Source of the DNA: SAR202 cluster bacterium Io17-Chloro-G6
Lineage (GTDB): Bacteria; Chloroflexota; Dehalococcoidia; UBA3495
Assembly (NCBI GenBank): GCA_002816585.1
Contig: MUCT01000010.1
Span: 1-64,000 of the forward strand
Direction: 5' to 3'
DNA: 64,000 nt
Below the pieces are notes generated by a model that saw nothing but the letters and a program-made list of their open reading frames with translations, did not search any database and was not told the origin of the DNA. Below, piece by piece: positions 1 through 64,000 of the stretch. Both the position numbers and the translations under genes were made by a program. The first letter of the stretch is position 1, and every line of letters begins with the position of its first letter.

Positions 1-44
1 CTCACATACCACGACACTTTGACTCTCACACCGCGGCGTTTAGT

Positions 45-90
45 GGTACAGTTTCTCTCCGCCCTGCCGGTACAATTTCTCTCCGCCCTT
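45..90. repeat. Two tandem 22-bp imperfect repeats, possible insertion-element end
   Basis: Two copies of a 22-nt unit (45-66 and 69-90), each starting ggtaca and ending ctccgccct, differ at only two positions and lie 24 nt apart. They sit directly against the break point of a truncated response-regulator gene. Repeated terminal motifs of this layout are typical of the ends of IS21-like elements, so this may be one end of an element whose body lies left of the window. No transposase is visible here, so that is inference. Confidence 0.45.
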
Positions 91-469
91 GACACCCATT
101 CCCAAACGGGTATTCCTGGCCCGGGTGCGGTCGATCGTCCGGCGTGCCGCCCCACCCGACGATGTCCTGGTGGAATACCGGGATTCCGTGATCGCGCTGG
201 ATCTGTTGACCCACGACGCCAGTTGCCGCGGCGAGCAGTTTCACATGCGGCCGACCGAATACCGGCTGCTAACCTATCTGGCGCTCAACGCCGACCGGGT
301 GCTGCACCATCAGGAGCTTCTGGACAATGTTTGGGGTGACCAGGGCGGCTCGCTCGACTCTCTCAAGTGGCACGTATCCGCATTGAGAGAGAAGATCGAG
401 ATTTATCCAAAGAAACCCAGCATCATCGTCACCTACCCAAGGGTAGGCTACCGCTACGTTCGACCGTAG
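89..469 (+). pseudogene. OmpR/PhoB-type response regulator fragment (DNA-binding domain only)
   Basis: The product (about 126 residues from a TTG at 89) matches the last residues of a receiver domain (FLARVRSIVRRA, the usual linker end) followed by a complete winged-helix Trans_reg_C domain: a T-E-Y-R-L-L helix, the HQELLDNVWG segment, and the terminal wing ending VGYRYVRP. The phosphoacceptor receiver (about 110 residues) is absent, and the frame is closed by stops at 20 and 41. The break falls exactly at a tandem repeat that may be an insertion-element end. A full regulator of this family would be 220-240 residues. It is therefore probably a decayed gene, although an isolated DNA-binding domain could still bind DNA if expressed. 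Confidence 0.7.
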
Positions 470-827
470 CTCATAGCCGGACAGCTTCGACAGAGGCGTT
501 AGCCAGTGTGGACGTGGCCGAGTGGGCTCCGGTCCATCAACCCGTGCCGTGTGCCGTCGACTGAAAAAGTCGCGCGTTCAAACGGCTGTTTTGTCTGCGA
601 AAACCTTATTGTTCATCTCAAAGGCGTGCTATCAATCGGACAATTCTTCTTGTTGGCTGGGAAAAATGTTGAGCCCGATCAAATGTAGTCCTTACAGATA
701 AAATGACCCATCGAACAGACTTTACCTCCCTCAAGAGGCTTCTGTTTACCGCAGTGATCGCAATTTCTCTTGGTCATCAGAACCCTCCAAATGGTTCGTA
801 TACAGACACCATCAGTATCACTTTAGC
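470..827. other. Intergenic stretch, no gene recognised
   Basis: About 360 nt of lower-GC sequence between the regulator fragment and the convergent CFI-box gene. Short open frames here show no recognisable protein features. A tRNA-like string near 510-580 does not fold into a cloverleaf. Confidence 0.4.
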
Positions 828-2531
828 TCAAGGCATTCTAGAGTTATCGTGTCGAGAAGACCGCGTAGGTAGTTTATGGAGCTTGCGCCTGGCTACCCAA
901 CATGTTGGGACTAATATTGACAGCTTGACAAGGGGTTTTAGGGAATTCCCCTTAAGATAAGTCGACAATGAGGGCGAAATCAAATAGTAACATCGAGTGA
1001 AGACTTTCCCTACTGTTGATGCAGATAGAATTCGGTCTCTAAATTCCCGCAGCAGGACAACATCGGGGTGGTTTGCATCGCCGTATACCGCCGTAGCTAT
1101 GAAACACCCGCTCCTCTCAGCTTGTTGAGATGTGCCTTGCCTCAAATAGTTTAAACAATCAAGTGCGGTCTCGATCCCTACTTGATCTCCTCCGCTCTCT
1201 GCTGATGTGCCCACAATTTGTAGATATTTCTCAAGGTGTTCAATGGCTAATTCTCGGTCGCGGGTACTGTTGGACTGCATGGCGTAATGCCGGTGGAGAA
1301 CTCCCAGGACAAGATGGGCGTCGGGGTAATCTGGATTAAGTTCCAATGCTGCCTGGGCGTGCAAACTAACTCGATCTCCCGCGCCGTCCAATTTACTTAT
1401 ATAACCCAAATAATCTAGTGCGGTTTTATGTCTCAACCTGGAGATTGCAAACAGTTCCTCAGACGGGTCAAAAAGAGTTGGAAAGCTCTCTATAGCATCC
1501 TCTAGAATTCTTAGCTGAAGGTCGCGGTCTCCGGACGATTCGGCAACCCCGCTGAGATCTTGCGATGCATTAACATAGATTTCCGCGTCTAATAATTTGG
1601 GATCCTGGAGTGCTTCACGAAGGTCTCGTTCTGCTTCTTCAAGATGATTCTGCTGTAGGTGAATGTTACCTCTCATGTATAAAGTATTTGCTTGTTGGCT
1701 GGGAGATAACCCCTCCTCAAGAGCTACATTTATGCTGGATAGTATCTTTTGGTACTCTTCGTTTGTTGCCTCCCCATCCAAGACTCTAAAAAAGCCTACT
1801 TCAGCTCGTATGTAGGCATCGTAACCGTTACTTCTTTCTCCCATAGCTTCATCGAGCCCCTCTACAGGATGGGTGCTACCGCCAAACGATTCCAAAGACT
1901 TCCGGGCCTCTCGCCGGACTCTCCCATTACCATCATTAGCTAGTGTCGAAAGAAGAGATGTGACCATGTCTTGAACCGAGGTGAATTTCCGCACTTGATT
2001 TGCCGGTATGAAGGCTGGAGCCCGCCTAACTTCAGGATTGCTATGACTAGCCAGCTGGGAGGGGACGCCCAGCGCAGCCTCGGACTGAGTCTCCGCTTGA
2101 GTGAGGGCCGCACTCCTTAAAGACCAAGCAGCCGATCTCTGTACCTCCGAATCAGGTTCGTTGAGGAGCTGGAATAGGCGTGGGGTTGCTTCCGTCAGCA
2201 ATAGTTCTCTAGGAGCATCGGGGAATTGTGAGACGCTATTGGCAGCAGCACTCCTCACCCGTGGATGGGGGTCATCGAGTAGGGCGAGAATCAAAGGGCC
2301 AACCACATGGTGCACTTGTTGCTCATAGAACTCGGTTTGACTTGTGTACGTTGCATTCCAAGTCTGCGATATCGCTTCTGCTCTCACCTCAGGGTCTTCA
2401 TCCTCCAAGAGAGCAGCCAGGATATAAAACGTCTTGGGGTCTGATTCAACGAGAGCACATATTTCGTGTCCTGGGTCATCCTCGCCTAACAACATCTGTT
2501 TCAATCGGAGGTAGCTGTCGGATTGCTGCAT
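828..2531 (-). CDS. HEAT-repeat/TPR protein with C-terminal CFI-box
   Basis: A 567-residue protein of three parts. Residues ~25-215 are HEAT-like helical repeats (EDPEVRAEAISQTW, DPHPRVRSAAANSV, EPDSEVQRSAAWSL, GNGRVRREARKSL). Residues ~260-440 are TPR-like (NTLYMRGNIHLQQNHLEEAE, DAHLVLGVLHRHYA). From ~476 there is a C-terminal CFIATAVYG motif followed by LREFRDRIL and a YYLISPSL segment, then a hydrophobic stretch. That tail matches the CFI-box C-terminal domain found at the ends of otherwise unrelated bacterial proteins, whose role is not established. The first two parts imply a protein-interaction scaffold. The start is supported by a strong ribosome binding site (aaaggagg) just upstream of the ATG. 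No enzyme motif is seen, and partners are not evident from the neighbours. Confidence 0.75.
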   Translation of the reverse strand: MQQSDSYLRLKQMLLGEDDPGHEICALVESDPKTFYILAALLEDEDPEVRAEAISQTWNATYTSQTEFYEQQVHHVVGPLILALLDDPHPRVRSAAANSVSQFPDAPRELLLTEATPRLFQLLNEPDSEVQRSAAWSLRSAALTQAETQSEAALGVPSQLASHSNPEVRRAPAFIPANQVRKFTSVQDMVTSLLSTLANDGNGRVRREARKSLESFGGSTHPVEGLDEAMGERSNGYDAYIRAEVGFFRVLDGEATNEEYQKILSSINVALEEGLSPSQQANTLYMRGNIHLQQNHLEEAERDLREALQDPKLLDAEIYVNASQDLSGVAESSGDRDLQLRILEDAIESFPTLFDPSEELFAISRLRHKTALDYLGYISKLDGAGDRVSLHAQAALELNPDYPDAHLVLGVLHRHYAMQSNSTRDRELAIEHLEKYLQIVGTSAESGGDQVGIETALDCLNYLRQGTSQQAERSGCFIATAVYGDANHPDVVLLREFRDRILSASTVGKVFTRCYYLISPSLSTYLKGNSLKPLVKLSILVPTCWVARRKLHKLPTRSSRHDNSRMP

Positions 2532-2659
2532 CGGTTCGCCCTCCTTTCAGGAAATGTGTCCGCGATCACACTGCACGCGATACCAGCTAGAGCGGGTGTC
2601 GGTGGCGAGCCACCCGGTGCTTATCTTCCAGCCGAGGCCAGTTGTGCCGTCGTAAATGG

Positions 2660-2779
2660 TCACCAAGGTCCTTCCCGCTCCAGAATGGCCACCGACACAC
2701 CCAAGTCGGCGAACCGGTAGGCCACGAAACAGCCGACCACGGCCACTGTTCCTTCTATGTTGTTCTGAGAGCCGGACAT
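2660..2779 (-). pseudogene. Remnant of an FAD-dependent oxidoreductase N-terminus
   Basis: A 39-codon frame reads TVAVVG, then FVAYRFADLGVSVAILERE, then stops. This is the beta-alpha-beta dinucleotide-binding start of a DAO/GMC-type flavoprotein, but the Gly-rich turn has lost several residues (VAVVGCFVAYRF instead of a GxGxxG helix start) and nothing follows. The rest of 2532-2806 holds no other recognisable coding sequence. It is probably a deletion remnant. The call rests on a short match only. Confidence 0.4.
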
Positions 2780-2806
2780 GTGCTATTTGGGGAAATGAGA
2801 GATAAC

Positions 2807-3787
2807 CTAAACCGGCGTAACGTCGATGACGACCTTGCCGATTGCGCCGCCCTCGACTGCCAGGTGGGCGTCTTTCAGTTGTTCTAAAGCGAAATGGGGG
2901 CCGGCGAAGCCAGTTAACTGCCCGTTTTCGAGCCACGCTGTGATGTCGGTGATAGCGGCTGTCTTAGCGGGTTCTGGCATGTCGTAGACCAGCACCATGC
3001 GAACAGTGACGTTGCTGGAACTGAAATTAAGCGGCACCGACGGCCCTGCCGCGCTGCCAGCGGAATATACCGCCAAGACCCCGGATGATCTGAGCACCTG
3101 CCGGCTCACGGCGAAGTTGGCCGCCATATCGACCTCGACGATGTGATCGACGCCCCGGCCGTCAGTCACGTCCAATATACTGGCTGCCGTATCCCCTTCA
3201 CGGTAGTTGACCGTGTGATCCGCCCCGGCGGCCACGGCAATCTTGGCCTTCTCATCGGAGCTTACGGTGCTGATAACGGTGGCGCCGCCCAGTTTGGCCT
3301 GTTGGACTGCATAGTGGCCGACAGCGCCCGCTCCACCGGTGACCAGGACGGTCTTACCAGTGACCGGTCCATCGGCGAAGACGCAGCGGTGCGCGGTCAT
3401 CGCCGGTACGCCCAGTCCCGCGCCCGTGGCGAAGTCGGTGTTGTCAGGGAGGCGCACGGCGTGTTCACTGGGTTGGACGGTGTACTCTGCGCCGGTACCA
3501 AACGGCCGGGCAAATTGGGATTCGAATAACCAGACCCGCTCGCCGATCCGAGACTGGGGAACCCCGGGTCCGACGACATCGATCATACCGGCCCCGTCTT
3601 GGTTGGGGATGACCCGGGGGAACTCCATCTGGCTGGTCAGCCCTTGGCGGCGTTTCCAATCGGACGGGTTAACCCCCGATGAGATGACCCGGACCCGGAC
3701 CTCGCCTGGCCCTGGCCCGGGGTCCGGCATGTCTCCATACTCCAGGATGTCCGCATGGCCGTTGCGCTCGTACCAGACTGCTTTCAT
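2807..3787 (-). CDS. Zinc-free NADPH:quinone reductase-like MDR protein
   Basis: A 326-residue medium-chain dehydrogenase/reductase of the quinone oxidoreductase type. It starts MKAVWYERNG and has a GroES-like N-terminal half (PGEVRVRVISSGVNPSDW) and a Rossmann half with VTGGAGAVGHYAVQQAK for NADPH. No cysteine cluster for a structural or catalytic zinc is seen, as expected for this branch, which reduces quinones or enones with NADPH. The chosen ATG follows ggggag; the open frame runs further upstream but would overlap the LLM gene. It lies 50 nt downstream of the LLM oxidoreductase gene on the same strand, so the two may be co-transcribed. The substrate cannot be deduced. Confidence 0.85.
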   Translation of the reverse strand: MKAVWYERNGHADILEYGDMPDPGPGPGEVRVRVISSGVNPSDWKRRQGLTSQMEFPRVIPNQDGAGMIDVVGPGVPQSRIGERVWLFESQFARPFGTGAEYTVQPSEHAVRLPDNTDFATGAGLGVPAMTAHRCVFADGPVTGKTVLVTGGAGAVGHYAVQQAKLGGATVISTVSSDEKAKIAVAAGADHTVNYREGDTAASILDVTDGRGVDHIVEVDMAANFAVSRQVLRSSGVLAVYSAGSAAGPSVPLNFSSSNVTVRMVLVYDMPEPAKTAAITDITAWLENGQLTGFAGPHFALEQLKDAHLAVEGGAIGKVVIDVTPV

Positions 3788-3837
3788 GGCTCCCCGTGTG
3801 GTGAAGTGTTCGCCAAGGTTGAGGTTTCGTCCAAGGC

Positions 3838-5004
3838 CTATGTCCGGGTGGCGTAGTCCGACTTGGCTCGGTCGATGGCTCTCACCCGGCCGGCCATCAA
3901 CGTCTCTTGGTGTTCGAATGCCCATTCGTTGGAGGCTGCGGTGCTAAGTATCGAACCCTGGAACTGGGGCATCACGTAGCGGGCCAAGAGCTCGAAACTG
4001 TGCAGTATCTCCTCCCGGCGGGCCCAGTCGACGATTTGGACCATGAAGCCGCCGAAGCCGCCGCTCCGTTCTTCAAGCTTGCGTATCCCAGCCACGCAGT
4101 CGTCGGGGTCGCCGACGATCCAGGTGCCGTCGTCCACCAAGGCGTCGATGATCTTCTCCGGTGGGCCGTCGATCACCGGGGCCCGGCCCATGGTGTGTTC
4201 AAAGTACTCACTCTGATAGCGGCCCGCGCCCAACCGTGCCTGCTCAAAGGCTTCCTTCCGGGTCTCGGCGAGGTGCACCGGGATGACGAGACGCCAGTCG
4301 TTCCGGTCGACCACCTTATTGTGCTCTGCAGCCGACTCCTCGGCGATGGACCATAACGCGGCCAGATCGGACTCTACGGCAGCCGGGTCACGAGGCCGGG
4401 TAATGGTCAGCACCGATGCGCCGTACTTACCGGCCAGTGCGACGCCAGCCGGAGATTGTACCGAAGCCACGGAGATGGGCATATGAGGCTTGGTAAAGGG
4501 ACGGAGTTGCAGCATGGCCTCTTGAAGTTCGAACCAGTCGCTCTTATAGGTGATGGGCTCAGTCTCGGTCATCAGGCGCAGAACGATGCCGAATGCCTCG
4601 TCCATCCGCTGGCGCTGCACGGTGGGATCTATACCCAACATGTAGGCGTCACCCGGAAGCGCGCCGGGGCCCACGCCCAGCATTACGCGCCCATGGGTCA
4701 TGTGGTCCAGCTGCACCATTCGGTTCGCGACCATGAAGGGATGGTGGTAGGGCAGGCTGATCACGCCGGTGCCTAATTTGATGTGCTTGGTGCGGTCGGC
4801 GGCCACGGCCATGAATATCTCAGGGGAAGAGATGGTCTCCCAGCCGGCGCTGTGGTGCTCACCGATCCAAGCCTCGTCATAACCCAGGTGGTCGAGCCAT
4901 TGCACCAGTTCCAAGTCGCGGTCCAAGGCCAGCGTGGGGTTTTCTCCCACCCGGTGGAAAGGCCCCATGAATATGCCGAATTTCATCCGCTCTGGTAGAG
5001 GCAT
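3838..5004 (-). CDS. LLM class flavin-dependent oxidoreductase (paralog 1)
   Basis: A 388-residue luciferase-like monooxygenase with a TIM-barrel fold. It carries the family N-terminus (MKFGIFMGPFHR), LGYDEAWIGEHH, the beta-strand KLGTGVISLPYHHPFMVA, and a substrate-side GRVMLGVGPGALPGD loop. Members use FMNH2 or F420H2 with oxygen and commonly oxidise or cleave organic substrates. ATG at 5004 is preferred over an earlier TTG because the ggagag element is correctly spaced for it. A TATAAT-like -10 lies on this strand near 5093-5098 without a convincing -35. It is followed by a quinone reductase gene, so a two-gene oxidative unit is plausible. The exact substrate is unknown. Confidence 0.88.
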   Translation of the reverse strand: MPLPERMKFGIFMGPFHRVGENPTLALDRDLELVQWLDHLGYDEAWIGEHHSAGWETISSPEIFMAVAADRTKHIKLGTGVISLPYHHPFMVANRMVQLDHMTHGRVMLGVGPGALPGDAYMLGIDPTVQRQRMDEAFGIVLRLMTETEPITYKSDWFELQEAMLQLRPFTKPHMPISVASVQSPAGVALAGKYGASVLTITRPRDPAAVESDLAALWSIAEESAAEHNKVVDRNDWRLVIPVHLAETRKEAFEQARLGAGRYQSEYFEHTMGRAPVIDGPPEKIIDALVDDGTWIVGDPDDCVAGIRKLEERSGGFGGFMVQIVDWARREEILHSFELLARYVMPQFQGSILSTAASNEWAFEHQETLMAGRVRAIDRAKSDYATRT

Positions 5005-5013
5005 TTCGTTCAA

Positions 5014-5327
5014 CTCTCCTAAAAGGTTTGGCCCACTGCGTTTCCGAATCCCGGAGTCCCCAAATGATCGCCGCGGGATGTATCTGGCGCATTATAGCTT
5101 TCCCCAAGTTTGAAATCCATCCAAATAAACCGAGTAACGCCACCGAGCGAATCTAGCGGTTGCCACCATTGGGAATCCGGAAATAATCCAGGGGAAGTCT
5201 AGTCTGGAACCAGAGCCGATTGACGCCGAACGCTGCCGGTAGTAATGTACGGCCTGCCCGATCACTCCAGGCGGATGACCGGTACGGGTCAAATTTCACA
5301 AGCTTATCGCATTAGGGAGGCCTACTC
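5014..5327. promoter_or_regulatory. Divergent intergenic region between LLM and dienelactone hydrolase genes
   Basis: The ~310 nt between divergently transcribed genes has no coding potential and must hold promoters for both sides. A minus-strand TATAAT (5093-5098) is the only recognisable box. The right gene has an agggagg ribosome binding site directly before its ATG at 5328. Confidence 0.4.
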
Positions 5328-6110
5328 ATGAGTTACGAAGGAATGATAGCGGAAACCGTGCTCATCAACGGACACGAAGGGACTCAGATCGACGCCTACT
5401 TGGCCAGGCCACTGGGCGCCGGCCCTGTCGGCAGCGTTGTCTTGATCCATCACATGCCCGGCTGGGACGCAGCCTCCAAGGAAATGGCGCGGAAATTGGC
5501 CTACAACGGGTTCGCCACCATCTCACCCAATCTGCATTTCCGTGAGGGCAAGGCCACGCCCCAGGAAAACAGCGCCAGCATCCGTGAGGCGGGCGGCATG
5601 CCCGATGTCCGCACCATGGGCGACGTTCAGGCGGCAATAGATTACCTGCGCTCGCTGCCCTACACGAACGGCAAGGTCGGACTCATCGGGTTCTGCTCCG
5701 GTGGACGGCAGACCTACCTGGGCGCCTGCACTCTGGATGTGGATGCGGCGGTGGACTGCTGGGGAGGCGGCGTGACCAAGGGGAATGACGAGTTAACCCC
5801 CGCCATGCCTCGCTGGCCCATCGAGTTCACTGAGGGGCTTAATTGCCCGCTCTTGGGATTGTTCGGAGAGGAGGACACCCGACCTTCACCGGCAGACGTC
5901 GCGGAGACCGAGGCCGAATTGAAGCGTTTGAATAAGAATTACGAGTTCCATATGTACCCCGGCGCTGGACACGGGTTCTTCGCCGTCGACCGGCCCAGCT
6001 ACCATCAAGAGGCGGCGACGGACGCTTGGGAAAAGGTGATTGCCTTCTACACGAATCACTTGGGCGCCGGCGCCACTGCTGGACGCGAGGCCGTGACTGC
6101 CGCCGACTAG
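5328..6110 (+). CDS. Dienelactone hydrolase family protein
   Basis: A 260-residue alpha/beta hydrolase of the dienelactone hydrolase family. The nucleophile is cysteine: GFCSGGRQ places Cys at residue 123, the position of the catalytic Cys in classical dienelactone hydrolases. The triad is completed by an Asp in FGEEDTRPSPAD and the His in GAGHGFF. The family opens lactones formed in ortho/meta aromatic cleavage, though many members act on other esters. RBS agggagg precedes the ATG. It sits just upstream of a LigB-type ring-cleavage dioxygenase gene, which supports a role in aromatic degradation. A strong terminator separates the two genes, so they need not be one transcript. Confidence 0.88.
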   Translation: MSYEGMIAETVLINGHEGTQIDAYLARPLGAGPVGSVVLIHHMPGWDAASKEMARKLAYNGFATISPNLHFREGKATPQENSASIREAGGMPDVRTMGDVQAAIDYLRSLPYTNGKVGLIGFCSGGRQTYLGACTLDVDAAVDCWGGGVTKGNDELTPAMPRWPIEFTEGLNCPLLGLFGEEDTRPSPADVAETEAELKRLNKNYEFHMYPGAGHGFFAVDRPSYHQEAATDAWEKVIAFYTNHLGAGATAGREAVTAAD

Positions 6111-6142
6111 AATTCTCGCAGCCCTCTACCAACAGACCAAGA

Positions 6143-6181
6143 ACCGGCCGGGGCCATTTTGGGACCCGGCCGGTTTTTTTT
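6143..6181 (+). terminator. Rho-independent terminator after the dienelactone hydrolase gene
   Basis: A perfect 10-bp stem (accggccggg 6143-6152 pairing with cccggccggt 6165-6174) with a 12-nt loop is followed by a run of eight T. It lies about 35 nt past the stop codon at 6110. Confidence 0.9.
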
Positions 6182-6324
6182 GAGAGGCCAATCGGGATTT
6201 CAGTGAATGTGGCTTGCTAGACCATAACAAGAGGTTGCGAAATATGCCGTTCCGGCGGATTATGTATCCAGCGTTCGTCTTTTCTAATCGATGGAACGAG
6301 ACCGGCAACCTGCAAGGAGGAAAC

Positions 6325-7374
6325 ATGGCTGAGATCGTTTTGGGCCTGGGCACTTCCCACAGTCCCATGCTGAGCCTGCCAAGCGAGCTATGGGGCGAGT
6401 ACGCCGCCCGCGACAAGGTCAACCCCATGCTGCTGTCCATTGAGGACGGCGCGGTCATGAGCTATGAAGAGCTCTTGGAGACAGCCGACCCGGCCATCGC
6501 CCAAAGGCTGACCGCGGAGGTCTTCCAACAGCAGTACGAGGCCTGCCAGAAGGCCATTGGCAGCCTGGAAGGAGCCCTCGCCGAGGCCAATCCCGACGTG
6601 GTAGTTATCGTTGGAGACGACCAAGAAGAGCTATTTTTCGACGACAACATGCCCCTGTTCTCCATCTACTGGGGCGACACCATGCGCCTCATGCCCCGGC
6701 CGGTGGGGGTGAATGCTTCCCCAGCCACCAAGGCCGCCATGTGGGGTTACGGCGACGTGGAGATGGACGTTCCCGTGGACGCGGAACTGGGTTTGCACCT
6801 GATCCAGAAACTGATTGAAAACGACTTCGACATCGCCCAGTCCCGCTACTTGAACGAACAAGCCGGCGGCGCCGTTGGGCCCATCGGCTATTTGAGCAAT
6901 CAGCTAGTCACCAAGACCAGGCCCCAGGCGATGCCCCACGCCTACGCCTACGTGGTCAAGCGGATAATGAATGACAAGATTAAACCGATTGTGCCGCTGA
7001 CCCAGAACACCTTCTATCCGCCCAACCAGCCCACTCCAAGGCGATGCTACAACCTGGGCAAGGCGGTAGCCAAAGCCGTCAAGGATTGGGACAACGAGAA
7101 GAGGGTAGCGGTCGTTGGCTCCGGCGGACTGAGCCACTTCTTGGTGGACGAAGAGATAGACCAAATGGCCATTAAGGGCATGCAGGAAAAGGACGCAGAG
7201 TTATTGGCCTCCCTGCCTCGTTACCGGCTCAACTCGGGCAATTCGGAGATTCTCAACTGGATCACCGCGGCCGGAGCCTGTGAGCACCTGGATATGGAAC
7301 TTGTGGACTACGTGCCGGTGTACCGCTCGCCCGCAGGCACTGGCGGCGGCTGGGGATTCGCCCTGTGGCGTTAG
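6325..7374 (+). CDS. Class III extradiol ring-cleavage dioxygenase, LigB-type catalytic subunit
   Basis: A 349-residue protein of the LigB superfamily, which cleaves catechol-type rings next to the hydroxyls with a non-haem Fe(II). It begins MAEIVLGLGTSHSPML, where the His of TSHSP corresponds to a metal ligand of the family, and contains DVVVIVGDDQEELF and the SGGLSHFL segment with the conserved late His. The length fits single-chain or B-subunit forms such as gallate or protocatechuate 4,5-dioxygenases. The ATG at 6325 follows aaggagga; the open frame upstream of it has no protein character. Neighbouring dienelactone and alpha/beta hydrolases fit a meta-cleavage pathway. No A (LigA-type) subunit is seen nearby. 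The substrate is not determined. Confidence 0.85.
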   Translation: MAEIVLGLGTSHSPMLSLPSELWGEYAARDKVNPMLLSIEDGAVMSYEELLETADPAIAQRLTAEVFQQQYEACQKAIGSLEGALAEANPDVVVIVGDDQEELFFDDNMPLFSIYWGDTMRLMPRPVGVNASPATKAAMWGYGDVEMDVPVDAELGLHLIQKLIENDFDIAQSRYLNEQAGGAVGPIGYLSNQLVTKTRPQAMPHAYAYVVKRIMNDKIKPIVPLTQNTFYPPNQPTPRRCYNLGKAVAKAVKDWDNEKRVAVVGSGGLSHFLVDEEIDQMAIKGMQEKDAELLASLPRYRLNSGNSEILNWITAAGACEHLDMELVDYVPVYRSPAGTGGGWGFALWR

Positions 7375-7488
7375 GCGCGATGCCCATTAAAAACAATAAA
7401 ACCGGCCCACCTGGGCCGTAGATCCGAGCGGGCCGTCTGAGTTCAGCGAAAGCGGATTGTCTTAGTCAAATTATCTCGAGGCTAATTT

Positions 7489-8367
7489 ATGGCGCAGGTT
7501 TCGACACCCATCGACGAATGGGTAACAGTTGATGGCTTGAGCTTCCACTACCGGAACTGGGGTGGGTCGGGCCAGCCGATAATGCTGCTTCACGGGTTGG
7601 CTTCCACCTGCCATATCTGGGATATGGTCGCGCCGCTCTTGGCCCGGAATCACTCTGTGATCGCCTTGGACCAGCGGGGTCACGGCGAGAGCGCCAAGCC
7701 CGATCAGGGCTACGACTTCAATTCGGTGTCCAAAGACGTGCTCAGTTTCATCGCACAGCAGGGCGGGGATACCCCAGTGGTGGTCGGCCACTCTTGGGGA
7801 GGCAGCGTCGCGCTGGAGATGGCGGTGCGGGCTCCTGAGGCGGTTAAGGGCATGGTGTGGGTCGACGGCGGCATGATCAACGCTTCAGCCCGGTATTCAA
7901 GCGTTGAGGATGCCAAGCTTGAGATGGCCCCTCCGGACTTTACCGGAGTGAGGGCGGACGGTTTCCTGGAGAGGGTTCGCGCGCGGCGTCCGGGCAACGG
8001 CATGTCACCCGAGGTCGCGGACATTGTTCTGGCCAATTTCGAGGTTTTGGAAGACCAGACGATCAGGGCCCGGCTCAGCCGCGCCAACCACCTGCGAATC
8101 ATCGAAGCGCTCTGGAACCACCACCCCACGGAGCTATACGGGAAGGTACAATGCCCGGTGCTTATCATGCCGGCCCGGCAGGGGAACAGCGCGGCAACCC
8201 AAGACAGAGGGCAGAGGCGAATGATGTCGGTGGACCAGGCGGAACAGATGCTGCCCGAGAGCAAAACCGTCTGGCTAGAGGACAGCATCCACGATGTGCC
8301 GATCCAAAGACCGGAACTGGTTGCGGACCTGATAACGAATCATCTGGCGGACGGGTTCTTCGGCTGA
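7489..8367 (+). CDS. Alpha/beta hydrolase (paralog 1)
   Basis: A 292-residue alpha/beta hydrolase. The oxyanion-hole segment is LLHGLASTCHIWD, followed by LDQRGHGESAKP; the nucleophile elbow is GHSWGG with Ser at residue 102, and a late His lies in EDSIHDVPIQRP. This is the architecture of meta-cleavage product hydrolases and haloperoxidase-like esterases. It follows the LigB-type dioxygenase gene on the same strand after 114 nt that contain a GC-rich palindrome without a T-run. Action on a ring-cleavage product is a reasonable inference but not shown. Confidence 0.85.
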   Translation: MAQVSTPIDEWVTVDGLSFHYRNWGGSGQPIMLLHGLASTCHIWDMVAPLLARNHSVIALDQRGHGESAKPDQGYDFNSVSKDVLSFIAQQGGDTPVVVGHSWGGSVALEMAVRAPEAVKGMVWVDGGMINASARYSSVEDAKLEMAPPDFTGVRADGFLERVRARRPGNGMSPEVADIVLANFEVLEDQTIRARLSRANHLRIIEALWNHHPTELYGKVQCPVLIMPARQGNSAATQDRGQRRMMSVDQAEQMLPESKTVWLEDSIHDVPIQRPELVADLITNHLADGFFG

Positions 8368-8405
8368 GCCCAAGACCACCAGAACTTGTCGAGCAGGCGA
8401 GCGTT

Positions 8406-8476
8406 CTGGATTCCAGCTTGCGCTGGAATGACGCGTTGGGGCCATTTTCGTCCTTCCGGCGAAATTCGGAATCCAG
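8406..8476. repeat. Short inverted-repeat element (MITE/REP-like)
   Basis: Two 28-nt arms (8406-8433 and 8449-8476) match as inverted repeats in about 20 of 28 positions, both starting ctggattcc when read inward from their own end, with a 15-nt centre. The left arm itself contains a perfect palindrome, attccag-cttgcg-ctggaat. The layout is that of small non-coding repeats scattered in intergenic DNA of many bacteria. It lies between two alpha/beta hydrolase genes. Confidence 0.6.
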
Positions 8477-8578
8477 GACCTCCGCCCGGAAGTCAGGTAG
8501 ACGCAGCGGGCATCTGGGAACCACGTCCAAGTGGGAATGGAAACGGCGGAGTTGCTAATCCAAGAAGGGAGTCTGAAA

Positions 8579-9349
8579 ATGGCCCAAGTTGACTATTCGG
8601 CTTTGGACGACCCCAGCATCTCAATGAACTCCTTCTACCCTCGGCAAGGCTGGACGCCCACCCCAGAAGGCGTGCAGGACTACACGATAAATGTTGGCGA
8701 CGACATAGCCCTCTCCTGCCGGTTCTTTCCCTTTGGCAACAGCAGCCCGACTATCCTGTACTTCTACGGCAATGGCGAGACAGCGATCGATTACAACACC
8801 ATTGCTCCCATTTACAACCAGATTGGGCTCAATTTCTTCGTGGCCGACTACCGGGGTTACGGGAAAAGCGGCGGTTCTCCATCCTTCACCACCATGCTCT
8901 CCGACGCCAACACCGTGCTTGAGGCCATGCAGATCGTCCTGGGCGCCAGCGGCTATAACGGCCCAATCTATGTCATGGGCCGGTCCATGGGGCGGCATTC
9001 CGCCTTTGAACTGGCCGCCCATGAGCCCCCGTCCATCAGTGGAGTCATCATCGAGAGTGGAAGGCCGAGCTTGGGGCAGTTCGCCGCCGGACTGGACCCG
9101 CAGCAGGCCAAAAGGTTGGAAGAAGCCTACCGGGCCAAGGCGGCGTCAATTTCCATTCCGGTGTTGGTGATTCACGGCGAAGTAGACACCCTGGCGCCAT
9201 TGGAGCACGCCGAGGAGATGTTCCGAAGCTTTGCCTCCACAGACAAGAAGATGTTGGTGATTCCGGGGGCGGGGCACAACGACCTGCTATATAAAGGGAT
9301 GAACGAATATTTCACAGCCATCGGCGACCTCATTTTCGGGGAAAAATAG
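8579..9349 (+). CDS. Alpha/beta hydrolase (paralog 2)
   Basis: A 256-residue serine hydrolase of the BAAT/DUF1749-like alpha/beta type. It has YFYGNGETAID as oxyanion region, VADYRGYGKSGG, the nucleophile elbow GRSMGRH, an acid in HGEVDTLAP and the His in GAGHNDL. The ATG at 8579 is preceded by aagggag; the frame continues upstream to 8531 inside sequence next to the repeat element. It differs clearly in sequence from the hydrolase upstream. Its convergent partner (a GNAT gene) ends only 4 nt away. The substrate is unknown. Confidence 0.83.
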   Translation: MAQVDYSALDDPSISMNSFYPRQGWTPTPEGVQDYTINVGDDIALSCRFFPFGNSSPTILYFYGNGETAIDYNTIAPIYNQIGLNFFVADYRGYGKSGGSPSFTTMLSDANTVLEAMQIVLGASGYNGPIYVMGRSMGRHSAFELAAHEPPSISGVIIESGRPSLGQFAAGLDPQQAKRLEEAYRAKAASISIPVLVIHGEVDTLAPLEHAEEMFRSFASTDKKMLVIPGAGHNDLLYKGMNEYFTAIGDLIFGEK

Positions 9350-9353
9350 CCGC

Positions 9354-9899
9354 CTATCGGGTAGGGTTTGACCACTCGTCTTTGAGTATTCCAAATATTA
9401 AGGTGTCCCACCAGCGCCCCTTGAAGAACTCGTTCTCGCGCAAGCGGCCTTCCTCGCGCATGCCCAGCTTCTGGAGAACTCTGGCCGATGCTCCGTTTTC
9501 GGCGATGCACCACGACGAGATGCGGTGGAGTCCCATCTCGTTGAACCCATGCTCCATCAGGGCAGCGGCGGCTTCGGTTGCGTAACCATTCCGCCAGTAG
9601 TCTGGCGCAATCTCATATCCAATATCGGCTTCCCATGCGTTGTCCGGTTTACGGCGGATGCCGCAGTTGCCGATCAACTTTCCGGTTTCCCTCAAAATGA
9701 CAGCCAACTGAAACCTGGTTCTCGGGGACTCGGCTTGCTCGTCCAGGAACCATTGCACGAATTCTCTTACGTCGGATTCTGTGCGAGTAATCCAAGGATA
9801 ATATTCCAGGTAACAGGGGTCTTGCTGGTAGGCCAAAACCTCTCGCCAGTCCTCCGGCTTAAACTCACGGAGTACCAGCCGCTCAGTGGTGATCTGCAT
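9354..9899 (-). CDS. GNAT family N-acetyltransferase (RimJ/RimL-like)
   Basis: A 181-residue acetyltransferase starting MQITTERLVLREFKPEDW, the signature opening of the RimJ/RimL branch. It continues with IGNCGIRRKPDNAWEADIGYEIAPDYWRNGYATEA (the acetyl-CoA pyrophosphate loop is replaced by the branch's RNGYATEAA) and ends with SARVLQKLGMREEGRL. Members acetylate protein N-termini or small amines. It converges on the hydrolase gene to its left. The start at 9899 is chosen from the family N-terminus. Confidence 0.85.
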   Translation of the reverse strand: MQITTERLVLREFKPEDWREVLAYQQDPCYLEYYPWITRTESDVREFVQWFLDEQAESPRTRFQLAVILRETGKLIGNCGIRRKPDNAWEADIGYEIAPDYWRNGYATEAAAALMEHGFNEMGLHRISSWCIAENGASARVLQKLGMREEGRLRENEFFKGRWWDTLIFGILKDEWSNPTR

Positions 9900-10008
9900 C
9901 GCTGCTCCCAGTACCTCAGCGCTCCTTTGACACCAGAACGCTGGAGTTCTAGCATATCGTAACCGCAATCCTGGCGGCAGGCACTCCGCCCATGAAGGAG
10001 AACAAACT

Positions 10009-10467
10009 ATGGAAGCAACTTGTGTAACCCACGTCGGCGTTTGCGTCCGCGACATGGCAAAATCATTGGAGTTCTATCGAGACGCGCTGGGGATGAAGGT
10101 AATAGGCGAAAAGATCACCGACATCACGGAGGGCGGGACCCAAACCGCGCGGTTGGACAACTATGCCTTAGAACGCAACACCCGCCATTGGGTCAGTCTG
10201 TCATTCGGAGATGGCGCGACACCAACCCTGACGCTGACGAGCCATCCGGGGGAGCAATCGGACGGCAAACCAATACTCCTTGACCAAGTGGGCATCAGCC
10301 ACATATCCTTTGGCGTCGCCGATGTGGCCAGCCTGGCCGATGAATTGGTGGCCAAAGGGTACGAACTGGCCGGACCAAGGGAGTCATACACCGATGCCAA
10401 TGGCGACATCCGAAGCATCTACGTCCATGACCCCGACGGCATCCTCGTGCAGTTCAACAATCCCTAG
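10009..10467 (+). CDS. VOC superfamily protein (glyoxalase/extradiol dioxygenase fold)
   Basis: A 152-residue protein with two beta-alpha-beta-beta-beta modules: THVGVCVRDMAKSLEFYRDALGMKV at the start and GISHISFGVADVASLADEL mid-way, ending YVHDPDGILVQF, where the Glu/Gln metal-ligand strand is expected. Candidate metal ligands are His 8 and the His of GISHISF. Such proteins include glyoxalase I, methylmalonyl-CoA epimerase and type I extradiol dioxygenases; sequence alone does not distinguish them. RBS aaggaga lies upstream of the ATG. Confidence 0.82.
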   Translation: MEATCVTHVGVCVRDMAKSLEFYRDALGMKVIGEKITDITEGGTQTARLDNYALERNTRHWVSLSFGDGATPTLTLTSHPGEQSDGKPILLDQVGISHISFGVADVASLADELVAKGYELAGPRESYTDANGDIRSIYVHDPDGILVQFNNP

Positions 10468-10537
10468 TGCTCCGTTAAGATGAATCTGACTGATACAGGC
10501 CCATCCCCACTCTTATCCTTTAGGGCCTGAGAGCTTG

Positions 10538-10577
10538 TCCCTTCCCCTTCGCAAGGGGGGATGGTTAGGATGGGGGC
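10538..10577. repeat. GC-rich intergenic palindrome, repeat-like
   Basis: Within the 166-nt gap before the ThDP enzyme gene lies cccctt-cgc-aagggg (10544-10558) followed by atggttaggatggggg. The composition resembles dispersed intergenic repeats of Chloroflexota genomes, but only one copy is visible here, so the class cannot be confirmed. Confidence 0.3.
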
Positions 10578-10633
10578 GTTCCAAGTATCCTGAAGGCGAA
10601 CGCAAAATAATAAGACAAAGGAAGACTTGAGAT

Positions 10634-12241
10634 ATGGTTAAGATGACCGGCGGCCAGGCGTTGGCCAAGTCCCTATACCGGGAAGGTGTCCGGGTGATAT
10701 TCGGACTGCCGGGGGTCCAGCTTTACCACATGATGGACGGGCTGTACGACGAGCCGGGGATCCGGTTCATCACCGTCCGCCACGAGCAGGCGACCGCCTA
10801 CATGGCCGATGGCTACGCCCGTGCCAGTGGAGAAGTTGGTACCGCGCTCATGGTGCCGGGACCAGGCCTGCTGAACGCCTCGTCTGGCATCGCCACGGCT
10901 TATTCCGCTTCCTCGCCGGTGTTGGTGGTCTCGGGCCAGATCGAGCGTGACGAAATTGGTGGCGACCGCGGCATGCTCCACGAGGTCAACGACCAGCTAG
11001 ACGCAATCAGACCCGTCACCAAATGGGCGCACCGCATAATGGACCCGGCCAAGGTGCCTGAAGCGGTCCACGAGGCCTTCCATCATCTCAAGAACGGCCG
11101 CCCCCGGCCGGTGGAGATCGAAATACCCCCGGAGACCTTGGCGGAAGTCGCCGAAGTGGAACTGCTTGAACCCGAAGCTCCCCGCGTCGTGGCAGCCAGC
11201 GCCGAGCAGATCAAAGCAGCCGCTGAAGCCCTGGCCGGCGCATCCAATCCGCTGATATGGGCCGGCGGCGGCGTGATCTCATCGCAGGGCTCGGAGGCTC
11301 TGACCAAACTGGCCGAGCACCTCCAGGCTCCGGTGGTGACCACCGCCGAGGGCAAGGGCGCCATATCGGACCATCATCCCTTGGCGCTGGGCGCGCTGTG
11401 GCTGCGCAACGACACCATCGCTAGAAAACAATTCGGGCACGACGTGATCCTGGCCGTTGGCACCAGGCTGGTCACGTCCCAATGGCTGGATGGTCAGCAG
11501 GTCGTCCAGATTGACGTGGACCCGGAAGAGATCGGCCGACATTACGAGAACACCCTCAGGGTGGAGGGTGATGCCCGCCTTACCATGGAAGGCTTGCTCA
11601 CCGCGCTATCAGCCAAGGGCAAAGCACGGGAAGACCGGACTGCCGAGGTGGCGGCGCAGAAGGCCCAGCGTTCCGATGACATCGTCAAGGTCGAACCCCA
11701 AGGGGAGTTGTTGGAAGCAGTCCGGAGAGCCATGCCCGAAGATAGCATATTAATTTCAGGCATGACCCAATTGGGTTATTACAGCCGGGCACACTACCCC
11801 GTCTACGAGCCCCGCACCTTCATCACCTCGTCCTACTCCGGGAATTTGGGCTACGCCTATCCCACCGCATTGGGCGCCAAGGTCGCCCAGCCAGACAAGG
11901 CTGTGGTCTGCCTTTCGGGAGACGGTGGCTTCATGTTCAACTCCCAAGAGATGTCCACCGCTGTGGCGCATAAGATCAACGTGGTGGCGGTGATTTTCAA
12001 CGACAATGCCTTCGGGAACGTGAAGCGCGACCAGATGAACCAATTCAACGGCCGCACCATCGGAGTGGAGTTGCACAACCCCGACTTCGTGAAGCTGGCC
12101 GAGGCCTACGGGGTCAAAGGATTCGTCGCCAACGGCCCGTCTGAGTTAGAGTCCACCCTCAAAGAAGCCCTGACTCTAGACTCCCCGGTGCTGATCGAGG
12201 TGCCCGTCGGCCCCATGCCGTCGCCGTTCTTCAAGGGGTAA
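10634..12241 (+). CDS. Thiamine-diphosphate-dependent enzyme (acetolactate synthase-like)
   Basis: A 535-residue enzyme with the three-domain layout of the acetolactate synthase/benzoylformate decarboxylase superfamily: the N-terminal PYR domain with the catalytic Glu in VRHEQATAYMADGYAR, a central domain (residues ~190-330), and the C-terminal PP domain with the ThDP/Mg motif GDGGFMFNSQEM ending in FNDNAFGN. It converts 2-oxo acids or acyl-CoA substrates. It lacks the features needed to choose between acetolactate synthase, oxalyl-CoA decarboxylase and sulfoacetaldehyde-type enzymes; no small regulatory ilvN subunit gene follows, which argues against a biosynthetic role. It lies directly upstream of the first UGSC selenoprotein gene, separated by a 13-bp hairpin. 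Confidence 0.85.
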   Translation: MVKMTGGQALAKSLYREGVRVIFGLPGVQLYHMMDGLYDEPGIRFITVRHEQATAYMADGYARASGEVGTALMVPGPGLLNASSGIATAYSASSPVLVVSGQIERDEIGGDRGMLHEVNDQLDAIRPVTKWAHRIMDPAKVPEAVHEAFHHLKNGRPRPVEIEIPPETLAEVAEVELLEPEAPRVVAASAEQIKAAAEALAGASNPLIWAGGGVISSQGSEALTKLAEHLQAPVVTTAEGKGAISDHHPLALGALWLRNDTIARKQFGHDVILAVGTRLVTSQWLDGQQVVQIDVDPEEIGRHYENTLRVEGDARLTMEGLLTALSAKGKAREDRTAEVAAQKAQRSDDIVKVEPQGELLEAVRRAMPEDSILISGMTQLGYYSRAHYPVYEPRTFITSSYSGNLGYAYPTALGAKVAQPDKAVVCLSGDGGFMFNSQEMSTAVAHKINVVAVIFNDNAFGNVKRDQMNQFNGRTIGVELHNPDFVKLAEAYGVKGFVANGPSELESTLKEALTLDSPVLIEVPVGPMPSPFFKG

Positions 12242-12258
12242 TTCAAAGAAACAGACTG

Positions 12259-12297
12259 GCTAGGGCCTGCTTGGCATAAAAATCAGCAGGCCCTAGC
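12259..12297 (+). terminator. Terminator-like hairpin between ThDP enzyme and UGSC gene
   Basis: A perfect 13-bp stem (gctagggcctgct 12259-12271 with agcaggccctagc 12285-12297) and a 13-nt A-rich loop lie 18 nt after the stop codon. Only cttcg follows rather than a T-run, so it may be an RNA-stabilising or attenuating hairpin rather than a strong terminator. Confidence 0.55.
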
Positions 12298-12343
12298 CTT
12301 CGAATAATATCCCGGTTTCAAACCGGACGAACCAGGGTGATGC

Positions 12344-12877
12344 ATGGCCAAACTAATTGTCTTGGATCCAACTGTCCCGCCCAGAGAGATGTCCCAGCCC
12401 ATGGCTCCAGTCTTGGATGGCCTGGGTGGGAAATCCCTCGGTTTCCTGTGGAACAGCAAGCCCAACGGCGACCTGCTCTTTGAGCGGCTGGAAAAGCTCT
12501 TGCGAGAGAAATACGAAATAGCCGACGTCGTCTACAAGCGCAAGCCAACGGCCTCGCTCCCAGCCGTGGACTCGGTGATCGACGAACTCGCTGGGTCGGT
12601 CCAGGCGGCGATCGTCGGCCTGGCGGATTGAGGGTCCTGCACGTCGTGGAGTATCCACGACGCGGTGGAACTGGAAAAACGGGGCATCCGCACCGTGGTG
12701 GTGGGCACCGACCGATTCAAGCGTCTGGGCGAGCTTGAGCGGCTCTCCTTGGGAATGCCGGAACTGACCTTGGCCATCGCGGCGCATCCCTTTGGCGGAC
12801 TAAAAGCTGAACGACTCATGGCCAAGGCCGACGATCTGCTGGAACAAGTGGTCGAAGGCCTGACCGGCCGCCGCTAG
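12344..12877 (+). CDS. UGSC-family selenoprotein, read through in-frame TGA (copy 1)
   Basis: Two open segments in the same frame, 12344-12628 and 12632-12877, are split only by a TGA at 12629-12631. Read through, they give a 177-residue protein with U96-G-S-C99, in the context GLAD-U-GSCTSW-SIHDAVELEKRGIRT. A paralog at 16641-17210 has the same TGA at the homologous position with conserved sequence on both sides. A hairpin suitable as a SECIS follows 11 nt after the TGA. Proteins with this UGSC motif, with Sec or Cys in first place, are a known family of undetermined function; the U-x-x-C arrangement suggests redox chemistry. The N-terminal half (LGFLWNSKPNGDLLFERL) also aligns with the paralog. 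Read without Sec, the 95-residue product would lack the motif. A decayed gene is the alternative, but the paralog makes it unlikely. Confidence 0.88.
12642..12662 (+). promoter_or_regulatory. Candidate bacterial SECIS hairpin of UGSC gene 1
   Basis: A perfect 8-bp stem, cgtcgtgg (12642-12649) with ccacgacg (12655-12662), carries a 5-nt loop agtat. The loop starts 19 nt after the last base of the TGA. Bacterial SECIS elements lie just downstream of the UGA inside the coding sequence and present a G-U in the apical loop to SelB; both features are present. Confidence 0.75.
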
Positions 12878-12904
12878 GCGGGTTTTCGTAAGTCCTAACA
12901 CAAA

Positions 12905-12941
12905 GGGCGGCCTGAATTTGGGGCGCCCCTATCATTTTTTT
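12905..12941 (+). terminator. Weak terminator or attenuator between UGSC gene 1 and its partner
   Basis: A short stem gggcg (12905-12909) with cgccc (12924-12928), including the palindrome ggggcgcccc, is followed by tatca and then seven T (12935-12941). It ends just before the TTG start of the partner gene. Partial termination here would lower partner expression relative to the selenoprotein. Confidence 0.45.
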
Positions 12942-12959
12942 GTATCTGGGAGACACACT

Positions 12960-14000
12960 TTGGCCGATCTCCTTTCGGACCGCGTGGAAGTCGACGACGA
13001 TTTTGAGGCGGTGCAGAGCCTATATCTGGAGCGCGGCTGGACCGACGGCCTGCCCGTGGTCCCGCCGACTACTGAACGGGTTGAAGCCATGCTGGCGTCG
13101 ACTCCGATAGGGCCGCAGGACATCATCGGCGAGATACCGCCCAACTGGGGTTCGGCCACGGTGGAGAAGCTCGCGGTAAACGCGGTCATGGCCGGTTGCC
13201 GGCCCGAGTACCTGCCGGTGGTGATCGCCGCAGTCGAGGCCATGTGCGACCCGGTGTTCAACCTCTACGCCATCCAGGCCACCACCCACCCCTGCGCGCC
13301 GCTGATCATCGTGAACGGCCCCATCTGCGACGAGTTGGGCTTGCACGGCGGCTCAGGCGCCTATGGGCCCGGCTGGCAGGCCAACGCCACCATCGGCCGG
13401 GCGGTCAGGCTGGTGCAACTCAACGTGGGCGGCGCGCATCCGGGAGTCGGTGACATGTCCACTCAAGGCGCGCCATCTAAGTACACCTATTGCGTGGCGG
13501 AGAACGAGGCGGCCAATCCCTGGGAGCCACTCCACATAGAGCGGGGCTTCCGGGCCGGCCAGAGCACCGTTACCGTGCTGGCCGGTGAGCCGCCTCACAA
13601 CATCAACGACCATTCAGGCAGCAGCGCCGAGGACATCCTGACTATCATCGCCGGAGCCATCTCCATTACCGGGGCCAACAACGCCTATACCGGTGGCGAG
13701 ACTTTGCTGGCCCTGGGGCCGGAGCACGCCGCCACAATCGCCTCGGACGGTTTCAGCAAGAGGGATATTAGGGAGTGGTTACACAAGAACGCCCGCATAC
13801 CTCTGGAGCGTTACACCCACGAGACGATGATGGAGCGATTCCAGCGGATTCCCGACGGCCCGGTTCCCATGGTGATCGACCCAGACCTGCTGACGATCAT
13901 CGTCCTGGGCGGTCCCGGTAAACATTCGTCATGGGTGCCAACCTTCGGCGGCACAACCCACTCGGCGACCAGGGAGATTCGGACTGTGGAACGCGGCTGA
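12960..14000 (+). CDS. UGSC-associated conserved protein, function unknown (copy 1)
   Basis: A 346-residue protein with no recognised enzyme family. It is clearly paralogous to the protein at 17236-18279: shared blocks are GWTDGLPVVPPT (~26-37), AVNAVMAGC (72-80), a GPGWQANATIGRAV region (~136-149), YTYCVAEN (175-182) with NPWEPLH (186-192), and LGPEHA. Cysteines 80 and 178 are conserved between the copies and could be thiol partners of the adjacent UGSC selenoprotein; that is inference. No signal peptide or clear membrane segment is seen. A TTG start at 12960, eight bases after gggag, is preferred because the longer frame begins inside the preceding hairpin. It sits 82 nt downstream of UGSC gene 1. 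Confidence 0.8.
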   Translation: MADLLSDRVEVDDDFEAVQSLYLERGWTDGLPVVPPTTERVEAMLASTPIGPQDIIGEIPPNWGSATVEKLAVNAVMAGCRPEYLPVVIAAVEAMCDPVFNLYAIQATTHPCAPLIIVNGPICDELGLHGGSGAYGPGWQANATIGRAVRLVQLNVGGAHPGVGDMSTQGAPSKYTYCVAENEAANPWEPLHIERGFRAGQSTVTVLAGEPPHNINDHSGSSAEDILTIIAGAISITGANNAYTGGETLLALGPEHAATIASDGFSKRDIREWLHKNARIPLERYTHETMMERFQRIPDGPVPMVIDPDLLTIIVLGGPGKHSSWVPTFGGTTHSATREIRTVERG

Positions 14001-14056
14001 ACACAATACATGGCCCCACGCTATGCAGGCGTTGCAGTTATAAATTCGGGGCGGTT

Positions 14057-14512
14057 TTAGCTCGCCAGATCGGGCCGGTTGGGCATCAGCATCATGGTGG
14101 TAAGCATGGTGGCCACCAGCTTTTCTTCGCCGCCGTCGTAGGCCAGCACGTTGCCCTTGCAGACGGAGATTGTGGCCCCGGGACGAACCACTTCTCCCCG
14201 GGCCAGCAACCGCTCCCCCTTCGCCGGGGCCACGAAGTTGACCTTGTACTCCACCGTCAGCACGGCGGTATCTGGCGCGCTGAGGCTGAAGGCCGCGTAC
14301 CCGCAGGCGCTGTCGACGATCGCGGTGACGATGCCGCCGTGAATGAAGCCGTGCTGCTGGGCCAGATCGGCCCGGTAGGCCATCTCGATCTCCACTTCCC
14401 CTGGCCCAACCTTACCCATGACCGCGCCCAAGGTCTGCATGGCTGTCTGCCGGCCAAAACTGCCGCGCACTTTGGCCTCGTAATCCGGATCCCTAGGTTC
14501 AAACCGAGCCAT
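14057..14512 (-). CDS. PaaI-type hotdog thioesterase
   Basis: A 151-residue hotdog-fold protein of the PaaI/YdiI type, which hydrolyses aromatic or other acyl-CoA thioesters. It has GEVEIEMAYRADLAQQHGFIHGGIVTAIVDSACGYAA: HGGIVTAIVDSA is the family's active-site helix with the catalytic acid position. The strand TVEYKVNFVAPAKGERL follows. ATG 14512 is supported by aagga nine bases upstream; earlier in-frame ATGs would overlap the upstream LLM gene. It lies 31 nt downstream of that gene, probably in one transcript. Confidence 0.85.
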   Translation of the reverse strand: MARFEPRDPDYEAKVRGSFGRQTAMQTLGAVMGKVGPGEVEIEMAYRADLAQQHGFIHGGIVTAIVDSACGYAAFSLSAPDTAVLTVEYKVNFVAPAKGERLLARGEVVRPGATISVCKGNVLAYDGGEEKLVATMLTTMMLMPNRPDLAS

Positions 14513-14543
14513 AGATCGAGGTCCTTCGGGCATGAACGATGGC

Positions 14544-15440
14544 CTAGAACTTGAATCCGGTGGCATCTTTGAACCGGCGCATGGCCTCGATGTGCTCGGC
14601 GGCGGTTTTCAAGCCACCCTGGCGGTTCTCGATGGATAGGTATTCGGCGCCCAGCTCCTGCCAGGCCTTGGCTTCGTCCATCCAGTCTTCGGGTTGCTTT
14701 CCGCTGGTTCTGAGCCGGCCATCCAGCCCCAAAGACTCTGGGTCCCGGTCCATCTCCCTCATGAAACCATGGACTTTCTCGACTATGGAGCGGCCCGCGT
14801 CGTCCGGACTTAGATTGGGACACCAGCCGTCGGCCAAGCGGGCCACCCGTTTCAGCACCGAGTCAGGAGGCATGGGACTTTGGGCGCTGCCCGCACCCAA
14901 CCAGATCGGGATGGGCCGCTGGACCGGCAGCGGGTTCAGGCCAGCATGGCTGATGTTGTGCCACTTGCCATGGAAGTCCACCACCTCCTGGGTCCAAAGA
15001 GCCCGCATCACCTCGATCTGCTCGGCGCTACGGGCGCCCCGGTTGTGGAAGTCCTCGCCCAGGGCCTCGAACTCGACAGTGTTCCAGCCAACGCCGATGC
15101 CCAGGCGTAGCCGGCCGCCGGAAAGCACATCAACTTCGGCCGCTTGCTTGGCCACCAGGACCGTTTGGCGCTGGGGCAATATGATTATGCCGGTGGCCAG
15201 GCCAATCCGTTCTGTGATGCCCGAAAGGTAGCCCATCAGGGTCAGGGTCTCGTGCACCACCGATTTATGGTTATAGGTTCGCAGTGCCGGAAAGTTGTGA
15301 TGGGCCGGGTCCGCGCCCAGCACATGGTCGGCGATGAACATATACGAGTAGCCCATCCCTTCGGCGGCCTGGGCGAAGTCCTTGATGGCCAACGGGTCCG
15401 GTTCGATCTCCGTCTGGGGGAAAATCACTCCAACTTCCAA
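14544..15440 (-). CDS. LLM class F420-dependent oxidoreductase (paralog 2)
   Basis: A 298-residue luciferase-like oxidoreductase resembling the F420-dependent branch. It has MEVGVIFPQTEIEPD, GYSYMFIADHVLGAD, a LATGIIILPQRQTVLVAKQAAEVD block (the Q-R-x-P/T-x-L-x-A-K-Q signature of the family) and GRLRLGIGVGWNTVEFEALGEDF. The enzyme probably transfers hydride from F420H2 or FMNH2, substrate unknown. It is upstream of the PaaI-type thioesterase and downstream of the NHL protein gene on the same strand. Confidence 0.87.
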   Translation of the reverse strand: MEVGVIFPQTEIEPDPLAIKDFAQAAEGMGYSYMFIADHVLGADPAHHNFPALRTYNHKSVVHETLTLMGYLSGITERIGLATGIIILPQRQTVLVAKQAAEVDVLSGGRLRLGIGVGWNTVEFEALGEDFHNRGARSAEQIEVMRALWTQEVVDFHGKWHNISHAGLNPLPVQRPIPIWLGAGSAQSPMPPDSVLKRVARLADGWCPNLSPDDAGRSIVEKVHGFMREMDRDPESLGLDGRLRTSGKQPEDWMDEAKAWQELGAEYLSIENRQGGLKTAAEHIEAMRRFKDATGFKF

Positions 15441-15698
15441 TTTCTGCTCCTAGACTTTTCGATTTTGGGGGTGTCGGCAACCGGGCGTTTCTCCAGACAC
15501 ACTTTCGGGTTGCCAAGTGGGAAAGTCTCGTGCATCAAAGTTTCTAGGTCACCGGTTCCAAGCGGTACTGGCACTTCTGCTGATGGTCCAGAGAACCCCG
15601 GCGGAGTACATGTCCAACTTGATATCCGGCCTATCCAGCCATACCGCCTTATGTCTATGCTGGGTCTGGTGGCCAATCGGCGCCGGCAACTGTCACGG
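15441..15698. other. Intergenic stretch between LLM and NHL genes
   Basis: About 258 nt with short frames lacking recognisable domains. No clear terminator or promoter boxes were seen. Confidence 0.35.
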
Positions 15699-16586
15699 TT
15701 ATTGGCGTAAATATTTGACCAAGCGGTGTCCTTCCACGTTCTGATTGACGTAGAGGTCGCCGTGGGAGTCCACCCAGATAGCATGAGCCCCGTTACCCCA
15801 ACCTGCGTCCAGTGGGCTACCCCATGTGCCTATGATATCGCCGTCGATGCTGAGGACACTCATGAACCCGTCCAGTTCAGGTACATACAGGACGTTGTCC
15901 TGGTCGATGTAGATGTCGCAGGGGCGGGCCAGACCAGTCCATTGGTCCAGGTACTTGCCATCGGCGTCGAATATCTGGATGCGGTTATTCTCCCGGTCGG
16001 CGACAAATACCCGGCCGTCGGTGTGGACCCAAACGCCATGGGGAACGTGGAACTCCCCGGGTCCGGTCTTGCCCGGCTCGCCCCAGGAAAAGAGCAGTTT
16101 GCCATCGGCGCTGAATTTGTGGACTCTGGAGTTGCCGTAGCCGTCTGAGATATATAGGTCGCCCGCCGCGTCAAGGGCAACGTCGCTGGGCCGGTTGAAG
16201 GGGCCAGCAGCCTGTTTGGCCGTCTCGCTAACGTTTCCGGACCAGCCGGTGTCCGAGGGCTTGTCCCACTCGCCCAGGGTCATCAGAAGGTTGCCGTCGG
16301 GCCGGTACTTCAAGACCACGTGGCTGTTCTTGACCGGCATGTAGAGATTGTCGTCGCCGTCGATGAACATGCCGTGGGAGTCGGGCAATTGGCCTTCGCC
16401 CCAAGAGTTCAAGAAGTTGCCATCGCGGTCCAGAACGATGAGAGGGTGCTCGCCCCGGTTGAAGAGATACACCCGGTCCTGGGAGTCGGTGACGATGGCC
16501 GTCTGGCCCAAGACCCAACCCTCGGGTAGTTTCTCCCAACTCTCGACCTGCTCATAAACGTGGGTTCCCGCGCCTACTCTGACCAT
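15699..16586 (-). CDS. NHL-repeat six-bladed beta-propeller protein
   Basis: A 295-residue propeller made of NHL repeats: FNRPSDVALDAAGDLYISDGYGNSRVHKFSADGKLLFSWG, FHVPHGVWVHTDGRVFVADRENNRIQIFDADGKYLDQW, and a later CDIYIDQDNVLYVPE repeat. The order and spacing resemble the peptidyl-alpha-hydroxyglycine alpha-amidating lyase fold, but without a signal peptide or partner domain an enzymatic role is unproven; protein binding is equally possible. It is located between the LLM gene and UGSC gene 2 on the same strand, 54 nt downstream of the latter. Confidence 0.82.
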   Translation of the reverse strand: MVRVGAGTHVYEQVESWEKLPEGWVLGQTAIVTDSQDRVYLFNRGEHPLIVLDRDGNFLNSWGEGQLPDSHGMFIDGDDNLYMPVKNSHVVLKYRPDGNLLMTLGEWDKPSDTGWSGNVSETAKQAAGPFNRPSDVALDAAGDLYISDGYGNSRVHKFSADGKLLFSWGEPGKTGPGEFHVPHGVWVHTDGRVFVADRENNRIQIFDADGKYLDQWTGLARPCDIYIDQDNVLYVPELDGFMSVLSIDGDIIGTWGSPLDAGWGNGAHAIWVDSHGDLYVNQNVEGHRLVKYLRQ

Positions 16587-16640
16587 TTTGTCCTCCTATA
16601 GATGGGCGGACGCAAACCTGCTCTCCGCTGCATCGTTGAT

Positions 16641-17210
16641 TTATGTGCCGGTGGTTAGGGCGCCAATTATCAGATGATGCAATTCCGTGGCCCGCTGGGC
16701 GACAAGTTCTGGCGTTATGCCGCCCAGGGGATGGGGGATGCCTAGAGGCTGAAAACCTTCCCGCCCAAATACCCTAGCGTGCCGATGTGCCGAGTTCAAG
16801 AACGGGTCGGTGCAGATGACGATAGTCGGGACTCCGCGGTTCTCCAGGGCCATGGCATCGTGCATACAGCACGCGGTGCAGGACCCTCAATCCGCGATGG
16901 CCGTGATCACAAAATCGCACCGGGAAGCCAGATCGTCGATGATATCGTCAGCGGCGGGCCGGGAATAAACATACTTATCGGCGGCGATGCCTTCCCGCAA
17001 TTCAAAGTCTTTTTCCAGCAGTTCCTTCACTCCTTGGAGCAGGAGGCTGGCGTTGGCTTTGCGGTTGCCCAGAAAGCCGCCGACCCGGCCGTGGATGGTC
17101 TCCAGACGCGGGGCCGGCCTCCAGCGGGAATAGGCCTCGGGGTCTATGGGTGAAAGCAGGCCCATCTCATCGAGGCGAGCCTTCAAATCTGCTCCGGGTG
17201 GGCTTACCAT
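16641..17210 (-). CDS. UGSC-family selenoprotein, read through in-frame TGA (copy 2)
   Basis: On the minus strand, a 107-codon segment (17210-16890) is followed by TGA (16889-16887) and continues in frame to 16641. Read through, this gives 189 residues with U108-G-S-C111 in the context AIAD-U-GSCTACC-MHDAMALENRGVPT. Flanking residues match copy 1 (AD-U-GSCT, HDA, LE-RG), and the N-terminal GGFLGNRKANASLLL also aligns. This copy has two further cysteines, C114 and C115, after the motif. A hairpin with a GU loop lies at exactly the same distance from the TGA as in copy 1. The gene starts 25 nt after the partner gene's stop, with aaggaag before the ATG, so the two are likely one operon. The reaction is unknown; a thiol/selenol redox role is inferred from the motif. 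Confidence 0.87.
16859..16873 (-). promoter_or_regulatory. Candidate bacterial SECIS hairpin of UGSC gene 2
   Basis: Read on the minus strand: cgtgc (16873-16869), loop tgtat (16868-16864), gcacg (16863-16859). The loop begins 19 nt after the last base of the TGA, identical to copy 1, and the loop again has the form NGTAT. The stem is shorter (5 bp against 8), but the conserved geometry supports a SelB recognition element. Confidence 0.68.
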
Positions 17211-17235
17211 GATCTTCCTTATGCCAGGTTTATTT

Positions 17236-18279
17236 CTAAGCCAGTTCTATCTTTCGGGTGACCCGCCGGGAGCCCCAGCCGGGAAGATAGACCGAATGAG
17301 GACCGCCGCGGCCACCGGCCACCATGATGTGGATGCGGTCTGCGGCCCGTACCACTGGGACCATCTGGTCGTCATCGTTTGGATCCACGAACCGGGGCCA
17401 AAAATGTCCTCGCTGGGCGTCGCCCTGGGGTGGTCCTCCATGTTTCAGAGCTTTGACCGGCTTCCTGGCGTGTTCGAATAGAAACTGTCGGATGTCTTGC
17501 TTGCGCCAGCCGCCGTCGCTAAGGAAGCGGGCGTGTTCCGGGCCGATGGCCACGAAGGTGTCGCCCATCACGTACATCTGTACATTGCCCAAAGTGCACA
17601 TCGTGTCGGCCAACACCGTCAGAAAGTCTCTGGGGTCGTTGGCGTGGTACATGATGTTATGGGGAGCCTCAGCCGGAAAGACGGTCACGGCGCTGTCCGA
17701 CGGATCCAACCCGGCGTCGGTGTGCAGGGGCTCCCAAGGATTGGCATCCTGGTCCTCCGCGACGCAGTAGGTGTAGGCGCCGGGATGGCCAAAGGTGGCT
17801 TTGTTGGTCTCTCCGGGAATGGCCCCACCAAGGTTGACCAGGGCCAACTTGACGGCCCGGCCGATGGTGGCGTTGGCCCGCCATCCTGCTCCAAAACAGT
17901 TGTAGCCGCCGTTGATGTCCAACTCTTTAACTATCGGGCCGCTGACGATAACCAACGGCGTGTGAATTCCGGTGGAGCACATGACACCGCGAAGATTGAA
18001 GCGGTCGTCCATCATCGCCTCGATGGCGGTGATGACCACCGGCATGTGCTCGGGCAGGCAGCCGGCCATCACCGCGTTCACCGCGATACGTTCGACGGTC
18101 GCCTTACCACCCAACGGAGGGAGTTCAGCAATAATCTCCGATGCGTCCCGGCCAGTGGATTCGACGAACTGCTTGACCCGGCTTTCGGTGGGAGGGACCA
18201 CGGGCAGACCGTCGGTCCAGCCGGTTTCAAACATCAATTCAATGGCGTCAGCGAGACCAATGGCGTCGGAGGAGACCAT
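17236..18279 (-). CDS. UGSC-associated conserved protein, function unknown (copy 2)
   Basis: A 347-residue paralog of the protein at 12960-14000. Shared blocks are GWTDGLPVVPPT (~20-31), AVNAVMAGC (67-74ish), a GAGWRANATIGRAVKL region (~130-145), YTYCVAED (~169-176) with NPWEPLH, PHNI and IGPEHA. Cysteines at 74 and 172 match those of copy 1. No catalytic domain is recognised. It is the first gene of a minus-strand unit that continues with UGSC gene 2 (25 nt away), the NHL protein, the LLM enzyme and the thioesterase. The ATG at 18279 is used; a GTG five codons upstream (18294) is the alternative start. Confidence 0.8.
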   Translation of the reverse strand: MVSSDAIGLADAIELMFETGWTDGLPVVPPTESRVKQFVESTGRDASEIIAELPPLGGKATVERIAVNAVMAGCLPEHMPVVITAIEAMMDDRFNLRGVMCSTGIHTPLVIVSGPIVKELDINGGYNCFGAGWRANATIGRAVKLALVNLGGAIPGETNKATFGHPGAYTYCVAEDQDANPWEPLHTDAGLDPSDSAVTVFPAEAPHNIMYHANDPRDFLTVLADTMCTLGNVQMYVMGDTFVAIGPEHARFLSDGGWRKQDIRQFLFEHARKPVKALKHGGPPQGDAQRGHFWPRFVDPNDDDQMVPVVRAADRIHIMVAGGRGGPHSVYLPGWGSRRVTRKIELA

Positions 18280-18490
18280 GTTTGTTCTAAGCACCTCTGT
18301 TTCCGGTCTAGGGCCTTCGTTTTACCGGGATGGGGTCAAATGATGGGCGCACGCGGCCAGCGGATGGGCTGTTGCGAGTGTAATCTGGGTGCCATTTGCT
18401 GTCAACGCGTTCCAGGGTTGGGGAAGGGGTGGATGGGGAGGATGGCCGAACGAGGACCGAAACGAGGATTGATGATGTTTCGTATGTTGG

Positions 18491-18531
18491 AAAAAACAAT
18501 GGCCGCACCTATCCGGCAGGTGCGGCCATTG
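18491..18531 (-). terminator. Intrinsic terminator for the exported-protein gene
   Basis: A perfect 14-bp stem (18497-18510 with 18518-18531, ggccgcacct core) and a 7-nt loop are followed on the minus strand by six T (18496-18491). It lies 71 nt downstream of the stop at 18602. Confidence 0.88.
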
Positions 18532-18601
18532 ATGGGGCTGTGGAGACGCCTCTTTATGCGACAGATTTGAGCTATTCGCGAACCATTTTCAGAATCTCGA
18601 T

Positions 18602-19063
18602 TTAATCACTGCTAACCTTGTGGTATGGCACACGGAGAACACTGAATTGAAATTCAAGGACATTGTCGTCCACAGCTTCGAAGGTTACGGGGAATGGTCC
18701 GACTGGATCGCCCTTTAGCTCGTTCGTGGGGTCCTTGAGGCACTGGATGGTAATTGGCACCACCAAATTCCCGCCCTCAACTGTGCCCGATCCAGAAAGT
18801 TTTCCACGACCACCACCGCATGTTTTAACGAAGGTTTCACTCAGTCCGACGTCAAACGTTCCGACCCCATCATAGGTAATCGACAATTTATTGAAGCCGC
18901 CGTCGCTGGGATCGACTGCCATCCAAAGACCGACAAATCCTTCATGCTCTCCAGCTTTTGCGGTCGAGTTAAATTGACCCACATTCAAGAAAGCAGCCAA
19001 AGCAATCAGAGCCAGCAATACGGCGATAACCGATATTTTGCGCCCAGAAACTAAATTACCCAT
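18602..19063 (-). CDS. Exported or membrane-anchored hypothetical protein
   Basis: A 153-residue protein with an N-terminal signal or anchor: basic residues (SGRK) then a hydrophobic run ISVIAVLLALIALAAFLNVG, ending near STAKAGEHEG, where an AKA site suggests cleavage. The mature part is a Gly-rich beta protein (GLWMAVDPSDGG, GTFDVGLSETFVKTCGGGRG, FEAVDDNVLEFQF) with two cysteines that could form a disulfide outside the cytoplasm. No family was recognised. RBS aaggagga precedes the ATG, and it has its own strong terminator, so it is probably monocistronic. Confidence 0.75.
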   Translation of the reverse strand: MGNLVSGRKISVIAVLLALIALAAFLNVGQFNSTAKAGEHEGFVGLWMAVDPSDGGFNKLSITYDGVGTFDVGLSETFVKTCGGGRGKLSGSGTVEGGNLVVPITIQCLKDPTNELKGDPVGPFPVTFEAVDDNVLEFQFSVLRVPYHKVSSD

Positions 19064-19463
19064 TGTCGTTCCTCCTTATCTTTTCTCTACATTTCGTGTG
19101 ATTTAACAGCCCTGCTCATCATCAATTCACCACTGGCGCATATTTCAAAGTCACCTCCTGACGATCATCCGCGGAACCATAAGTTCTGCTAATCCTGCAC
19201 CTGGCCACCATTTCCTTTCCCTGGCTCGATTGGCCGCGGCGCGCCGATCACCGCTTGAGAAATCGAGTGGCGCCGGCATCGCCGCGGCGCGGGCCCATGG
19301 AACGCCGCTAGGACGTTCCGGAATGGAGATTACGCAGGATCATGGACCCAAACATCCGCAGATATGCCCAACTAGGAAGAGAAGGCTTAAGCGGCGAGGA
19401 AGGTCGTCCAATGGGCATAAATGCCCACGTTTGCGCCAGGTCAGCAGAATGAAATCTTTGGCG
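19064..19463. other. Intergenic stretch upstream of the exported-protein gene
   Basis: About 400 nt without recognisable genes. It must hold the minus-strand promoter of the exported-protein gene. An 84-codon plus-strand frame here is basic and low-complexity and not credible. Confidence 0.35.
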
Positions 19464-22454
19464 TCAGAGGGGGAGATGGCTTAGGGCGAAGGTAGTAGCC
19501 TCCGCCCTGTTTCGGACGTGGATCTTGGCGTAGATGTTGGAAATATGGCGCTGCACCGTGCGTTCGCTGAGAACCAATTCTCTGGCGATCTCACGGTTGG
19601 TCTTGCCTTGGGCTAGGTAGGTCAGCACCTCTGCCTCTCGCTGGGTTAGACCGCCGGGGTAGGTCGGCCTGGGTCCAAGATGTATTGCGGCCAACTCCTG
19701 AAGCGCTACTACCCGTTCCCTTAAAGGACGCATCCCCAGCCCGCCGGAGATGGCTAGAGCCTCGTCTAGCAAAGACATGACCTTGATTCGGGTCTCTTCC
19801 TCCATTCGTCTTGGTCCCGCCAAATGGCGAAGAAGAACCTCAGCGTAGTCGTGGCAGGTCCAGGCTAGGGCGGGTCTGAATCCACCCAGGCGGCAGAATG
19901 TCAAACAATCCTCGAAGTGCGAGGCTGCATCATCCAACCGGCCCACGGCGCTGGCAAGAAGTCCCAGTACTCTGTCTTGGGGGAAGCCGCTCAAAGTGCC
20001 GAATCCCGCGCCCGGCGATTCCGCCAGGTCAACATAGTTTTCCGCAGCCGCGACGGAGTTCCCACCGAACGCACTCAGTAACGAGCTGCCAATTCTGGCG
20101 AATGCGCTGACGCCTGGAGTTGAAGTTGGCGAATCGAGAACCATAGTGTTGAATTCTGCAGCGGTAACGACGAGGGCGGTCACACCTGTGAAACGCATGC
20201 TTTCGGCGATTGCCATTGCCACGAACGCGCGCTCTACGTTCGGTCCAGGCGCCGATTGTCTGGCCACCTCCACGAATTGATCCAAGTAGGCGCGGCCCTC
20301 TTCGATGTTCCCCAGATCGTATTCCAAGCGTAGTCTAGACTTAAGAAGTCTGGGATCTCTGGGAGCGGCCGTTAGGCCCCGGTCACTGAACTCACGCGCG
20401 GCGTCGAAATCACCAACCGAGTAGGCGACTGCAGCAACGGCATACAGGGCACGGGAACCGTATTGGGGATGGCGCAACCGGTCCCAAAGAGGAAGCATGG
20501 CCGTAGCGTGCCCTGCCGCGCCCTTCAGGTCGCCAGCTGTCGCCAACGAAAAAAGACACCACATCCGGGCCATCAACTCTGCCCGGGGGTTATCAACGCG
20601 GCCGGCCAGTTCCACCGCGCGGAGACCTTTCGCCAAAGCTTCGGTCAATTTTACGTGATAACCGTCCACATCACAGGCAAAGGATAACGTTTGCAACTCC
20701 AGGTGGGCGTCGCCATTTTTTGTGGCGATGTCCAGGGCAGTATTGAAGGCTTGGCTAGCGGTTTCGTAGTCCACTTCCTCAAGTCCCATGACCCTGCCAT
20801 AGCTGGCTTGCAGGCGGCCCGCTTGGAGGGAATCCTTTGGAACCAAGTCCAGAGACCGGGTGAGAAGCTGCCTCGCGCCGGTGACGTACCCAGCAATGAG
20901 AGGCAATGGATACACGGCAATATCTACTGCCCGGTCCACATCACCGGAGCTTACACACTGATCGAAAGCCCGTGTAAAACTGGTCATCACATCACTGGCC
21001 TGGGATAATTGCCCTATTGCTAGCTGGGCCCGGCCGAGCCCGAAAAAAAGCTCGGCTGCAATTTGGTCTGGAGCGGGCCCTAACCCATTCAGATCTAAAC
21101 CCTTTGCGGTTAGCCCTAACCGGAAATGCTCCAGCGCATCTTCCCAGGCGTAACGGTCCAGTGCCCGCTCTCCCGCCTGAAAGGAATAACTCACTACTTT
21201 GCTAGGGCCGGTAACCGCCTCTGCTTGGGCAAAGTGATAAGCCAGCTCCGTGGTGTGGTCCCCAGATTGGTCACCGTATAACGCCTCCAGCGTTTCTCCG
21301 ATTCTGGCATGAAGTCTCACTCTTCTGCTGGTGGACAGCCGTTCCAGCAGAGTCTGCTGGACCAGGGCGTGGTTAAACCGGTAAACGTCGCCTTGACCTG
21401 GGACCTCTTGGATTAAATACGCTGCCAACGCTTCGTCCACCAACTCCAACAACTGGACCTCGGTGATGTCTTGGCTCAAGATTCGTAACATCCCGAAGTC
21501 GAACTGACGACCTATCACCGCAGCTGTGGCAAGAATGCCTTGACACTCCTGGGAAAGCCGGTTGAGGCGCTGTCCAATTACTTCCAGCACATTTCGAGGT
21601 ATTTCCAGCCCGTTTGGAACGTCGGCCTCGAGCCCACCATTAGCCTCGCGCTTTTCCTCCAGCAGCCGCATGACCTCCGTCATAAAAAATGGATTTCCCT
21701 CGGTGTGCCTATATATGGCTTGGGCTAATTGCGGTGGCGGCTCAGAGCCTCTGACATTCCGAATCCAATGCACGACATCGTCGCTCTCCAGACCTTCCAG
21801 CGCCTCCCGGTGGAAAACTTCGCTGCCGGCCAACTGGGCCAAGGTATTAGACAGCGAGTGTGAACGGGATATTTCGATGTCCCGGTAGATCCCCAGCACC
21901 ATAATCTTGCTATCGGACACCTGGCGAGCCAAGAACTCCAGCAACAAAAGAGACGGTTGATCCGCCCACTGCAGGTCATCCAGCACCAGTATCAGAGACT
22001 GGGATTGGGCGACGTTCGTCAGAAATGTGGCTATCGAGTTAAACAGGCGAAAGCGGGCTTGCTCAGGTTCTACGGGAGTTGGCAGCTCAAGGTCGGAAAG
22101 CTTCTCACGGACCTCGGGGATAATCTCGAGAATATCGGCTGCGCCAGGCCCCATTTGGGCGGCAAGTAGCTCGGCGTCGGCTCGTTGCACATAAGATCGG
22201 ATGGGTTGCACCCATGGCCAGTAGGAAGGAGCGCCTTGTTGTTCCTGGCACCAGCCCCAGAATGTCTCCACTCCTAGACTGCTGGCATGGTAGGTCAACT
22301 CTTGGGCGAGCCGGGTCTTGCCGATGCCGGGCTCTCCAGCCAGCATCACCACGCGGCCGTGACCGGACATGGCTTCGTCCAGCACAGCCCTCAGACCGGC
22401 CATCTCCTTCTCCCGCCCAACGAATATGTTGGATGACCCTATTTGGGGGTTCAC
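19464..22454 (-). CDS. Large ATP-binding LuxR-family transcriptional regulator
   Basis: A protein of roughly 1000 residues with the MalT/LAL-type layout. The N-terminal P-loop ATPase has FVGREKEMAGLRAVLDEA, Walker A GEPGIGKTRLAQEL and Walker B LILVLDDLQWADQPSLLLLEFLA. A long TPR-like helical region follows, and a C-terminal LuxR helix-turn-helix: LTQREAEVLTYLAQGKTNREIARELVLSERTVQRHISNIY. Such regulators sense a ligand through the helical part and activate target promoters when ATP-bound. The start is uncertain: the frame is open to 22718 but overlaps the upstream gene and a hairpin, so the GTG at 22454, just before the ATPase domain, is taken; ATG 22577 is an alternative. The target genes are unknown, possibly its neighbours. 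Confidence 0.85.
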   Translation of the reverse strand: MNPQIGSSNIFVGREKEMAGLRAVLDEAMSGHGRVVMLAGEPGIGKTRLAQELTYHASSLGVETFWGWCQEQQGAPSYWPWVQPIRSYVQRADAELLAAQMGPGAADILEIIPEVREKLSDLELPTPVEPEQARFRLFNSIATFLTNVAQSQSLILVLDDLQWADQPSLLLLEFLARQVSDSKIMVLGIYRDIEISRSHSLSNTLAQLAGSEVFHREALEGLESDDVVHWIRNVRGSEPPPQLAQAIYRHTEGNPFFMTEVMRLLEEKREANGGLEADVPNGLEIPRNVLEVIGQRLNRLSQECQGILATAAVIGRQFDFGMLRILSQDITEVQLLELVDEALAAYLIQEVPGQGDVYRFNHALVQQTLLERLSTSRRVRLHARIGETLEALYGDQSGDHTTELAYHFAQAEAVTGPSKVVSYSFQAGERALDRYAWEDALEHFRLGLTAKGLDLNGLGPAPDQIAAELFFGLGRAQLAIGQLSQASDVMTSFTRAFDQCVSSGDVDRAVDIAVYPLPLIAGYVTGARQLLTRSLDLVPKDSLQAGRLQASYGRVMGLEEVDYETASQAFNTALDIATKNGDAHLELQTLSFACDVDGYHVKLTEALAKGLRAVELAGRVDNPRAELMARMWCLFSLATAGDLKGAAGHATAMLPLWDRLRHPQYGSRALYAVAAVAYSVGDFDAAREFSDRGLTAAPRDPRLLKSRLRLEYDLGNIEEGRAYLDQFVEVARQSAPGPNVERAFVAMAIAESMRFTGVTALVVTAAEFNTMVLDSPTSTPGVSAFARIGSSLLSAFGGNSVAAAENYVDLAESPGAGFGTLSGFPQDRVLGLLASAVGRLDDAASHFEDCLTFCRLGGFRPALAWTCHDYAEVLLRHLAGPRRMEEETRIKVMSLLDEALAISGGLGMRPLRERVVALQELAAIHLGPRPTYPGGLTQREAEVLTYLAQGKTNREIARELVLSERTVQRHISNIYAKIHVRNRAEATTFALSHLPL

Positions 22455-22554
22455 ATAACTCAGCCTGGTTGCAGGATGTTGTAATTCTACACCCAATAGA
22501 AATGTGCCAGATGTAGGCGAATCGGCGACGGCGTGCGCGGATAGGTCAGAATAG

Positions 22555-22593
22555 AGAAACCTCTGGCGGAGCAACATCGCGCCAGAGGTTTCT
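22555..22593. terminator. Hairpin after the third LLM gene
   Basis: A perfect 14-bp stem (22555-22568 with 22580-22593; core aaacctctggcg) and an 11-nt loop lie between the LLM stop (22661) and the LuxR gene. Neither flank has a strong T-run (tttctct on the minus strand, tttcttt on the plus), so terminator activity is likely but could be partial. Confidence 0.55.
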
Positions 22594-22660
22594 TTGGGCA
22601 TTATCGGAAATACCGGCAAACGCAGAAAACGGGGCGAGCCACAGGAAACGCGGCGAGCCG

Positions 22661-23842
22661 CTAGGCGGTGGCGCCTACTTTGCCTTTGAAGGCGGGCATG
22701 ACCTCTTTCCCGAACCATTCAAGTTGATCGGTGATCACGCTTTGGGGGGTGCCCACCGGGTGGCTAACGCCGATCCGTTCCAGCCCGGGGTAATCCTTCT
22801 CGACCGCCTTGAGTTGCTCGATAATCCGCTCCGGCGGCCCAGCTAAGAAGGCCTGTTGCTCCACGGCGCTCTGGATCGAAGGCAAGCCGGCCGTGGGCGC
22901 GCGCCGGGGGTCGCTGATGATCTCGATTTGTTCGTCAGACAGAGCACGGTGCAGGCGGAGCGGGCCAAACATTTTGAGGTTCTCTTCGTAGAAGCCCTGG
23001 GCCTCGTCCATCGCCTGTTCCACGGTGGGCGCCAGGTGGTAGTGAAAACCAATGCTCAGTCCCTCGCCGGGTTGGGCGTCGGTCTTGCCGGCCCGCACCA
23101 TGGCGTCGCGGTAACCGTAGATGACGCTGTCCATGGCCCCGCCCTCCGCGACTCCACCGCCCAGGATACCCTTAATTCCATGCTTGACCATGAAGTCCAT
23201 GGCGCGCTGGGTGCCGCCTTGGATGGGCTGCCAGCACTCTACTGGGAGGGTCGCAGGCCGCGGGACCAAGGTCAGCTCCTTCAGGGTGTAGCCACGGTAC
23301 GGCACCTCGGGAGGCAGGGTGTAATACTTGCCTTGGTGGGAGAAGGATTCGCTGTTGAACGCCTTGAAGATGATGTCAACCGCTTCTTCAAATTTCTCCC
23401 GGTTGGCGTCCTGGTCGGTTAGGGGAGAGCCAAAGGTCTCGACTTCACGGGTGTGGTACCCACGGCCGACGCCAAAAATAACCCGACCTTTCGTCAGGAT
23501 ATCGGCGGTGGCGAAGTCCTCGGCCAGGCGAAGAGGGTGCCACATGGGGGCGATGTTGAAGCCACAGCCAAACTTAATGTTCTTGGTCAGGTGGGCCAGG
23601 TGAACATTGAGCATGATCAGGTTGGGGATACACTCGTAGCCCTCAGGCTGGAAGTGGTGCTCGGCCATCCACATGGTGTCGAACCCGTTGTTATCCAGCG
23701 TTTTCGCGATGGCTTCAGCCTTGCTATAGACCGTCATCAGGTGTTCGTTGTCGAAGGTACGGTCATTTACCGCGGTGCCGCCGTAACCGACGTCGGTCAT
23801 GTCCACGTGACCGGCATATAAGCTGTCGAATTTTGTGATCAT
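22661..23842 (-). CDS. LLM class flavin-dependent oxidoreductase (paralog 3)
   Basis: A 393-residue luciferase-like monooxygenase of the longer, bacterial-luciferase alkanal type. It starts MITKFDSLYAGHVDM and contains NGFDTMWMAEHHFQPEG, KFGCGFNIAPMWHPLRLAED, GRVIFGVGRGYHTREVETFG and LPVECWQPIQGG. It is only distantly related to paralogs 1 and 2 in this window. ATG 23842 follows gtgagg; the longer frame upstream lacks family sequence. The preceding small cupin gene on the same strand may be co-regulated, but 146 nt separate them. Confidence 0.87.
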   Translation of the reverse strand: MITKFDSLYAGHVDMTDVGYGGTAVNDRTFDNEHLMTVYSKAEAIAKTLDNNGFDTMWMAEHHFQPEGYECIPNLIMLNVHLAHLTKNIKFGCGFNIAPMWHPLRLAEDFATADILTKGRVIFGVGRGYHTREVETFGSPLTDQDANREKFEEAVDIIFKAFNSESFSHQGKYYTLPPEVPYRGYTLKELTLVPRPATLPVECWQPIQGGTQRAMDFMVKHGIKGILGGGVAEGGAMDSVIYGYRDAMVRAGKTDAQPGEGLSIGFHYHLAPTVEQAMDEAQGFYEENLKMFGPLRLHRALSDEQIEIISDPRRAPTAGLPSIQSAVEQQAFLAGPPERIIEQLKAVEKDYPGLERIGVSHPVGTPQSVITDQLEWFGKEVMPAFKGKVGATA

Positions 23843-23988
23843 TTTGACCTCACTTTCCCCATATTTGGGTTTTCGTTTGGGTGGGTTTGGCAATAATTCC
23901 AGGGTTATTTAATCGCCATTATAGATAATGAGCTTTTGCTGTCAACCAAAACCAGTCTCCACGCTATGTCAACGGTCGTCCCGAAAAT

Positions 23989-24324
23989 CTAGTCAGGAAT
24001 ACCCATGGAAACTGACGTGTACGTCCCGCCGATGGATTTGGTGACGTGGCCTTGACCGGTCATGTCTTCAGCCAGCAGCACATCGCCGGCCTGAAACTGG
24101 CGGGTCGTGCCGTCGCCAACGGAGACTTCCATCTGGCCGTCAATGATGAACAGGTATTGGCGCCGCCCCGGATGATGCCAATCGCTGAAGCTATTCTCGG
24201 CGGACTTGCGGAAGACCAAATCCTCACCAGGCTTGGTAGGGATTCGCTCGACAGATTCTGTGGGGGAGGCCATGTCTTCAAAATGGGACTGGCCATCATC
24301 GCCGGTATAGATACGCACAATCAT
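23989..24324 (-). CDS. Small cupin-domain protein
   Basis: A 111-residue single cupin. The conserved strands are present as DWHHPGRRQYLFIIDGQMEVSVGDG (motif 1, with His ligands in WHHPGRRQYL) and FQAGDVLLAEDMTGQGHVT (motif 2, with the late His). These beta-barrel proteins bind metals and act as dioxygenases, isomerases or sensors. Nothing indicates which. It lies between the LLM gene and the ABC operon, both on the same strand. Confidence 0.8.
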   Translation of the reverse strand: MIVRIYTGDDGQSHFEDMASPTESVERIPTKPGEDLVFRKSAENSFSDWHHPGRRQYLFIIDGQMEVSVGDGTTRQFQAGDVLLAEDMTGQGHVTKSIGGTYTSVSMGIPD

Positions 24325-24443
24325 TCCTAAACCTCGAAAATCAGTTTTAGCCTTGGAATTCTACCGAACCCTGACAAGCAAAATTTGGGCCCTTCGCGCT
24401 CGGGAATATCGCCGAAGTATACACGAGCGCCGGACGGCCGACG

Positions 24444-25169
24444 CTAGATCTGGGAAACGATCTCTCCGTCCACTAGGTCCAACCGCCTCGCAGCCGTGGC
24501 CGCCAATTCCAGATCATGGGTCGCTACGATCACAGTGGCTCGTCTGGATGAGGCGACCTGGCCCAGTGTGTCGGCAATGGCCCGGGCTGTTGCGGTGTCC
24601 AGTTCCCCAGTGGGCTCGTCGGCGAACACCACTTCAGGGTTGGTCACCAACGCTCTAGCAATGGATACCCGCTGTTGTTCGCCCCCGGACAGTTCATAGG
24701 GCCGATGCCTCGCCCGGGTGCCGAGTCCCACATCCGACAGGGCCTGGGTGGCCCGCTGCCTCCGCTCTCGCCACGACACGCCGCCGATATGCAGAGGCAA
24801 TTCCACATTCTCCTGGGCAGACAGCAAGGGCATGAGCCCAAAGGATTGGAAAACGAAGCCGATCTTGCGCCGCCGCATATCCACCAAGTCCGCTTCCCGT
24901 AATTCGGCCAAATCCTCCCCGTGAAAGCGCACCGTCCCGGCGCTGGGCCGGTCCAATCCGGAGAGTAGGTTGAGCAGTGTAGTCTTGCCGGAACCGGAAC
25001 GGCCCGTCACCGCCAGGAATTCTCCCTGCTGGACGGTTAGGCTGATGGACGACAGGGCCGTGACCGCAGTGGCGCCGGAACCGAAGACCCGGCTGACACC
25101 CTCTGCCAAGATCACCAGCCCGTTGGGCGCGGTTGGGGACTGCCCGCCGGTTCCCGTGATGTTAGACAC
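24444..25169 (-). CDS. ABC transporter ATPase (LolD/MacB type), subunit 1
   Basis: A 241-residue ABC ATPase. Walker A is [16 protein letters not shown], the Q-loop [13 protein letters not shown], the signature [15 protein letters not shown], and Walker [13 protein letters not shown], the last being characteristic of the LolD/MacB/FtsE branch that drives FtsX-like permeases. It is the last gene of a four-gene minus-strand operon (two permeases and two ATPases), starting 3 nt after the previous gene's stop. The transporter probably exports or extracts a lipid, lipoprotein or peptide. Confidence 0.92.
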
Positions 25170-25172
25170 CGC

Positions 25173-26111
25173 TTAACTCCTATTCCTGGGCCGGCGAGGG
25201 TTGGAGGCCGGCGGCTCAATTGTGATCTGTCCGCCTTCAGACTGTATCTTCGCCAGACCTTCACGGCGGAACCGGTCAGCGTATTCCAGAGGAAGTTGGA
25301 GCCGTCCTGCCTCGTCAACGACGATGTATTCTTCTTCCACTGTGTCTCCGTCGCGGCGGTAATCGGGCCGGGAGAGGGTCTCCGAGCCAATACGCCCGTC
25401 GCGAATGTGCACCACGCGATCGACGAATAGGGAAACACCTGGGTAGTGGGTTACCGTGACGACCGTAACTCCATAGGAGCGGTTCAACCCGCGAATCATC
25501 TCAAATATGTTGTCCGCATTCTCTGTGTCCAACTCTCCGGTGGGCTCATCGGCCAAAAGCAGGGGTGGTTTGTTGGCCAGGCCCACCGCAATTGCGGCCC
25601 GTTGCTGTTCACCGCCGGAAAGTTGGTGGGGAAATCGGTCTTTTTTGTCTGCCATGCTCAGCGACTCCAACAACTCCCCGGACCAGGCCCGGCGAACTTT
25701 GGCTGGCTCACCGGCCAGGGCCATGGGCAGTTCGACGTTGTCTGCAACTGAAAGGTAGGGCACCAGGTTCCGCGCAGTGGCCTGCCAGACAAAGCCCACT
25801 TCCAACCGCCGGTACATCACCAAGTCGCTGTCGGAAACATCGAGCAGGTCCCTGGAGCCGACCAGAACCTGACCCGCTGAGGGCCGGTCCAGGCCGGCCA
25901 GTATGTTCAAAAGAGTGCTCTTACCGCTGCCGCTGGCTCCGACCACGGCGATCAGCTCACCAGACGCAACACTTAGGTCCAGCCCCCGCAGGGCAACCAC
26001 CTCCAAGTCGGCGCGCTTGTATATCTTGAAGAGGTCCCGGCAATCAATGTAGGGGCCCGCCGACGAACCCGCCAGATGGGCTGCCACGCCGTATTCACTG
26101 AATTGGGTCAT
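25173..26111 (-). CDS. ABC transporter ATPase with C-terminal AbrB-like extension, subunit 2
   Basis: A 312-residue protein. Residues ~20-245 are a LolD/MacB-type ABC ATPase: Walker [17 protein letters not shown], signature [15 protein letters not shown], Walker [13 protein letters not shown]. It is followed by a ~60-residue tail, [20 protein letters not shown] and onward, that resembles the swapped-hairpin DNA-binding fold of SpoVT/AbrB proteins (V-D-x-x-G-R-L-x-L-P). Its stop overlaps no gene, but its start overlaps the upstream permease stop by 4 nt. The tail could couple transport to regulation, or simply dimerise; that is inference. Two different ATPases in one operon suggest a heterodimeric engine. 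Confidence 0.88.
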
Positions 26112-29100
26112 CCCGCGTCTCCCATTCTAAGAACCTGCTCCACCCGTATCTTGGCGCTCAACCACGCCAACCAGACCACCGTCACTACGGTTACCGCCGC
26201 CAACACCAAATATGACACCATCAGCGACGGCCAATCAACGGTAAATGCCATTGGCGGAGTGACACGCTCACCTTCTTCAGCCACTTCCATCAACGGCAAA
26301 ATACTTACTCCGATCAACTGACCAACCCACGTACCCAGCGCCAATCCGCAAACCACAATCAAGAATAGATTAAACCATACGATGCCACGCAACTGCCCGC
26401 CCGTCGAGCCCAAGGTCCGCAGCAGGGCAAATTCGGTTTGACGTTCTCTGGTGTCTAAATAGGAGAACAGCATCACTCCGGAGGCGCTGGCCAGGGTTAC
26501 CGACAAGAATAACAGCACCAGCAGCGCGCCCCAGCCTGCGTTCACCAACGGCTGGTCTACCCTCGCCAACACCAAAGCCTCCGCGTCAAATGTGTCTCTG
26601 ACTCTGATACCTGACTGCCGGATCGACTCGGCGACCTCTCCGGCACCGACTATATTGGACGTATTGGACGACGGTCCGGCGCTGGAGACAAGATCGACCC
26701 AGATCTCATTGGATCCAGCCAGAGGCACGGCGCTGTGCCGGTTGGACACTGCCTCAAAGCTATCCAGGTCAACGACTATGAATGGTTTGTCCCCTGGGTC
26801 CAGTGTCGGGAAATAACTGGTCACTCCCACAATGTTCACCAACACGGAGTATGTTGACAGCCCCAAGATGACGTCGTCGCCCAGGGACGCGTCAGCCGCC
26901 TTGAGGAACTCTCCATTGACCACCGCCGGGAGCGGCGCCTCCACCTCACCAGGGTGTATGCCGCGCATGCCGATGCCACCGGTGGCCCAGCTAAACCGCG
27001 TCGACGACGGGAATTGGCCTCCGCCAGCCGATCCACTGGTCTCCAACGCGTACAATCCGGGCCGGGCAAAATCTTCGATCACCGTCCATCCCTGCGGCGA
27101 TTCGAAACCGGCCAGTTCAACCGGCCCCCGGGGGGTGATCGCTTCCAGACGGCCGAAGAACAATGCCCCCAAATTGTCCGTCCCGCCAAACCCAGCGCGG
27201 ACGGTTATCTGTAGAGACTGCAGGGAAAAGGGAGGTTGCGGGTCAATTTGCCGACTTTGAGCGATAAATCGGCTCCTAGCGGCCACTGCCGGTGACAACC
27301 CAAATTCGATCTTGGTCCACCCCGTATCGCTCAAGGTGCCCACTAAGATATCAAAATACGATCCCTTGGCATCGCGCAGCCTGGCCCAAAGGTTGGCTCC
27401 AGATTCGATGCCGGAGGGTTGCACCCAGATAGACAGCCCTTCGGCATCCTCAGGTATTGGCAAGCCCTCCGGAGATTCTGGCCCGCTCAGCAGCAACCGG
27501 GCCAGATCATCCATCGACTTTCCACCGGCAAAATCGTCCCTGAACCAGGCGACATCCGCGATCTTTGGGGCGTCTACCGCCAGGACGGAGGCCGAGGTGC
27601 TGAACCCGGTGGTCGTGATCTGCCCGTTGGTCCGAAATACATCGGCGGCGTTGGCCACGTCTTCCACGCCATCGGCGAATCTTCCACCTGTGTTGACTCC
27701 GGAGATACCGCTGTGAACGAGCCTCAGGTCCGCTCCCGCTGCATATTGGGCGCGCTCCTTCTGGTTCCGCTCCAGTGTGGAACTGAAAGCGCTGCCGATG
27801 ACTCCCAGAGCGGTAGCCAAGGTCAATAGCACGATCAAGATGCCCGGCACCATGGGATCGCGGGCAACGTGGCGCAGCGAATGCACCAGCCAGGATGGCG
27901 CGATTGGACCGGCCAGCCGCGACAGAAGCGCAACGAACCAAGGGAAGATCCGCATGATCAACAACCCAATGGCCAGAAGCCCGAGCACCGGGCCGAGCAA
28001 CAGGCTGTAGTCTATCTCCAGGTCCCGGCTGCCCACCGACTGAACCAAAAACGTCCCCCGGCTCTGTATTTGCCACCACAGCATACCGATGAGAGCCAGT
28101 AGCAAAAAGTCCAGGTAGTAGCGGTGCAAGAAGGAGACCGTGGCCGGCCGGGCGCCGGTCTGTCTCGCCTCAACGATTCCGTATCTGGCTGCCGCCAAAG
28201 TAGCTAGAGTGAACACCACAACCGCCAGAGATCCTCCAACCAAACCGAGTAACACGGCCCCTTGAGACACAGCCACCGGCACTCCGGAAAGCTCCTCAGC
28301 GCCCCCGCCCAAACTGAAGAAAACGTTGCCCAGGACCTTGACCACGCCCATGGCCAAGAACGGCCCGATGATCACGGCCGGGATCCCCAACAATAGACCT
28401 TCCCCCAGGCCCAATATCCCCACCTGTAGCGTGGTCGCACCCCGGCTCTTCAACATGGCAATCTCACTGGAGCGGGAACGGACGATCAACCCGGCCACCA
28501 ACGCCAAATAATAGAGCAATATCCCGACGATCAGGAACACCACCAGGAACAACGGCACCCTGGCCAGCAATAATTGCTCGTCAAAACTGCTGAGCAGATC
28601 GTCCAGCCGGATGGACTTGCTGGAATTCTTCAGACCGAAATCGATCTCATTCTCAGCCTGACGAACTATGGCTTGAAGACTGTCCACCTCACCTGCCCGC
28701 AGCACCTCGCGGTCGAGGAAATAATACCAAGTGACATCGGTGTATAACGTGGGATATTCGCCGAGCACCCGGTTGAGGATGGCCTCTTCACTGGTGAACA
28801 GTGGCACGATGGTCCAACGGTCGTTCTTGATACTAAAGTCCGACTGGGAGCCGTACCAGAACTCGTCGTCCGGGTCATTGCGCTCGAAAACTCCGGAAAT
28901 TCTCACCGGCATGGAAGGTGGATCGATAAACGACGCCGCTGGCAAGATTTCCATCACATCATCAATCTTGAGGCCCAACAGTTCGAAGCCCAGTTTGTCC
29001 ACCGCCACCTCCATGGGAGTGCCCGCCGGCGCGGTAGCGTTCTGGGCTTCTGGCCAACTTCCCTTCGTTAACGTGACCCGCTCCGGCCCAAAACCAGACA

Positions 29101-29521
29101 TGTAAACCACGGAACCCCTGGGCCGAATCTCGTTGTCCAGCTCCAGTTGGGAGTGACCCTTGAAGTAAAAGGTGGCGGTGTCCAAGACCCACGCTTCGTC
29201 CCTCAGGTAGTGTCCGAAGGGATTTGACACCCGTTCGCGGGCGAAACGCAATCGGTCCTGGTAAACGGAACGGCGTCCTTCAACCGTGGCGGGCTCGTCC
29301 TGGCTGCTAAAAGACCGCATCCAGAAGTTGGCTTCTTCGGCTGGCGCTTCACGCAGCGCGTGGCGCAAAGAGGCGTCGGCCAAAAGGTCGGAGAAGATCA
29401 CGCCGCTGGCCATCAGAGCCACGGCCATCAGAATCCCGCCGAAAAGCACGGCCTCCAACCGCCATCCGGAGATCGCTCTCCGGACAGCCATCACGTAGGC
29501 AAACCGGATCATGGCCATCAT
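26108..29521 (-). CDS. FtsX-like ABC transporter permease, subunit 1
   Basis: A 1137-residue permease. There is one N-terminal membrane segment (~14-35, LFGGILMAVALMASGVIF), a ~290-residue extracytoplasmic domain, three membrane segments around 325-460 forming an FtsX core (VPLFLVVFLIVGILLYYLALVAG), a central hydrophobic pair, a second large extracytoplasmic domain containing galactose-binding-like strands, and a C-terminal FtsX core (LLVLLFLSVTLASASGVMLF ... LVLAAVTVVTVVWLAWL). This MacB/LolCE-like duplicated layout is twice the size of usual FtsX proteins. The start and stop codons overlap the neighbouring genes, so translational coupling is likely. Confidence 0.88.
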   Translation of the reverse strand: MMAMIRFAYVMAVRRAISGWRLEAVLFGGILMAVALMASGVIFSDLLADASLRHALREAPAEEANFWMRSFSSQDEPATVEGRRSVYQDRLRFARERVSNPFGHYLRDEAWVLDTATFYFKGHSQLELDNEIRPRGSVVYMSGFGPERVTLTKGSWPEAQNATAPAGTPMEVAVDKLGFELLGLKIDDVMEILPAASFIDPPSMPVRISGVFERNDPDDEFWYGSQSDFSIKNDRWTIVPLFTSEEAILNRVLGEYPTLYTDVTWYYFLDREVLRAGEVDSLQAIVRQAENEIDFGLKNSSKSIRLDDLLSSFDEQLLLARVPLFLVVFLIVGILLYYLALVAGLIVRSRSSEIAMLKSRGATTLQVGILGLGEGLLLGIPAVIIGPFLAMGVVKVLGNVFFSLGGGAEELSGVPVAVSQGAVLLGLVGGSLAVVVFTLATLAAARYGIVEARQTGARPATVSFLHRYYLDFLLLALIGMLWWQIQSRGTFLVQSVGSRDLEIDYSLLLGPVLGLLAIGLLIMRIFPWFVALLSRLAGPIAPSWLVHSLRHVARDPMVPGILIVLLTLATALGVIGSAFSSTLERNQKERAQYAAGADLRLVHSGISGVNTGGRFADGVEDVANAADVFRTNGQITTTGFSTSASVLAVDAPKIADVAWFRDDFAGGKSMDDLARLLLSGPESPEGLPIPEDAEGLSIWVQPSGIESGANLWARLRDAKGSYFDILVGTLSDTGWTKIEFGLSPAVAARSRFIAQSRQIDPQPPFSLQSLQITVRAGFGGTDNLGALFFGRLEAITPRGPVELAGFESPQGWTVIEDFARPGLYALETSGSAGGGQFPSSTRFSWATGGIGMRGIHPGEVEAPLPAVVNGEFLKAADASLGDDVILGLSTYSVLVNIVGVTSYFPTLDPGDKPFIVVDLDSFEAVSNRHSAVPLAGSNEIWVDLVSSAGPSSNTSNIVGAGEVAESIRQSGIRVRDTFDAEALVLARVDQPLVNAGWGALLVLLFLSVTLASASGVMLFSYLDTRERQTEFALLRTLGSTGGQLRGIVWFNLFLIVVCGLALGTWVGQLIGVSILPLMEVAEEGERVTPPMAFTVDWPSLMVSYLVLAAVTVVTVVWLAWLSAKIRVEQVLRMGDAG

Positions 29522-32500
29522 CAGGCGCCTCCCCGGAGTATCTCCGCTGGGTTAAGCCGCCGGGCCGCCACCACGGCTAACCCGACCGAGAGCGCTGAGA
29601 TCGCCAGCAACCCGACCAACACCCCAGCCATCAACCAACCCCTGATGGACGGCGCGAGCGGCGGCACCGGGGCGCCTCCTTGGGGTGTCAGGTCCACCAG
29701 TTCCAAGATTTCAAGACTCGGCCAGTATCCCATGGCTGCCCCGGCGGCAATGGCCAGCACGGCCACGATCAGCCGCTCTGTTGCCAATGACAAGAAGAAC
29801 TGGCCACGTGAGAAGCCCAAGACCCGGGCCACCGCCAAGTCCATGCGCCCCATCCGGATAGACACCAAGGCATGGACGGCCAGTGTCAGCAATACTGCGA
29901 TTCCGATGGCCACCATGCTAAAGATCGTGAGACCGTCCCAGCCCCCGCCGGCCAGTGGGTTGCGTCCAGCCAATTCCGCCGCCAACTCCTGGTCCCGGAC
30001 GGCGACAAATCTTGGGATTGCGCCTTGTATTTCGGCAACAACCTGTTGGCGGTCCGAACCCGGGTCCAACGACAGCCACATTTCACTCGGCTGGTCCAGC
30101 AGGCTTAGGGGCAACCGCTTAACGTAATTCCCATAGTCCTCCAGATCTACCAAGAGAAAAGGACCCCGACCTGGGTACAGGGTTGGGAAATGATTGGCTA
30201 GGCCCACAAACTGCACCGGCACGGCTAGATCGCCCAGCTTCACCCGCACTTGCTGTCCCAAAACGAAGCCGGGTCCGCCGATGGCGGGGATGGGGAACGG
30301 GCCCGGCGGCAGGTGTATGCCCCTTTGACCGGAAGTGAACCCCGCCTGCCAAGAGAACTCAAGACCGGAGTCGCCGCTACGGGCGCTTTGGGCCGTCCGC
30401 TGAACTGTGTCGGGGCTCGGACCCTGGTTGGCCAGAGGAGCCCATGGCGCCTGACTCTCAAATCCTTCTATCACTAACCCGTCGGGCCCGGAAGACGAGC
30501 CGAAGGCGGTGATGTCGTCAAGGTGTAGGACACCATCCGCCAAACGGGCGGAAGGGCCGGTAGACAAAAACAGTGATACCAGTTCAAAGGGCAGAGTGCC
30601 AGGTGCCGGTGCGTCAGGGAGGTCTCCGGTAAACAGCTCCCATCGGCCATCGGACGCCTTTGCGTCGGAGGCGCCGCGGGTGTCCGGGACCAGGATGCTG
30701 CCCATTTCTATGTTGCGGTATATGCCGGTGGCGGCCATTACCCTGGCCCACATGTTCACTTCAGCCCGCACATTTAGTTCTTCCAGGACGCTGCTGTCTA
30801 TCCACACTCCTAGGGAAACCGTATCCTCGGGCAGAGGTATACTGGTGCCAGTGAGATTGGAAGAGAAGGGCCGGGGTCTAAGCAGCCTGCTGATCTCTTG
30901 AAGCCCCCCCGGGGAAAAATCTTCCCTGAACCATGCAGCTTCCGCCAGGGCACGGGGTTCCACCGCCAACATGTTCACCCTCGCGCCCACCGGGCCGTCC
31001 AGGACGGTAACCGAGTCGCGGAGCACTGGGCTGACCTCCGTCACGCCGGCTACTCTCCCCATCTTCTCCGGGGTGTCGGCGCGGATGCCTGGGCCGCTCA
31101 ACACGATATCCCCGCCCGATCTGTAGCGGGCTTGGTGACTCTGACCTTGGGACAAGCTGGATTGAAAAGTCGCCCCGAACACACCCAGGGCCGCCGCCAG
31201 CATCAAGATCACCGCCAGGGAGGCGTGAGGAATGGGGTCCCGGGCCAAGCGCAAAAGGGAGAACTGGAACCAGGCCGCGCCGGCGCGTGCACCAACCCAG
31301 GCCAGAAACCGGACCACCAAGGGCAGTAGGCGCAGCAGCAAGACGGCCGCGGCCAGGAGTCCCACCACTGGGCCGAATAACAGGGTCGGGTCAACGTTAA
31401 GACCCTGGGACGCCAATTCCTCAGCCACGAACCCGTCTCGGCCCCGAACCTGAAACCAGATCAGGCTAACTGCCAAAACGGCCAAGATGTCCAGATAATA
31501 GCGGTGCAAGAAGGGTACTGTAGGCGGCCTGGCTCTGGATAACAGGGACTCCAGCGTGCCCATCTTGGCCCGGCCGGCGGCGGTGGTCAACAAGACCAGC
31601 AGAGCCATGACTCCTCCCAACGCCCCCATCCAGAACATGTCGGCGCCCAAACCCAAAGGGATTGGACTGGTGAACTCGCCCCTGGGATTGATCGTCTCCA
31701 GCAGGAGGAATTTGACGATGAGCCAGGCCAAGAACGGACCGGATATCATTGCAGCCAGGGCCACAAAACCCTCTGCCATGGCCAAGACTCCGCTCACCTG
31801 GATCACGCTTGCGCCGCGGCTGCGCAATTGGCCGGCTTCTTCGGCCTGGCTGCGGCCCAGGGTTCCGGTGATGAGCGCCAAGAAGTACAGCACTACCATC
31901 ACGACCAGGGATAGGTAGAGATAAAGGGGCACCTTGGCCAGGGTAAGAGCCCGGTTGAACTCATCCACGGTGCGGCCCAGGCGGCTCAGCACTAGAGTGC
32001 GCGGGTATTCCTTGTTCAGATCCGTTTCCAGGCCCTCTACCTGCCGCTTCACCTCGTTGGCATTGCCTGCGGTCAGGTAACCGGAGTCCAAGAACAGGTG
32101 GAACCCAAAGTCGCCCACCAACGTCGGATATCGGGCGCCTACGCCGTTGAAGAAATCATCTTCCGATACGAATAACGGCGCCAACGAATTCTCGCTAATG
32201 GTCACGGTATCGAAGTAGAGCGCGGCGCCCATCCAGTATTCTTCGCGGGAATCGATGGGTTCAACCAAGCCCACAATTTTTAGGGTAATACGCTCGGATG
32301 ATCTTCGGATCGGAACCAGGTAGATCCGGTCTCCCACATCAAATGCCAACTGTCTCGACGTCCCAGCGCCGATGACCGTCTCGATCTCCGCCTGCTCTCC
32401 CAGACCAACGCTTTCAGGCCAGCGGCCTTGGGTCAGTCTGGTGTGCTCGGCGAAGCCGGTGAGGAAGAAAGGCCGGCCCAGAGGAGAACCGGCGATCGGA

Positions 32501-32856
32501 GATGTAGGCGTCCTCAGTAAGGGAATATTGGGCTGAGTGCGCCCAAACCGCTCCGTGCTTTCCAGCATCGGCCCCAAGCGGTCAACGGACGCCTCTTGGA
32601 AAAGACGCTCCAGGGGAAGGTAATCGGCTCTTCCCAAGGGCCGGTTCTGGGCCGTGATCTGAGCGTCAAGCACCTCAGGCCTGAACGACGCGACGGCGTG
32701 CCGCAGGCCGGCCTCGCCCAAGGCGCGGGAATACAGAGCCCCGGTGGACATGATGGTCACTGAAGCCAGGATCCCAAAAGAGGTGACCGCCAGCAGCAGC
32801 CAGGAATGGCGCAACCGCCGGCGCAATAGCCAATAGACCAGGGACAGAAGCTGCAT
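29521..32856 (-). CDS. FtsX-like ABC transporter permease, subunit 2
   Basis: A 1111-residue permease homologous in layout to the next gene: an N-terminal anchor (HSWLLLAVTSFGILASVTIMS), a large outside domain, a first FtsX core (~310-450, LYLYLSLVVMVVLYFLALITG), a middle membrane part, a second outside domain, and a C-terminal core (TIFSMVAIGIAVLLTLAVHALVS ... LVGLLAISALSVGLAVVAARRL). Both permeases share the SRGA(S/T) motif of FtsX-like cores (LRSRGASVIQV). First gene of the operon; a candidate minus-strand promoter lies about 125 nt upstream. The cargo is unknown. Confidence 0.88.
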   Translation of the reverse strand: MQLLSLVYWLLRRRLRHSWLLLAVTSFGILASVTIMSTGALYSRALGEAGLRHAVASFRPEVLDAQITAQNRPLGRADYLPLERLFQEASVDRLGPMLESTERFGRTQPNIPLLRTPTSPIAGSPLGRPFFLTGFAEHTRLTQGRWPESVGLGEQAEIETVIGAGTSRQLAFDVGDRIYLVPIRRSSERITLKIVGLVEPIDSREEYWMGAALYFDTVTISENSLAPLFVSEDDFFNGVGARYPTLVGDFGFHLFLDSGYLTAGNANEVKRQVEGLETDLNKEYPRTLVLSRLGRTVDEFNRALTLAKVPLYLYLSLVVMVVLYFLALITGTLGRSQAEEAGQLRSRGASVIQVSGVLAMAEGFVALAAMISGPFLAWLIVKFLLLETINPRGEFTSPIPLGLGADMFWMGALGGVMALLVLLTTAAGRAKMGTLESLLSRARPPTVPFLHRYYLDILAVLAVSLIWFQVRGRDGFVAEELASQGLNVDPTLLFGPVVGLLAAAVLLLRLLPLVVRFLAWVGARAGAAWFQFSLLRLARDPIPHASLAVILMLAAALGVFGATFQSSLSQGQSHQARYRSGGDIVLSGPGIRADTPEKMGRVAGVTEVSPVLRDSVTVLDGPVGARVNMLAVEPRALAEAAWFREDFSPGGLQEISRLLRPRPFSSNLTGTSIPLPEDTVSLGVWIDSSVLEELNVRAEVNMWARVMAATGIYRNIEMGSILVPDTRGASDAKASDGRWELFTGDLPDAPAPGTLPFELVSLFLSTGPSARLADGVLHLDDITAFGSSSGPDGLVIEGFESQAPWAPLANQGPSPDTVQRTAQSARSGDSGLEFSWQAGFTSGQRGIHLPPGPFPIPAIGGPGFVLGQQVRVKLGDLAVPVQFVGLANHFPTLYPGRGPFLLVDLEDYGNYVKRLPLSLLDQPSEMWLSLDPGSDRQQVVAEIQGAIPRFVAVRDQELAAELAGRNPLAGGGWDGLTIFSMVAIGIAVLLTLAVHALVSIRMGRMDLAVARVLGFSRGQFFLSLATERLIVAVLAIAAGAAMGYWPSLEILELVDLTPQGGAPVPPLAPSIRGWLMAGVLVGLLAISALSVGLAVVAARRLNPAEILRGGA

Positions 32857-32980
32857 ATAATTTAGCAGCCCACCAGATCACCGGCGATGATACGTCCCTT
32901 TGGCACGGTTTTCGGTTTGGGCGCCGCGACCGGTGCGGAACGCGCCCCTTGAACGAAGATAATTGACATCACAGCTTGGG

Positions 32981-33015
32981 ATTATACGACGTTCGTGAGG
33001 ATTCCGGTTCACGAA
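32981..33015 (-). promoter_or_regulatory. Candidate promoter and operator of the ABC operon
   Basis: On the minus strand there is a perfect TATAAT at 32986-32981, about 125 nt before the permease start. Immediately upstream lies an inverted repeat ttcgtga / tcacgaa (32992-32998 and 33009-33015) with a 10-nt spacer, placed where a -35 would be. No TTGACA-like box is present, so activator-assisted transcription is possible. The rest of 32857-33324 holds no gene. Confidence 0.4.
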
Positions 33016-33324
33016 GTTAGCACCAAGGCTAAATTAGCTTCGAAAAGCAGAGAGTCTAAATTCCTCGCTTGCTGACCCATGATCTCGAAGAAGTCCTTTT
33101 GGGCGGCCCCGAATGTACCGGTCAGCTAGCCTTGCCGTGACAGACCACTGGAACCACAACTCCTGAACCAAACATCAATCCCGGTGGCGTTGCGGCACGG
33201 AACGGCGACAGGCGAACTGGCCGGCTCCGAGCCAAAGCCCATGCTATAATCCCGCCCACTGGCCGGAGGCGCGAAGAATCGTGCCTAGCACCCCTAGATC
33301 CGGCACACTATTCGAGGTCACAAC

Positions 33325-34074
33325 ATGAAACGATTGGAAGGTAAGACAGCATTGGTCACCGGCTCTGGCCGCAACATCGGCCGGGCCATCATCTTGAAGC
33401 TGGCCGAAGAGGGCGCCAACGTCGTCGTGAACGCAAAGAGCAACCAGGAAGAAGCGGAATCGGTTGCCGCTGCGGCCCGCGACCTAGGAGTGGAAGCCCT
33501 ACCGTTCCTTGCCGACGTTTCAGACCGCCATCAGGTGGCCAGCATGTTCGCGGCCGCCGCGGAGAAGTTCGGAGGAGTGGATATCCTAGTCAGCAATGCC
33601 GCAATTCGGCCTCATAAGCCCTTTACCGAGGTCACCCTGGATGAATGGGAGTACGTGAGGGGCGTAGTGCTGGATGGTGCATTCTATTGCGCTCACGCAG
33701 CCATCCCCTCAATGGAGAAGAATGAGTACGGCCGAGTAGTGTTTTTCACAGGAGACGGCGCCTTCAAGGGCTCGGCCGAGCGGTCTCACGTGTCGGCCGC
33801 CAAAATGGGAATCATTGGCCTGGCCAGAGGATTGGCCTCGGAGTTTGCGCCCAAGAACATCCGGGTGAATGTCATCTCTCCCGGCCGCATCGACACTACT
33901 AGAGACCTCAGTTGGTATCCCCAAGGCGGAATGCGGGAAACGTCCAACATTCCGCTGCGCCGCCTGGGCACGGTGGACGATATAGCGTCAGCCTGCCTGT
34001 TCCTGGTCACCGACGAGTGCGGCTTCATGACCGGACAGACACTACACATAAACGGAGGGACCGACTTTTTCTAG
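33325..34074 (+). CDS. SDR family protein lacking the usual catalytic Tyr
   Basis: A 249-residue classical short-chain dehydrogenase/reductase fold: the cofactor motif VTGSGRNIGRA, DVSDRHQV, VDILVSNAAIRP, and the C-terminal GQTLHINGGTDFF. The catalytic YxxxK is present only as VSAAK: the Tyr position is Val (gtg), and the usual Ser about 13 residues earlier is Gly/Asp (GDGAFKG). The Lys is kept. Either it uses another acid/base residue or it is not a standard dehydrogenase. The reading frame is intact and the NAD(P) site complete, so this is not simple decay. Confidence 0.82.
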   Translation: MKRLEGKTALVTGSGRNIGRAIILKLAEEGANVVVNAKSNQEEAESVAAAARDLGVEALPFLADVSDRHQVASMFAAAAEKFGGVDILVSNAAIRPHKPFTEVTLDEWEYVRGVVLDGAFYCAHAAIPSMEKNEYGRVVFFTGDGAFKGSAERSHVSAAKMGIIGLARGLASEFAPKNIRVNVISPGRIDTTRDLSWYPQGGMRETSNIPLRRLGTVDDIASACLFLVTDECGFMTGQTLHINGGTDFF

Positions 34075-34159
34075 TAGTCGAATCCATTAATCGTCTGGGT
34101 GGATGGGGTACCAAAAACCCTATTCATAATTTCTTGAACCCCCAATCTCGCAGTTCAGC

Positions 34160-35362
34160 TTACTGTTGATTCATATCGTCAACTAGGTCCCGAATTTTTG
34201 GCGTAATTGCCCCGATTAGTGTCCGTAAATCATCGGTCATGGATGATTTGAAATCGGGGTCTTCGGGGTTGCCACGAGACGTTACCTTCAACTCGAGCCA
34301 TTTATTATCTTCTTTTATCTCTTGATCTGGGAAAAGACTTAAGCCTTCAATTATCGTCTTGATTCCGCCAACATCTTCTTTCGTTAAGCCCGCCGCATTC
34401 ATCAGCAGGTCTTTCTCACATTTGAAGCAGGTAATTATCTCGGTATCTGAAGCGGTGGGACCCGGGAAGAGCATGAACTGAAATGACATGCCCCAGTTGC
34501 TCCACGGGGAATCTGTAAACCAAACGTGAAAATAACGGTGACCATCCCCAACCCCTGCCCATCTGCTCTTTTTGTCAGGTGTCAACTCCGCAGGCAAACC
34601 GTCAAGAGCTGCCAACGCTGCGCCGCGAAGTAAGCGAGTGATATCGTCTTCTTTTTTTACGGGGCCGCCACTAACCGTTCGGTCCGGTGTCGACCGCCCA
34701 GAACCCAGCCGGATTGTGAATTCGTCTGTGCCAACTATCGGCAAAATCGTTGATGACTGTATAAAATACGCGTCAGTCTCGCTATCGCGATATGGAGTGA
34801 GTTGCACACAGGTTATCAACGTCTCCGCTACAATTTTCGTCTCCGCTACAATTTTCTGATTCAACCAAATAACCGCTGAGGTGACTTCGGGAGCGAAACG
34901 GTGACTCGCCAAGATTATGCGCTGATCATGGTTCACTAAGTCGAGATCATCGACGTCTAGGTAGAATTTTAATTCCGCGACTGCTTCTGCCTCTGATATT
35001 TCTCGATAATCGGAGAGCATCCGGGCGATGGAGTCAGGAGCAACATTTTGAAAATAACTGGCGTATTTAATCGCTTGCCAATGCACATCCGAGCCGGTGT
35101 CATCCCGTTTCAGCTCGATTACTACCACCCTTCCATCTTTGTCGATTGCGACAAGGTCCGCTCTTTCGTCGGTTTTATCAAACCCGCTAAATTCCTTCGC
35201 GATGACTAGAAGATCTTCGCCGAGAATCCCTGGGTTATCAGCAATCCATTCTTGAATGTCTCTGCGCTCACGAAATCCAACTTCTGCGAAGTCAATTTCG
35301 CTAACTGCATCCGCTTTTTGGTTGGACGAATCAATTTTAAATAGGCGTACACCAGTCGTCAT
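34160..35362 (-). CDS. PD-(D/E)XK nuclease-like protein (NucS-like core)
   Basis: A 400-residue protein. Residues ~25-115 carry a restriction-endonuclease-like core: RDIQEWIADNPGILGEDLLVIAKEF, then ADLVAIDKDGRVVVIELKRDDTGSDVHWQAIKYASYF, with D and ExK of the PD-(D/E)XK motif. This matches the nuclease domain shared with NucS and related DNA-end-cleaving proteins. The C-terminal ~280 residues are unrecognised. An 18-nt tandem duplication (34820-34855) encodes a repeated IVAETK. It stands alone with promoter space on its right side; a role in DNA repair or defence is inferred only from the fold. Confidence 0.7.
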   Translation of the reverse strand: MTTGVRLFKIDSSNQKADAVSEIDFAEVGFRERRDIQEWIADNPGILGEDLLVIAKEFSGFDKTDERADLVAIDKDGRVVVIELKRDDTGSDVHWQAIKYASYFQNVAPDSIARMLSDYREISEAEAVAELKFYLDVDDLDLVNHDQRIILASHRFAPEVTSAVIWLNQKIVAETKIVAETLITCVQLTPYRDSETDAYFIQSSTILPIVGTDEFTIRLGSGRSTPDRTVSGGPVKKEDDITRLLRGAALAALDGLPAELTPDKKSRWAGVGDGHRYFHVWFTDSPWSNWGMSFQFMLFPGPTASDTEIITCFKCEKDLLMNAAGLTKEDVGGIKTIIEGLSLFPDQEIKEDNKWLELKVTSRGNPEDPDFKSSMTDDLRTLIGAITPKIRDLVDDMNQQ

Positions 35363-35589
35363 CGCTTGCTCCCATTTCGGATATCACCGACTAGGTAGTA
35401 AATGATAATTCCTTACTCCCACTCGGCGCTTTTTGAGCGGGAAGCCTAGTCAAGATAACCCGTCTGAATTTCCAACCAAGATTCTGCCAACAGTCGTCGG
35501 TCAGTTCGTCTCTACACAAAACGCCCGTCGACTATCAGCAAACAGACGCTTTTTCCGGCTATCGGCATTTGAAATACGGACGTCAGACT

Positions 35590-36264
35590 CTAACTCCTGA
35601 ACCGGAACTCTTTCAGGTCGTCGGAGATGATTAGCTTGGCCTCGGTCTGCTCCTGAATCTCCTCGGGAGTCCAGCCGGGAGCGTGCTCGACCAGTTTGAA
35701 TCCCTGGGGTGTGATTTCAAACAGGCCCAAGTCGGTCGCCAGCATCTTCACCACGCCGGGGGCGGTGATCGGCAAAGTGCACTTTTTCAGCAGCTTGGGC
35801 CCGCCCTCCCGAGTGGTGTGCTCCATGGCGATGAACACCCGCTTAGCGCCGGCCGCCAGGTCCATGGCCCCGCCGATGCCCCCGCCTTTGCGGCTGGGGA
35901 TGCGCCAATTGGCGAAGTCGCCATTCTCGGCAACCTCATAGGCGCCCATCACGGTAACGTCGATCATGCCGCCGCGAATCATCATGAAGGAGTCGGCATG
36001 GTGCACGCAGGCCATACCGGGGCGGGGGGTAACCTTCTGTCCTCCGGCGTTCACCAGGTGCCGGTCCTCCTCGCCTTCCTTGGCCAATGGGCCGTATCCC
36101 ACTACTCCGTTCTCGGCGTGATTGATAATTTCTTTGTCAGGGTCAAAATAGTTGGAGCACAAAGTGGGCATGCCAACACCCAGATTCACAATCCAACCTT
36201 CTTCAAATTCCATGGCCAGCCGGTCGCACATCGCCTGTCGTTCTAGTTTCACTTTTTCGGCCAT
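35590..36264 (-). CDS. 3-oxoacid CoA-transferase, subunit B
   Basis: A 224-residue beta subunit of a class I CoA-transferase, which moves CoA between a carboxylate and an acyl-CoA such as acetoacetate/succinyl-CoA. It has NLGVGMPTLCSNYF and the active-site Glu in AENGVVGYGP (S/A-E-N-G motif), then GGMIDVTVMGAYEV. It starts 65 nt after the A subunit stop on the same strand. Partner choice among acetate, succinate or 3-oxoadipate cannot be decided from sequence. Confidence 0.9.
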   Translation of the reverse strand: MAEKVKLERQAMCDRLAMEFEEGWIVNLGVGMPTLCSNYFDPDKEIINHAENGVVGYGPLAKEGEEDRHLVNAGGQKVTPRPGMACVHHADSFMMIRGGMIDVTVMGAYEVAENGDFANWRIPSRKGGGIGGAMDLAAGAKRVFIAMEHTTREGGPKLLKKCTLPITAPGVVKMLATDLGLFEITPQGFKLVEHAPGWTPEEIQEQTEAKLIISDDLKEFRFRS

Positions 36265-36329
36265 TTTTGAACTCCGTAATTAAGCTATCAGCGGTCAGCG
36301 GACACTTGGAATTGAGAGGTGATTTATTA

Positions 36330-37028
36330 TTAGACCCAGATGCCGTCTTCAGGGATGCGCACGAGCCGGTCAACATAGATCCCCGGAACGTGGATGATGT
36401 CGGGGTCCAGTTCGCCGGCTTCGACGATGTCGTTCTCAACTTCGACTATGGTGACGGTGGCCGCCATGGCCATCAGCGGGTTGAAGTTGCGCTGGGTCAG
36501 CCGGAAAACCAGATTGCCGGCAGTGTCAGCTTTCCAGGCACGAACCAACGCGTAATCGCCGGGCAACGGGAACTCCAACACGTGCATGCGGCCGTTGATC
36601 TCCCGGTGCTCTTTGCCCTCGGCCAATTCTGTTCCAACGGAGGTTGGCGTGTAGAATCCGCCGATACCAGCGGCCGCGCTGCGAAGCCTTTCCGCCAGCG
36701 TTCCCTGGGGCACCAACTCGGCGTCGATCTCGTCATTGTTGTACATGCGGGTGAAGGGAGTGACCTGGGAAGGGTGGGTGGAGGCCGTGAAAGCGCAGAT
36801 CATCTTCTTCATCTGTCCGGACTCAACCAATGTGCCTATGTCCACATTTTCGTCCACGGTTCCGGCGTTGTTGGACACCCCGGTAAGTCCCTTCGCTCCC
36901 TGACGATTAAGGGCGGCTAACAGGTTCCGAGGCACGCCCACGCCGCTGAAACCGGGACTAAGAATCGTGACGCCATCGGGTATGTCCGCCACGGCGTCAT
37001 CCATGTTTTTGTAGACTTTGTTCTTCAT
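36330..37028 (-). CDS. 3-oxoacid CoA-transferase, subunit A
   Basis: A 232-residue alpha subunit of the same class I CoA-transferase: GFSGVGVPRNLLAALNRQGAKGLTGVSNNAG near the start (the CoA-binding G-rich loop), VPQGTLAERLRSAAAGIGGFYTPTSVGTELAEGKE, then ALVRAWKADTAGNLVF. Complementary to the B subunit directly downstream. A 200-nt divergent region on its right separates it from a propeller gene and should contain its promoter. Confidence 0.9.
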   Translation of the reverse strand: MKNKVYKNMDDAVADIPDGVTILSPGFSGVGVPRNLLAALNRQGAKGLTGVSNNAGTVDENVDIGTLVESGQMKKMICAFTASTHPSQVTPFTRMYNNDEIDAELVPQGTLAERLRSAAAGIGGFYTPTSVGTELAEGKEHREINGRMHVLEFPLPGDYALVRAWKADTAGNLVFRLTQRNFNPLMAMAATVTIVEVENDIVEAGELDPDIIHVPGIYVDRLVRIPEDGIWV

Positions 37029-37230
37029 GAATAACCCTTCTGGATAAGCTTTGCCTCGATGTGGGCCGTGCGCTACAGTCGAGGCCCTAAGTTTGGCATG
37101 CTAAATACTACCGCAGACCGGTTCACCGCGCCATAGCCCGAAGCATTGAGACCCGACTTGACATACGGGAGTAATATACCAAGAATTCATGTATCTTAAT
37201 CCCAGACATAATCAAGGCTGGAGGTAGACC

Positions 37231-38289
37231 ATGGTAGCCTCATACCATAAGACCTACGTTTACATAGGACTGGCCGGAGAAGGCGATTACATCGGTGAAG
37301 GCGGTATCCTCCGCCGGGCTGACGGCGAAGAAGAGTGGACAGACATCTCCAAGGGTCTCCCCGCGAACCCTCAGGTCCGGGCCCTGGCCATTCGGCCCGA
37401 CGACCCCAAGGTTGTTTTCGCGGGCACCCACAATGGAGTCTTCCGCTCCAACGACCGCGGCGAGAACTGGGAAGCACTGGATGATGCCGTGCCCGGGAAA
37501 GAAGTTTGGTCCCTGGCTATCCATCCCAGCAACCCCGACGTGATCTTCGCCGGGTACGAGCCCTGCTCCATCTCCCGCTCGCAGGACGGCGGGTCCACCT
37601 GGGAAAATATGGACACTAGCCAGGTGGTTTTCCCCCATATCACGACCTATATGCCACCGACGGGCAAGCGGGTCATCGGCATGGCCATTGACCCATCCAA
37701 CACCCAGGAGATGTACGCCGCCATCGAGGTCGGAGGCCTACTGGCCAGCCGTGACGGTGGAGAAAGCTGGATCTCCGTGATTGACGGGCCATATATCCGT
37801 AACAACACTCTCGACCTGCACCAGGTAGAGGTCAGCGCCGCCGCACCGGGCACGGTCCACATCGCCACACAGACCGCTATGTTCCGCAGCCGGGACAAGG
37901 GAGTCCGCTGGGAACATGTGCAAGTGGAGGAGATGTTCCCCGGCGGTTCCTACTGCCGTGATCTGCTCGTGGCTCCTGGCGACCCCAACACGATTTACCT
38001 GGCGGCTGGGGCCGGCGGCGGTGCAGCCCCCGCGGACACAGTGCAAGAGGGCGCACTGTTCCGCAGCCGCGACGTGGGCGAGACCTGGGACCGGTTGGAT
38101 CTGGGAGAAACCGTTCCCGGCCGTATGATGGCGATCGCCATTGATAGCGCCGCGCCGGAGCACATCTACTGCGCGTCCTACAGCGGCGAGGTCTACAGCA
38201 GCTCGGACGGCGGCAGCAACTGGACGAGGGGCAATCTCCCCGGCGAGGCCTCCAGGTATCTGCACATATATCCGATGGTCTGCGGCTAG
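37231..38289 (+). CDS. BNR/sortilin-type beta-propeller protein
   Basis: A 352-residue propeller built of repeats with the Asp-box (S-x-D-x-G-x-T/N-W): SNDRGENWEAL, SQDGGSTWENM, SRDGGESWISV, SRDVGETWDRL, SSDGGSNWTRG. These mark sialidase, photosynthesis-assembly and VPS10-like propellers. No catalytic Arg triad or signal peptide is clear, so a binding or structural role is as likely as hydrolysis. RBS ggaggtag precedes the ATG, and a hairpin (38326-38362) with a later T-run follows the stop. Confidence 0.8.
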   Translation: MVASYHKTYVYIGLAGEGDYIGEGGILRRADGEEEWTDISKGLPANPQVRALAIRPDDPKVVFAGTHNGVFRSNDRGENWEALDDAVPGKEVWSLAIHPSNPDVIFAGYEPCSISRSQDGGSTWENMDTSQVVFPHITTYMPPTGKRVIGMAIDPSNTQEMYAAIEVGGLLASRDGGESWISVIDGPYIRNNTLDLHQVEVSAAAPGTVHIATQTAMFRSRDKGVRWEHVQVEEMFPGGSYCRDLLVAPGDPNTIYLAAGAGGGAAPADTVQEGALFRSRDVGETWDRLDLGETVPGRMMAIAIDSAAPEHIYCASYSGEVYSSSDGGSNWTRGNLPGEASRYLHIYPMVCG

Positions 38290-38325
38290 TCTTCTCGGCG
38301 TCAGGCAAACCGGGACAGAACATTG

Positions 38326-38385
38326 AATGTCCAGGCGTTTAGAGTTCAAGCGTCTGGACATTAGCCTACAGCCCTGTTATTTTTT
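38326..38385 (+). terminator. Terminator-like hairpin after the propeller gene
   Basis: A 15-bp stem (38326-38340 with 38348-38362, two G-U pairs) and a 7-nt loop; a run of six T occurs at 38380-38385, slightly far for an ideal intrinsic terminator. Confidence 0.55.
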
Positions 38386-38432
38386 CGGCCTATAGCCACG
38401 CTCATCAAGCAAGCGACAGGCAGGAGACTGGA

Positions 38433-39056
38433 TTGACAAGTTTCTCGATTGACCGGGCAACCTACAGCGTCGGCGAAAGCGCCCTGGTCGACATGGTATT
38501 GGGCAAACCCGAGTTCCCGGAGCAATTCCAGGGTCATCAGGTGATACGGGAAGGACCACTGGATAATGATGCCCTGGCCGAGAACGGGTTCGAGGGAACC
38601 ACCGCCGAGCGTTTTAGGCTGGCCGGACGGGTGACCGGCGTCATGCGGGAGCTGGGGCCCACGTCCAACATGGCCATGTCAGACGGGTTCGACTTCATGG
38701 CGGCGTCAGTGGTGCACCTGTTCGACTCTCCGGACTCGGTCCACGGGTGGATGCACGACATCTTTCTTAAGGATTTTGAAGACCGGGTTGGAGAGAGTGT
38801 CGGACAGGGTCATCAGTTGGTGTCGGCCACGCGCCTCGAGCCCCAGGGATTCTTCGACGAGTCGGTGGCTCTCAAAGTGCTGCAAGGCGGGGTCGACGGC
38901 CTGATTTCCTCCACCGTGGTGGACTTCCGGGTTGGCCGCCTGCTGGGAGTGGCATTCATCGGCACCGTAGGCGACCACGAACGCCTCGACCAAGTGATGC
39001 AACTCGGCCAGGCCCTGGAGAAACGCATGGTTAGCGTGGTCTTGGGGTCGGGGTAG
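38433..39056 (+). CDS. Hypothetical protein, function unknown
   Basis: A 207-residue soluble protein with no recognised domain. It contains HLFDSPDSVHGWMHDIFLKDFEDRVG and a beta-rich C-terminal half (STVVDFRVGRLLGVAFIGTVGDHERLDQVMQLGQALEKRM). Charged and well-balanced composition suggests a real gene. It starts at TTG 38433 after aggaga. The pattern loosely resembles substrate-binding proteins of heme/antibiotic carrier type, but this is too weak for a call. It converges on hicA with 4 nt between stop codons. Confidence 0.6.
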   Translation: MTSFSIDRATYSVGESALVDMVLGKPEFPEQFQGHQVIREGPLDNDALAENGFEGTTAERFRLAGRVTGVMRELGPTSNMAMSDGFDFMAASVVHLFDSPDSVHGWMHDIFLKDFEDRVGESVGQGHQLVSATRLEPQGFFDESVALKVLQGGVDGLISSTVVDFRVGRLLGVAFIGTVGDHERLDQVMQLGQALEKRMVSVVLGSG

Positions 39057-39060
39057 CGGT

Positions 39061-39276
39061 CTAGAGAGACTCCCACTCTTCTGCGGTGCGCCCGGCTTGC
39101 CTCAAGATGCTTCTGAGCGTGCCAGCAGCGACCTCTCTGTGACGGGGCACTACCGCAGTGTATGTTCCCGCGGCGGTGGATCTGGCGAACTTGACGTGAC
39201 TTCCCCTTTGCCCGGTCGTGGAAAAACCAGCCGCGTTCAACCTGCGAATGACCTCGCGGTAGGGTAATGGCCTAAT
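39061..39276 (-). CDS. hicA: HicA-like toxin (non-canonical ATT start)
   Basis: A 71-residue frame that has no ATG/GTG start. The product, from the codon ATT at 39276, reads RPLPYREVIRRLNAAG, FSTTGQRGSHVKF, TAVVPRHREVAAGTLRSILRQAG, ending WESL. This is the complete HicA mRNA-interferase fold: the double-stranded-RNA-binding-like layout with the catalytic His in GSHVKF. The ATT overlaps the hicB stop (ATTAG), as expected for a coupled TA pair. The nearest standard codon, TTG 12 codons later, would delete the first helix. HicA cleaves RNA and is neutralised by HicB. ATT is a rare start; the sequence may instead carry an error, so the start is provisional. Confidence 0.72.
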   Translation of the reverse strand: MRPLPYREVIRRLNAAGFSTTGQRGSHVKFARSTAAGTYTAVVPRHREVAAGTLRSILRQAGRTAEEWESL

Positions 39277-39478
39277 CGTCCGCGACCTCGATCTCTATCG
39301 AACGGACGTTCGGAATCACAGTTGCCCTTGGATCGTCAAAATGCAATTCCAAGGCTTCTCTAAGATTTATGAGAGCTTTCTCTTGGGTTTCGCCTTGACT
39401 GGCAATGTCCAGTTCCAGGCACTGAGCAACGAACCACTCATCTTCCTGGGAAACGACCGCTGTGAATTGATGTTTCAT
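39272..39478 (-). CDS. hicB: HicB-like antitoxin
   Basis: A 68-residue protein of the short HicB type, a partial RNase H fold without a C-terminal DNA-binding domain: MKHQFTAVVSQEDEWFVAQCLELDIASQGETQEKA, then LINLREALELHFDD. It precedes and overlaps the hicA frame by 5 nt, so antitoxin is translated first, a frequent order for this subclass. It binds HicA and blocks its RNase site. Confidence 0.85.
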   Translation of the reverse strand: MKHQFTAVVSQEDEWFVAQCLELDIASQGETQEKALINLREALELHFDDPRATVIPNVRSIEIEVADD

Positions 39479-39561
39479 GTCTACTCCGCCGGCAGGCCCG
39501 ACATCAAGATTTTATCCCGGCTTGGCTGAGAAGCTCAAATCTTGACTAAGGCCATCTCCCA

Positions 39562-40635
39562 CTATCCCTCCCGGATCAGCCGGGCCGCTTCGTCGCCCAT
39601 CTCGGCGGTGGATGCGGAGCCGCCCAGGTCCACGGTTAGGACAGTGCGCTGCTCCAGGCAGCGGGCCACGGCGTGGTCTACCCGCTGGGCTGCTTCCTGC
39701 TCGCCCAAATGGTCCAGCATCATGGCCACGGCGGAGACCGTCGCCAAGGGATTGGCGATGCCCTTGCCCATGATGTCGAAGGCGGCGCCGTGGACCGGCT
39801 CGAAAAGCGACGGGTACTCCCGCTCCGGGTTGATGTTCGCACTGGGCGCCAGACCCATGCTGCCCGTCACCACGGCGGCGATGTCGGAGAGGATGTCGGC
39901 GAAAAGATTGGAGGCCACAACCACGTCGAAATCCTCTGGCCACCGGACAAAATCCATGCAGGCCCGGTCGACCAACAGCGATTCGGTCTCGATCTGAGGG
40001 AATTCAGCCGCCACCTCCCGGAACACTTCGTCCCAGAAGACCATGCCGAACGCCTGGGCGTTGGACTTGGTTACGGAGGTGACCTTGTGGCCTTTGTTGC
40101 GGCGCACGCAGAACTCAAACGCGGCGCGGATGATGCGCTCGGTTCCCCGGCGGGTAAACACGTTGGCCTGTACCACCGTTTCGTGGGCAGTGCCGGTGTA
40201 AAGACGCCCGCCCACCGGAGCGTATTCGCCCTCTGTATTCTCCCGGAAGATGACCATGTCGATGTCCCCGGCCTTCTTGCCGGCCAGGGGAGATTCCACG
40301 CCGGGGTAGAGGTAGGCAGGCCGGATGCACACTCCTTGGTCGAAACCCCGCCGCATGGGCAGCAGCAGGCCCTGCAAAGTGATGTGGTCCGGAATATTCG
40401 GGTCTCCCACGGCGCCGAACAGGATTGCGTCGAACGTTTTCAAAGTCTCGATGCCGTCGTCGGGCATGAGTTGCCCAGTCTCCCGGTAATATTCGGATCC
40501 CCAAGGAAACTCGGTGAACTGGAAGCTGAGGCCCCCGGTCACACCGGCCACCGCTTCCAGGGCCTTTCTACCTTCGGCGATGACTTCCAAGCCCACGCCA
40601 TCGCCGGGAATAACTGCCAATTTGTATTCTGCCAT
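39562..40635 (-). CDS. Isopropylmalate/tartrate dehydrogenase family protein
   Basis: A 357-residue beta-decarboxylating dehydrogenase. The N-terminus is AVIPGDGVGLEVIAEG; the substrate loop contains LLPMRRGFDQGVCIRPA; the metal Asp cluster is in CMDFVRWPEDFDVVVASNLFADILSDIAAV; and the family signature reads NLFADILSD. Substrate-side residues (RENTEGEY) and length fit the tartrate dehydrogenase/D-malate dehydrogenase branch better than LeuB, which acts in leucine synthesis, but the boundary is soft. It oxidises a 2-hydroxy acid with NAD and decarboxylates. No leuA/C/D genes are nearby. Confidence 0.83.
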   Translation of the reverse strand: MAEYKLAVIPGDGVGLEVIAEGRKALEAVAGVTGGLSFQFTEFPWGSEYYRETGQLMPDDGIETLKTFDAILFGAVGDPNIPDHITLQGLLLPMRRGFDQGVCIRPAYLYPGVESPLAGKKAGDIDMVIFRENTEGEYAPVGGRLYTGTAHETVVQANVFTRRGTERIIRAAFEFCVRRNKGHKVTSVTKSNAQAFGMVFWDEVFREVAAEFPQIETESLLVDRACMDFVRWPEDFDVVVASNLFADILSDIAAVVTGSMGLAPSANINPEREYPSLFEPVHGAAFDIMGKGIANPLATVSAVAMMLDHLGEQEAAQRVDHAVARCLEQRTVLTVDLGGSASTAEMGDEAARLIREG

Positions 40636-40909
40636 TGCCCCGACTCCTTTGGATTAATAATTCATGTGAACATAATTCCCGGACGTGATTTTAAGCTACA
40701 CCAGACCGAGCCCGTCTCCCATTGAGAAATCGGTGGTGTAAAGTAAACCAAGGATGTCACAAACCTATCGTTTGGGATCAAAGAACGGGACTCGTGTCTC
40801 AAATGGTATCGAACTGCGATTCGAACACCAGAATAACGCATTGTGGGCCTAGATTGTGTCGGTTAGAATTGACCCTAAACGAAAATACATCAAAGAGTTA
40901 GATTATTAG

Positions 40910-42273
40910 ATGATTACCAGACTATATTTTGAAAATTTCCGTGCTTTCGAGAAGCTGGAGATAAACCTAAGCCAGATAAACCTTTTTTTTGGTCCGAACA
41001 ACTCTGGCAAATCCGCCTTGCTTAGCGCTCTCGGCCTGCTTTCCCAGACAGTGGACAGTATCGATCCTGAAATCCCCTTTCTGCTGAACGGCAAGTATGA
41101 AGAACTCGGTACGTTTGAAGACCTCGTTTTTCAAAATAAGGTGGATAAAAAGATTAAAATTGGATTGGAGGTTATAGGCCTGAAAGAGACGGTGTTTCGT
41201 CCATCGAGCAGCCGGTCGCGTGGCTATCAAATCGTTGAAAACGATATGCCGGCAGCTTATATGGAAGTCACTCTTGGGTATCGTAAACAGCGCCATGAAG
41301 TCACCCTAGAAGCGATGGAATTTAGATCGCCATCCGATCAATTATTACTAAGGACTAGACGGGTCAATAGGTCGGGGCGCCAAGTTGTTGATTCCATGGA
41401 TGATAGCTATAGCATCACTCCCGGTGAAGCCTCTAGAGCTCTCGATATGCACCATTTTCTTCCGTTCATTGGCGTAAACGTTGGAAATCGGTCGTCCAGG
41501 AGCAATGCCCTAAGCCGACGAATACGTTATTTGACCATGGGCATCAATGAGATTCTTACAAATATCGAGTTTGTCGGCCCATTCAGGCAGTATCCTCAAC
41601 GAACCTATCTGTCTTCTGGGGAAAGCCCTTCGACTGTGGGCAAGCACGGTGAGAGAGCAATTGATATTCTGGTCGCCGACTCTCGAAGGAGGGGATCCAA
41701 ACGCCTGGGAATTGCTTCCGCCGTATCCGAATGGCTACTCACTGCCGAAATTGCGCGTGAGATCGAAATCAAAACGCTAACCGACCGTCACTTCGAAGCC
41801 CGCATGCGTCATTTCGCTACCGGAGAAAGTGAGAATTTAGCCGACATCGGATTTGGGTGTAGTCAAGTTCTACCGCTTTTGGTTGCCGGATATAATCTCG
41901 GGCCTGGTTCAACGTTCGTAGTACAACAGCCAGAAATCCATCTGCATCCGAGAGCACAAGCCGAACTCGGGACTTTCCTCTGCTCACTAGCCCAAAGGGG
42001 AATTCAAGTTTTCGTCGAAACCCACAGTGAACATCTGCTGCTCCGCCTACAAAGCCACGTCGCAGCAGGGGATCTTGAAGCAAAAATATCGCTGTCCACT
42101 ATGTCTATCCCGAAGCCAGTCTCCGTAAGGCCGCAGTTAAGTTACCTTTAGACAGCAACGGACTCTTTTCCGAAGAATGGCCGGAGGGGTTCTTCCCAGA
42201 GCGATTCAATGAAGCGAGACGGTTAGCTCAAGCGTCATCCGGGCGCAACGCCGTGGCGGTTTCAAATGGATGA
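40910..42273 (+). pseudogene. DUF3696-type AAA ATPase gene with a frameshift
   Basis: A defence-type AAA ATPase. Frame 1 from 40910 codes the ATPase: LYFENFRAFEKLEINLSQINLFFGPNNSGKSALL (Walker A), a linker, then LADIGFGCSQVLPLLVAG and Walker B-like TFVVQQPEIHLHPRAQAELG, followed by FVETHSEHLLLRLQSHV. That frame dies at 42151 in unrelated residues, while the -1 frame from about 42085 continues the family's C-terminus (KNIAVHYVYPEASL ... PLDSNGLF) to a TGA at 42271-42273. The switch lies in a run of five A (42082-42086); one extra A restores one frame. The restored stop overlaps the next gene's start by 8 nt. This is either a mutation or a sequencing error, not a clean programmed slip site. Confidence 0.75.
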
Positions 42274-42768
42274 CGGTGTCGTAATCGACGCTTCGGTTAT
42301 CGCATTATTTTATCCAGAGCTTGTGCACGGGCAAGGCCCTTTATACACATTGATACATCGCCTCTCAACGCAATTTGGTCTTGCGGTAAATGATTTGATT
42401 TTGGCTGAATGGCGACGCGTCTGCGATACTCCGCTTCTGAATGACTGGATCACAGACGAGTTAAAAACCGGACGTATACGGATGGTAAATTCTAGTCTAC
42501 CCGAATCTATACGAAAAAAATCCGTATCGATTATGGACTCCCTCAATCTTCCCGCGATATCCAACACATTCGGTGCGCATACGGTACGAAGGTGCGATAC
42601 ATTTTGTCTGAGGATATTGACCACTTCGATCCGAAGTTGAAAGGTGGAACTTCCCAAGACATTATCAGAGCGCGAGATACGAGGGAAGGCAGGCTCTGTG
42701 TATACCTAAAAAAAGAGCTAGGCATCCAATTGGGCACTACCAAGCATTGCTACGAAGATTTGCTGTGA
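42266..42768 (+). pseudogene. PIN-like nuclease gene with a frameshift, partner of the ATPase
   Basis: Restored product of about 167 residues. Frame 1 starts MDDGVVIDASVIALFYPEL (Asp of a PIN-type active site) and continues through NDLILAEWRRVCDTPLL; the -1 frame after about 42553 gives RDIQHIRCAYGTKVRYILSEDIDHFDPKLKG, typical of the conserved late acidic strand of PIN-like proteins, and ends at TGA 42766-42768. One base missing in the ccc at 42551-42553 explains the switch. The start ATG overlaps the restored ATPase stop by 8 nt, so the two were coupled. An ATPase with a nuclease partner is a common layout of antiphage systems; the function here is inferred. Confidence 0.68.
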
Positions 42769-42827
42769 AGTGGAAGTAAATTGAGTACGGCCCAGCGTTT
42801 CGTGAAATATTCTTCTTTTCAATCAAA

Positions 42828-43757
42828 TTATTCGTTCACCCGCTGCACCCCGCCGCCCAACAGCCGAAAATGGTACACCATGTCGGCGTCGGGGAAGGCC
42901 TCTTGGGCTTTGAGATAGGTCGACTTTCCCCGGCGCTCTCTGGCATCCAAGAGAACACCCATTATGGTGCCGCTGTGACCAACATTGATCCCTACCGCGC
43001 CCACCGACTCAGCGAACTCCTTCACCTCGGCCAGCCGTGGCTTGGCGAGAACGTTCTGGCTGGCTTGGGCGCTGATGCTCGCCCCCTGACCCACGAGCAC
43101 GGGATCTTGTTCGGCGATCCCCTGCCGGAGCAGACGCAGGGCCTCAGTGGTCTCCTGATCAACCGACTCCCAACGGCTGAAGCGGTCGACCAGATTGAAC
43201 TGCACGGTGTCCACGGTGCCGCCCAGATCCAGGGCCACAATCTCCATGGGAGGCGGAGGGCCCAGGCTCTCCCGGATGAATCCGGCACGGTGGTCGAAGA
43301 GAGCAACGCCGGGAATCATCACGCCGTCGGTGGGTTCGATGGACAGGGCGATCTGGGCGATTTGATATGGGGTTAGCTCTTCACCCAAAGCCAGGCCGGT
43401 GGCGGCGATGGCGGCGGCCAAGTCGGCGCTGCTGCTGCCCATGCCCTTGCCGCGGGGAATGGGGTTGTTAACAGTCAGCCGGGCTCTGACCTTGGCGTTT
43501 TTCATTTGCGAAAGGGTGCGGCGGACTGCCGCGGCGGCCTTGCTGCAATCTTCTGGAGCTTCCACGCCGGGTCCGTCGGAAAAGATTTCAACTTTGACCC
43601 GAGAGTAGAAGTCGATCGGACAGGTAACCAAGAAATGGATCCCTTCCACAACACCCTGGGCCAACTCACCGCAAACGCCGGGCGCCCGGACCGTAGCGCT
43701 ACCCAGGAGGAGCGCAGCTCCGTTTTCGTCCGATACACCGTCATTTGTTGAGGCCAA
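42828..43757 (-). CDS. GHMP kinase, PduX-like L-threonine kinase
   Basis: A 309-residue GHMP-family kinase. The N-terminal RAPGVCGELAQG and the ATP-binding NPIPRGKGMGSSSADLAAAIAATG (P-x-x-x-G-x-G-S-S-S-A) are present. PduX makes O-phospho-L-threonine, the precursor of the aminopropanol arm of cobalamin, which fits its place 6 nt downstream of cobU in a cobalamin operon. It starts at TTG 43757 with a ggag overlapping the end of cobU. The alternative identity is another small-molecule kinase, but context supports PduX. Confidence 0.85.
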   Translation of the reverse strand: MASTNDGVSDENGAALLLGSATVRAPGVCGELAQGVVEGIHFLVTCPIDFYSRVKVEIFSDGPGVEAPEDCSKAAAAVRRTLSQMKNAKVRARLTVNNPIPRGKGMGSSSADLAAAIAATGLALGEELTPYQIAQIALSIEPTDGVMIPGVALFDHRAGFIRESLGPPPPMEIVALDLGGTVDTVQFNLVDRFSRWESVDQETTEALRLLRQGIAEQDPVLVGQGASISAQASQNVLAKPRLAEVKEFAESVGAVGINVGHSGTIMGVLLDARERRGKSTYLKAQEAFPDADMVYHFRLLGGGVQRVNE

Positions 43758-43763
43758 ATGGAA

Positions 43764-44327
43764 CTACTCCGAGCCCGCTGGTTTGATCCGATTGGGCAGC
43801 CCCGCAACCACCAGAAACACCTCGGTGGCGGCGGCGGCGATTTGCTGATTCACCATTCCCAGGACGTCTTGGAACTTGCGTCCCAGAGGCTCTGGCGGCA
43901 CCAGGCTCATGCCAACCTCGCTGCTGACTAGGACAAAGCCCTGGCAGGATTCGGCAACCAACCCCAGAAGTTTGCCGGTCTCAGCCATCACGGTTTCCTC
44001 TATGGCTGCCTTGGTTGAACCCTGATGCTCCATCAGAAGATTGGCCACCCAGACGTCCACTGAATCTACTAACACTACACCAGGGCGGTCGGGCCTCAAC
44101 AACAGCGGCGCCAATTTTTCCGCCAATTTGCTGGGTTCCTCCAGAGTCGACCAATGAGGCGGTCTGGACTCCCGGTGCCGCTGAATGCGCTCTTTCATCT
44201 CATCGTCGACGGCCAGCCCAGTAGCCACGTACAGCGTGGATTGGTCCGCCGATGCAACCTTGCTCTCGGCGAAGGCGCTCTTGCCAGACCTGACTCCCCC
44301 CAGCACGAGACAAAGCTGAGAGGCCAT
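43764..44327 (-). CDS. cobU: Adenosylcobinamide kinase/guanylyltransferase
   Basis: A 187-residue RecA-like nucleotide-binding protein: LVLGGVRSGKSAFAESK is the P-loop, followed by DEMKERIQRHRESRPPHWST and VVLVDSVDVWVANLL. CobU/CobP phosphorylates adenosylcobinamide and transfers GMP from GTP in the nucleotide-loop assembly step of cobalamin synthesis. It lies in a four-gene unit with cobQ upstream (6 nt) and the PduX-like gene downstream. The length is standard. Confidence 0.92.
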   Translation of the reverse strand: MASQLCLVLGGVRSGKSAFAESKVASADQSTLYVATGLAVDDEMKERIQRHRESRPPHWSTLEEPSKLAEKLAPLLLRPDRPGVVLVDSVDVWVANLLMEHQGSTKAAIEETVMAETGKLLGLVAESCQGFVLVSSEVGMSLVPPEPLGRKFQDVLGMVNQQIAAAATEVFLVVAGLPNRIKPAGSE

Positions 44328-44333
44328 TAAACA

Positions 44334-45881
44334 CTAGGCCCTGGCCGCATCGTAGTCACGGCTTAGTCCGGCTGCACGGTACACCAGATCCATGTCGATG
44401 CTGGATCGGACCCAATCGGCCAATTTGTCGTATTCCCGGTCCAGGTCCAACTCAGAGGTTACACTCGGTAATGAAACACCCTTGCGGCGGGCCAGCTCCT
44501 GCAATATTGCGCCCCTCAACCCGCCATTTTGGAACAGTCCGTGGATATAGGTGCCCATCACGCTGCCCGAGGGATCCAAGGCCCCTTCCGGTGAATCGGA
44601 AGCGGTCACCGGCACATCGGCACGGTCTTCGATGCGGAAGGGAGGGGAAACGCCTTCTCCGACGGTCCTCCCCATGTGTATCTCGTACCCTTGCACCGGC
44701 ATGCCAGATGCGCCCGATAACAGGCCGGTGGCCGCAACCACCTTCCCGCTGATCCTGTGAGTCTCTTTGCTGCCCAAGAACACGGTAGATAAGGGTAGCA
44801 GCCCCAGGCCCTCCAGTTCCGGAATGGATGACTCGATGTGGTCCGGGTCGCAGACTTTGGTACCCAGCATCTGGTAGCCGCCGCAGATCCCAATCACCGC
44901 CGCGCCATTGGCGTGCAAGGTTGTTACAGCTCCACTCAAGCCCCGTTCATTCATCCAGGCCAGGTCGGGGATAGTAGTTTTGGTGCCTGGGATGATCACC
45001 AAGTCGGGACGGCCCAACTCGGCGGGAGAATCCACGTACCGCAGATCGACGCCGGGATGACGGGCCAGGGGATCGAAATCGTCGAAGTTGGCGATGTGGG
45101 GAAGCTGGAGCACCGCCACGTCCAACACTGCCTGGGCGCTCACTCTTGATGAGTCGTCCAAAGCTACCGAGTCCTCTTCGGGGATGTGTATGTCCCGGTA
45201 ATGATGTACCAGCCCGGCCACGGGGATGCCGGTGTACTCTTCCAACCAGGTGATGCCGTCGGTCAGCAGGCTGGGGTCGCCCCGGAACTTGTTTATGATG
45301 AGGCCCTTGACAGTCTCTCGCTCCTCTGGCTCCAATAGCTGCAATGTGCCCACCAATGAGGCGAACACACCGCCGCGGTCAATATCTCCGCAGAGAAACA
45401 CTGGAGCATTGGCATAGCGGGCCACCCGCATGTTAACGATCTCGGTGGCCTTGAGGTTGATCTCAGCGGGACTGCCAGCGCCCTCAGCGATGACGATGTC
45501 AAAATCGTCGCGCAGTTTGTCCAAAGAGGTATGCACGGCCTCCCAAAGTTGGGGCTTGAGACCGAAGTAGTCCCTCACGTTGGCCGACAACATTGGGCGG
45601 CCCATGACCACCACCTGAGAGATGTGGTCGGCCTCGGGTTTCAATAGAACCGGGTTCATCTCCACCCGGGCCTCGACTCCAGCGGCGTCGGCTTGGACCG
45701 CCTGGGCCCGCCCAATCTCACCACCGTCGGCGGTCACATAAGAGTTATTGGACATATTCTGGGCTTTGAACGGCGCAACGCGGAACCCGTCCTGGCGAAA
45801 AATGCGGCAGAACGCCGACACCAGCACGCTTTTGCCAACATGGGAAGCGGTGCCTTGGACCATGAGTACCTGTCCAGCCAT
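44334..45881 (-). CDS. cobQ: Cobyric acid synthase
   Basis: A 515-residue amidotransferase. The N-terminal P-loop-like VQGTASHVGKSVLVSAFCRIF, the NMSNNSYVTADGGEIGRAQAVQA block, and the C-terminal GATase1-like domain with the nucleophile Cys in VIGICGGYQMLG are present; the late His is found in GTYIHGLFQNG. CobQ amidates side chains of adenosylcobyrinic acid a,c-diamide with glutamine and ATP. It follows the cobC-like gene and precedes cobU. Confidence 0.95.
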   Translation of the reverse strand: MAGQVLMVQGTASHVGKSVLVSAFCRIFRQDGFRVAPFKAQNMSNNSYVTADGGEIGRAQAVQADAAGVEARVEMNPVLLKPEADHISQVVVMGRPMLSANVRDYFGLKPQLWEAVHTSLDKLRDDFDIVIAEGAGSPAEINLKATEIVNMRVARYANAPVFLCGDIDRGGVFASLVGTLQLLEPEERETVKGLIINKFRGDPSLLTDGITWLEEYTGIPVAGLVHHYRDIHIPEEDSVALDDSSRVSAQAVLDVAVLQLPHIANFDDFDPLARHPGVDLRYVDSPAELGRPDLVIIPGTKTTIPDLAWMNERGLSGAVTTLHANGAAVIGICGGYQMLGTKVCDPDHIESSIPELEGLGLLPLSTVFLGSKETHRISGKVVAATGLLSGASGMPVQGYEIHMGRTVGEGVSPPFRIEDRADVPVTASDSPEGALDPSGSVMGTYIHGLFQNGGLRGAILQELARRKGVSLPSVTSELDLDREYDKLADWVRSSIDMDLVYRAAGLSRDYDAARA

Positions 45882-45914
45882 CTAGAGGGGAACTCCTTTG
45901 TTGCTACTTCTCAA

Positions 45915-46532
45915 TTAACCGGCCATCCCATTCAGATGAGAGAGGTCGTTGAACAAACGCAGCACTGCGTTGTCTTCATAGGTTTCGATCAACGTTAGTC
46001 CGCAGTTGCCGAACACAAACGACCAGTTGCCCTCCAGGGGCATGGACAATAACGAGACCATGCCGGCCCGGAGAGAACCACCATGGCCAACCACCAAGAC
46101 GGTCTCGTTTAGATGTTTGCCCTTGATCTCGCCGAAAACCTGCGCCATGCGTGAACTTACGTCTCGGGTAGTCTCGCCGCCAGCGGGCGCGTAGTCCAGG
46201 TTCTTTTCCAGGTACCTGGGATAATCGTCGGGGAATTGGTCCTTGATCTCCGTCAGGGTCATCCCTTCGAATGAGCCCTTATGATACTCCCGGAGACTGG
46301 CTGTTCGATTTAGAACGACCTCCCGCTCACCGATAGCAAGCGTGGCGGTCTCGGAGGCACGCTTCAGGTCGCTGCAATAGGCGACGTCAATAGGAATCGA
46401 AGCCAGGCGCGCTCCGAGCAATCGTGCCTGCTCAGCGCCGGTAACCGAGAGCCCGATATCGGTATGTCCTTGAATCCGTTCTTCGGCATTCCAGTCTGTT
46501 TCGCCGTGACGGACGATTAAAAGCGTTCCCAT
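45915..46532 (-). CDS. cobC: Histidine phosphatase, probable alpha-ribazole phosphatase
   Basis: A 205-residue phosphoglycerate-mutase-type phosphatase: LIVRHGETDWNAEERIQG carries the phosphorylated His (RHGE), and VVGHGGSLRAG the second His. CobC removes phosphate from alpha-ribazole 5'-phosphate in cobalamin assembly. The identity within the broad family rests on position as first gene of the cobalamin unit, 33 nt before cobQ. ATG 46532 is chosen from the family N-terminus; a GTG at 46556 is the alternative. Confidence 0.8.
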   Translation of the reverse strand: MGTLLIVRHGETDWNAEERIQGHTDIGLSVTGAEQARLLGARLASIPIDVAYCSDLKRASETATLAIGEREVVLNRTASLREYHKGSFEGMTLTEIKDQFPDDYPRYLEKNLDYAPAGGETTRDVSSRMAQVFGEIKGKHLNETVLVVGHGGSLRAGMVSLLSMPLEGNWSFVFGNCGLTLIETYEDNAVLRLFNDLSHLNGMAG

Positions 46533-46622
46533 TCTGGTGGATATTCTAAACACCACGCACTTGAAAGTACACCGAAGAGTGTAAGTTAATGGTGTTGTAG
46601 TGTCGTCGCATACAACATATTG

Positions 46623-46642
46623 ATGAGGCTATGTAGCCTCAT
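46623..46642. promoter_or_regulatory. Palindromic operator-like site between cobC and the DUF5679 gene
   Basis: A perfect 8-bp palindrome, atgaggct-atgt-agcctcat (46623-46642), sits between divergent genes. It is flanked by a wider inverted pair caacatat (46613-46620) and atatgttg (46674-46681), the latter overlapping the -35 of the right-hand promoter. Good candidate regulator binding sites; no B12 riboswitch motif is seen. Confidence 0.45.
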
Positions 46643-46678
46643 TACTTGCCATAATTTAAGAAATCGGCATACTATATG

Positions 46679-46708
46679 TTGACATGCCTTTGAAATCCAC
46701 GCTACAAT
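46679..46708 (+). promoter_or_regulatory. Sigma-70-like promoter of the DUF5679 gene
   Basis: A perfect -35 TTGACA (46679-46684) is followed after 18 nt by a -10 TACAAT (46703-46708). The ATG is 30 nt downstream with a gggagg site between. Confidence 0.75.
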
Positions 46709-46738
46709 GTCTCGACCGTATCTATGGGAGGTGCGTGT

Positions 46739-46879
46739 ATGGAAGCCTACTGTGTGAAATGTAGGAGCAAACGAGAGATCAAGGATCCTCAGAAGATCAC
46801 CATGAAGAATGGGAAGCCTGCCACGTCGGGCACGTGCCCAAACTGCGGCACCAAGGTATTTCGGATCGGGGCCGCTTAG
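46739..46879 (+). CDS. DUF5679 small zinc-ribbon-like protein
   Basis: A 46-residue protein too short for usual gene cut-offs. Its sequence begins MEAYCVKCRSKREI, then KNGKPATSG, TCPNCGTKVFRIG. Two CxxC pairs form a likely zinc ribbon, the arrangement of the DUF5679 family, found next to housekeeping genes in many bacteria. It has its own sigma-70-like promoter and a gggagg ribosome binding site. A small hairpin (46869-46888) follows directly, overlapping the stop. The function is unknown; RNA or protein binding is usual for such ribbons. Confidence 0.85.
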   Translation: MEAYCVKCRSKREIKDPQKITMKNGKPATSGTCPNCGTKVFRIGAA

Positions 46880-47429
46880 CCGCGGCCCTTGGCTTTTCTT
46901 CTTCGCTGATTGCGGGCGGCGTGGCGGCGGTTTGGTTTTTCATACCGGCCGCTTCATTCTCCGCAGATCGATGAGGCCTAGGCCTGTAGCCGCCATCCTT
47001 GGCGGTGATGGGTTGTGTGTTTTCGGTGGCTGCCGACAGTGCCAATAGGTCTTTATGATTGCTGTCCGTTTCGATCTAGGGTGGGGTTGATCGTGCGGAG
47101 ACGCTGGGTCGCGGACTTCTGCGGCCTTGATGCGTCAACTCATCAAGTGATGCCCCTGCGCCGGTTAGCGCGGGTACGGCAAACATTCTTTATGTGGCCG
47201 GGGGACCCTCCCCTCCGGCCACAGGTTTTTTTTGGAATTCCCCCCATCCCCCGGTTATCCCCAGTTCCTTCCCAGAATTGCGCCAACCGTGAGCCTAGGT
47301 CTGGTCTGCCTTTCCCTGTGCTATCATGGCGGCGCTTGGCGCAATTCTGGTCCTACAGCTCGTTTTTGCCCTGAGCAGCGCAGCGGTAATTTCACCTGCC
47401 GGAAATTACACTCATTGAACGGAGGGATC
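46880..47429. other. Non-coding stretch ending in a strong terminator, possible RNA gene
   Basis: About 550 nt with no credible protein gene. The plus strand ends in the hairpin at 47193-47223 and eight T, far from any upstream stop codon (over 310 nt past the DUF5679 gene). Either a long 3' tail or a small RNA is transcribed here. GC-rich, locally pairing segments (such as gcgccggttagcgcgggta near 47158) are present, but none matches SRP, 6S, tmRNA or RNase P signatures I can recall. Confidence 0.35.
47193..47233 (+). terminator. Strong intrinsic terminator
   Basis: A 9-bp perfect stem tgtggccgg (47193-47201) with ccggccaca (47215-47223), a 13-nt loop, then gg and eight T (47226-47233). Confidence 0.9.
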
Positions 47430-47729
47430 ATGACCCAGCCCGCCACTTGGCAAGACATCCTCCAGAAAGACGCTCCAGAGCTATTCAAAGTGGTTAACGG
47501 CGCCCGTGAATCTGTACTCACCGACGGCGCCCTTTCCGTTAAGGTAAAAACCCTCATGACCATGCTCTGCGACGCATTGTTAGCCCATCCTGATGGCGTG
47601 GCCAACATCGCCAATCGTGCCAGGGCGGCCGGGGCAACCGAAGAAGAGATCGCCGAGACCGTGGGCGTCGCCTTCCTTTTCGGTGGCATGCCCGCTCTGG
47701 TCACCGGCGCCAACGCCTTCAAGCGCTAG
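47430..47729 (+). CDS. Carboxymuconolactone decarboxylase family protein
   Basis: A 99-residue all-helical CMD/AhpD-fold protein: LPDGA-like start replaced by TDGALSVKVKTLMTMLCDALLAHPDGVANIANRARAAGATEEEIAETVGVAFLFGGMPALVTG. The AhpD redox CxxC is absent, so it is not a peroxidase reductant; metabolite decarboxylation or an unassigned role is likely. The ATG at 47430 follows cggaggg. It stands in front of the class IV aminotransferase gene. Confidence 0.82.
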   Translation: MTQPATWQDILQKDAPELFKVVNGARESVLTDGALSVKVKTLMTMLCDALLAHPDGVANIANRARAAGATEEEIAETVGVAFLFGGMPALVTGANAFKR

Positions 47730-47785
47730 CATTCGCTGGTTTTGCTCCTCGGCATGATTCACTCGAAGATTCTGAGGTGGTTGTA

Positions 47786-48700
47786 ATGGCGCAGACCGAA
47801 CCCATCGTGTTCTTCAATGGCGAACTTAAGCCCGAATCCCAGGTAGGCATCTCCATCCGGGACCGGGGTTACCTCTATGGCGACGCGGTCTTCGACGCCG
47901 CCCGGACTTTCAACGGGACGCCGTTCCGCCTCCCGGAACACGTGCACCGCCTTTACGATTCGCTGCGATACTTGCGCATTGACCCGGAAATGGATCCCCA
48001 AGAGATGGAAGATTGGTCCCGGCAGGTAGTGAAGCATAACTACGAACTTCTCCCGCCCGGCCAGGACATGTGGGTCATGCAGCGCATCAGCCGGGGGGTC
48101 GAACCGGTTCTTCCCGGCGACGAGATGCGGCCCACGGTGTTGATCGAGACCCACCCCATTCCATTTGCCCGGAGGGCTTCTTTGTATCGGGATGGAGCGA
48201 ACATTTTCACCCCCTCCGTGCCCAGGGTGCCCCCACGGTTCATCAGCCCACGGGCCAAGACCCACAACTATCTGAACCTGATTCTGGGAGACCTGGAAGC
48301 CCAAGCCAGTGACCCGGACGCCTGGGCCGTGTTGTTGGACGAGGCGGGCAACCTGACCGAGGGCCGGGGCTCCAACATCTTCCTGGTCAAAGACGGGGCC
48401 GTTGCCACACCCAAAGGACAGTACGTGCTGGAAGGAATAACCAGGGGCGTCACCATGGACCTGGCCACCGGCTTGAACATGCCGGTAGAAGAACGGGACT
48501 TAGACCTCTATGACGCCTACACCGCCGACGAGGCCTTCTTGACCTCGACCAGCCTGTGCATCTGCCCCATATCCGCGGTCAACGGCACCCCCGTGGCCGG
48601 AGGAAAGGCTCCGGGCATCATCACGCGCCGGTTGATGGACGCCTTCAGCGACCTGGCCGGAATGGACTTCGAGGGGCAGTATCTGGCCCATCTCGAATAG
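47786..48700 (+). CDS. Class IV aminotransferase (BCAT/DAAT-like)
   Basis: A 304-residue PLP enzyme of fold type IV: FFNGELKPESQVGISIRDRGYLYGDAVFDAARTFNG, the PLP-lysine in PRAKTHNYLNLILGDLEA, and the phosphate/glutamate motif DEAGNLTEGRGSNIFLVK. The family includes branched-chain aminotransferase, D-alanine aminotransferase and ADC lyase; R-selective amine transaminases also share it. Substrate motifs do not decide. ATG 47786 has gagg eight bases before it. The SMP-30 and sarcosine-oxidase-like genes follow at 63 and 5 nt. Confidence 0.88.
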   Translation: MAQTEPIVFFNGELKPESQVGISIRDRGYLYGDAVFDAARTFNGTPFRLPEHVHRLYDSLRYLRIDPEMDPQEMEDWSRQVVKHNYELLPPGQDMWVMQRISRGVEPVLPGDEMRPTVLIETHPIPFARRASLYRDGANIFTPSVPRVPPRFISPRAKTHNYLNLILGDLEAQASDPDAWAVLLDEAGNLTEGRGSNIFLVKDGAVATPKGQYVLEGITRGVTMDLATGLNMPVEERDLDLYDAYTADEAFLTSTSLCICPISAVNGTPVAGGKAPGIITRRLMDAFSDLAGMDFEGQYLAHLE

Positions 48701-48763
48701 GGCTTTTGCCGGACCCCCCAAACAATCATCAACGCCTTAATCATCATCACGGAGGAGAGAACC

Positions 48764-49663
48764 ATGTCAGACCAAATCGCCAACATCACCGATTCACCCG
48801 CGGAGAAATTGGCCGGAGATTTCGAATTCACCGAAGGTCCTCTGTGGCACCCGGACGGCTACTGGCTCTTCGTCGACATACGAAGGTTTCGGATTCACAA
48901 GATGTCCACCAGCGGACAGGTCGAGGTCTTCCGAGAGCCCAGCGGCGGATCCAACGGCCTAACCTTCGACAAACAGGGCAACCTGATCATGTGCGAGGGC
49001 GACAACCGCCAGGTGACCCGCCGCGAACCGAACGGCTCCATCACGCCAATCGCAACCCATCTGGACGGGAAACGGATCAACCGCCCCAATGACGTGGTGG
49101 GCCGCTCTGACGGCACACTTTACTTCACCGATCCGGCCGGGCGCCTGACCGATGAAGAGAAAGAACTGGACTTCAGCGGAGTGCACCGCATCGGCCCTGA
49201 TGGCGTTCACTCGCTGGCCACATCCGAAACTGAATACCCCAATGGCCTGGCCCTGTCCCCTGACGAACGCATCCTGTATGTGGCCATCACCCGCCGGGAC
49301 GACCGTTGCCTTGAAGAAAAAGAAAAGAAGCAGGTGTGCGAGCATCAAATGATCCGGGCTTTCGACGTGGCCGCCGACGGCAGCCTGAGCAATAACCGGG
49401 TCTTCGCCAACATGTTTTCCGCCGAGGACGGCGTGCCCGACGGTATGAAAGTGGACCAGGAAGGACGCATCTATTGCACCGGCTCCGAGGGCGTCTGGGT
49501 GTTCGACGCCTCGGGCAATCATCTGGGAATAATAGAGCTACCGGAGATCCCCGCCAACTGCGCCTGGGGCGGACCAGACAACCGCACCATGCTGTTCACC
49601 GCCCGCACCTCGGTCTTCAGCATGCGCATGAAGACTCCAGGCACGACAATTCCAAAAGCCTAA
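48764..49663 (+). CDS. SMP-30/gluconolactonase family protein
   Basis: A 299-residue six-bladed propeller lactonase: FTEGPLWHPDGYWLFVDI contains the metal Glu, GSNGLTFDKQGNLIMCEGDNRQVTR, RINRPNDVVGRSDGTLYFTDP (metal Asn), and GVPDGMKVDQEGRIYCTG (metal Asp). Members hydrolyse sugar lactones, Ca or Zn dependent. RBS ggaggag before the ATG. Between the aminotransferase and the oxidase genes, probably one transcript; a small-molecule catabolic unit is likely. Confidence 0.87.
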   Translation: MSDQIANITDSPAEKLAGDFEFTEGPLWHPDGYWLFVDIRRFRIHKMSTSGQVEVFREPSGGSNGLTFDKQGNLIMCEGDNRQVTRREPNGSITPIATHLDGKRINRPNDVVGRSDGTLYFTDPAGRLTDEEKELDFSGVHRIGPDGVHSLATSETEYPNGLALSPDERILYVAITRRDDRCLEEKEKKQVCEHQMIRAFDVAADGSLSNNRVFANMFSAEDGVPDGMKVDQEGRIYCTGSEGVWVFDASGNHLGIIELPEIPANCAWGGPDNRTMLFTARTSVFSMRMKTPGTTIPKA

Positions 49664-49668
49664 GCATT

Positions 49669-50799
49669 GTGCCCGGTTATGACGCGATCGTTATCGGTGT
49701 CGGCGGCATGGGAAGCGCCGCCCTTTATCAGCTGGCCAGACGGGGGTGGAAGGTGCTGGGGCTGGAGCAGTACGACATTCCCCACGACTTAGGCTCCTCC
49801 CATGGACATTCCCGGATGATTCGCTACACCCTCCAGGAGCACCCCTCCTATGTGCCACTGGTGCGCCGGGCCTATGAACTGTGGCACGAGCTGGAGGAGA
49901 CAGCCGGAGAGACATTGATTGTCACCACCGGCTCGGTGCGCGCCGGCCCACCGGATAGCCCCTTCTTCCAGGGCGCAAAGGAAGCGTGTGACGTCCATGG
50001 CATCCCGTATGAGATCTTGACCAGCACGGAGATCAATACCAGGTTTCCGGGCTACCGGTTCTCTGAGGAGATATCTTCGATATACCAAGCCGACGGAGGC
50101 TTCCTGCTTCCGGAGCGTTGCATCGTGGACCATGTCCGCGCCGCCAAAGAAGCCGGGGCTGAGGTCCACGACCGGGAGGCGGTGCTGGATTGGCAACCCG
50201 AAGGCGACGGGGTGAAGGTCCGCACCGGCCGAGACACCTATACCGCAGGGAGATTGGTGGTCACGGCCGGAGCCTGGGCTGCCAAGCTTGTGCCTCAGGT
50301 GGCCAAATACGCCGTGCCTGAACGCCAAGTGCTGGGCTGGTTTCAACCGGAACGCCCTGAATGGTTCCACCCCGAGTCGTTTCCGGTCTTTGGAATCTGG
50401 ACCGAGGAGGGCCGCTACTACGGGTTTCCCAATTACAGCGTGCCCGGTTTCAAAGTTGGCCGCTCCCACCATCTGCGGCAGCAGGTGGACCCCGACCAGA
50501 TGGACCGTGACGTTCATCCCGAGGACGAAGACATCTTGCGTCAGTTCATCAGCCGCTATTTTCCCCAGGGCGCTGGCGAGGCACTGACCCTAACAACCTG
50601 CATGTATACCAACACCCCGGATGAGCATTTCATCATCGACGTCCTGCCGCCCCATCCCCAAGTGTCGCTGGCGGCCGGATTTTCAGGTCACGGATTCAAG
50701 TTCGCCAGCGTTATCGGCGAGATTATGGCCGACCTGGCTCAGCGCGGCGAGACCAGCCACGACATCAGCCTTTTCCGTTTAGACCGATTTGGCCCCTAG
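49669..50799 (+). CDS. Sarcosine/N-methyltryptophan oxidase-like FAD protein
   Basis: A 376-residue DAO-family flavoenzyme of the SolA/monomeric sarcosine oxidase type. The FAD motif is AIVIGVGGMGSAALYQLARRG; GSSHGHSRMIRY follows as in MSOX; the covalent FAD-attachment Cys is expected in LTTCMYTNTPDEHFIID, and the C-terminus is GFSGHGFKFASVIGEI. It oxidises N-methyl amino acids with oxygen, releasing formaldehyde and H2O2. GTG 49669 is chosen: it is 5 nt after the preceding stop and sits just before the Rossmann start; upstream sequence lies inside the previous gene. Confidence 0.88.
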   Translation: MPGYDAIVIGVGGMGSAALYQLARRGWKVLGLEQYDIPHDLGSSHGHSRMIRYTLQEHPSYVPLVRRAYELWHELEETAGETLIVTTGSVRAGPPDSPFFQGAKEACDVHGIPYEILTSTEINTRFPGYRFSEEISSIYQADGGFLLPERCIVDHVRAAKEAGAEVHDREAVLDWQPEGDGVKVRTGRDTYTAGRLVVTAGAWAAKLVPQVAKYAVPERQVLGWFQPERPEWFHPESFPVFGIWTEEGRYYGFPNYSVPGFKVGRSHHLRQQVDPDQMDRDVHPEDEDILRQFISRYFPQGAGEALTLTTCMYTNTPDEHFIIDVLPPHPQVSLAAGFSGHGFKFASVIGEIMADLAQRGETSHDISLFRLDRFGP

Positions 50800-50988
50800 C
50801 CAGTGGTTCTTGGCTGCACCGCACAATCTGACGGCCCATCTAACGGCCCCTCAGGCGTCTGGTGCGCTTGTGAGCTAATCGCAGCCGGTGATATGCTGGG
50901 TTTGTTCCATCGAACTCTACAAATGTATCCTACTGACTGAAGCACAATCTTGACGGGCGCGGTCCCTGACCGAGGTGCCTTAACACAA

Positions 50989-51876
50989 ATGGACCATCTG
51001 ACCATCCACGAGACCCCCACCACTAAGCTAGAGCACATGATAGTTGTCTTCAGCGGCTGGGCTGACGCGGCAGAGGGCGCGACCAGCGCCATCAAATACC
51101 TGCAACGGAAGCTCGGCGCCAAGAAGTTCGCGGACATCGACCCAGAGGAGTTCTACGACTTCTCACAGACGCGTCCCCATTCGTCGCGCACCCGAGATGG
51201 GAAGCGCCGTATCCATTGGCCGGCTAACGAGTTCTCTTACCTCACCGATCCCAACACCGAATCAGGAGTAATGGTGTTCATGGGGGTCGAGCCCAACCTC
51301 AAGTGGCGCACGTTCTCCAAAACGGTGGCCCAGGTGGCCAAGGACCACGGCGTTAAATCGGTGGTGCACATCGGAGCACTGTTGGACGCGGTCCCGCACA
51401 CGCGCCCGGTTAAACTCAGCGGCACCGCCAGCCAATCCAAACTCAGCGATTTTCTCGAGAGCCAGGGCATACGCTCCTCCAACTATCAAGGACCCACGGG
51501 GATCAGCTCGGCGGTCATGCAGGCCTGCATCGACCAGGGGATGGAATATACATCCATCTGGGGGCACACCTCCCACTATCTGCAGGCAGCGCCCAACTAC
51601 CGAGTGGGATCCATCCTGTTGCAGCTAATCGTCAAGCTGTTAAACCTGCCTTTGGACTTGACCGAACTGCAATCAGCCGCCAACACCTTCAACGACGAGG
51701 TGGAAAAGGCCGTTTCCAGGGATGAGCAGATCAGTTCCTACGTCACCAAACTGGAAGGCCAGTACGACGAGGCGGTTGCCGCCATCGAGATTCCTGACCC
51801 CGCCGAACTGGTTCACGACTTGGAGCAGTTCCTCCGGGGCGAACAGCGCCGTCCGCCCACGGACCCCTCCACCTAG
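50989..51876 (+). CDS. PAC2 family protein
   Basis: A 295-residue protein of the PAC2 family, relatives of eukaryotic proteasome-assembly chaperone 2 found in actinobacteria, archaea and Chloroflexota. It has MIVVFSGWADAAEGATSAIKYLQRKLG, EFYDFSQTRP, a GVKSVVHIGALLDAVPHTRPVKLSGTA block and SHYLQAAPNYRV. The family role in bacteria is unclear, often near proteasome genes, none of which occur here. ATG 50989 is preferred over an upstream TTG. Confidence 0.82.
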   Translation: MDHLTIHETPTTKLEHMIVVFSGWADAAEGATSAIKYLQRKLGAKKFADIDPEEFYDFSQTRPHSSRTRDGKRRIHWPANEFSYLTDPNTESGVMVFMGVEPNLKWRTFSKTVAQVAKDHGVKSVVHIGALLDAVPHTRPVKLSGTASQSKLSDFLESQGIRSSNYQGPTGISSAVMQACIDQGMEYTSIWGHTSHYLQAAPNYRVGSILLQLIVKLLNLPLDLTELQSAANTFNDEVEKAVSRDEQISSYVTKLEGQYDEAVAAIEIPDPAELVHDLEQFLRGEQRRPPTDPST

Positions 51877-52052
51877 CTCTTGGTTCCTCGTTCTTTATCT
51901 GCTGAAGTCCTAATACCGCCATGCGTCCGGAACGCTAGGTTCAGGATTTCTGGTTTGACCAGATTCCAGGTTTTTATTTATGGCAGAGCGGGTGCTAAAA
52001 TCGTCCCCTGCGATCGCCCGGCAATCAACCCTGGGCTAAACGAGTAAAGACC

Positions 52053-52841
52053 ATGCCAAAGACCGCCATAAAAAAAAGGGCTCCCAGGACCAAAAGCAAG
52101 GCCGATATCGCCCGGAGCATAGAGTTGATGACCGGGCAGTATGGGCCCTTCGATCAGGAGCCGCGCCTGCCGCCCATGGACGAAATGGTGTTCACCATAC
52201 TTTCTCAGCACACCTCAGACATCAACTCCAGCCGTGCCTTTCAACGCTTGATGGACCGCTTCGGCACGCTGGAAACGGTGGCGGAAGCCGGGATACCAGA
52301 GATCGAAGAAGCCATAGCCCCGGGAGGCCTGGCCAAGATCAAGGCGCCCCGCATCAAAGAAGTACTGAACAAAGTCTTGGAACTGAACGGCTCCCTGGAC
52401 CTGTCGTTTCTCCGGGAGATGCCTCTCAATGAGGCCAAGGCCTGGCTCCGTCAGCTGCCCGGCATCGGCCCAAAATCGGCTGGAATCGTGCTAAGCTTCT
52501 CCCTGGGCATGCCTGCCATGGCCATCGACACCCACATCTACCGGGTGTGCCAGCGCCTGGGGGTCATCGGCCCCAAGGTTAGCGCCGACAAAGCCCACGA
52601 AATACTTGAAGAGAAGGTCGATCCCGAGGAAGTATTTAACTTCCACGTTTCCTACATCAACCACGGGCGCCAGGTGTGCCGGGCCCAAAGGCCCATGTGC
52701 GCCGAATGCGTGGTCGGCGGTCTCTGTCCATCCAGAAAAAAGTTCCTGAGCAAGGCCGATTTGGCCAAGTTGGCCGCCGCCGAAGAGCAGACACTGGCCG
52801 GAAGCGGCGGGGCTCCCATGCCCCACGTGCCTCAGTCGTAA
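52053..52841 (+). CDS. nth: Endonuclease III (DNA glycosylase/AP lyase)
   Basis: A 262-residue helix-hairpin-helix glycosylase. The HhH is LRQLPGIGPKSAGIVLSFSLG with the catalytic Lys; the catalytic Asp lies in MAIDTHIYRVCQRLGV. The [4Fe-4S] cysteines are C-x6-C-x2-C-x5-C in VCRAQRPMCAECVVGGLC. It removes oxidised pyrimidines and cuts the abasic site in base-excision repair. An N-terminal lysine-rich tail (KKRAPRTKSKAD) is longer than in E. coli Nth. The argC gene begins 23 nt downstream. Confidence 0.92.
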   Translation: MPKTAIKKRAPRTKSKADIARSIELMTGQYGPFDQEPRLPPMDEMVFTILSQHTSDINSSRAFQRLMDRFGTLETVAEAGIPEIEEAIAPGGLAKIKAPRIKEVLNKVLELNGSLDLSFLREMPLNEAKAWLRQLPGIGPKSAGIVLSFSLGMPAMAIDTHIYRVCQRLGVIGPKVSADKAHEILEEKVDPEEVFNFHVSYINHGRQVCRAQRPMCAECVVGGLCPSRKKFLSKADLAKLAAAEEQTLAGSGGAPMPHVPQS

Positions 52842-52864
52842 GACCAGATAAAAGAGAAAGCAAC

Positions 52865-53896
52865 ATGAAAGTAGGGATCATCAACATCACCGGTTACGCT
52901 GGCAGCGAATTGGCCCGCATCCTGTACCGTCACCCCGAGGTGGAAGTAACCTCGGTCACGGGCAGGAGCGCCGCCGGCCAGCAATTAAACGAGGTGTTTC
53001 CCCACTTGAGCGCCATGGACATGACCATAGAGCCGGAATTGAGCGGAAGTCTGGACCTGGTGTTTTCTGCCCTGCCCCATAAAGCCAGCGCAGAGGCCTG
53101 TATCCCGGTGCTGGAACAGGGCGTGAAAGTCGTCGATATCAGCGCCGACTTCCGGTTGAAGCAGGCGGACGAGTACGAGGAGTGGTACGGCGTAACGCAC
53201 CCGGACCCCACCTACCTTGAGGAGGCCGTATACGGCCTGACTGAACTGCACCGGGAAGACGTTACGGCGGCCCGCCTGGTTGCCAACCCCGGTTGCTATC
53301 CCACCAGCGCGATCCTGGGCTTGGCCCCGGCGTTGGCTAATGGCGTTATCACCCAAGACATCATCGTGGACAGCAAATCTGGGGTGTCGGGTGGCGGCCG
53401 GAGCCTCACTTTGACCAACCATTTCTCGGAGGTCAACGAAAACGTCTTTGCCTACGCGCTAAAAGGCCACCGGCACCTTCCCGAGATCACTCAGGAGCTG
53501 ACGCCCGTGGCCGGAAAAGCGCTTAACCTGACCTTCCTGACCCACCTGATTCCCATGACCCGGGGCATCCTCAGCTCCTGCTACTCCACCCTGACCAACC
53601 CGGCCGAGTGGACCGGGGACGAAGGTCAGAAGAAGATCATGGACCTGTACCGTGACTACTATGCAGGCGACCCCTTCGTCCAGGTGACGCCGGTCCCGCC
53701 GCAGACCAAGCAGACCCTGGGCAACAACCTGTGCCTAGTCCACCCGGCCGTAGACCAGCGCACCGGACGTCTGATCGTCATCAGTTGTCTGGACAATCTG
53801 GTGAAGGGAGCGGCGGGCCAGGCGGTGCAGAATATGAACGTCATGTGCGGCTTCCCGGAAGAGACATCCCTAGAGGCGTTGGCTGTCTACCCCTAG
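52865..53896 (+). CDS. argC: N-acetyl-gamma-glutamyl-phosphate reductase
   Basis: A 343-residue ArgC: N-terminal NAD(P) site KVGIINITGYAGSELARILYRHPEVEVTSVTGR, catalytic Cys in VANPGCYPTSAILGLAPAL, and His in GHRHLPEITQEL. It reduces N-acetylglutamyl phosphate in arginine synthesis. It begins 23 nt after nth with an agaaagcaac leader. The remaining arg genes are not adjacent. The following tRNA-Glu marks an insertion site. Confidence 0.95.
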   Translation: MKVGIINITGYAGSELARILYRHPEVEVTSVTGRSAAGQQLNEVFPHLSAMDMTIEPELSGSLDLVFSALPHKASAEACIPVLEQGVKVVDISADFRLKQADEYEEWYGVTHPDPTYLEEAVYGLTELHREDVTAARLVANPGCYPTSAILGLAPALANGVITQDIIVDSKSGVSGGGRSLTLTNHFSEVNENVFAYALKGHRHLPEITQELTPVAGKALNLTFLTHLIPMTRGILSSCYSTLTNPAEWTGDEGQKKIMDLYRDYYAGDPFVQVTPVPPQTKQTLGNNLCLVHPAVDQRTGRLIVISCLDNLVKGAAGQAVQNMNVMCGFPEETSLEALAVYP

Positions 53897-53969
53897 CCGC
53901 CAGCCATCAGCAAATAATTACTGTCCAACTCCTACCAATAGAAACCCGGCTATAGTAGAATACGCCTGT

Positions 53970-54048
53970 GCCCCGGTCGTCTAGCCTGGTCCAGGACGCC
54001 ACCCTTTCAAGGTGGAGATCATGGGATCGAAGCCCATCCGGGGTACCA
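53970..54048 (+). tRNA. tRNA-Glu (anticodon TTC)
   Basis: A cloverleaf with acceptor stem gccccgg/ccggggt (one G-U pair), anticodon stem-loop ccacc-ctttcaa-ggtgg giving TTC (Glu), T-loop gatcgaag, and an encoded 3' CCA. Its 3' half is repeated at 55538-55587, so it served as an integration target. Confidence 0.95.
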
Positions 54049-54049
54049 G
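54000..54049 (+). repeat. attL of the tRNA-Glu integration element
   Basis: A 50-nt stretch spanning the tRNA anticodon loop to the base after CCA. It matches attR (55538-55587) in 48 of 50 positions; the differences are in the anticodon loop and at one later base. Confidence 0.85.
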
Positions 54050-54065
54050 TTTTTAGGCACGAAAG

Positions 54066-54091
54066 AGCCCCCTGACATTATCCAGGGGTCT
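54066..54091 (+). terminator. Terminator-like hairpin after tRNA-Glu
   Basis: A stem centred on cccctg (54069-54074) pairing with caggggt's cagggg (54083-54088), extended by ag/ct with one mismatch, loop acattatc region. A T-rich ttgccttttg follows, though not a uniform run. Confidence 0.5.
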
Positions 54092-54158
54092 TGCCTTTTG
54101 CCGGTTTGCTAACGGATTGCTAACCAAGATTTTCTGAAGTCCCCTTGGTGGACGGCGT

Positions 54159-54500
54159 TTAGGCCTGCTCCATGGCAGTATCGAACTCTACGGCGGCGGC
54201 TTCTCGCACGGCTGGAAGGTAATGGCTATACAAATCGAGCGTGATTGTGACGCTCACGTGTCCGAGGCGTTCCGCAACAGTTTTAAGATTAATGCCCCAC
54301 TCTAAATACAAAAAAGCCATCGTTTGCTGGAGATCCTGTAATCGGCCACCTTCAAGTCCTATCCGAATGGTCAGCCGCCGAAATGCCAAGGTTAAGGTCG
54401 AAGGGTCCCGTGGAGAGCCGTCAGGGTGGCTGAACACCACGTCGTCATCTGCTATCGATCTCCCCAGCAGAGCAGCATCCTGCTCCTGCTGGGGATTGAG
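54159..54500 (-). pseudogene. Tyrosine recombinase (integrase) C-terminal fragment with lost active site
   Basis: An open frame bounded by a TAG at 54503-54501. The product reads ALLGRSIADDDVVFSHPDGSPRD (typical end of the core), then LQDLQQTMAFLYLEWGINLKTVAERLGH, and ITLDLYSHYLPAVREAA. In active phage/tRNA-associated integrases the middle piece is HDLRHT; here it is QDLQQT, so the catalytic Arg and His are both gone, while the later GH and the Tyr of LYSHY remain. The N-terminal two thirds of the protein are missing. The location just inside attL, and strand away from the tRNA end, fit the classical integrase position. It is decayed and inactive. Confidence 0.82.
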
Positions 54501-54567
54501 CTACCGAGGAGGATTCTCTCGATCCGCCACACTGGCATCAATGCGTCTACTTCCATATTCAGAACCC

Positions 54568-54999
54568 CTAACGTAAGGTGACAATCATCTCGGTGACGTT
54601 CTCCATGACGCTGTTAGACGCGCCCGGACCTATCAGGTCGGCAGAATCAGAATCCAAGTCAAAAAAGATGTTCGCGCTCTGCCCAAAATCGAAGATCTGG
54701 TCGGGACCGTCTCCTTTGACCTCAACATCCCATTGCACGGCATTCTCGGGAACTGATCGACAAGTGTCGATGAATTCGTAATCTGAGTCCTCATATACCT
54801 TGCATGACAGGCTTATATTGATGATGGAATTTAGGCTCGGTGCGGTTTCATTGCTGGCAGTTTCAATATTCGGCAGTTCTTCCACATCCCAGACCCGTAA
54901 CGGATCGCCATCAAGTTGAACAACGAATCCAACCCCAGAGCTGCAAGCCAATGAAATTCCGAGTATGGCAAACACCGCAGCCACAAGAACTATTCTCAT
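54568..54999 (-). CDS. Predicted lipoprotein, function unknown
   Basis: A 143-residue protein with a signal peptide and lipobox: VLVAAVFAILGISLAC (L-A-C with the Cys expected as the lipid-attachment residue), then a short Ser/Gly stretch and an acidic beta-rich domain with VQLDGDPLRVWDVEELPN and SLNSIINISLSCKVYEDSDYEF. No family was recognised. It is the only intact-looking gene inside the tRNA-Glu element, so probably cargo. RBS is unclear. Confidence 0.6.
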   Translation of the reverse strand: MRIVLVAAVFAILGISLACSSGVGFVVQLDGDPLRVWDVEELPNIETASNETAPSLNSIINISLSCKVYEDSDYEFIDTCRSVPENAVQWDVEVKGDGPDQIFDFGQSANIFFDLDSDSADLIGPGASNSVMENVTEMIVTLR

Positions 55000-55537
55000 T
55001 CTGTCCTCTTAGCCCGACCAGATTTGGAATTTGGTTGGAAGATGAACGATCTGTGGCGCAAAGTCAATGATTTGCTCAGTCCGAAAAGGCATTCGAACGA
55101 GCTCTGTCAGCCGCCGCTTGCGATTGAGCTTTGCATGGAAAAGAAGAAGGGAGCGGTTTATCCTCTGTTACCGCTCCCCGTATGGAGGACTGGTGACGGA
55201 ATTATCACAATCCTGCTAGAACCGTTTATCATCGAGCATTCTTAATATCTAATTTGACCAATCAGCGACGAATATGCGGGAACGACTACCGGAAGGTTCT
55301 GGCGAGTGCAGATGTGTTAACTGAAGGTCGCTGGAAATTCCGAAAAATGTGTGCCGCGACCATTACCCACTACCCAGGGAATACCACGCCCTCCTGGGGG
55401 TCACCTGCTAAGTTTTGCTATCCCACCATTGAGTACCAGATAAGACAGGACAAGGTAGCAGGCTTGAAATCTTATCCAGTGGCATAAAACATCGGTACGT
55501 AAACATGCCTGGCGGTACGGGGTAAGATGTAGTGCCG
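55000..55537. other. Interior of the tRNA-Glu element, no gene recognised
   Basis: About 540 nt between the lipoprotein gene and attR. Short plus-strand frames show no protein features and nothing resembles an intact recombination module. Confidence 0.4.
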
Positions 55538-55587
55538 CACCCTTTCCAGGTGGAGATCATAGGATCGAAGCCCATCCGGGGTACCAG
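55538..55587 (+). repeat. attR of the tRNA-Glu integration element
   Basis: A 50-nt copy of the tRNA-Glu 3' part (48/50 identical), with an anticodon-loop mutation, so it cannot be a working tRNA. Together with attL it delimits a 1.54-kb decayed element. Confidence 0.88.
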
Positions 55588-55601
55588 CATCAGCCATCAA
55601 T

Positions 55602-55638
55602 AAGCCCCGAAGCGTGAGACGCGGGCTTTCGTTTTTTT
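55602..55638 (+). terminator. Intrinsic terminator beyond attR
   Basis: A stem aagccc(c)g (55602-55609) with cgggctt (55622-55628), one-base bulge, then tcg and seven T (55632-55638). Probably the original terminator of tRNA-Glu before the insertion. Confidence 0.75.
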
Positions 55639-55650
55639 GGAGGATGAAGA

Positions 55651-56106
55651 TTGACCTGGCAAGAATTCGCGGAACAAGACCCCGAGTTGGCCGCCCTGGG
55701 CGAAGAGCGGCTGGACCGCAACGGGTTGGTGATGCTGGCCACCTTGCGGAAGAACGGGTGGCCGCGCATCTCGCCGGTTGAGCCGCTATTTTTCAACGGG
55801 CAGCTTTACCTGGGCATGATGTGGCGCTCCCAGAAGGCCATGGACCTGCTGCGCGACCCCCGTTGCTCCATCCACAACGCGGTCTCGGACCGCCACGGCA
55901 CGGAAGGCGAATTCAAGGTGTACGGGCACGCAATGGACGTGACGGACCAAGGTGAGCGGGACCGATACTTGGAAGCCATATCTAAAAAGATAGACATCCC
56001 GATGGAGCAGCAAGAATACCACTGCTTCGCCATCGATATCGAAAGCGCCGCGGCCAATACCCTAGCCGGTGAAGAGTTCCAACGCCAGGTATGGAAGGCC
56101 GGTTAA
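55651..56106 (+). CDS. Pyridoxamine 5'-phosphate oxidase-fold (PPOX) protein
   Basis: A 151-residue split-barrel flavin/heme-binding protein: FAEQDPELAALGEERLDRNGLVMLATLRKNGWPRISPVEPLFFNGQLYLGMMWRSQKAMDLLRDPRCSIHNAV. The pattern (ATLRKNGWPRISPVEP) is typical of the PPOX family, which binds FMN or F420. It starts at TTG 55651, seven bases after ggagg. Its stop overlaps the converging redoxin stop in a TTAA at 56103-56106. The function is unassigned. Confidence 0.83.
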   Translation: MTWQEFAEQDPELAALGEERLDRNGLVMLATLRKNGWPRISPVEPLFFNGQLYLGMMWRSQKAMDLLRDPRCSIHNAVSDRHGTEGEFKVYGHAMDVTDQGERDRYLEAISKKIDIPMEQQEYHCFAIDIESAAANTLAGEEFQRQVWKAG

Positions 56107-56759
56107 GACCCGTGTTCCGCCGCCGCCTCCGCCTCCGCCTCCGCAGCCATCAATGCCTTAGATGACCGGGCCAGACGGTTGGCGTCGATGGCGCCGACAG
56201 CCTTCTCAAAGATCTCACCATCGGAGGTAAGGAAGACAGTGGTCGGCATGCCCGTGACGCCGAATTTGCGGGGCACGCTTCCGTCGTCGGTCCAGCCGGT
56301 CGGATACGTCACTCCCAGTTCCCGCAGCAGCGCATCGGCGTCGCCGTGGGTGCCCAAGTTCATGAACGGTCCGATGTCGATGCCCAACACCAAGATTTCG
56401 TCGTTGAATTCCTCGTAGAACGCCTGGAACTGGGGCATCTCTGCTCTACACGGCGGGCACAACCCAGCCCAGAAATTCAGGACCATGGGCCGGTCCTGGC
56501 CATGAAGGCTGGCCAGATTACCCTCTCGGAAACCCACCTCGGAAGTCCCCTGGTATAGGCTGAAATCAAAATCGGCCGCGGTGTCCCCCACGCCGCTGCC
56601 GCCGCTGCTGGTTGCCACGGCGAACGCGATCAACAACACTACAGCCGCCACCGCCATCCCGCCTAGACCGTATTTGATAAATTTCTTCTGTTGATCATGA
56701 GAGCCCTGCCGGGCCGCAGCCGAGACGCGGCCGCCCCTTCTTCTTTTGGCTCTGGCCAT
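56103..56759 (-). CDS. Membrane-anchored TlpA-like thioredoxin
   Basis: A 218-residue protein: a basic N-terminus (AKRRRGGRVSAAARQG), one membrane anchor at ~32-50 (GGMAVAAVVLLIAFAVATSS), and a thioredoxin domain with active-site GLCPPCRAEMPQF and the cis-Pro segment GVTGMPTTVFL. It reduces or exchanges disulfides outside the membrane, as in cytochrome c maturation. An AEAEAEAAAE tail is low-complexity. RBS gaggtc precedes the ATG. Confidence 0.88.
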   Translation of the reverse strand: MARAKRRRGGRVSAAARQGSHDQQKKFIKYGLGGMAVAAVVLLIAFAVATSSGGSGVGDTAADFDFSLYQGTSEVGFREGNLASLHGQDRPMVLNFWAGLCPPCRAEMPQFQAFYEEFNDEILVLGIDIGPFMNLGTHGDADALLRELGVTYPTGWTDDGSVPRKFGVTGMPTTVFLTSDGEIFEKAVGAIDANRLARSSKALMAAEAEAEAAAEHGS

Positions 56760-56934
56760 TTACGGACCTCCTCAACCGCGAACGGGGATGTTATATCGCG
56801 GCATAATCGTCGGATTCCTAGAATATGATGCGTGAGCTCCCATTTGGATGCCGCTTGCGATGATGAGGTACACTTTCGAGACCGCTGGGAGCGATCTCCA
56901 TCGTTCCGCGGAAGAAAGCAGGAGGCGACCGATT

Positions 56935-58014
56935 ATGGGCTGGTCCATGCGCCCTTCAGGCCTAACTCACAATGAACCCGGCCGGGCTTTCCAAGGCCAC
57001 ACATTATTCTCGCCCACCGGTGGAGACGACGCGTACTTGGTCAACATGGACGGCTCAGTCGTACACCGTTGGCATTTTGGGGAGGGCATCAACGACGGCC
57101 GGTTGCTTCCCAGCGGCAACCTGCTGTTCCGGACTGGGGGGTCCCTGCCGGGATTGAACGCCTCCGACGCCGTCGTGGAACTGGACTGGGCCGGGGACTT
57201 GGTCTGGCAGTACCGCAACCCCAATCTGCGGCGGCACAACCGCCTGGCCAACGGCAACAACCTGTTCTTACTTTACGAGGAAAACCCACCGCACCTAACC
57301 GGTCTTGTCCGGGGCGGGTTTTCCGCCCCTGACGACCCTGAGCAGATGCAAGGCGACTTGGTGGCGGAGATGACTCCGGACGGGACCGTGGTTTTTGAGT
57401 GGCGGTCCTGGGAGCATCTGGACCCTGAGGAGGACATCATCTGCCCGCTGGAGACCAGGGTGAGTTGGGGCGGGGCCAATGACCTCACTGCATTAGACGA
57501 CGGCGGCTTCCTGATAAGCTTCCGCATCCTTAATACCGTGGCCAGGGTCAACCGAAATGGCAGGGGCTTTTCGTGGAAGTGGGGAAAGGACGATATATCC
57601 CATCAGCATAATCCCACGCTATTGCCCAACGGAAACGTCCTGTTGCTGGACAACGGGTCTCACCGTAAGGGACTCAGCTACTCGCGCGTGGTGGAAGTGG
57701 ACCCCGCCACCAGTCAGATTGCCTGGGAGTACCACGGCGATCCTCTGGTGTCCTTCTTCACGCACTTCACCGGCGGAGCCGAGCGGTTGCCCAACGGCAA
57801 CACCTTAATCACGGAAGGCGCTCCCGGCCGCATCTTCGAGGTCACCTCCGGGGGTGAAGTTGTTTGGGAGTACCTGAACCCCTTCCCCGTCAGCGGGCCC
57901 CAGGGAACCTCCGCCGGCATCTTCCGGGCCCACCGGTACGGCCCAGACCATCCGGCGCTGACTGGCAGAGACTTGGACCCGGCCCGCTATGCGGAACTCA
58001 ACCGCCAAATATGA
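56935..58014 (+). CDS. Arylsulfotransferase-like beta-propeller protein
   Basis: A 359-residue propeller of the ASST/arylsulfotransferase family: GHTLFSPTGGDDAYLVNMDGSVVHRWHFGEGINDGRLLPSGNLLF, repeated strands of the G-x-V-V-W/F-E-W/Y-x type (GDLVWQYRNPNLRRHNRLANGNNLFLL; GTVVFEWRSWEHL), and HQHNPTLLPNGNVLLLDNG. No signal peptide is seen. ATG 56935 is chosen because aggagg lies just upstream; the upstream frame is unrelated. The sulfate-transfer His cannot be assigned, so function is by fold only. Confidence 0.82.
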   Translation: MGWSMRPSGLTHNEPGRAFQGHTLFSPTGGDDAYLVNMDGSVVHRWHFGEGINDGRLLPSGNLLFRTGGSLPGLNASDAVVELDWAGDLVWQYRNPNLRRHNRLANGNNLFLLYEENPPHLTGLVRGGFSAPDDPEQMQGDLVAEMTPDGTVVFEWRSWEHLDPEEDIICPLETRVSWGGANDLTALDDGGFLISFRILNTVARVNRNGRGFSWKWGKDDISHQHNPTLLPNGNVLLLDNGSHRKGLSYSRVVEVDPATSQIAWEYHGDPLVSFFTHFTGGAERLPNGNTLITEGAPGRIFEVTSGGEVVWEYLNPFPVSGPQGTSAGIFRAHRYGPDHPALTGRDLDPARYAELNRQI

Positions 58015-58187
58015 AGCGGAGAACAATGAGCCCCTTCGGCATATTCTCTGGAAAAACGCCCTGAAATACCGGTCTGGAGACGCGCCTTCCTTGTCCCATT
58101 TCCAGGCAGCATGCTATGATTGGAAGAGCCTCATATCCAGCCTAAAACTACAGTTGAAACCCCTTCTCCCAGTCACGAGGCTCGTGT

Positions 58188-58769
58188 TTGAGCAGCCAAC
58201 AAGACCGGCAGATCTACCTATCCGTGGATGAACCCTTCACCGGCAGTATCTTTAGCGATTTTCTGGGAGATAGCTCGAGAGATAGCCTAGGAAATATTCC
58301 GGGCAGGTTGGTCGAAGATTGGCTGACCAAAATAGCGAATGCGGCCCTGGATGTTGCGCTGGATGGGAATGAGGCGGCGCAGATGAGTCTGCTCATTACC
58401 AACGACGACACGATTCGCAGCCTGAACGCCCAATTTCGGGGACTGGACGAAGTGACAGACGTACTGTCTTTCTCCGCGGACCACGCCGGTCACTGGGAAG
58501 GCGAAGCAGAACCGCCCGAAGACGCTGGAGACTTCGATTTTGTCATGCCGCCCGGCGAGCTTTCACCCCTGGGCGAGATAATCGTGTCCTACCCTCAGGC
58601 GCAGCGTCAAGCGGAACAGCAGGGCGTTCCCCTGGAACATGAGTTGGCCCTTCTGGTAGCACACGGAGTACTGCACCTAACCGGCCACGACCACCTGGAA
58701 CCCGAAGAGTCGGCGCTGATGCAGTCCAAGGAACGAGCCGCATTGGCGACGCTCAATATCCGGCGCTAA
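58188..58769 (+). CDS. ybeY: Endoribonuclease YbeY
   Basis: A 193-residue single-domain metal-dependent RNase. The zinc motif HGVLHLTGHDH is complete (HGxLHLxGxDH), preceded by NDDTIRSLNAQFRGLDEVTDVLSF. It matures 16S rRNA and acts in ribosome quality control. The N-terminal ~50 residues are longer than in E. coli. A TTG start at 58188 is used. It is followed by dnaX in the same direction, 50 nt away. Confidence 0.9.
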   Translation: MSSQQDRQIYLSVDEPFTGSIFSDFLGDSSRDSLGNIPGRLVEDWLTKIANAALDVALDGNEAAQMSLLITNDDTIRSLNAQFRGLDEVTDVLSFSADHAGHWEGEAEPPEDAGDFDFVMPPGELSPLGEIIVSYPQAQRQAEQQGVPLEHELALLVAHGVLHLTGHDHLEPEESALMQSKERAALATLNIRR

Positions 58770-58819
58770 GCAGACGATAATAGACACGTAATCCAGAGCA
58801 CCATGGAGACGAATCCGTA

Positions 58820-60520
58820 ATGACCGGCCAGGCCATCACTGATCCGGGCACCAGCAATCCGGCCGCTGGCGCCCAGGTCTTTTACCGCAAGTGGCGGCCC
58901 ACCAACTTCACCCAGTTGGTGGGGCAAGAGCACGTCTCCATGACACTGCGCCAGGCCATCCGGCAGGACCGCGTCTCCCACTCCTACCTGTTCTGCGGTC
59001 CCAGAGGGAGCGGCAAGACCACCACGGCCCGGATCATCGCCAAAGCGGCCAACTGCCTGGACATTCAGGATGGAGACCCTTGCGACGCCTGTGCCAATTG
59101 CAGATCGGTGAACTCCGGCCAGTTCATGGACATTATTGAGCTCGACGCCGCCAGTAACCGGGGCATCGATGAGATACGTGACATCCGGGAGAAGGTGAAC
59201 TTCGCCCCGGCCCAGGGAAAGCGAAAGGTATACATCATCGACGAAGCCCACATGCTGACCGACGCGGCCTCCAACGCCTTTTTGAAGACCCTGGAGGAGC
59301 CGCCGCCCCACGTCATATTCGTTCTGTGCACCACGGAAGCCCACCGGATACTGCCGACCATCATCTCAAGGTGCCAGCGTTTTGACTTTCGGCGTATTAG
59401 CTCGGAGTTGATCTACGGCCGTTTGGCCGACATCACTGAAGCCGAGGGCGTGAATGTCGAACCGGAGGCGCTGCGCCAGGTGGCCCGTCATGCCGCCGGC
59501 AGCCTGCGGGACGCCGAAAACCTTTTGGAACAACTGGTTGTCTCCTCCACCGGCGGCGTTTCGCTGAAACAGGTCGAGGAATTCTTGGGCCTGGACAACG
59601 GCGAAAGTTCTCTGGAATTGGTCAAATACCTGCTCATGGGCAACATTTCGGCGGCGTTAACCGCGGTGAATCAGGCCACCTGGGGCGGCACCGACCTGCG
59701 TCAACTGCACAAGCAGACCACAGAGTTGCTCCGGGCCGTTATGCACCTGCAATGGGGCTCAGAGGACGCTGTGGACCTTGCTGACAATGTCACCGCCCAA
59801 CTCAAGGAGTTGGTGGGCAACCTCCCGCCCTGGCGGATCGTCAGAGCGCTGAAGATCTGGGGCGACGTCAATATGCGTTATGACGCGCCGTCAACCTTGC
59901 CCTTGGAGTTGGCCGTGGTGCAGATCTGCGAGGATACAGCCTCGCCGGCGTCACAACCCGTTCCGGCCTCGCCGCCCGCCCGGTCCGCAACCACGGAGCA
60001 ACCGAGCCGCGCGCCTCGCGGTGGAGCCAGCGCCCCCCCGCAGCGCCGGGTAGAAGATCAAGGACCGCCCGCCACGGCACGGCCCGCGGCCAGGGCCCCG
60101 GTTCAGCCTTCCAGTCAGCGGCGGGCTGCCCCAGATCCCGGGCCGATCTCCGAGATTGGCGCCCAGTGGCTCGCGGCGGTCAAAGTGTTGGGACGTCGTA
60201 AGGGCAAGAAATATAACCTGGGCGCCCTGCTACGGGACTGCAAGGCCAATGCCGTCTCTTTGGACGGCAACACTCTGGTGTTGGGCTTCTCAAATAATGC
60301 CAACCTGGAACGGATGCAAGAAGAGATGGGAGACCCAGGGTCCCGCCGACAGGTTAGCGAGGCGGTAGCCGACTCGTTCGGGGTAACCTACGAACTCCGC
60401 CTCACCCTGGCCAACGGAAACGGGCCCACCGCCAACACGGCAAAAACCGCCCAACAGAGTTCCCTGGTACGCACGGCCTTGGGCATGGGCGCGAGAGTCC
60501 TAGAGGAGATTGAAGAATGA
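58820..60520 (+). CDS. dnaX: DNA polymerase III subunit gamma/tau
   Basis: A 566-residue clamp-loader ATPase: FYRKWRPTNFTQLVGQEHV, Walker A GPRGSGKTTTAR, a zinc module CLDIQDGDPCDACANC, Walker B/DEAH in VYIIDEAHMLTDAASNAFLKTLEEPP, and sensor ISRCQRFDF. The Pro/Ala-rich stretch at ~370-440 and a C-terminal tau-like domain with LGRRKGKKYNLGALLRDCKA complete it. It loads beta clamps at the fork. Its stop overlaps the ybaB start by 4 nt. Confidence 0.96.
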   Translation: MTGQAITDPGTSNPAAGAQVFYRKWRPTNFTQLVGQEHVSMTLRQAIRQDRVSHSYLFCGPRGSGKTTTARIIAKAANCLDIQDGDPCDACANCRSVNSGQFMDIIELDAASNRGIDEIRDIREKVNFAPAQGKRKVYIIDEAHMLTDAASNAFLKTLEEPPPHVIFVLCTTEAHRILPTIISRCQRFDFRRISSELIYGRLADITEAEGVNVEPEALRQVARHAAGSLRDAENLLEQLVVSSTGGVSLKQVEEFLGLDNGESSLELVKYLLMGNISAALTAVNQATWGGTDLRQLHKQTTELLRAVMHLQWGSEDAVDLADNVTAQLKELVGNLPPWRIVRALKIWGDVNMRYDAPSTLPLELAVVQICEDTASPASQPVPASPPARSATTEQPSRAPRGGASAPPQRRVEDQGPPATARPAARAPVQPSSQRRAAPDPGPISEIGAQWLAAVKVLGRRKGKKYNLGALLRDCKANAVSLDGNTLVLGFSNNANLERMQEEMGDPGSRRQVSEAVADSFGVTYELRLTLANGNGPTANTAKTAQQSSLVRTALGMGARVLEEIEE

Positions 60521-60816
60521 ACCGTAACATGATGCGTCAAGCGCAGAAGCAACTGGCCCAATTGCAGAAGATTCAGGAAGAACTGGAGTCCCTCACTGTC
60601 GAGGGGACCGCCGGCGGCGGCGCGGTAAAAGTGGTCATGACCGGGAAACAGATCGTTGAATCGGTGACCATCGAGCCCGATGCCGCTGAAGAAGTGGAAC
60701 TACTCCAGGACATGGTGCTGGCCGCGGTGAACGACGCATCCACCAAGGCCCAGGAACTGGCCGCCCAAAAGATGTCCGTGGTCACCGGCGGTATGAACAT
60801 ACCGGGATTGACCTAG
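60517..60816 (+). CDS. YbaB/EbfC nucleoid-associated protein
   Basis: A 99-residue DNA-binding dimer of the YbaB family, MNRNMMRQAQKQLAQLQKIQEELESLTVEGTAGGGAVKVVMTGKQ. It binds DNA as a dimer and regularly lies between dnaX and recR, as here, with a 4-nt overlap with dnaX. Downstream two additional genes are inserted before recR. Confidence 0.93.
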   Translation: MNRNMMRQAQKQLAQLQKIQEELESLTVEGTAGGGAVKVVMTGKQIVESVTIEPDAAEEVELLQDMVLAAVNDASTKAQELAAQKMSVVTGGMNIPGLT

Positions 60817-60846
60817 GCTAAAAGTACCGAGCCTACGGCTACCATT

Positions 60847-61626
60847 ATGACAATTGTTTCATTGGCAGACGAACTTGGTCTCGCCACGTTCAATAAATCC
60901 ATATTTGAAGGATTTCCTGCCGAGCAGGAGGATTCGATTAGGGCCGCGTCCAGCTACCTCGCCGACCAGTTTCGCAAAGGCACTGTGGCCGCCGAAGACA
61001 TCGATTCTTTCATCGATGAAACTCTCGATCTACTTCCACGATCCAAGCAACCCGAAGTATTGGCGTACCTGATTGCCAAAAAGGGAACCCTACTGTGCCA
61101 GGCAGGCGCCATTGATGCAGGCCTTAAACACTACGACGAAGCTTTAGAGGTCAAAGAGACTCCATCCACGTGGGCACTCAAGGGAGCGGTCCTACTACAA
61201 GTACCTCGTCTTGACGACGCTTTTGGAGCCTTCCAGAAGGCTTTTGAGTTACGCAGGGAATTCGGCGACCAGAAACAAGCATATTTGAACGATCTGATAT
61301 TCGGTTGGAGCACCGGCGCATTGCTTCGCGGCCTATTTGGGATATTGGAGCAGAACATTTCCGAAGCCCAAAAGGGAGCGGAGGAATACATCAACATTTC
61401 ATCCAAAGCCCATGCAGAAGGTCTCGAAGCGTCGTTGCTGCCACTAGAAGTGGATAGGTCCGTGTCCAAAGACCTCATAGATGCCATGGAAGAACTAAAA
61501 CTCATGGTGAGGCTCCTATCGATCAAGGACCCGTTTGAGGGTTGGCGGGAACTTTCCAAGGAAGTTGGCAAGGTGTGGCCAGAAGACATGTCCGCGGTAG
61601 ATGCGATTCGTGAGCAACGCACATAA
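60847..61626 (+). CDS. TPR-like helical protein inserted in the dnaX-recR operon
   Basis: A 259-residue helical protein without recognised domain family. TPR-like helices appear around 60-130 (LAYLIAKKGTLLCQAGAIDAGLKHYDEALEVKETPSTWALKGAVLL), and the C-terminal part is amphipathic. It is 30 nt after ybaB and 6 nt before a PIN-domain gene, so the two likely form a toxin-like pair, the helical protein possibly acting as antitoxin or regulator; this is inference. Lower GC than flanking recR suggests acquisition. Confidence 0.65.
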   Translation: MTIVSLADELGLATFNKSIFEGFPAEQEDSIRAASSYLADQFRKGTVAAEDIDSFIDETLDLLPRSKQPEVLAYLIAKKGTLLCQAGAIDAGLKHYDEALEVKETPSTWALKGAVLLQVPRLDDAFGAFQKAFELRREFGDQKQAYLNDLIFGWSTGALLRGLFGILEQNISEAQKGAEEYINISSKAHAEGLEASLLPLEVDRSVSKDLIDAMEELKLMVRLLSIKDPFEGWRELSKEVGKVWPEDMSAVDAIREQRT

Positions 61627-61632
61627 GAGAAA

Positions 61633-62046
61633 ATGGAGCATTTTGTTGTCGACACGAATATATTGGCAGCTTCATTCAATGGATCTGATTCGCTGCAACC
61701 ACAGTCTCCACAGTACATCGATGGGCTGGAGAACGGAAGCTATATATTTCATCTACCAATGTTGGTCATTGCCGAATTGATTGGCACGATGAGCAGAATA
61801 CCGACCGCCAATCGGTTCGCGCTTTTGGCTAGGACTAACCAAAGTCTAAGAGATTGGGAGCGATCTGGAAAAATCTTACTTTATCCACTTGACCGGGATC
61901 GTCTCGAGCTTTCCGTGAGAGTTGCTCAGAGAGACCGCCTGAAAGGCGCCGACTCAGTGATCGCGGCTCTCGCAGAAGAATTAGGAATGCCTCTCAAGAC
62001 CTTTGATGAAGAAATTATCACTCGGTTCTCCCAGGCTTCCACATGA
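61633..62046 (+). CDS. PIN-domain protein (VapC-like)
   Basis: A 137-residue PIN RNase fold: FVVDTNILAASFNG (first acidic residue), MLVIAELIGTM (Glu), and DRLKGADSVIAALAEELGMPLKTFDEEI (late Asp cluster). VapC-like members cut RNA and are held by an antitoxin. The upstream TPR-like gene ends 6 nt before, and recR starts in a 4-nt ATGA overlap, so it is coupled to recR. No AbrB/MazE-type antitoxin is visible. Confidence 0.85.
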   Translation: MEHFVVDTNILAASFNGSDSLQPQSPQYIDGLENGSYIFHLPMLVIAELIGTMSRIPTANRFALLARTNQSLRDWERSGKILLYPLDRDRLELSVRVAQRDRLKGADSVIAALAEELGMPLKTFDEEIITRFSQAST

Positions 62047-62657
62047 CTCAAGAGAACCTCTCCGGCGCGGCCCCTTCTTTGGCCCGGTTGGTTCAGGAAC
62101 TGAACCGGCTTCCAGGCATTGGCCCCAAGAGCGCCCAGCGCCTGGCCTACTACATCATCCGGCTGCCCGACGATGAGGCTTACGCCCTGGCCGACGCTGT
62201 GACTTCCGTTAAGCAGAATGTCGTCTTCTGTGAGGATTGCCAGAACCTGACCGACTCCTCTCCTTGCCTGGTCTGCTCCGACCCGCGCCGTGACCGTACC
62301 ATGCTTTGCGTGGTGGAAGACCCCCTGGACGTGCTGGCAATGGAGCGCACCCAGAGCTACCGCGGCCTGTACCACGTACTCCATGGCGTGATATCGCCGA
62401 TCAACGGCATCGGACCAGACCAATTAAAGCTAAAAGAGCTATTTGTCCGCCTAGCCCAGCCTGAGTTGACCGAGATGGTGGTGGCCACCAATCCCACCCT
62501 AGAGGGCGAGGCCACTGCCATGTACATCCGCCGCCACAAGGGCCGGGAAGACCTGCGCATCACCCATCTTGCCAGAGGACTGCCGGTTGGTGGATCATTG
62601 GAATACACTGACGAGACCACTTTGACCAGGGCGTTTCAGGGTCGCCAAGAGATTTAA
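62043..62657 (+). CDS. recR: Recombination protein RecR
   Basis: A 204-residue protein: HhH LNRLPGIGPKSAQRLAYYII, zinc finger CEDCQNLTDSSPCLVC, and Toprim VVEDPLDVLAMERT. RecR with RecO loads RecA onto gapped DNA. It starts inside the PIN gene stop and recO follows 2 nt after its stop. Usually it follows ybaB directly; here two genes intervene. Confidence 0.95.
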   Translation: MTQENLSGAAPSLARLVQELNRLPGIGPKSAQRLAYYIIRLPDDEAYALADAVTSVKQNVVFCEDCQNLTDSSPCLVCSDPRRDRTMLCVVEDPLDVLAMERTQSYRGLYHVLHGVISPINGIGPDQLKLKELFVRLAQPELTEMVVATNPTLEGEATAMYIRRHKGREDLRITHLARGLPVGGSLEYTDETTLTRAFQGRQEI

Positions 62658-62659
62658 TC

Positions 62660-63439
62660 ATGGCCCCTCCCAGGACCTACCGCTGCGAAGCCATCATCCT
62701 GAGCTACACCCCCTTGGGTGAGGCCGACCTACTGGTCACCATGTTCACCAGGGAACAGGGAAAGGTCCGGGCCGTCGGCAAGGGAGCCCGGCGGTCGACT
62801 AGCAAATTGGTGGGCCACCTGGAACCTTTGACCGTGGTCAGGATGTCCATGGCCCACGGCCGCTCCATGGACATCATATCCCAAGCGGAGGTTGTGCAGA
62901 GCTTCGCTGGGCTTAAAGAAGACCTGACGGCAATCACCAAAGGCCTGTATCTGGCCGAGTTGGTGGACGGTTTTGGGTCCGAGGCCAGCGCAAATCCAGA
63001 TTTGTTCCAGTTGACGTTAGACTCCTTGCGGGCCGTGCAGGCCGATCCGTCTTCGGACATGCCCCTGCGGTCCTTTGAATTCCACCTCCTGCAGGTGTCG
63101 GGCCTGATGCCGGAACTGTACCATTGCGTGGAGTGCCGGCAGGAGCTTGAACCCGGCGCCCACCGCTTCAGCCCAAACGTTGGTGGTACACTGTGTCCGG
63201 ATTGCAACCCAGACGACGCCCACCTACGGCCTCTGTCCCTTCGCGCTCTGAAAGTGCTGCGCCTCTTCGACCGGAGCAGCATCACCGAGGCCTGCAAATT
63301 GTCCGTAGACGGCAGCCTGGCCGAGGAGCTAAAGAGCCTGCTTTCGACCACCGTGGGCTATTGGCTGGGTAAGGAAATTCGCTCTAACTCGTTCCTTGAA
63401 TGCCTACACAAAGAGTCGCTTCCTGAGGTATATATCTAG
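62660..63439 (+). CDS. recO: DNA repair protein RecO
   Basis: A 259-residue RecO: N-terminal OB fold YRCEAIILSYTPLGEADLLVTMFTREQGKVRAVGKGARR, and a Zn site YHCVECRQELEPGAHRFSPNVGGTLCPDC. It anneals DNA and works with RecR in RecF-pathway repair. Adjacent to recR with a 2-nt gap. Confidence 0.93.
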   Translation: MAPPRTYRCEAIILSYTPLGEADLLVTMFTREQGKVRAVGKGARRSTSKLVGHLEPLTVVRMSMAHGRSMDIISQAEVVQSFAGLKEDLTAITKGLYLAELVDGFGSEASANPDLFQLTLDSLRAVQADPSSDMPLRSFEFHLLQVSGLMPELYHCVECRQELEPGAHRFSPNVGGTLCPDCNPDDAHLRPLSLRALKVLRLFDRSSITEACKLSVDGSLAEELKSLLSTTVGYWLGKEIRSNSFLECLHKESLPEVYI

Positions 63440-63522
63440 GGCTTAATAGCTCATTTTTGAGCGGGGCCCGCAGTTTCAGGTCCAAATATAGGGCTACCGT
63501 TCCTCGATTCGAAAGGTAAATA

Positions 63523-64000
63523 ATGTTTGCCAAGGTATTGATCGCCAACCGGGGCGAGATCGCCTGCCGGATAATCCGCACCTGCCAAAGGATGGCCATA
63601 AAGACCGTCGCTATCTATTCGACGGTTGACCATGAAGCGCTACACGTCAAAATGGCCGACGAGGCCATTCTGGTCGGCGAAGCCCCTCCCCACGACAGCT
63701 ACCTGAACATGGAAAAGATCCTGAACGCCGCCAAGGCGTCCGGCGCTGAGGCCATCCACCCCGGCTACGGTTTCCTCTCTGAAAACTCTGACTTCGCCCG
63801 GCTTTGCCATGAATCTGGCGTGTGCTTTATCGGACCGGACTCAGACGTCATCGATAAGATGGGCGATAAGCTGCACTCGCGCAAGCTGGCTCGGAAGGCC
63901 GGGCTTCCCATCCTCCCCGGCACAGATGATGCGGTGTCCAACGAGCACGCTGCCGGAAAAGCCTGGGAACTAGGCTTCCCACTGATGGTCAAAGCGGCCG
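63523..64000 (+). CDS. Biotin carboxylase, N-terminal part (cut by window end)
   Basis: The first ~159 codons of an acetyl-/propionyl-/pyruvate-carboxylase-type biotin carboxylase: KVLIANRGEIACRIIRTCQRM, TVAIYSTVDHEALHVKMADEA, AIHPGYGFLSENSDFARLCHESG, IGPDSDVIDKMGDK, ending in KAA of the ATP-grasp region. It carboxylates biotin with bicarbonate and ATP. Whether it is AccC, a fused alpha subunit or pyruvate carboxylase cannot be seen because the rest is outside. The frame is open to the window edge. The start ATG at 63523 follows gaaaggtaaata. Confidence 0.9.
   Translation, partial: MFAKVLIANRGEIACRIIRTCQRMAIKTVAIYSTVDHEALHVKMADEAILVGEAPPHDSYLNMEKILNAAKASGAEAIHPGYGFLSENSDFARLCHESGVCFIGPDSDVIDKMGDKLHSRKLARKAGLPILPGTDDAVSNEHAAGKAWELGFPLMVKAA

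Follow-up and report, generated by a model that had tools for sequence, protein, structure and literature searches.

Reading frame and family of the UGSC genes

In a 64,000-nucleotide stretch of DNA from SAR202 cluster bacterium Io17-Chloro-G6 (hereafter the window), a standard reading splits one gene in two at a TGA codon, which raises the question of whether this codon is a stop or encodes selenocysteine (Sec) and, in the latter case, with which partner and in which reaction the protein might act. The frame begins with ATG at 12344 on the forward strand, continues through the TGA at 12629-12631 and ends with TAG at 12875-12877, and the protein, denoted as UGSC 1 (12344..12877), comprises 177 aa with Sec as residue 96 and U-G-S-C at residues 96-99, just as the preliminary description had read it. 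Because another in-frame TGA lies two codons before the ATG with only TGC between them, 12344 is the furthest-upstream start possible. A paralog carrying TGA at the same position had also been placed about 4 kb away, and we located it as UGSC 2 on the reverse strand (16641..17210, 189 aa), with the Sec codon at 16887..16889 as residue 108. The two proteins are 33% identical overall, their TGAs fall in one alignment column, and identical residues flank the TGA on both sides (ADUGSCT, HDA, LE, RG, HP and GG), as had been claimed.

Both proteins have the UxxC motif with Sec and exceed the curated cut-offs of PF24696 (25 bits) and NF041046 (125 bits), the profile scores being 158.3 and 129.7 bits for UGSC 1 and 156.2 and 139.2 bits for UGSC 2. 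In the Global Ocean Sampling set, the family ranks among the major selenoprotein families, and the accessible part of the paper on that set counts 255 members with Sec and 21 with Cys (PMC2398784). Published numbers elsewhere are modest, a table row giving 26 and 33, which presumably stand for organisms and proteins, respectively (PMC5029168). In the portion available, a 2026 review describes the functions of UGSC and similar selenoproteins as largely uncharacterized (PMC13188914), which agrees with the earlier remark that the family is known and its reaction is not. Since 2008, UGSC has ranked among the most abundant selenoprotein families of the sea, and no reaction has been assigned to it. 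In the accessible text, the published account mentions only a UGSC/Unknown_1 fusion (in the 2008 paper, PMC2398784) and presumes a Trx-like fold, and it gives neither a partner gene as a rule nor a kinship to GrdB or PrdB. The first reading of a real Sec gene was thus correct and its family already known, while the regular partner, the kinship to selenoprotein B and the scale of multiplication appear to be new. In the open-access literature, we found no paper on SAR202 together with selenoprotein and only single mentions of SAR202 together with selenocysteine, and the only match for Chloroflexota with selenoproteins and selenocysteine deals with another subject.

A comparison of UGSC 1 with viral contigs found no relative, and a sequence search of the PDB with UGSC and its companion (described below) gave nothing convincing, the best match (E 0.0012) being a short, repetitive one to ArsA ATPase. 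As context only, a thiamine-diphosphate enzyme (10634..12241, forward strand, NF006122 638.8 bits) is encoded upstream of UGSC 1, and TPP-enzyme domains occurred in 5 of the 63 scanned neighbour proteins at the UGSC loci of relatives.

The in-frame TGA as a selenocysteine codon

To assess the TGA, we scanned a species-genome collection with patterns placed elsewhere in the protein, and the resulting 35 loci, all titled Chloroflexi/Chloroflexota, Dehalococcoidia or SAR202, carried TGA at the Sec column without exception. Since the patterns lay elsewhere in the protein, this is more than chance, in line with the earlier judgement that chance or decay is unlikely; in one locus (L035), the TGA is present but the reading leaves the family just after the motif. 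TGA was likewise found at this column in 119/119 non-redundant SAR202-type UGSC domains. The 120 database matches listed for UGSC 2, out of 240 and including the window's own protein, are 104-112 aa in length with at most 57% N-terminal coverage, so that they end at about the TGA. The suggested search for Cys homologs succeeded, as D-C-G-S-C, with Cys in the Sec column, was found in plasmid homologs of Natrinema, Halalkalicoccus, Arthrobacter and Roseovarius.

A true stop in a split or decaying gene would accord with the standard annotation of UGSC 1 and with the record of the Paracoccus plasmid pFER4, where UGSC is split likewise. Considering that the TGA is retained throughout the scanned loci and SAR202-type domains, that the sequence downstream of it is conserved, that the Cys homologs continue through the site and that a hairpin is preserved by codon changes (see below), such a stop is extremely improbable.

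The Sec machinery, which had been named as a further check, was sought in 14 relative genomes picked because they contained UGSC loci. Over the cut-offs, selA was found in 12 of them, selB in 12 and selD in all 14, and the selD of the relatives itself has an in-frame TGA. A tRNA-Sec match of 64-70 bits was obtained in 11 genomes, and the eight that we fetched have the anticodon tca according to ARAGORN, whereas the best matches of the three others, at about 47 bits, were not counted as tRNA-Sec because ordinary long tRNAs score alike. The genomes without a clear tRNA-Sec were G001, G010 and G011, the first two of which were also without selA and selB over the cut-off. A reading of TGA as a sense codon for another residue, such as Gly or Trp, in this lineage would account for the open frame and for nothing more, and Cys aligns with the TGA in other homologs while the relatives carry selA, selB, selD and tRNA-Sec. 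It is weakly opposed also by the 58 of 208 frames of at least 350 codons that end with TGA, an uncurated count over all six frames in regions of the genome G041 introduced below, and we regard it as hardly credible. From these sequence comparisons, the TGA of UGSC almost certainly encodes Sec.

Several plasmids carry further forms of the gene. In Paracoccus ferrooxidans pFER4 (L176:7733-9390), UGSC, recorded as two hypothetical proteins, shares a few bases with its companion, and both are flanked by selA and selB in a region of about 16 kb, which is possibly a mobile Sec island. The IncP plasmid p2-T1 of Acidovorax sp. T1 (L215, from 4995), typed as conjugative, encodes a fused Sec-containing UGSC-companion protein, the companion part of which is absent from a gene table that is itself incomplete. 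A plasmid of Sporomusa termitida (L219:5377-7101) encodes a fused UGSC-companion protein in which Met occupies what appears to be the Sec site (G-D-M-G-T-S), so that it is a natural variant with neither Sec nor Cys.

Copy number

The 14 relatives contain 4-12 UGSC copies each, and all listed copies among the 106 matches have an in-frame TGA, one of them two. In a class-wide draw, with up to 16 UGSC matches scored per genome, UGSC was present in 61 of 197 genomes, in 60 of them over the cut-off, and again all matches listed have TGA. The genome G041 (a Chloroflexi MAG, HYX92, 5.0 Mb) yielded 208 UGSC candidates, and all of the 150 that were scored matched the family, 146 with an in-frame TGA (three with two) and four without. 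At about the site, two of the copies lacking the Sec codon, L247:7000-7503 and L248:2294-2785, have G-W-S-G and G-C-S-G. On a single G041 contig of 350,501 bases, we counted 25 UGSC domains, each of which has TGA, together with 24 companions; the nearest paralogs are 32-73% identical. Because 25 UGSC genes so divergent lie on one contig, strain co-assembly does not explain the count. No further genome of the genus turned up when G041 was checked at that level. The selA (568 bits) and selB (353 bits) genes of G041 are on one contig; tRNA-Sec was not found among the 150 of 734 first-look candidates that were scored, the best match being a tRNA-Ser according to ARAGORN, which found no tRNA on one whole G041 contig and 60 kb of another.

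The largest bacterial selenoprotein gene sets given in the available part of the 2026 review number 57 and 63 (PMC13188914). Should these copy numbers prove right, some Chloroflexota have well over a hundred selenoprotein genes that are overlooked or annotated as broken hypothetical proteins, and the true ceiling of the bacterial selenoproteome is more than twice the published one. Large catabolic paralog families, namely enolase, flavin monooxygenase and dioxygenase, are described from related SAR202 bacteria in the accessible portions of PMC6946804 and PMC10444878; the UGSC-companion pairs resemble them in expansion but are selenium-dependent, and the string 'selen' is absent from the main text of both papers as available.

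A hairpin downstream of the TGA

The check for a bacterial SECIS, which had also been suggested, turned up a recurrent hairpin with compensatory changes at nt 17-31 past the TGA, although no Rfam family matched the UGSC sites. The hairpin, a putative bacterial SECIS apex, has a six-pair stem and a three-base loop. In UGSC 1, it spans 12645..12659 on the forward strand (CGUGGA-GUA-UCCACG, with G/U at nt 23-24), and in UGSC 2, it spans 16859..16873 on the reverse strand (CGUGC-UGUAU-GCACG), with the innermost pair open. Over the 119 non-redundant SAR202-type sites including those of the window, 694 of 714 pair cells are standard, compared with at most 491 when the partners are slid.

At pair 21-27, 69 of the 119 sites have C-G and 48 have G-C, and the swap is made via whole codons (TGC..GTG, TGG..ATC and TGG..CTC), whereby C-S-V, W-S-I and W-G-L are exchanged. 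Residues 6-8 after Sec are accordingly C-S-V, W-G-L or W-S-I in the relatives, and in the window they are W-S-I and C-C-M. Both inner pairs are intact in 106/119 sites, compared with 54.0 (sd 4.8, max 69) in 2000 shuffles of the 3' codons, a shuffle that leaves the relatedness among the sites in place. The co-change of these three residues to preserve the hairpin is a clean case of an RNA constraint shaping a loop adjacent to the active site.

G and U are found at nt 23-24 after the TGA in 107 of the 119 sites, in the same register as in E. coli fdhF, the sequence of which we confirmed; in the fdhF hairpin these two bases are presumably contacted by SelB. SelB would then read the UGA of UGSC as Sec aided by the hairpin just 3' of it. 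The folding-energy z-scores averaged -0.83 over 64 sites versus -0.09 for an upstream control (negative in 49/64 versus 30/64) and were -2.1 and -1.7 at the window sites; since such scores are weak evidence alone, the case for the hairpin rests on the codon co-variation. The hairpin is less regular in G041, where at least five of the six pairs form in the fixed register at 43/75 sites and GU stands at nt 23-24 in 36/75.

The companion gene

Beside each UGSC gene of the window, on the same strand, lies a gene of an unnamed family of about 345 aa, which we denote as the companion. Companion 1 (12918..14000, forward strand) is read as 360 aa with an uncertain start, an alternative in-frame TTG at 12960 giving 346 aa, just as long as the closest homolog. 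Companion 2 (17236..18294, reverse strand) is directly upstream of UGSC 2 with 25 bases between them and is 45% identical to companion 1. Neither matched any family of Pfam or NCBIfam, and a scan of 29 members of the family gave six incidental Pfam rows with a best E of 0.0085; a protein search returned at least 7998 relatives. Near-invariant residues of the companion include a MAGC motif, the Cys of which is residue 94 in the 360-aa reading of companion 1, and a W-D-G / P-P segment.

With duplicates removed and within the stretch examined, a same-strand companion accompanies 105 of 119 UGSC domains of the SAR202 type, 76 of the 77 domains of G041 and all 6 plasmid domains, and it lies within 500 nt of UGSC in 89, 75 and 6 of these, respectively. 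Several of the misses are at contig ends or show a fragment only, and one locus (L129) has no companion within 2.5 kb. The order varies, either gene coming first, and true fusions, in which one frame runs without a stop between the domains, were found in 63/77 modules of G041, 11/119 of the SAR202 type and 1/6 on plasmids. Pairwise distances of UGSC and companion correlate at 0.94 over 105 SAR202-type pairs (maximum of 499 permutations, 0.07) and at 0.79 over 55 G041 pairs (maximum of 999 permutations, 0.18). Judged by this pairing and co-variation of the sequences, UGSC and companion very probably form an obligate pair. In G041, loci L229-L248 and L262-L277 mostly show the two fused in one frame with an internal TGA and interleaved with SBP_bac_5 genes.

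The model of the companion (mean pLDDT 79.1) gave only weak and mutually different structural matches, none of them confident. One of these, in which Foldseek weakly aligned the model with a subunit of fumarate hydratase (E 8.5e-4, TM 0.24), and the many near-invariant residues would suit a companion that is itself the catalyst, such as a lyase, hydratase or hydrolase, with UGSC maintaining or activating it or handling selenium, sulfur or a metal. However, the two proteins diversify in step, as is expected for two halves of one active site, and the Sec codon is kept in every listed copy of the 14 relatives and in nearly all scored copies of G041, so that we consider a catalytic companion served by UGSC rather improbable.

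Relation to selenoprotein B and the predicted fold

We compared UGSC with selenoprotein B of the glycine and D-proline reductases. With matches up to E 1 considered, TIGR01917 (selenoprotein B) was listed for 15 of 21 UGSC proteins, with 6.1e-6 as the best value, and PrdB was listed for 12 of 21, with 0.0017 as the best, and in a more divergent set of 30, seven match GrdB and eight match PrdB at E <=0.01. When a profile of 229 UGSC domains was compared with that of four full-length GrdB proteins from the same genomes, the probability was 94% (E 8.2e-8), and the alignment covers the C-terminal part of GrdB with Sec on Sec. In the controls, the best of 142 neighbour proteins reached 13% and the best of 60 column-shuffled GrdB profiles 2.2%. 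An earlier UGSC profile run against 6770 open frames placed GrdB in four of the top five non-UGSC places, with E values of only 0.04-0.2. PF07355 (GRDB) gave no row for UGSC 1 or UGSC 2 up to E 0.1 and is not among the six families matched by the 21 UGSC proteins up to E 1; its model stops at position 347, approximately at the Sec of GrdB.

The Sec domain of GrdB, GrdF and GrdH (PF07355, TIGR01917/01918) resembles UGSC in the U-G-x-C or S motif, a helix that ends in 'E..GIP' and is followed by a strand, and a C-terminal helix. In contrast, UGSC has about 175 aa and GrdB about 430, the N-terminal part of GrdB is missing from UGSC, and the companion is unrelated to GrdE. The companion as a GrdE homolog was rejected with a profile probability of 0.1%, and it gave no match to PF09338 (GrdE/PrdA-type). 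Since the companion has no similarity to GrdE, the subunit that normally pairs with selenoprotein B either is missing here or has been replaced, and because both the N-terminal part and the GrdE partner are lacking, UGSC is not a GrdB. PrdB (TIGR04483) and short PrdB-like selenoproteins from the same genomes are alike in having a UxxC Sec domain with no N-terminal GrdB part, and the profile kinship is weak (probability 70%, E 4.2e-5, for the short proteins). They differ in the UPxC motif of the copies that we read, and when 14 PrdB-like sequences were compared singly, 9 failed to outscore the best decoy. Taken together, these profile alignments make it probable that UGSC and GrdB/PrdB share a distant ancestry.

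Among the full-length GrdE-GrdB pairs of the relatives (L080-L083), GrdB has U-G-T-S in L080, L081 and L083, the second Cys being replaced by Ser. Many of the short PrdB-like selenoproteins with U-P-x-C (L084-L092, L094-L096, L098-L099) have an additional second domain downstream.

In the AlphaFold model of UGSC 1 (mean pLDDT 90.1), five strands alternate with five helices over residues 31-174, and Sec directly follows strand 3 and opens helix 3. The folds listed as structural matches to the model are Rossmann-like (flavodoxin, receiver, GTPase and others) and score similarly; thioredoxin folds are not among them. The model therefore argues against the thioredoxin-like fold presumed in the literature, although absence from the list is not proof. 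A general thiol-disulfide or peroxide-reducing selenoprotein of thioredoxin-like fold, with the companion as its protein substrate or regulator, would be in keeping with the UxxC motif and with the thioredoxin genes that adjoin two plasmid loci. Such a role is unlikely in view of the five-strand alpha/beta model with its Rossmann-like matches and the sequence kinship to GrdB/PrdB, and some 146 Sec copies of a housekeeping reductant in one genome would be hard to explain.

Proposed reaction

Glycine and D-proline reductases carry out a dithiol-driven reductive removal or opening of an amine, for which cleavage of a selenium-carbon bond has been proposed (PMC10298544, as far as available). The accessible part of PMC10838667 links cleavage of carbon-fluorine bonds to a protein resembling GrdB and describes substrate-specific sets of GrdB/GrdE genes, some of them near transporters. 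The UGSC-companion loci follow the same logic: their Sec domain belongs to that family, a second protein regularly accompanies it and diversifies in step, and genes for solute-binding proteins are interleaved with the loci of G041. Thioredoxin genes were seen beside two Cys-form plasmid loci only: an operon of trxB-trxA-companion-UGSC in Arthrobacter and companion-UGSC-trxB in Roseovarius. Of 129 neighbour frames of UGSC in G041, 79 were scanned and 49 of these were SBP_bac_5. A solute-binding protein (SBP) gene lies within 700 nt on the same strand in 55/77 G041 modules, which is partly expected because such genes are dense in this genome (69 in 350 kb).

The Sec domain of this family, the co-diversifying partner, the thioredoxin genes and the SBP genes of G041 led us to propose a dithiol-driven reductive cleavage of carbon-heteroatom bonds, for which, by analogy with the reductases above, we see the chances as evenly balanced. 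Starting from what was obtained by computation (the Sec coding, the hairpin, the pairing with co-variation, the distant homology to GrdB/PrdB and the multiplication), we infer complex formation, an electron donor, a bond type and substrates along the following lines. UGSC would be the counterpart, in free-standing form, of the Sec domain found at the C-terminus of selenoprotein B, with Sec at the start of a helix after strand 3 of a Rossmann-like alpha/beta fold and Cys three residues further on, and the companion, with its own near-invariant Cys, would be the obligate second subunit. The selenolate may attack an activated carbon of a small organic substrate sandwiched by both subunits, upon which the heteroatom group would leave and a Se-carbon or Se-S intermediate would form. 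This intermediate might be resolved by the Cys of UGSC and then by thioredoxin or another dithiol, and distinct paralog pairs would serve distinct substrates. For the reading as a whole, in which each locus is a two-component, thiol-driven selenoenzyme for reductive carbon-heteroatom cleavage with one paralog pair per substrate class, we lean slightly in favour. The partner, the kinship to enzymes of known chemistry and the thioredoxin operons of the Cys form make a two-subunit reductase testable, and the pairs look like a widely multiplied selenium-dependent enzyme that degrades small organic molecules.

Two observations make it less credible that the SBP neighbours reflect substrate specificity: the distances of UGSC and SBP do not co-vary in G041 (correlation 0.11, not beyond the permutation maximum of 0.17), and SBP genes are scarce around the SAR202-type loci (3 matches). 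The correlation between companion and SBP in G041 is weak (0.21 versus a permutation maximum of 0.13). That one selenoprotein-B Sec domain with a new partner became a combinatorial enzyme family of Chloroflexota, with more than 140 Sec copies in a single genome and each pair reducing a different imported molecule, is a tentative idea that we hold possible, with more doubt than belief. If true, no known selenoproteome would come close to it in size, and selenium would be a cofactor-scale need for the turnover of resistant organic matter. The UGSC regions of G041 also hold some anaerobic enzymes, including glycyl-radical, AFOR and CoA-transferase enzymes.
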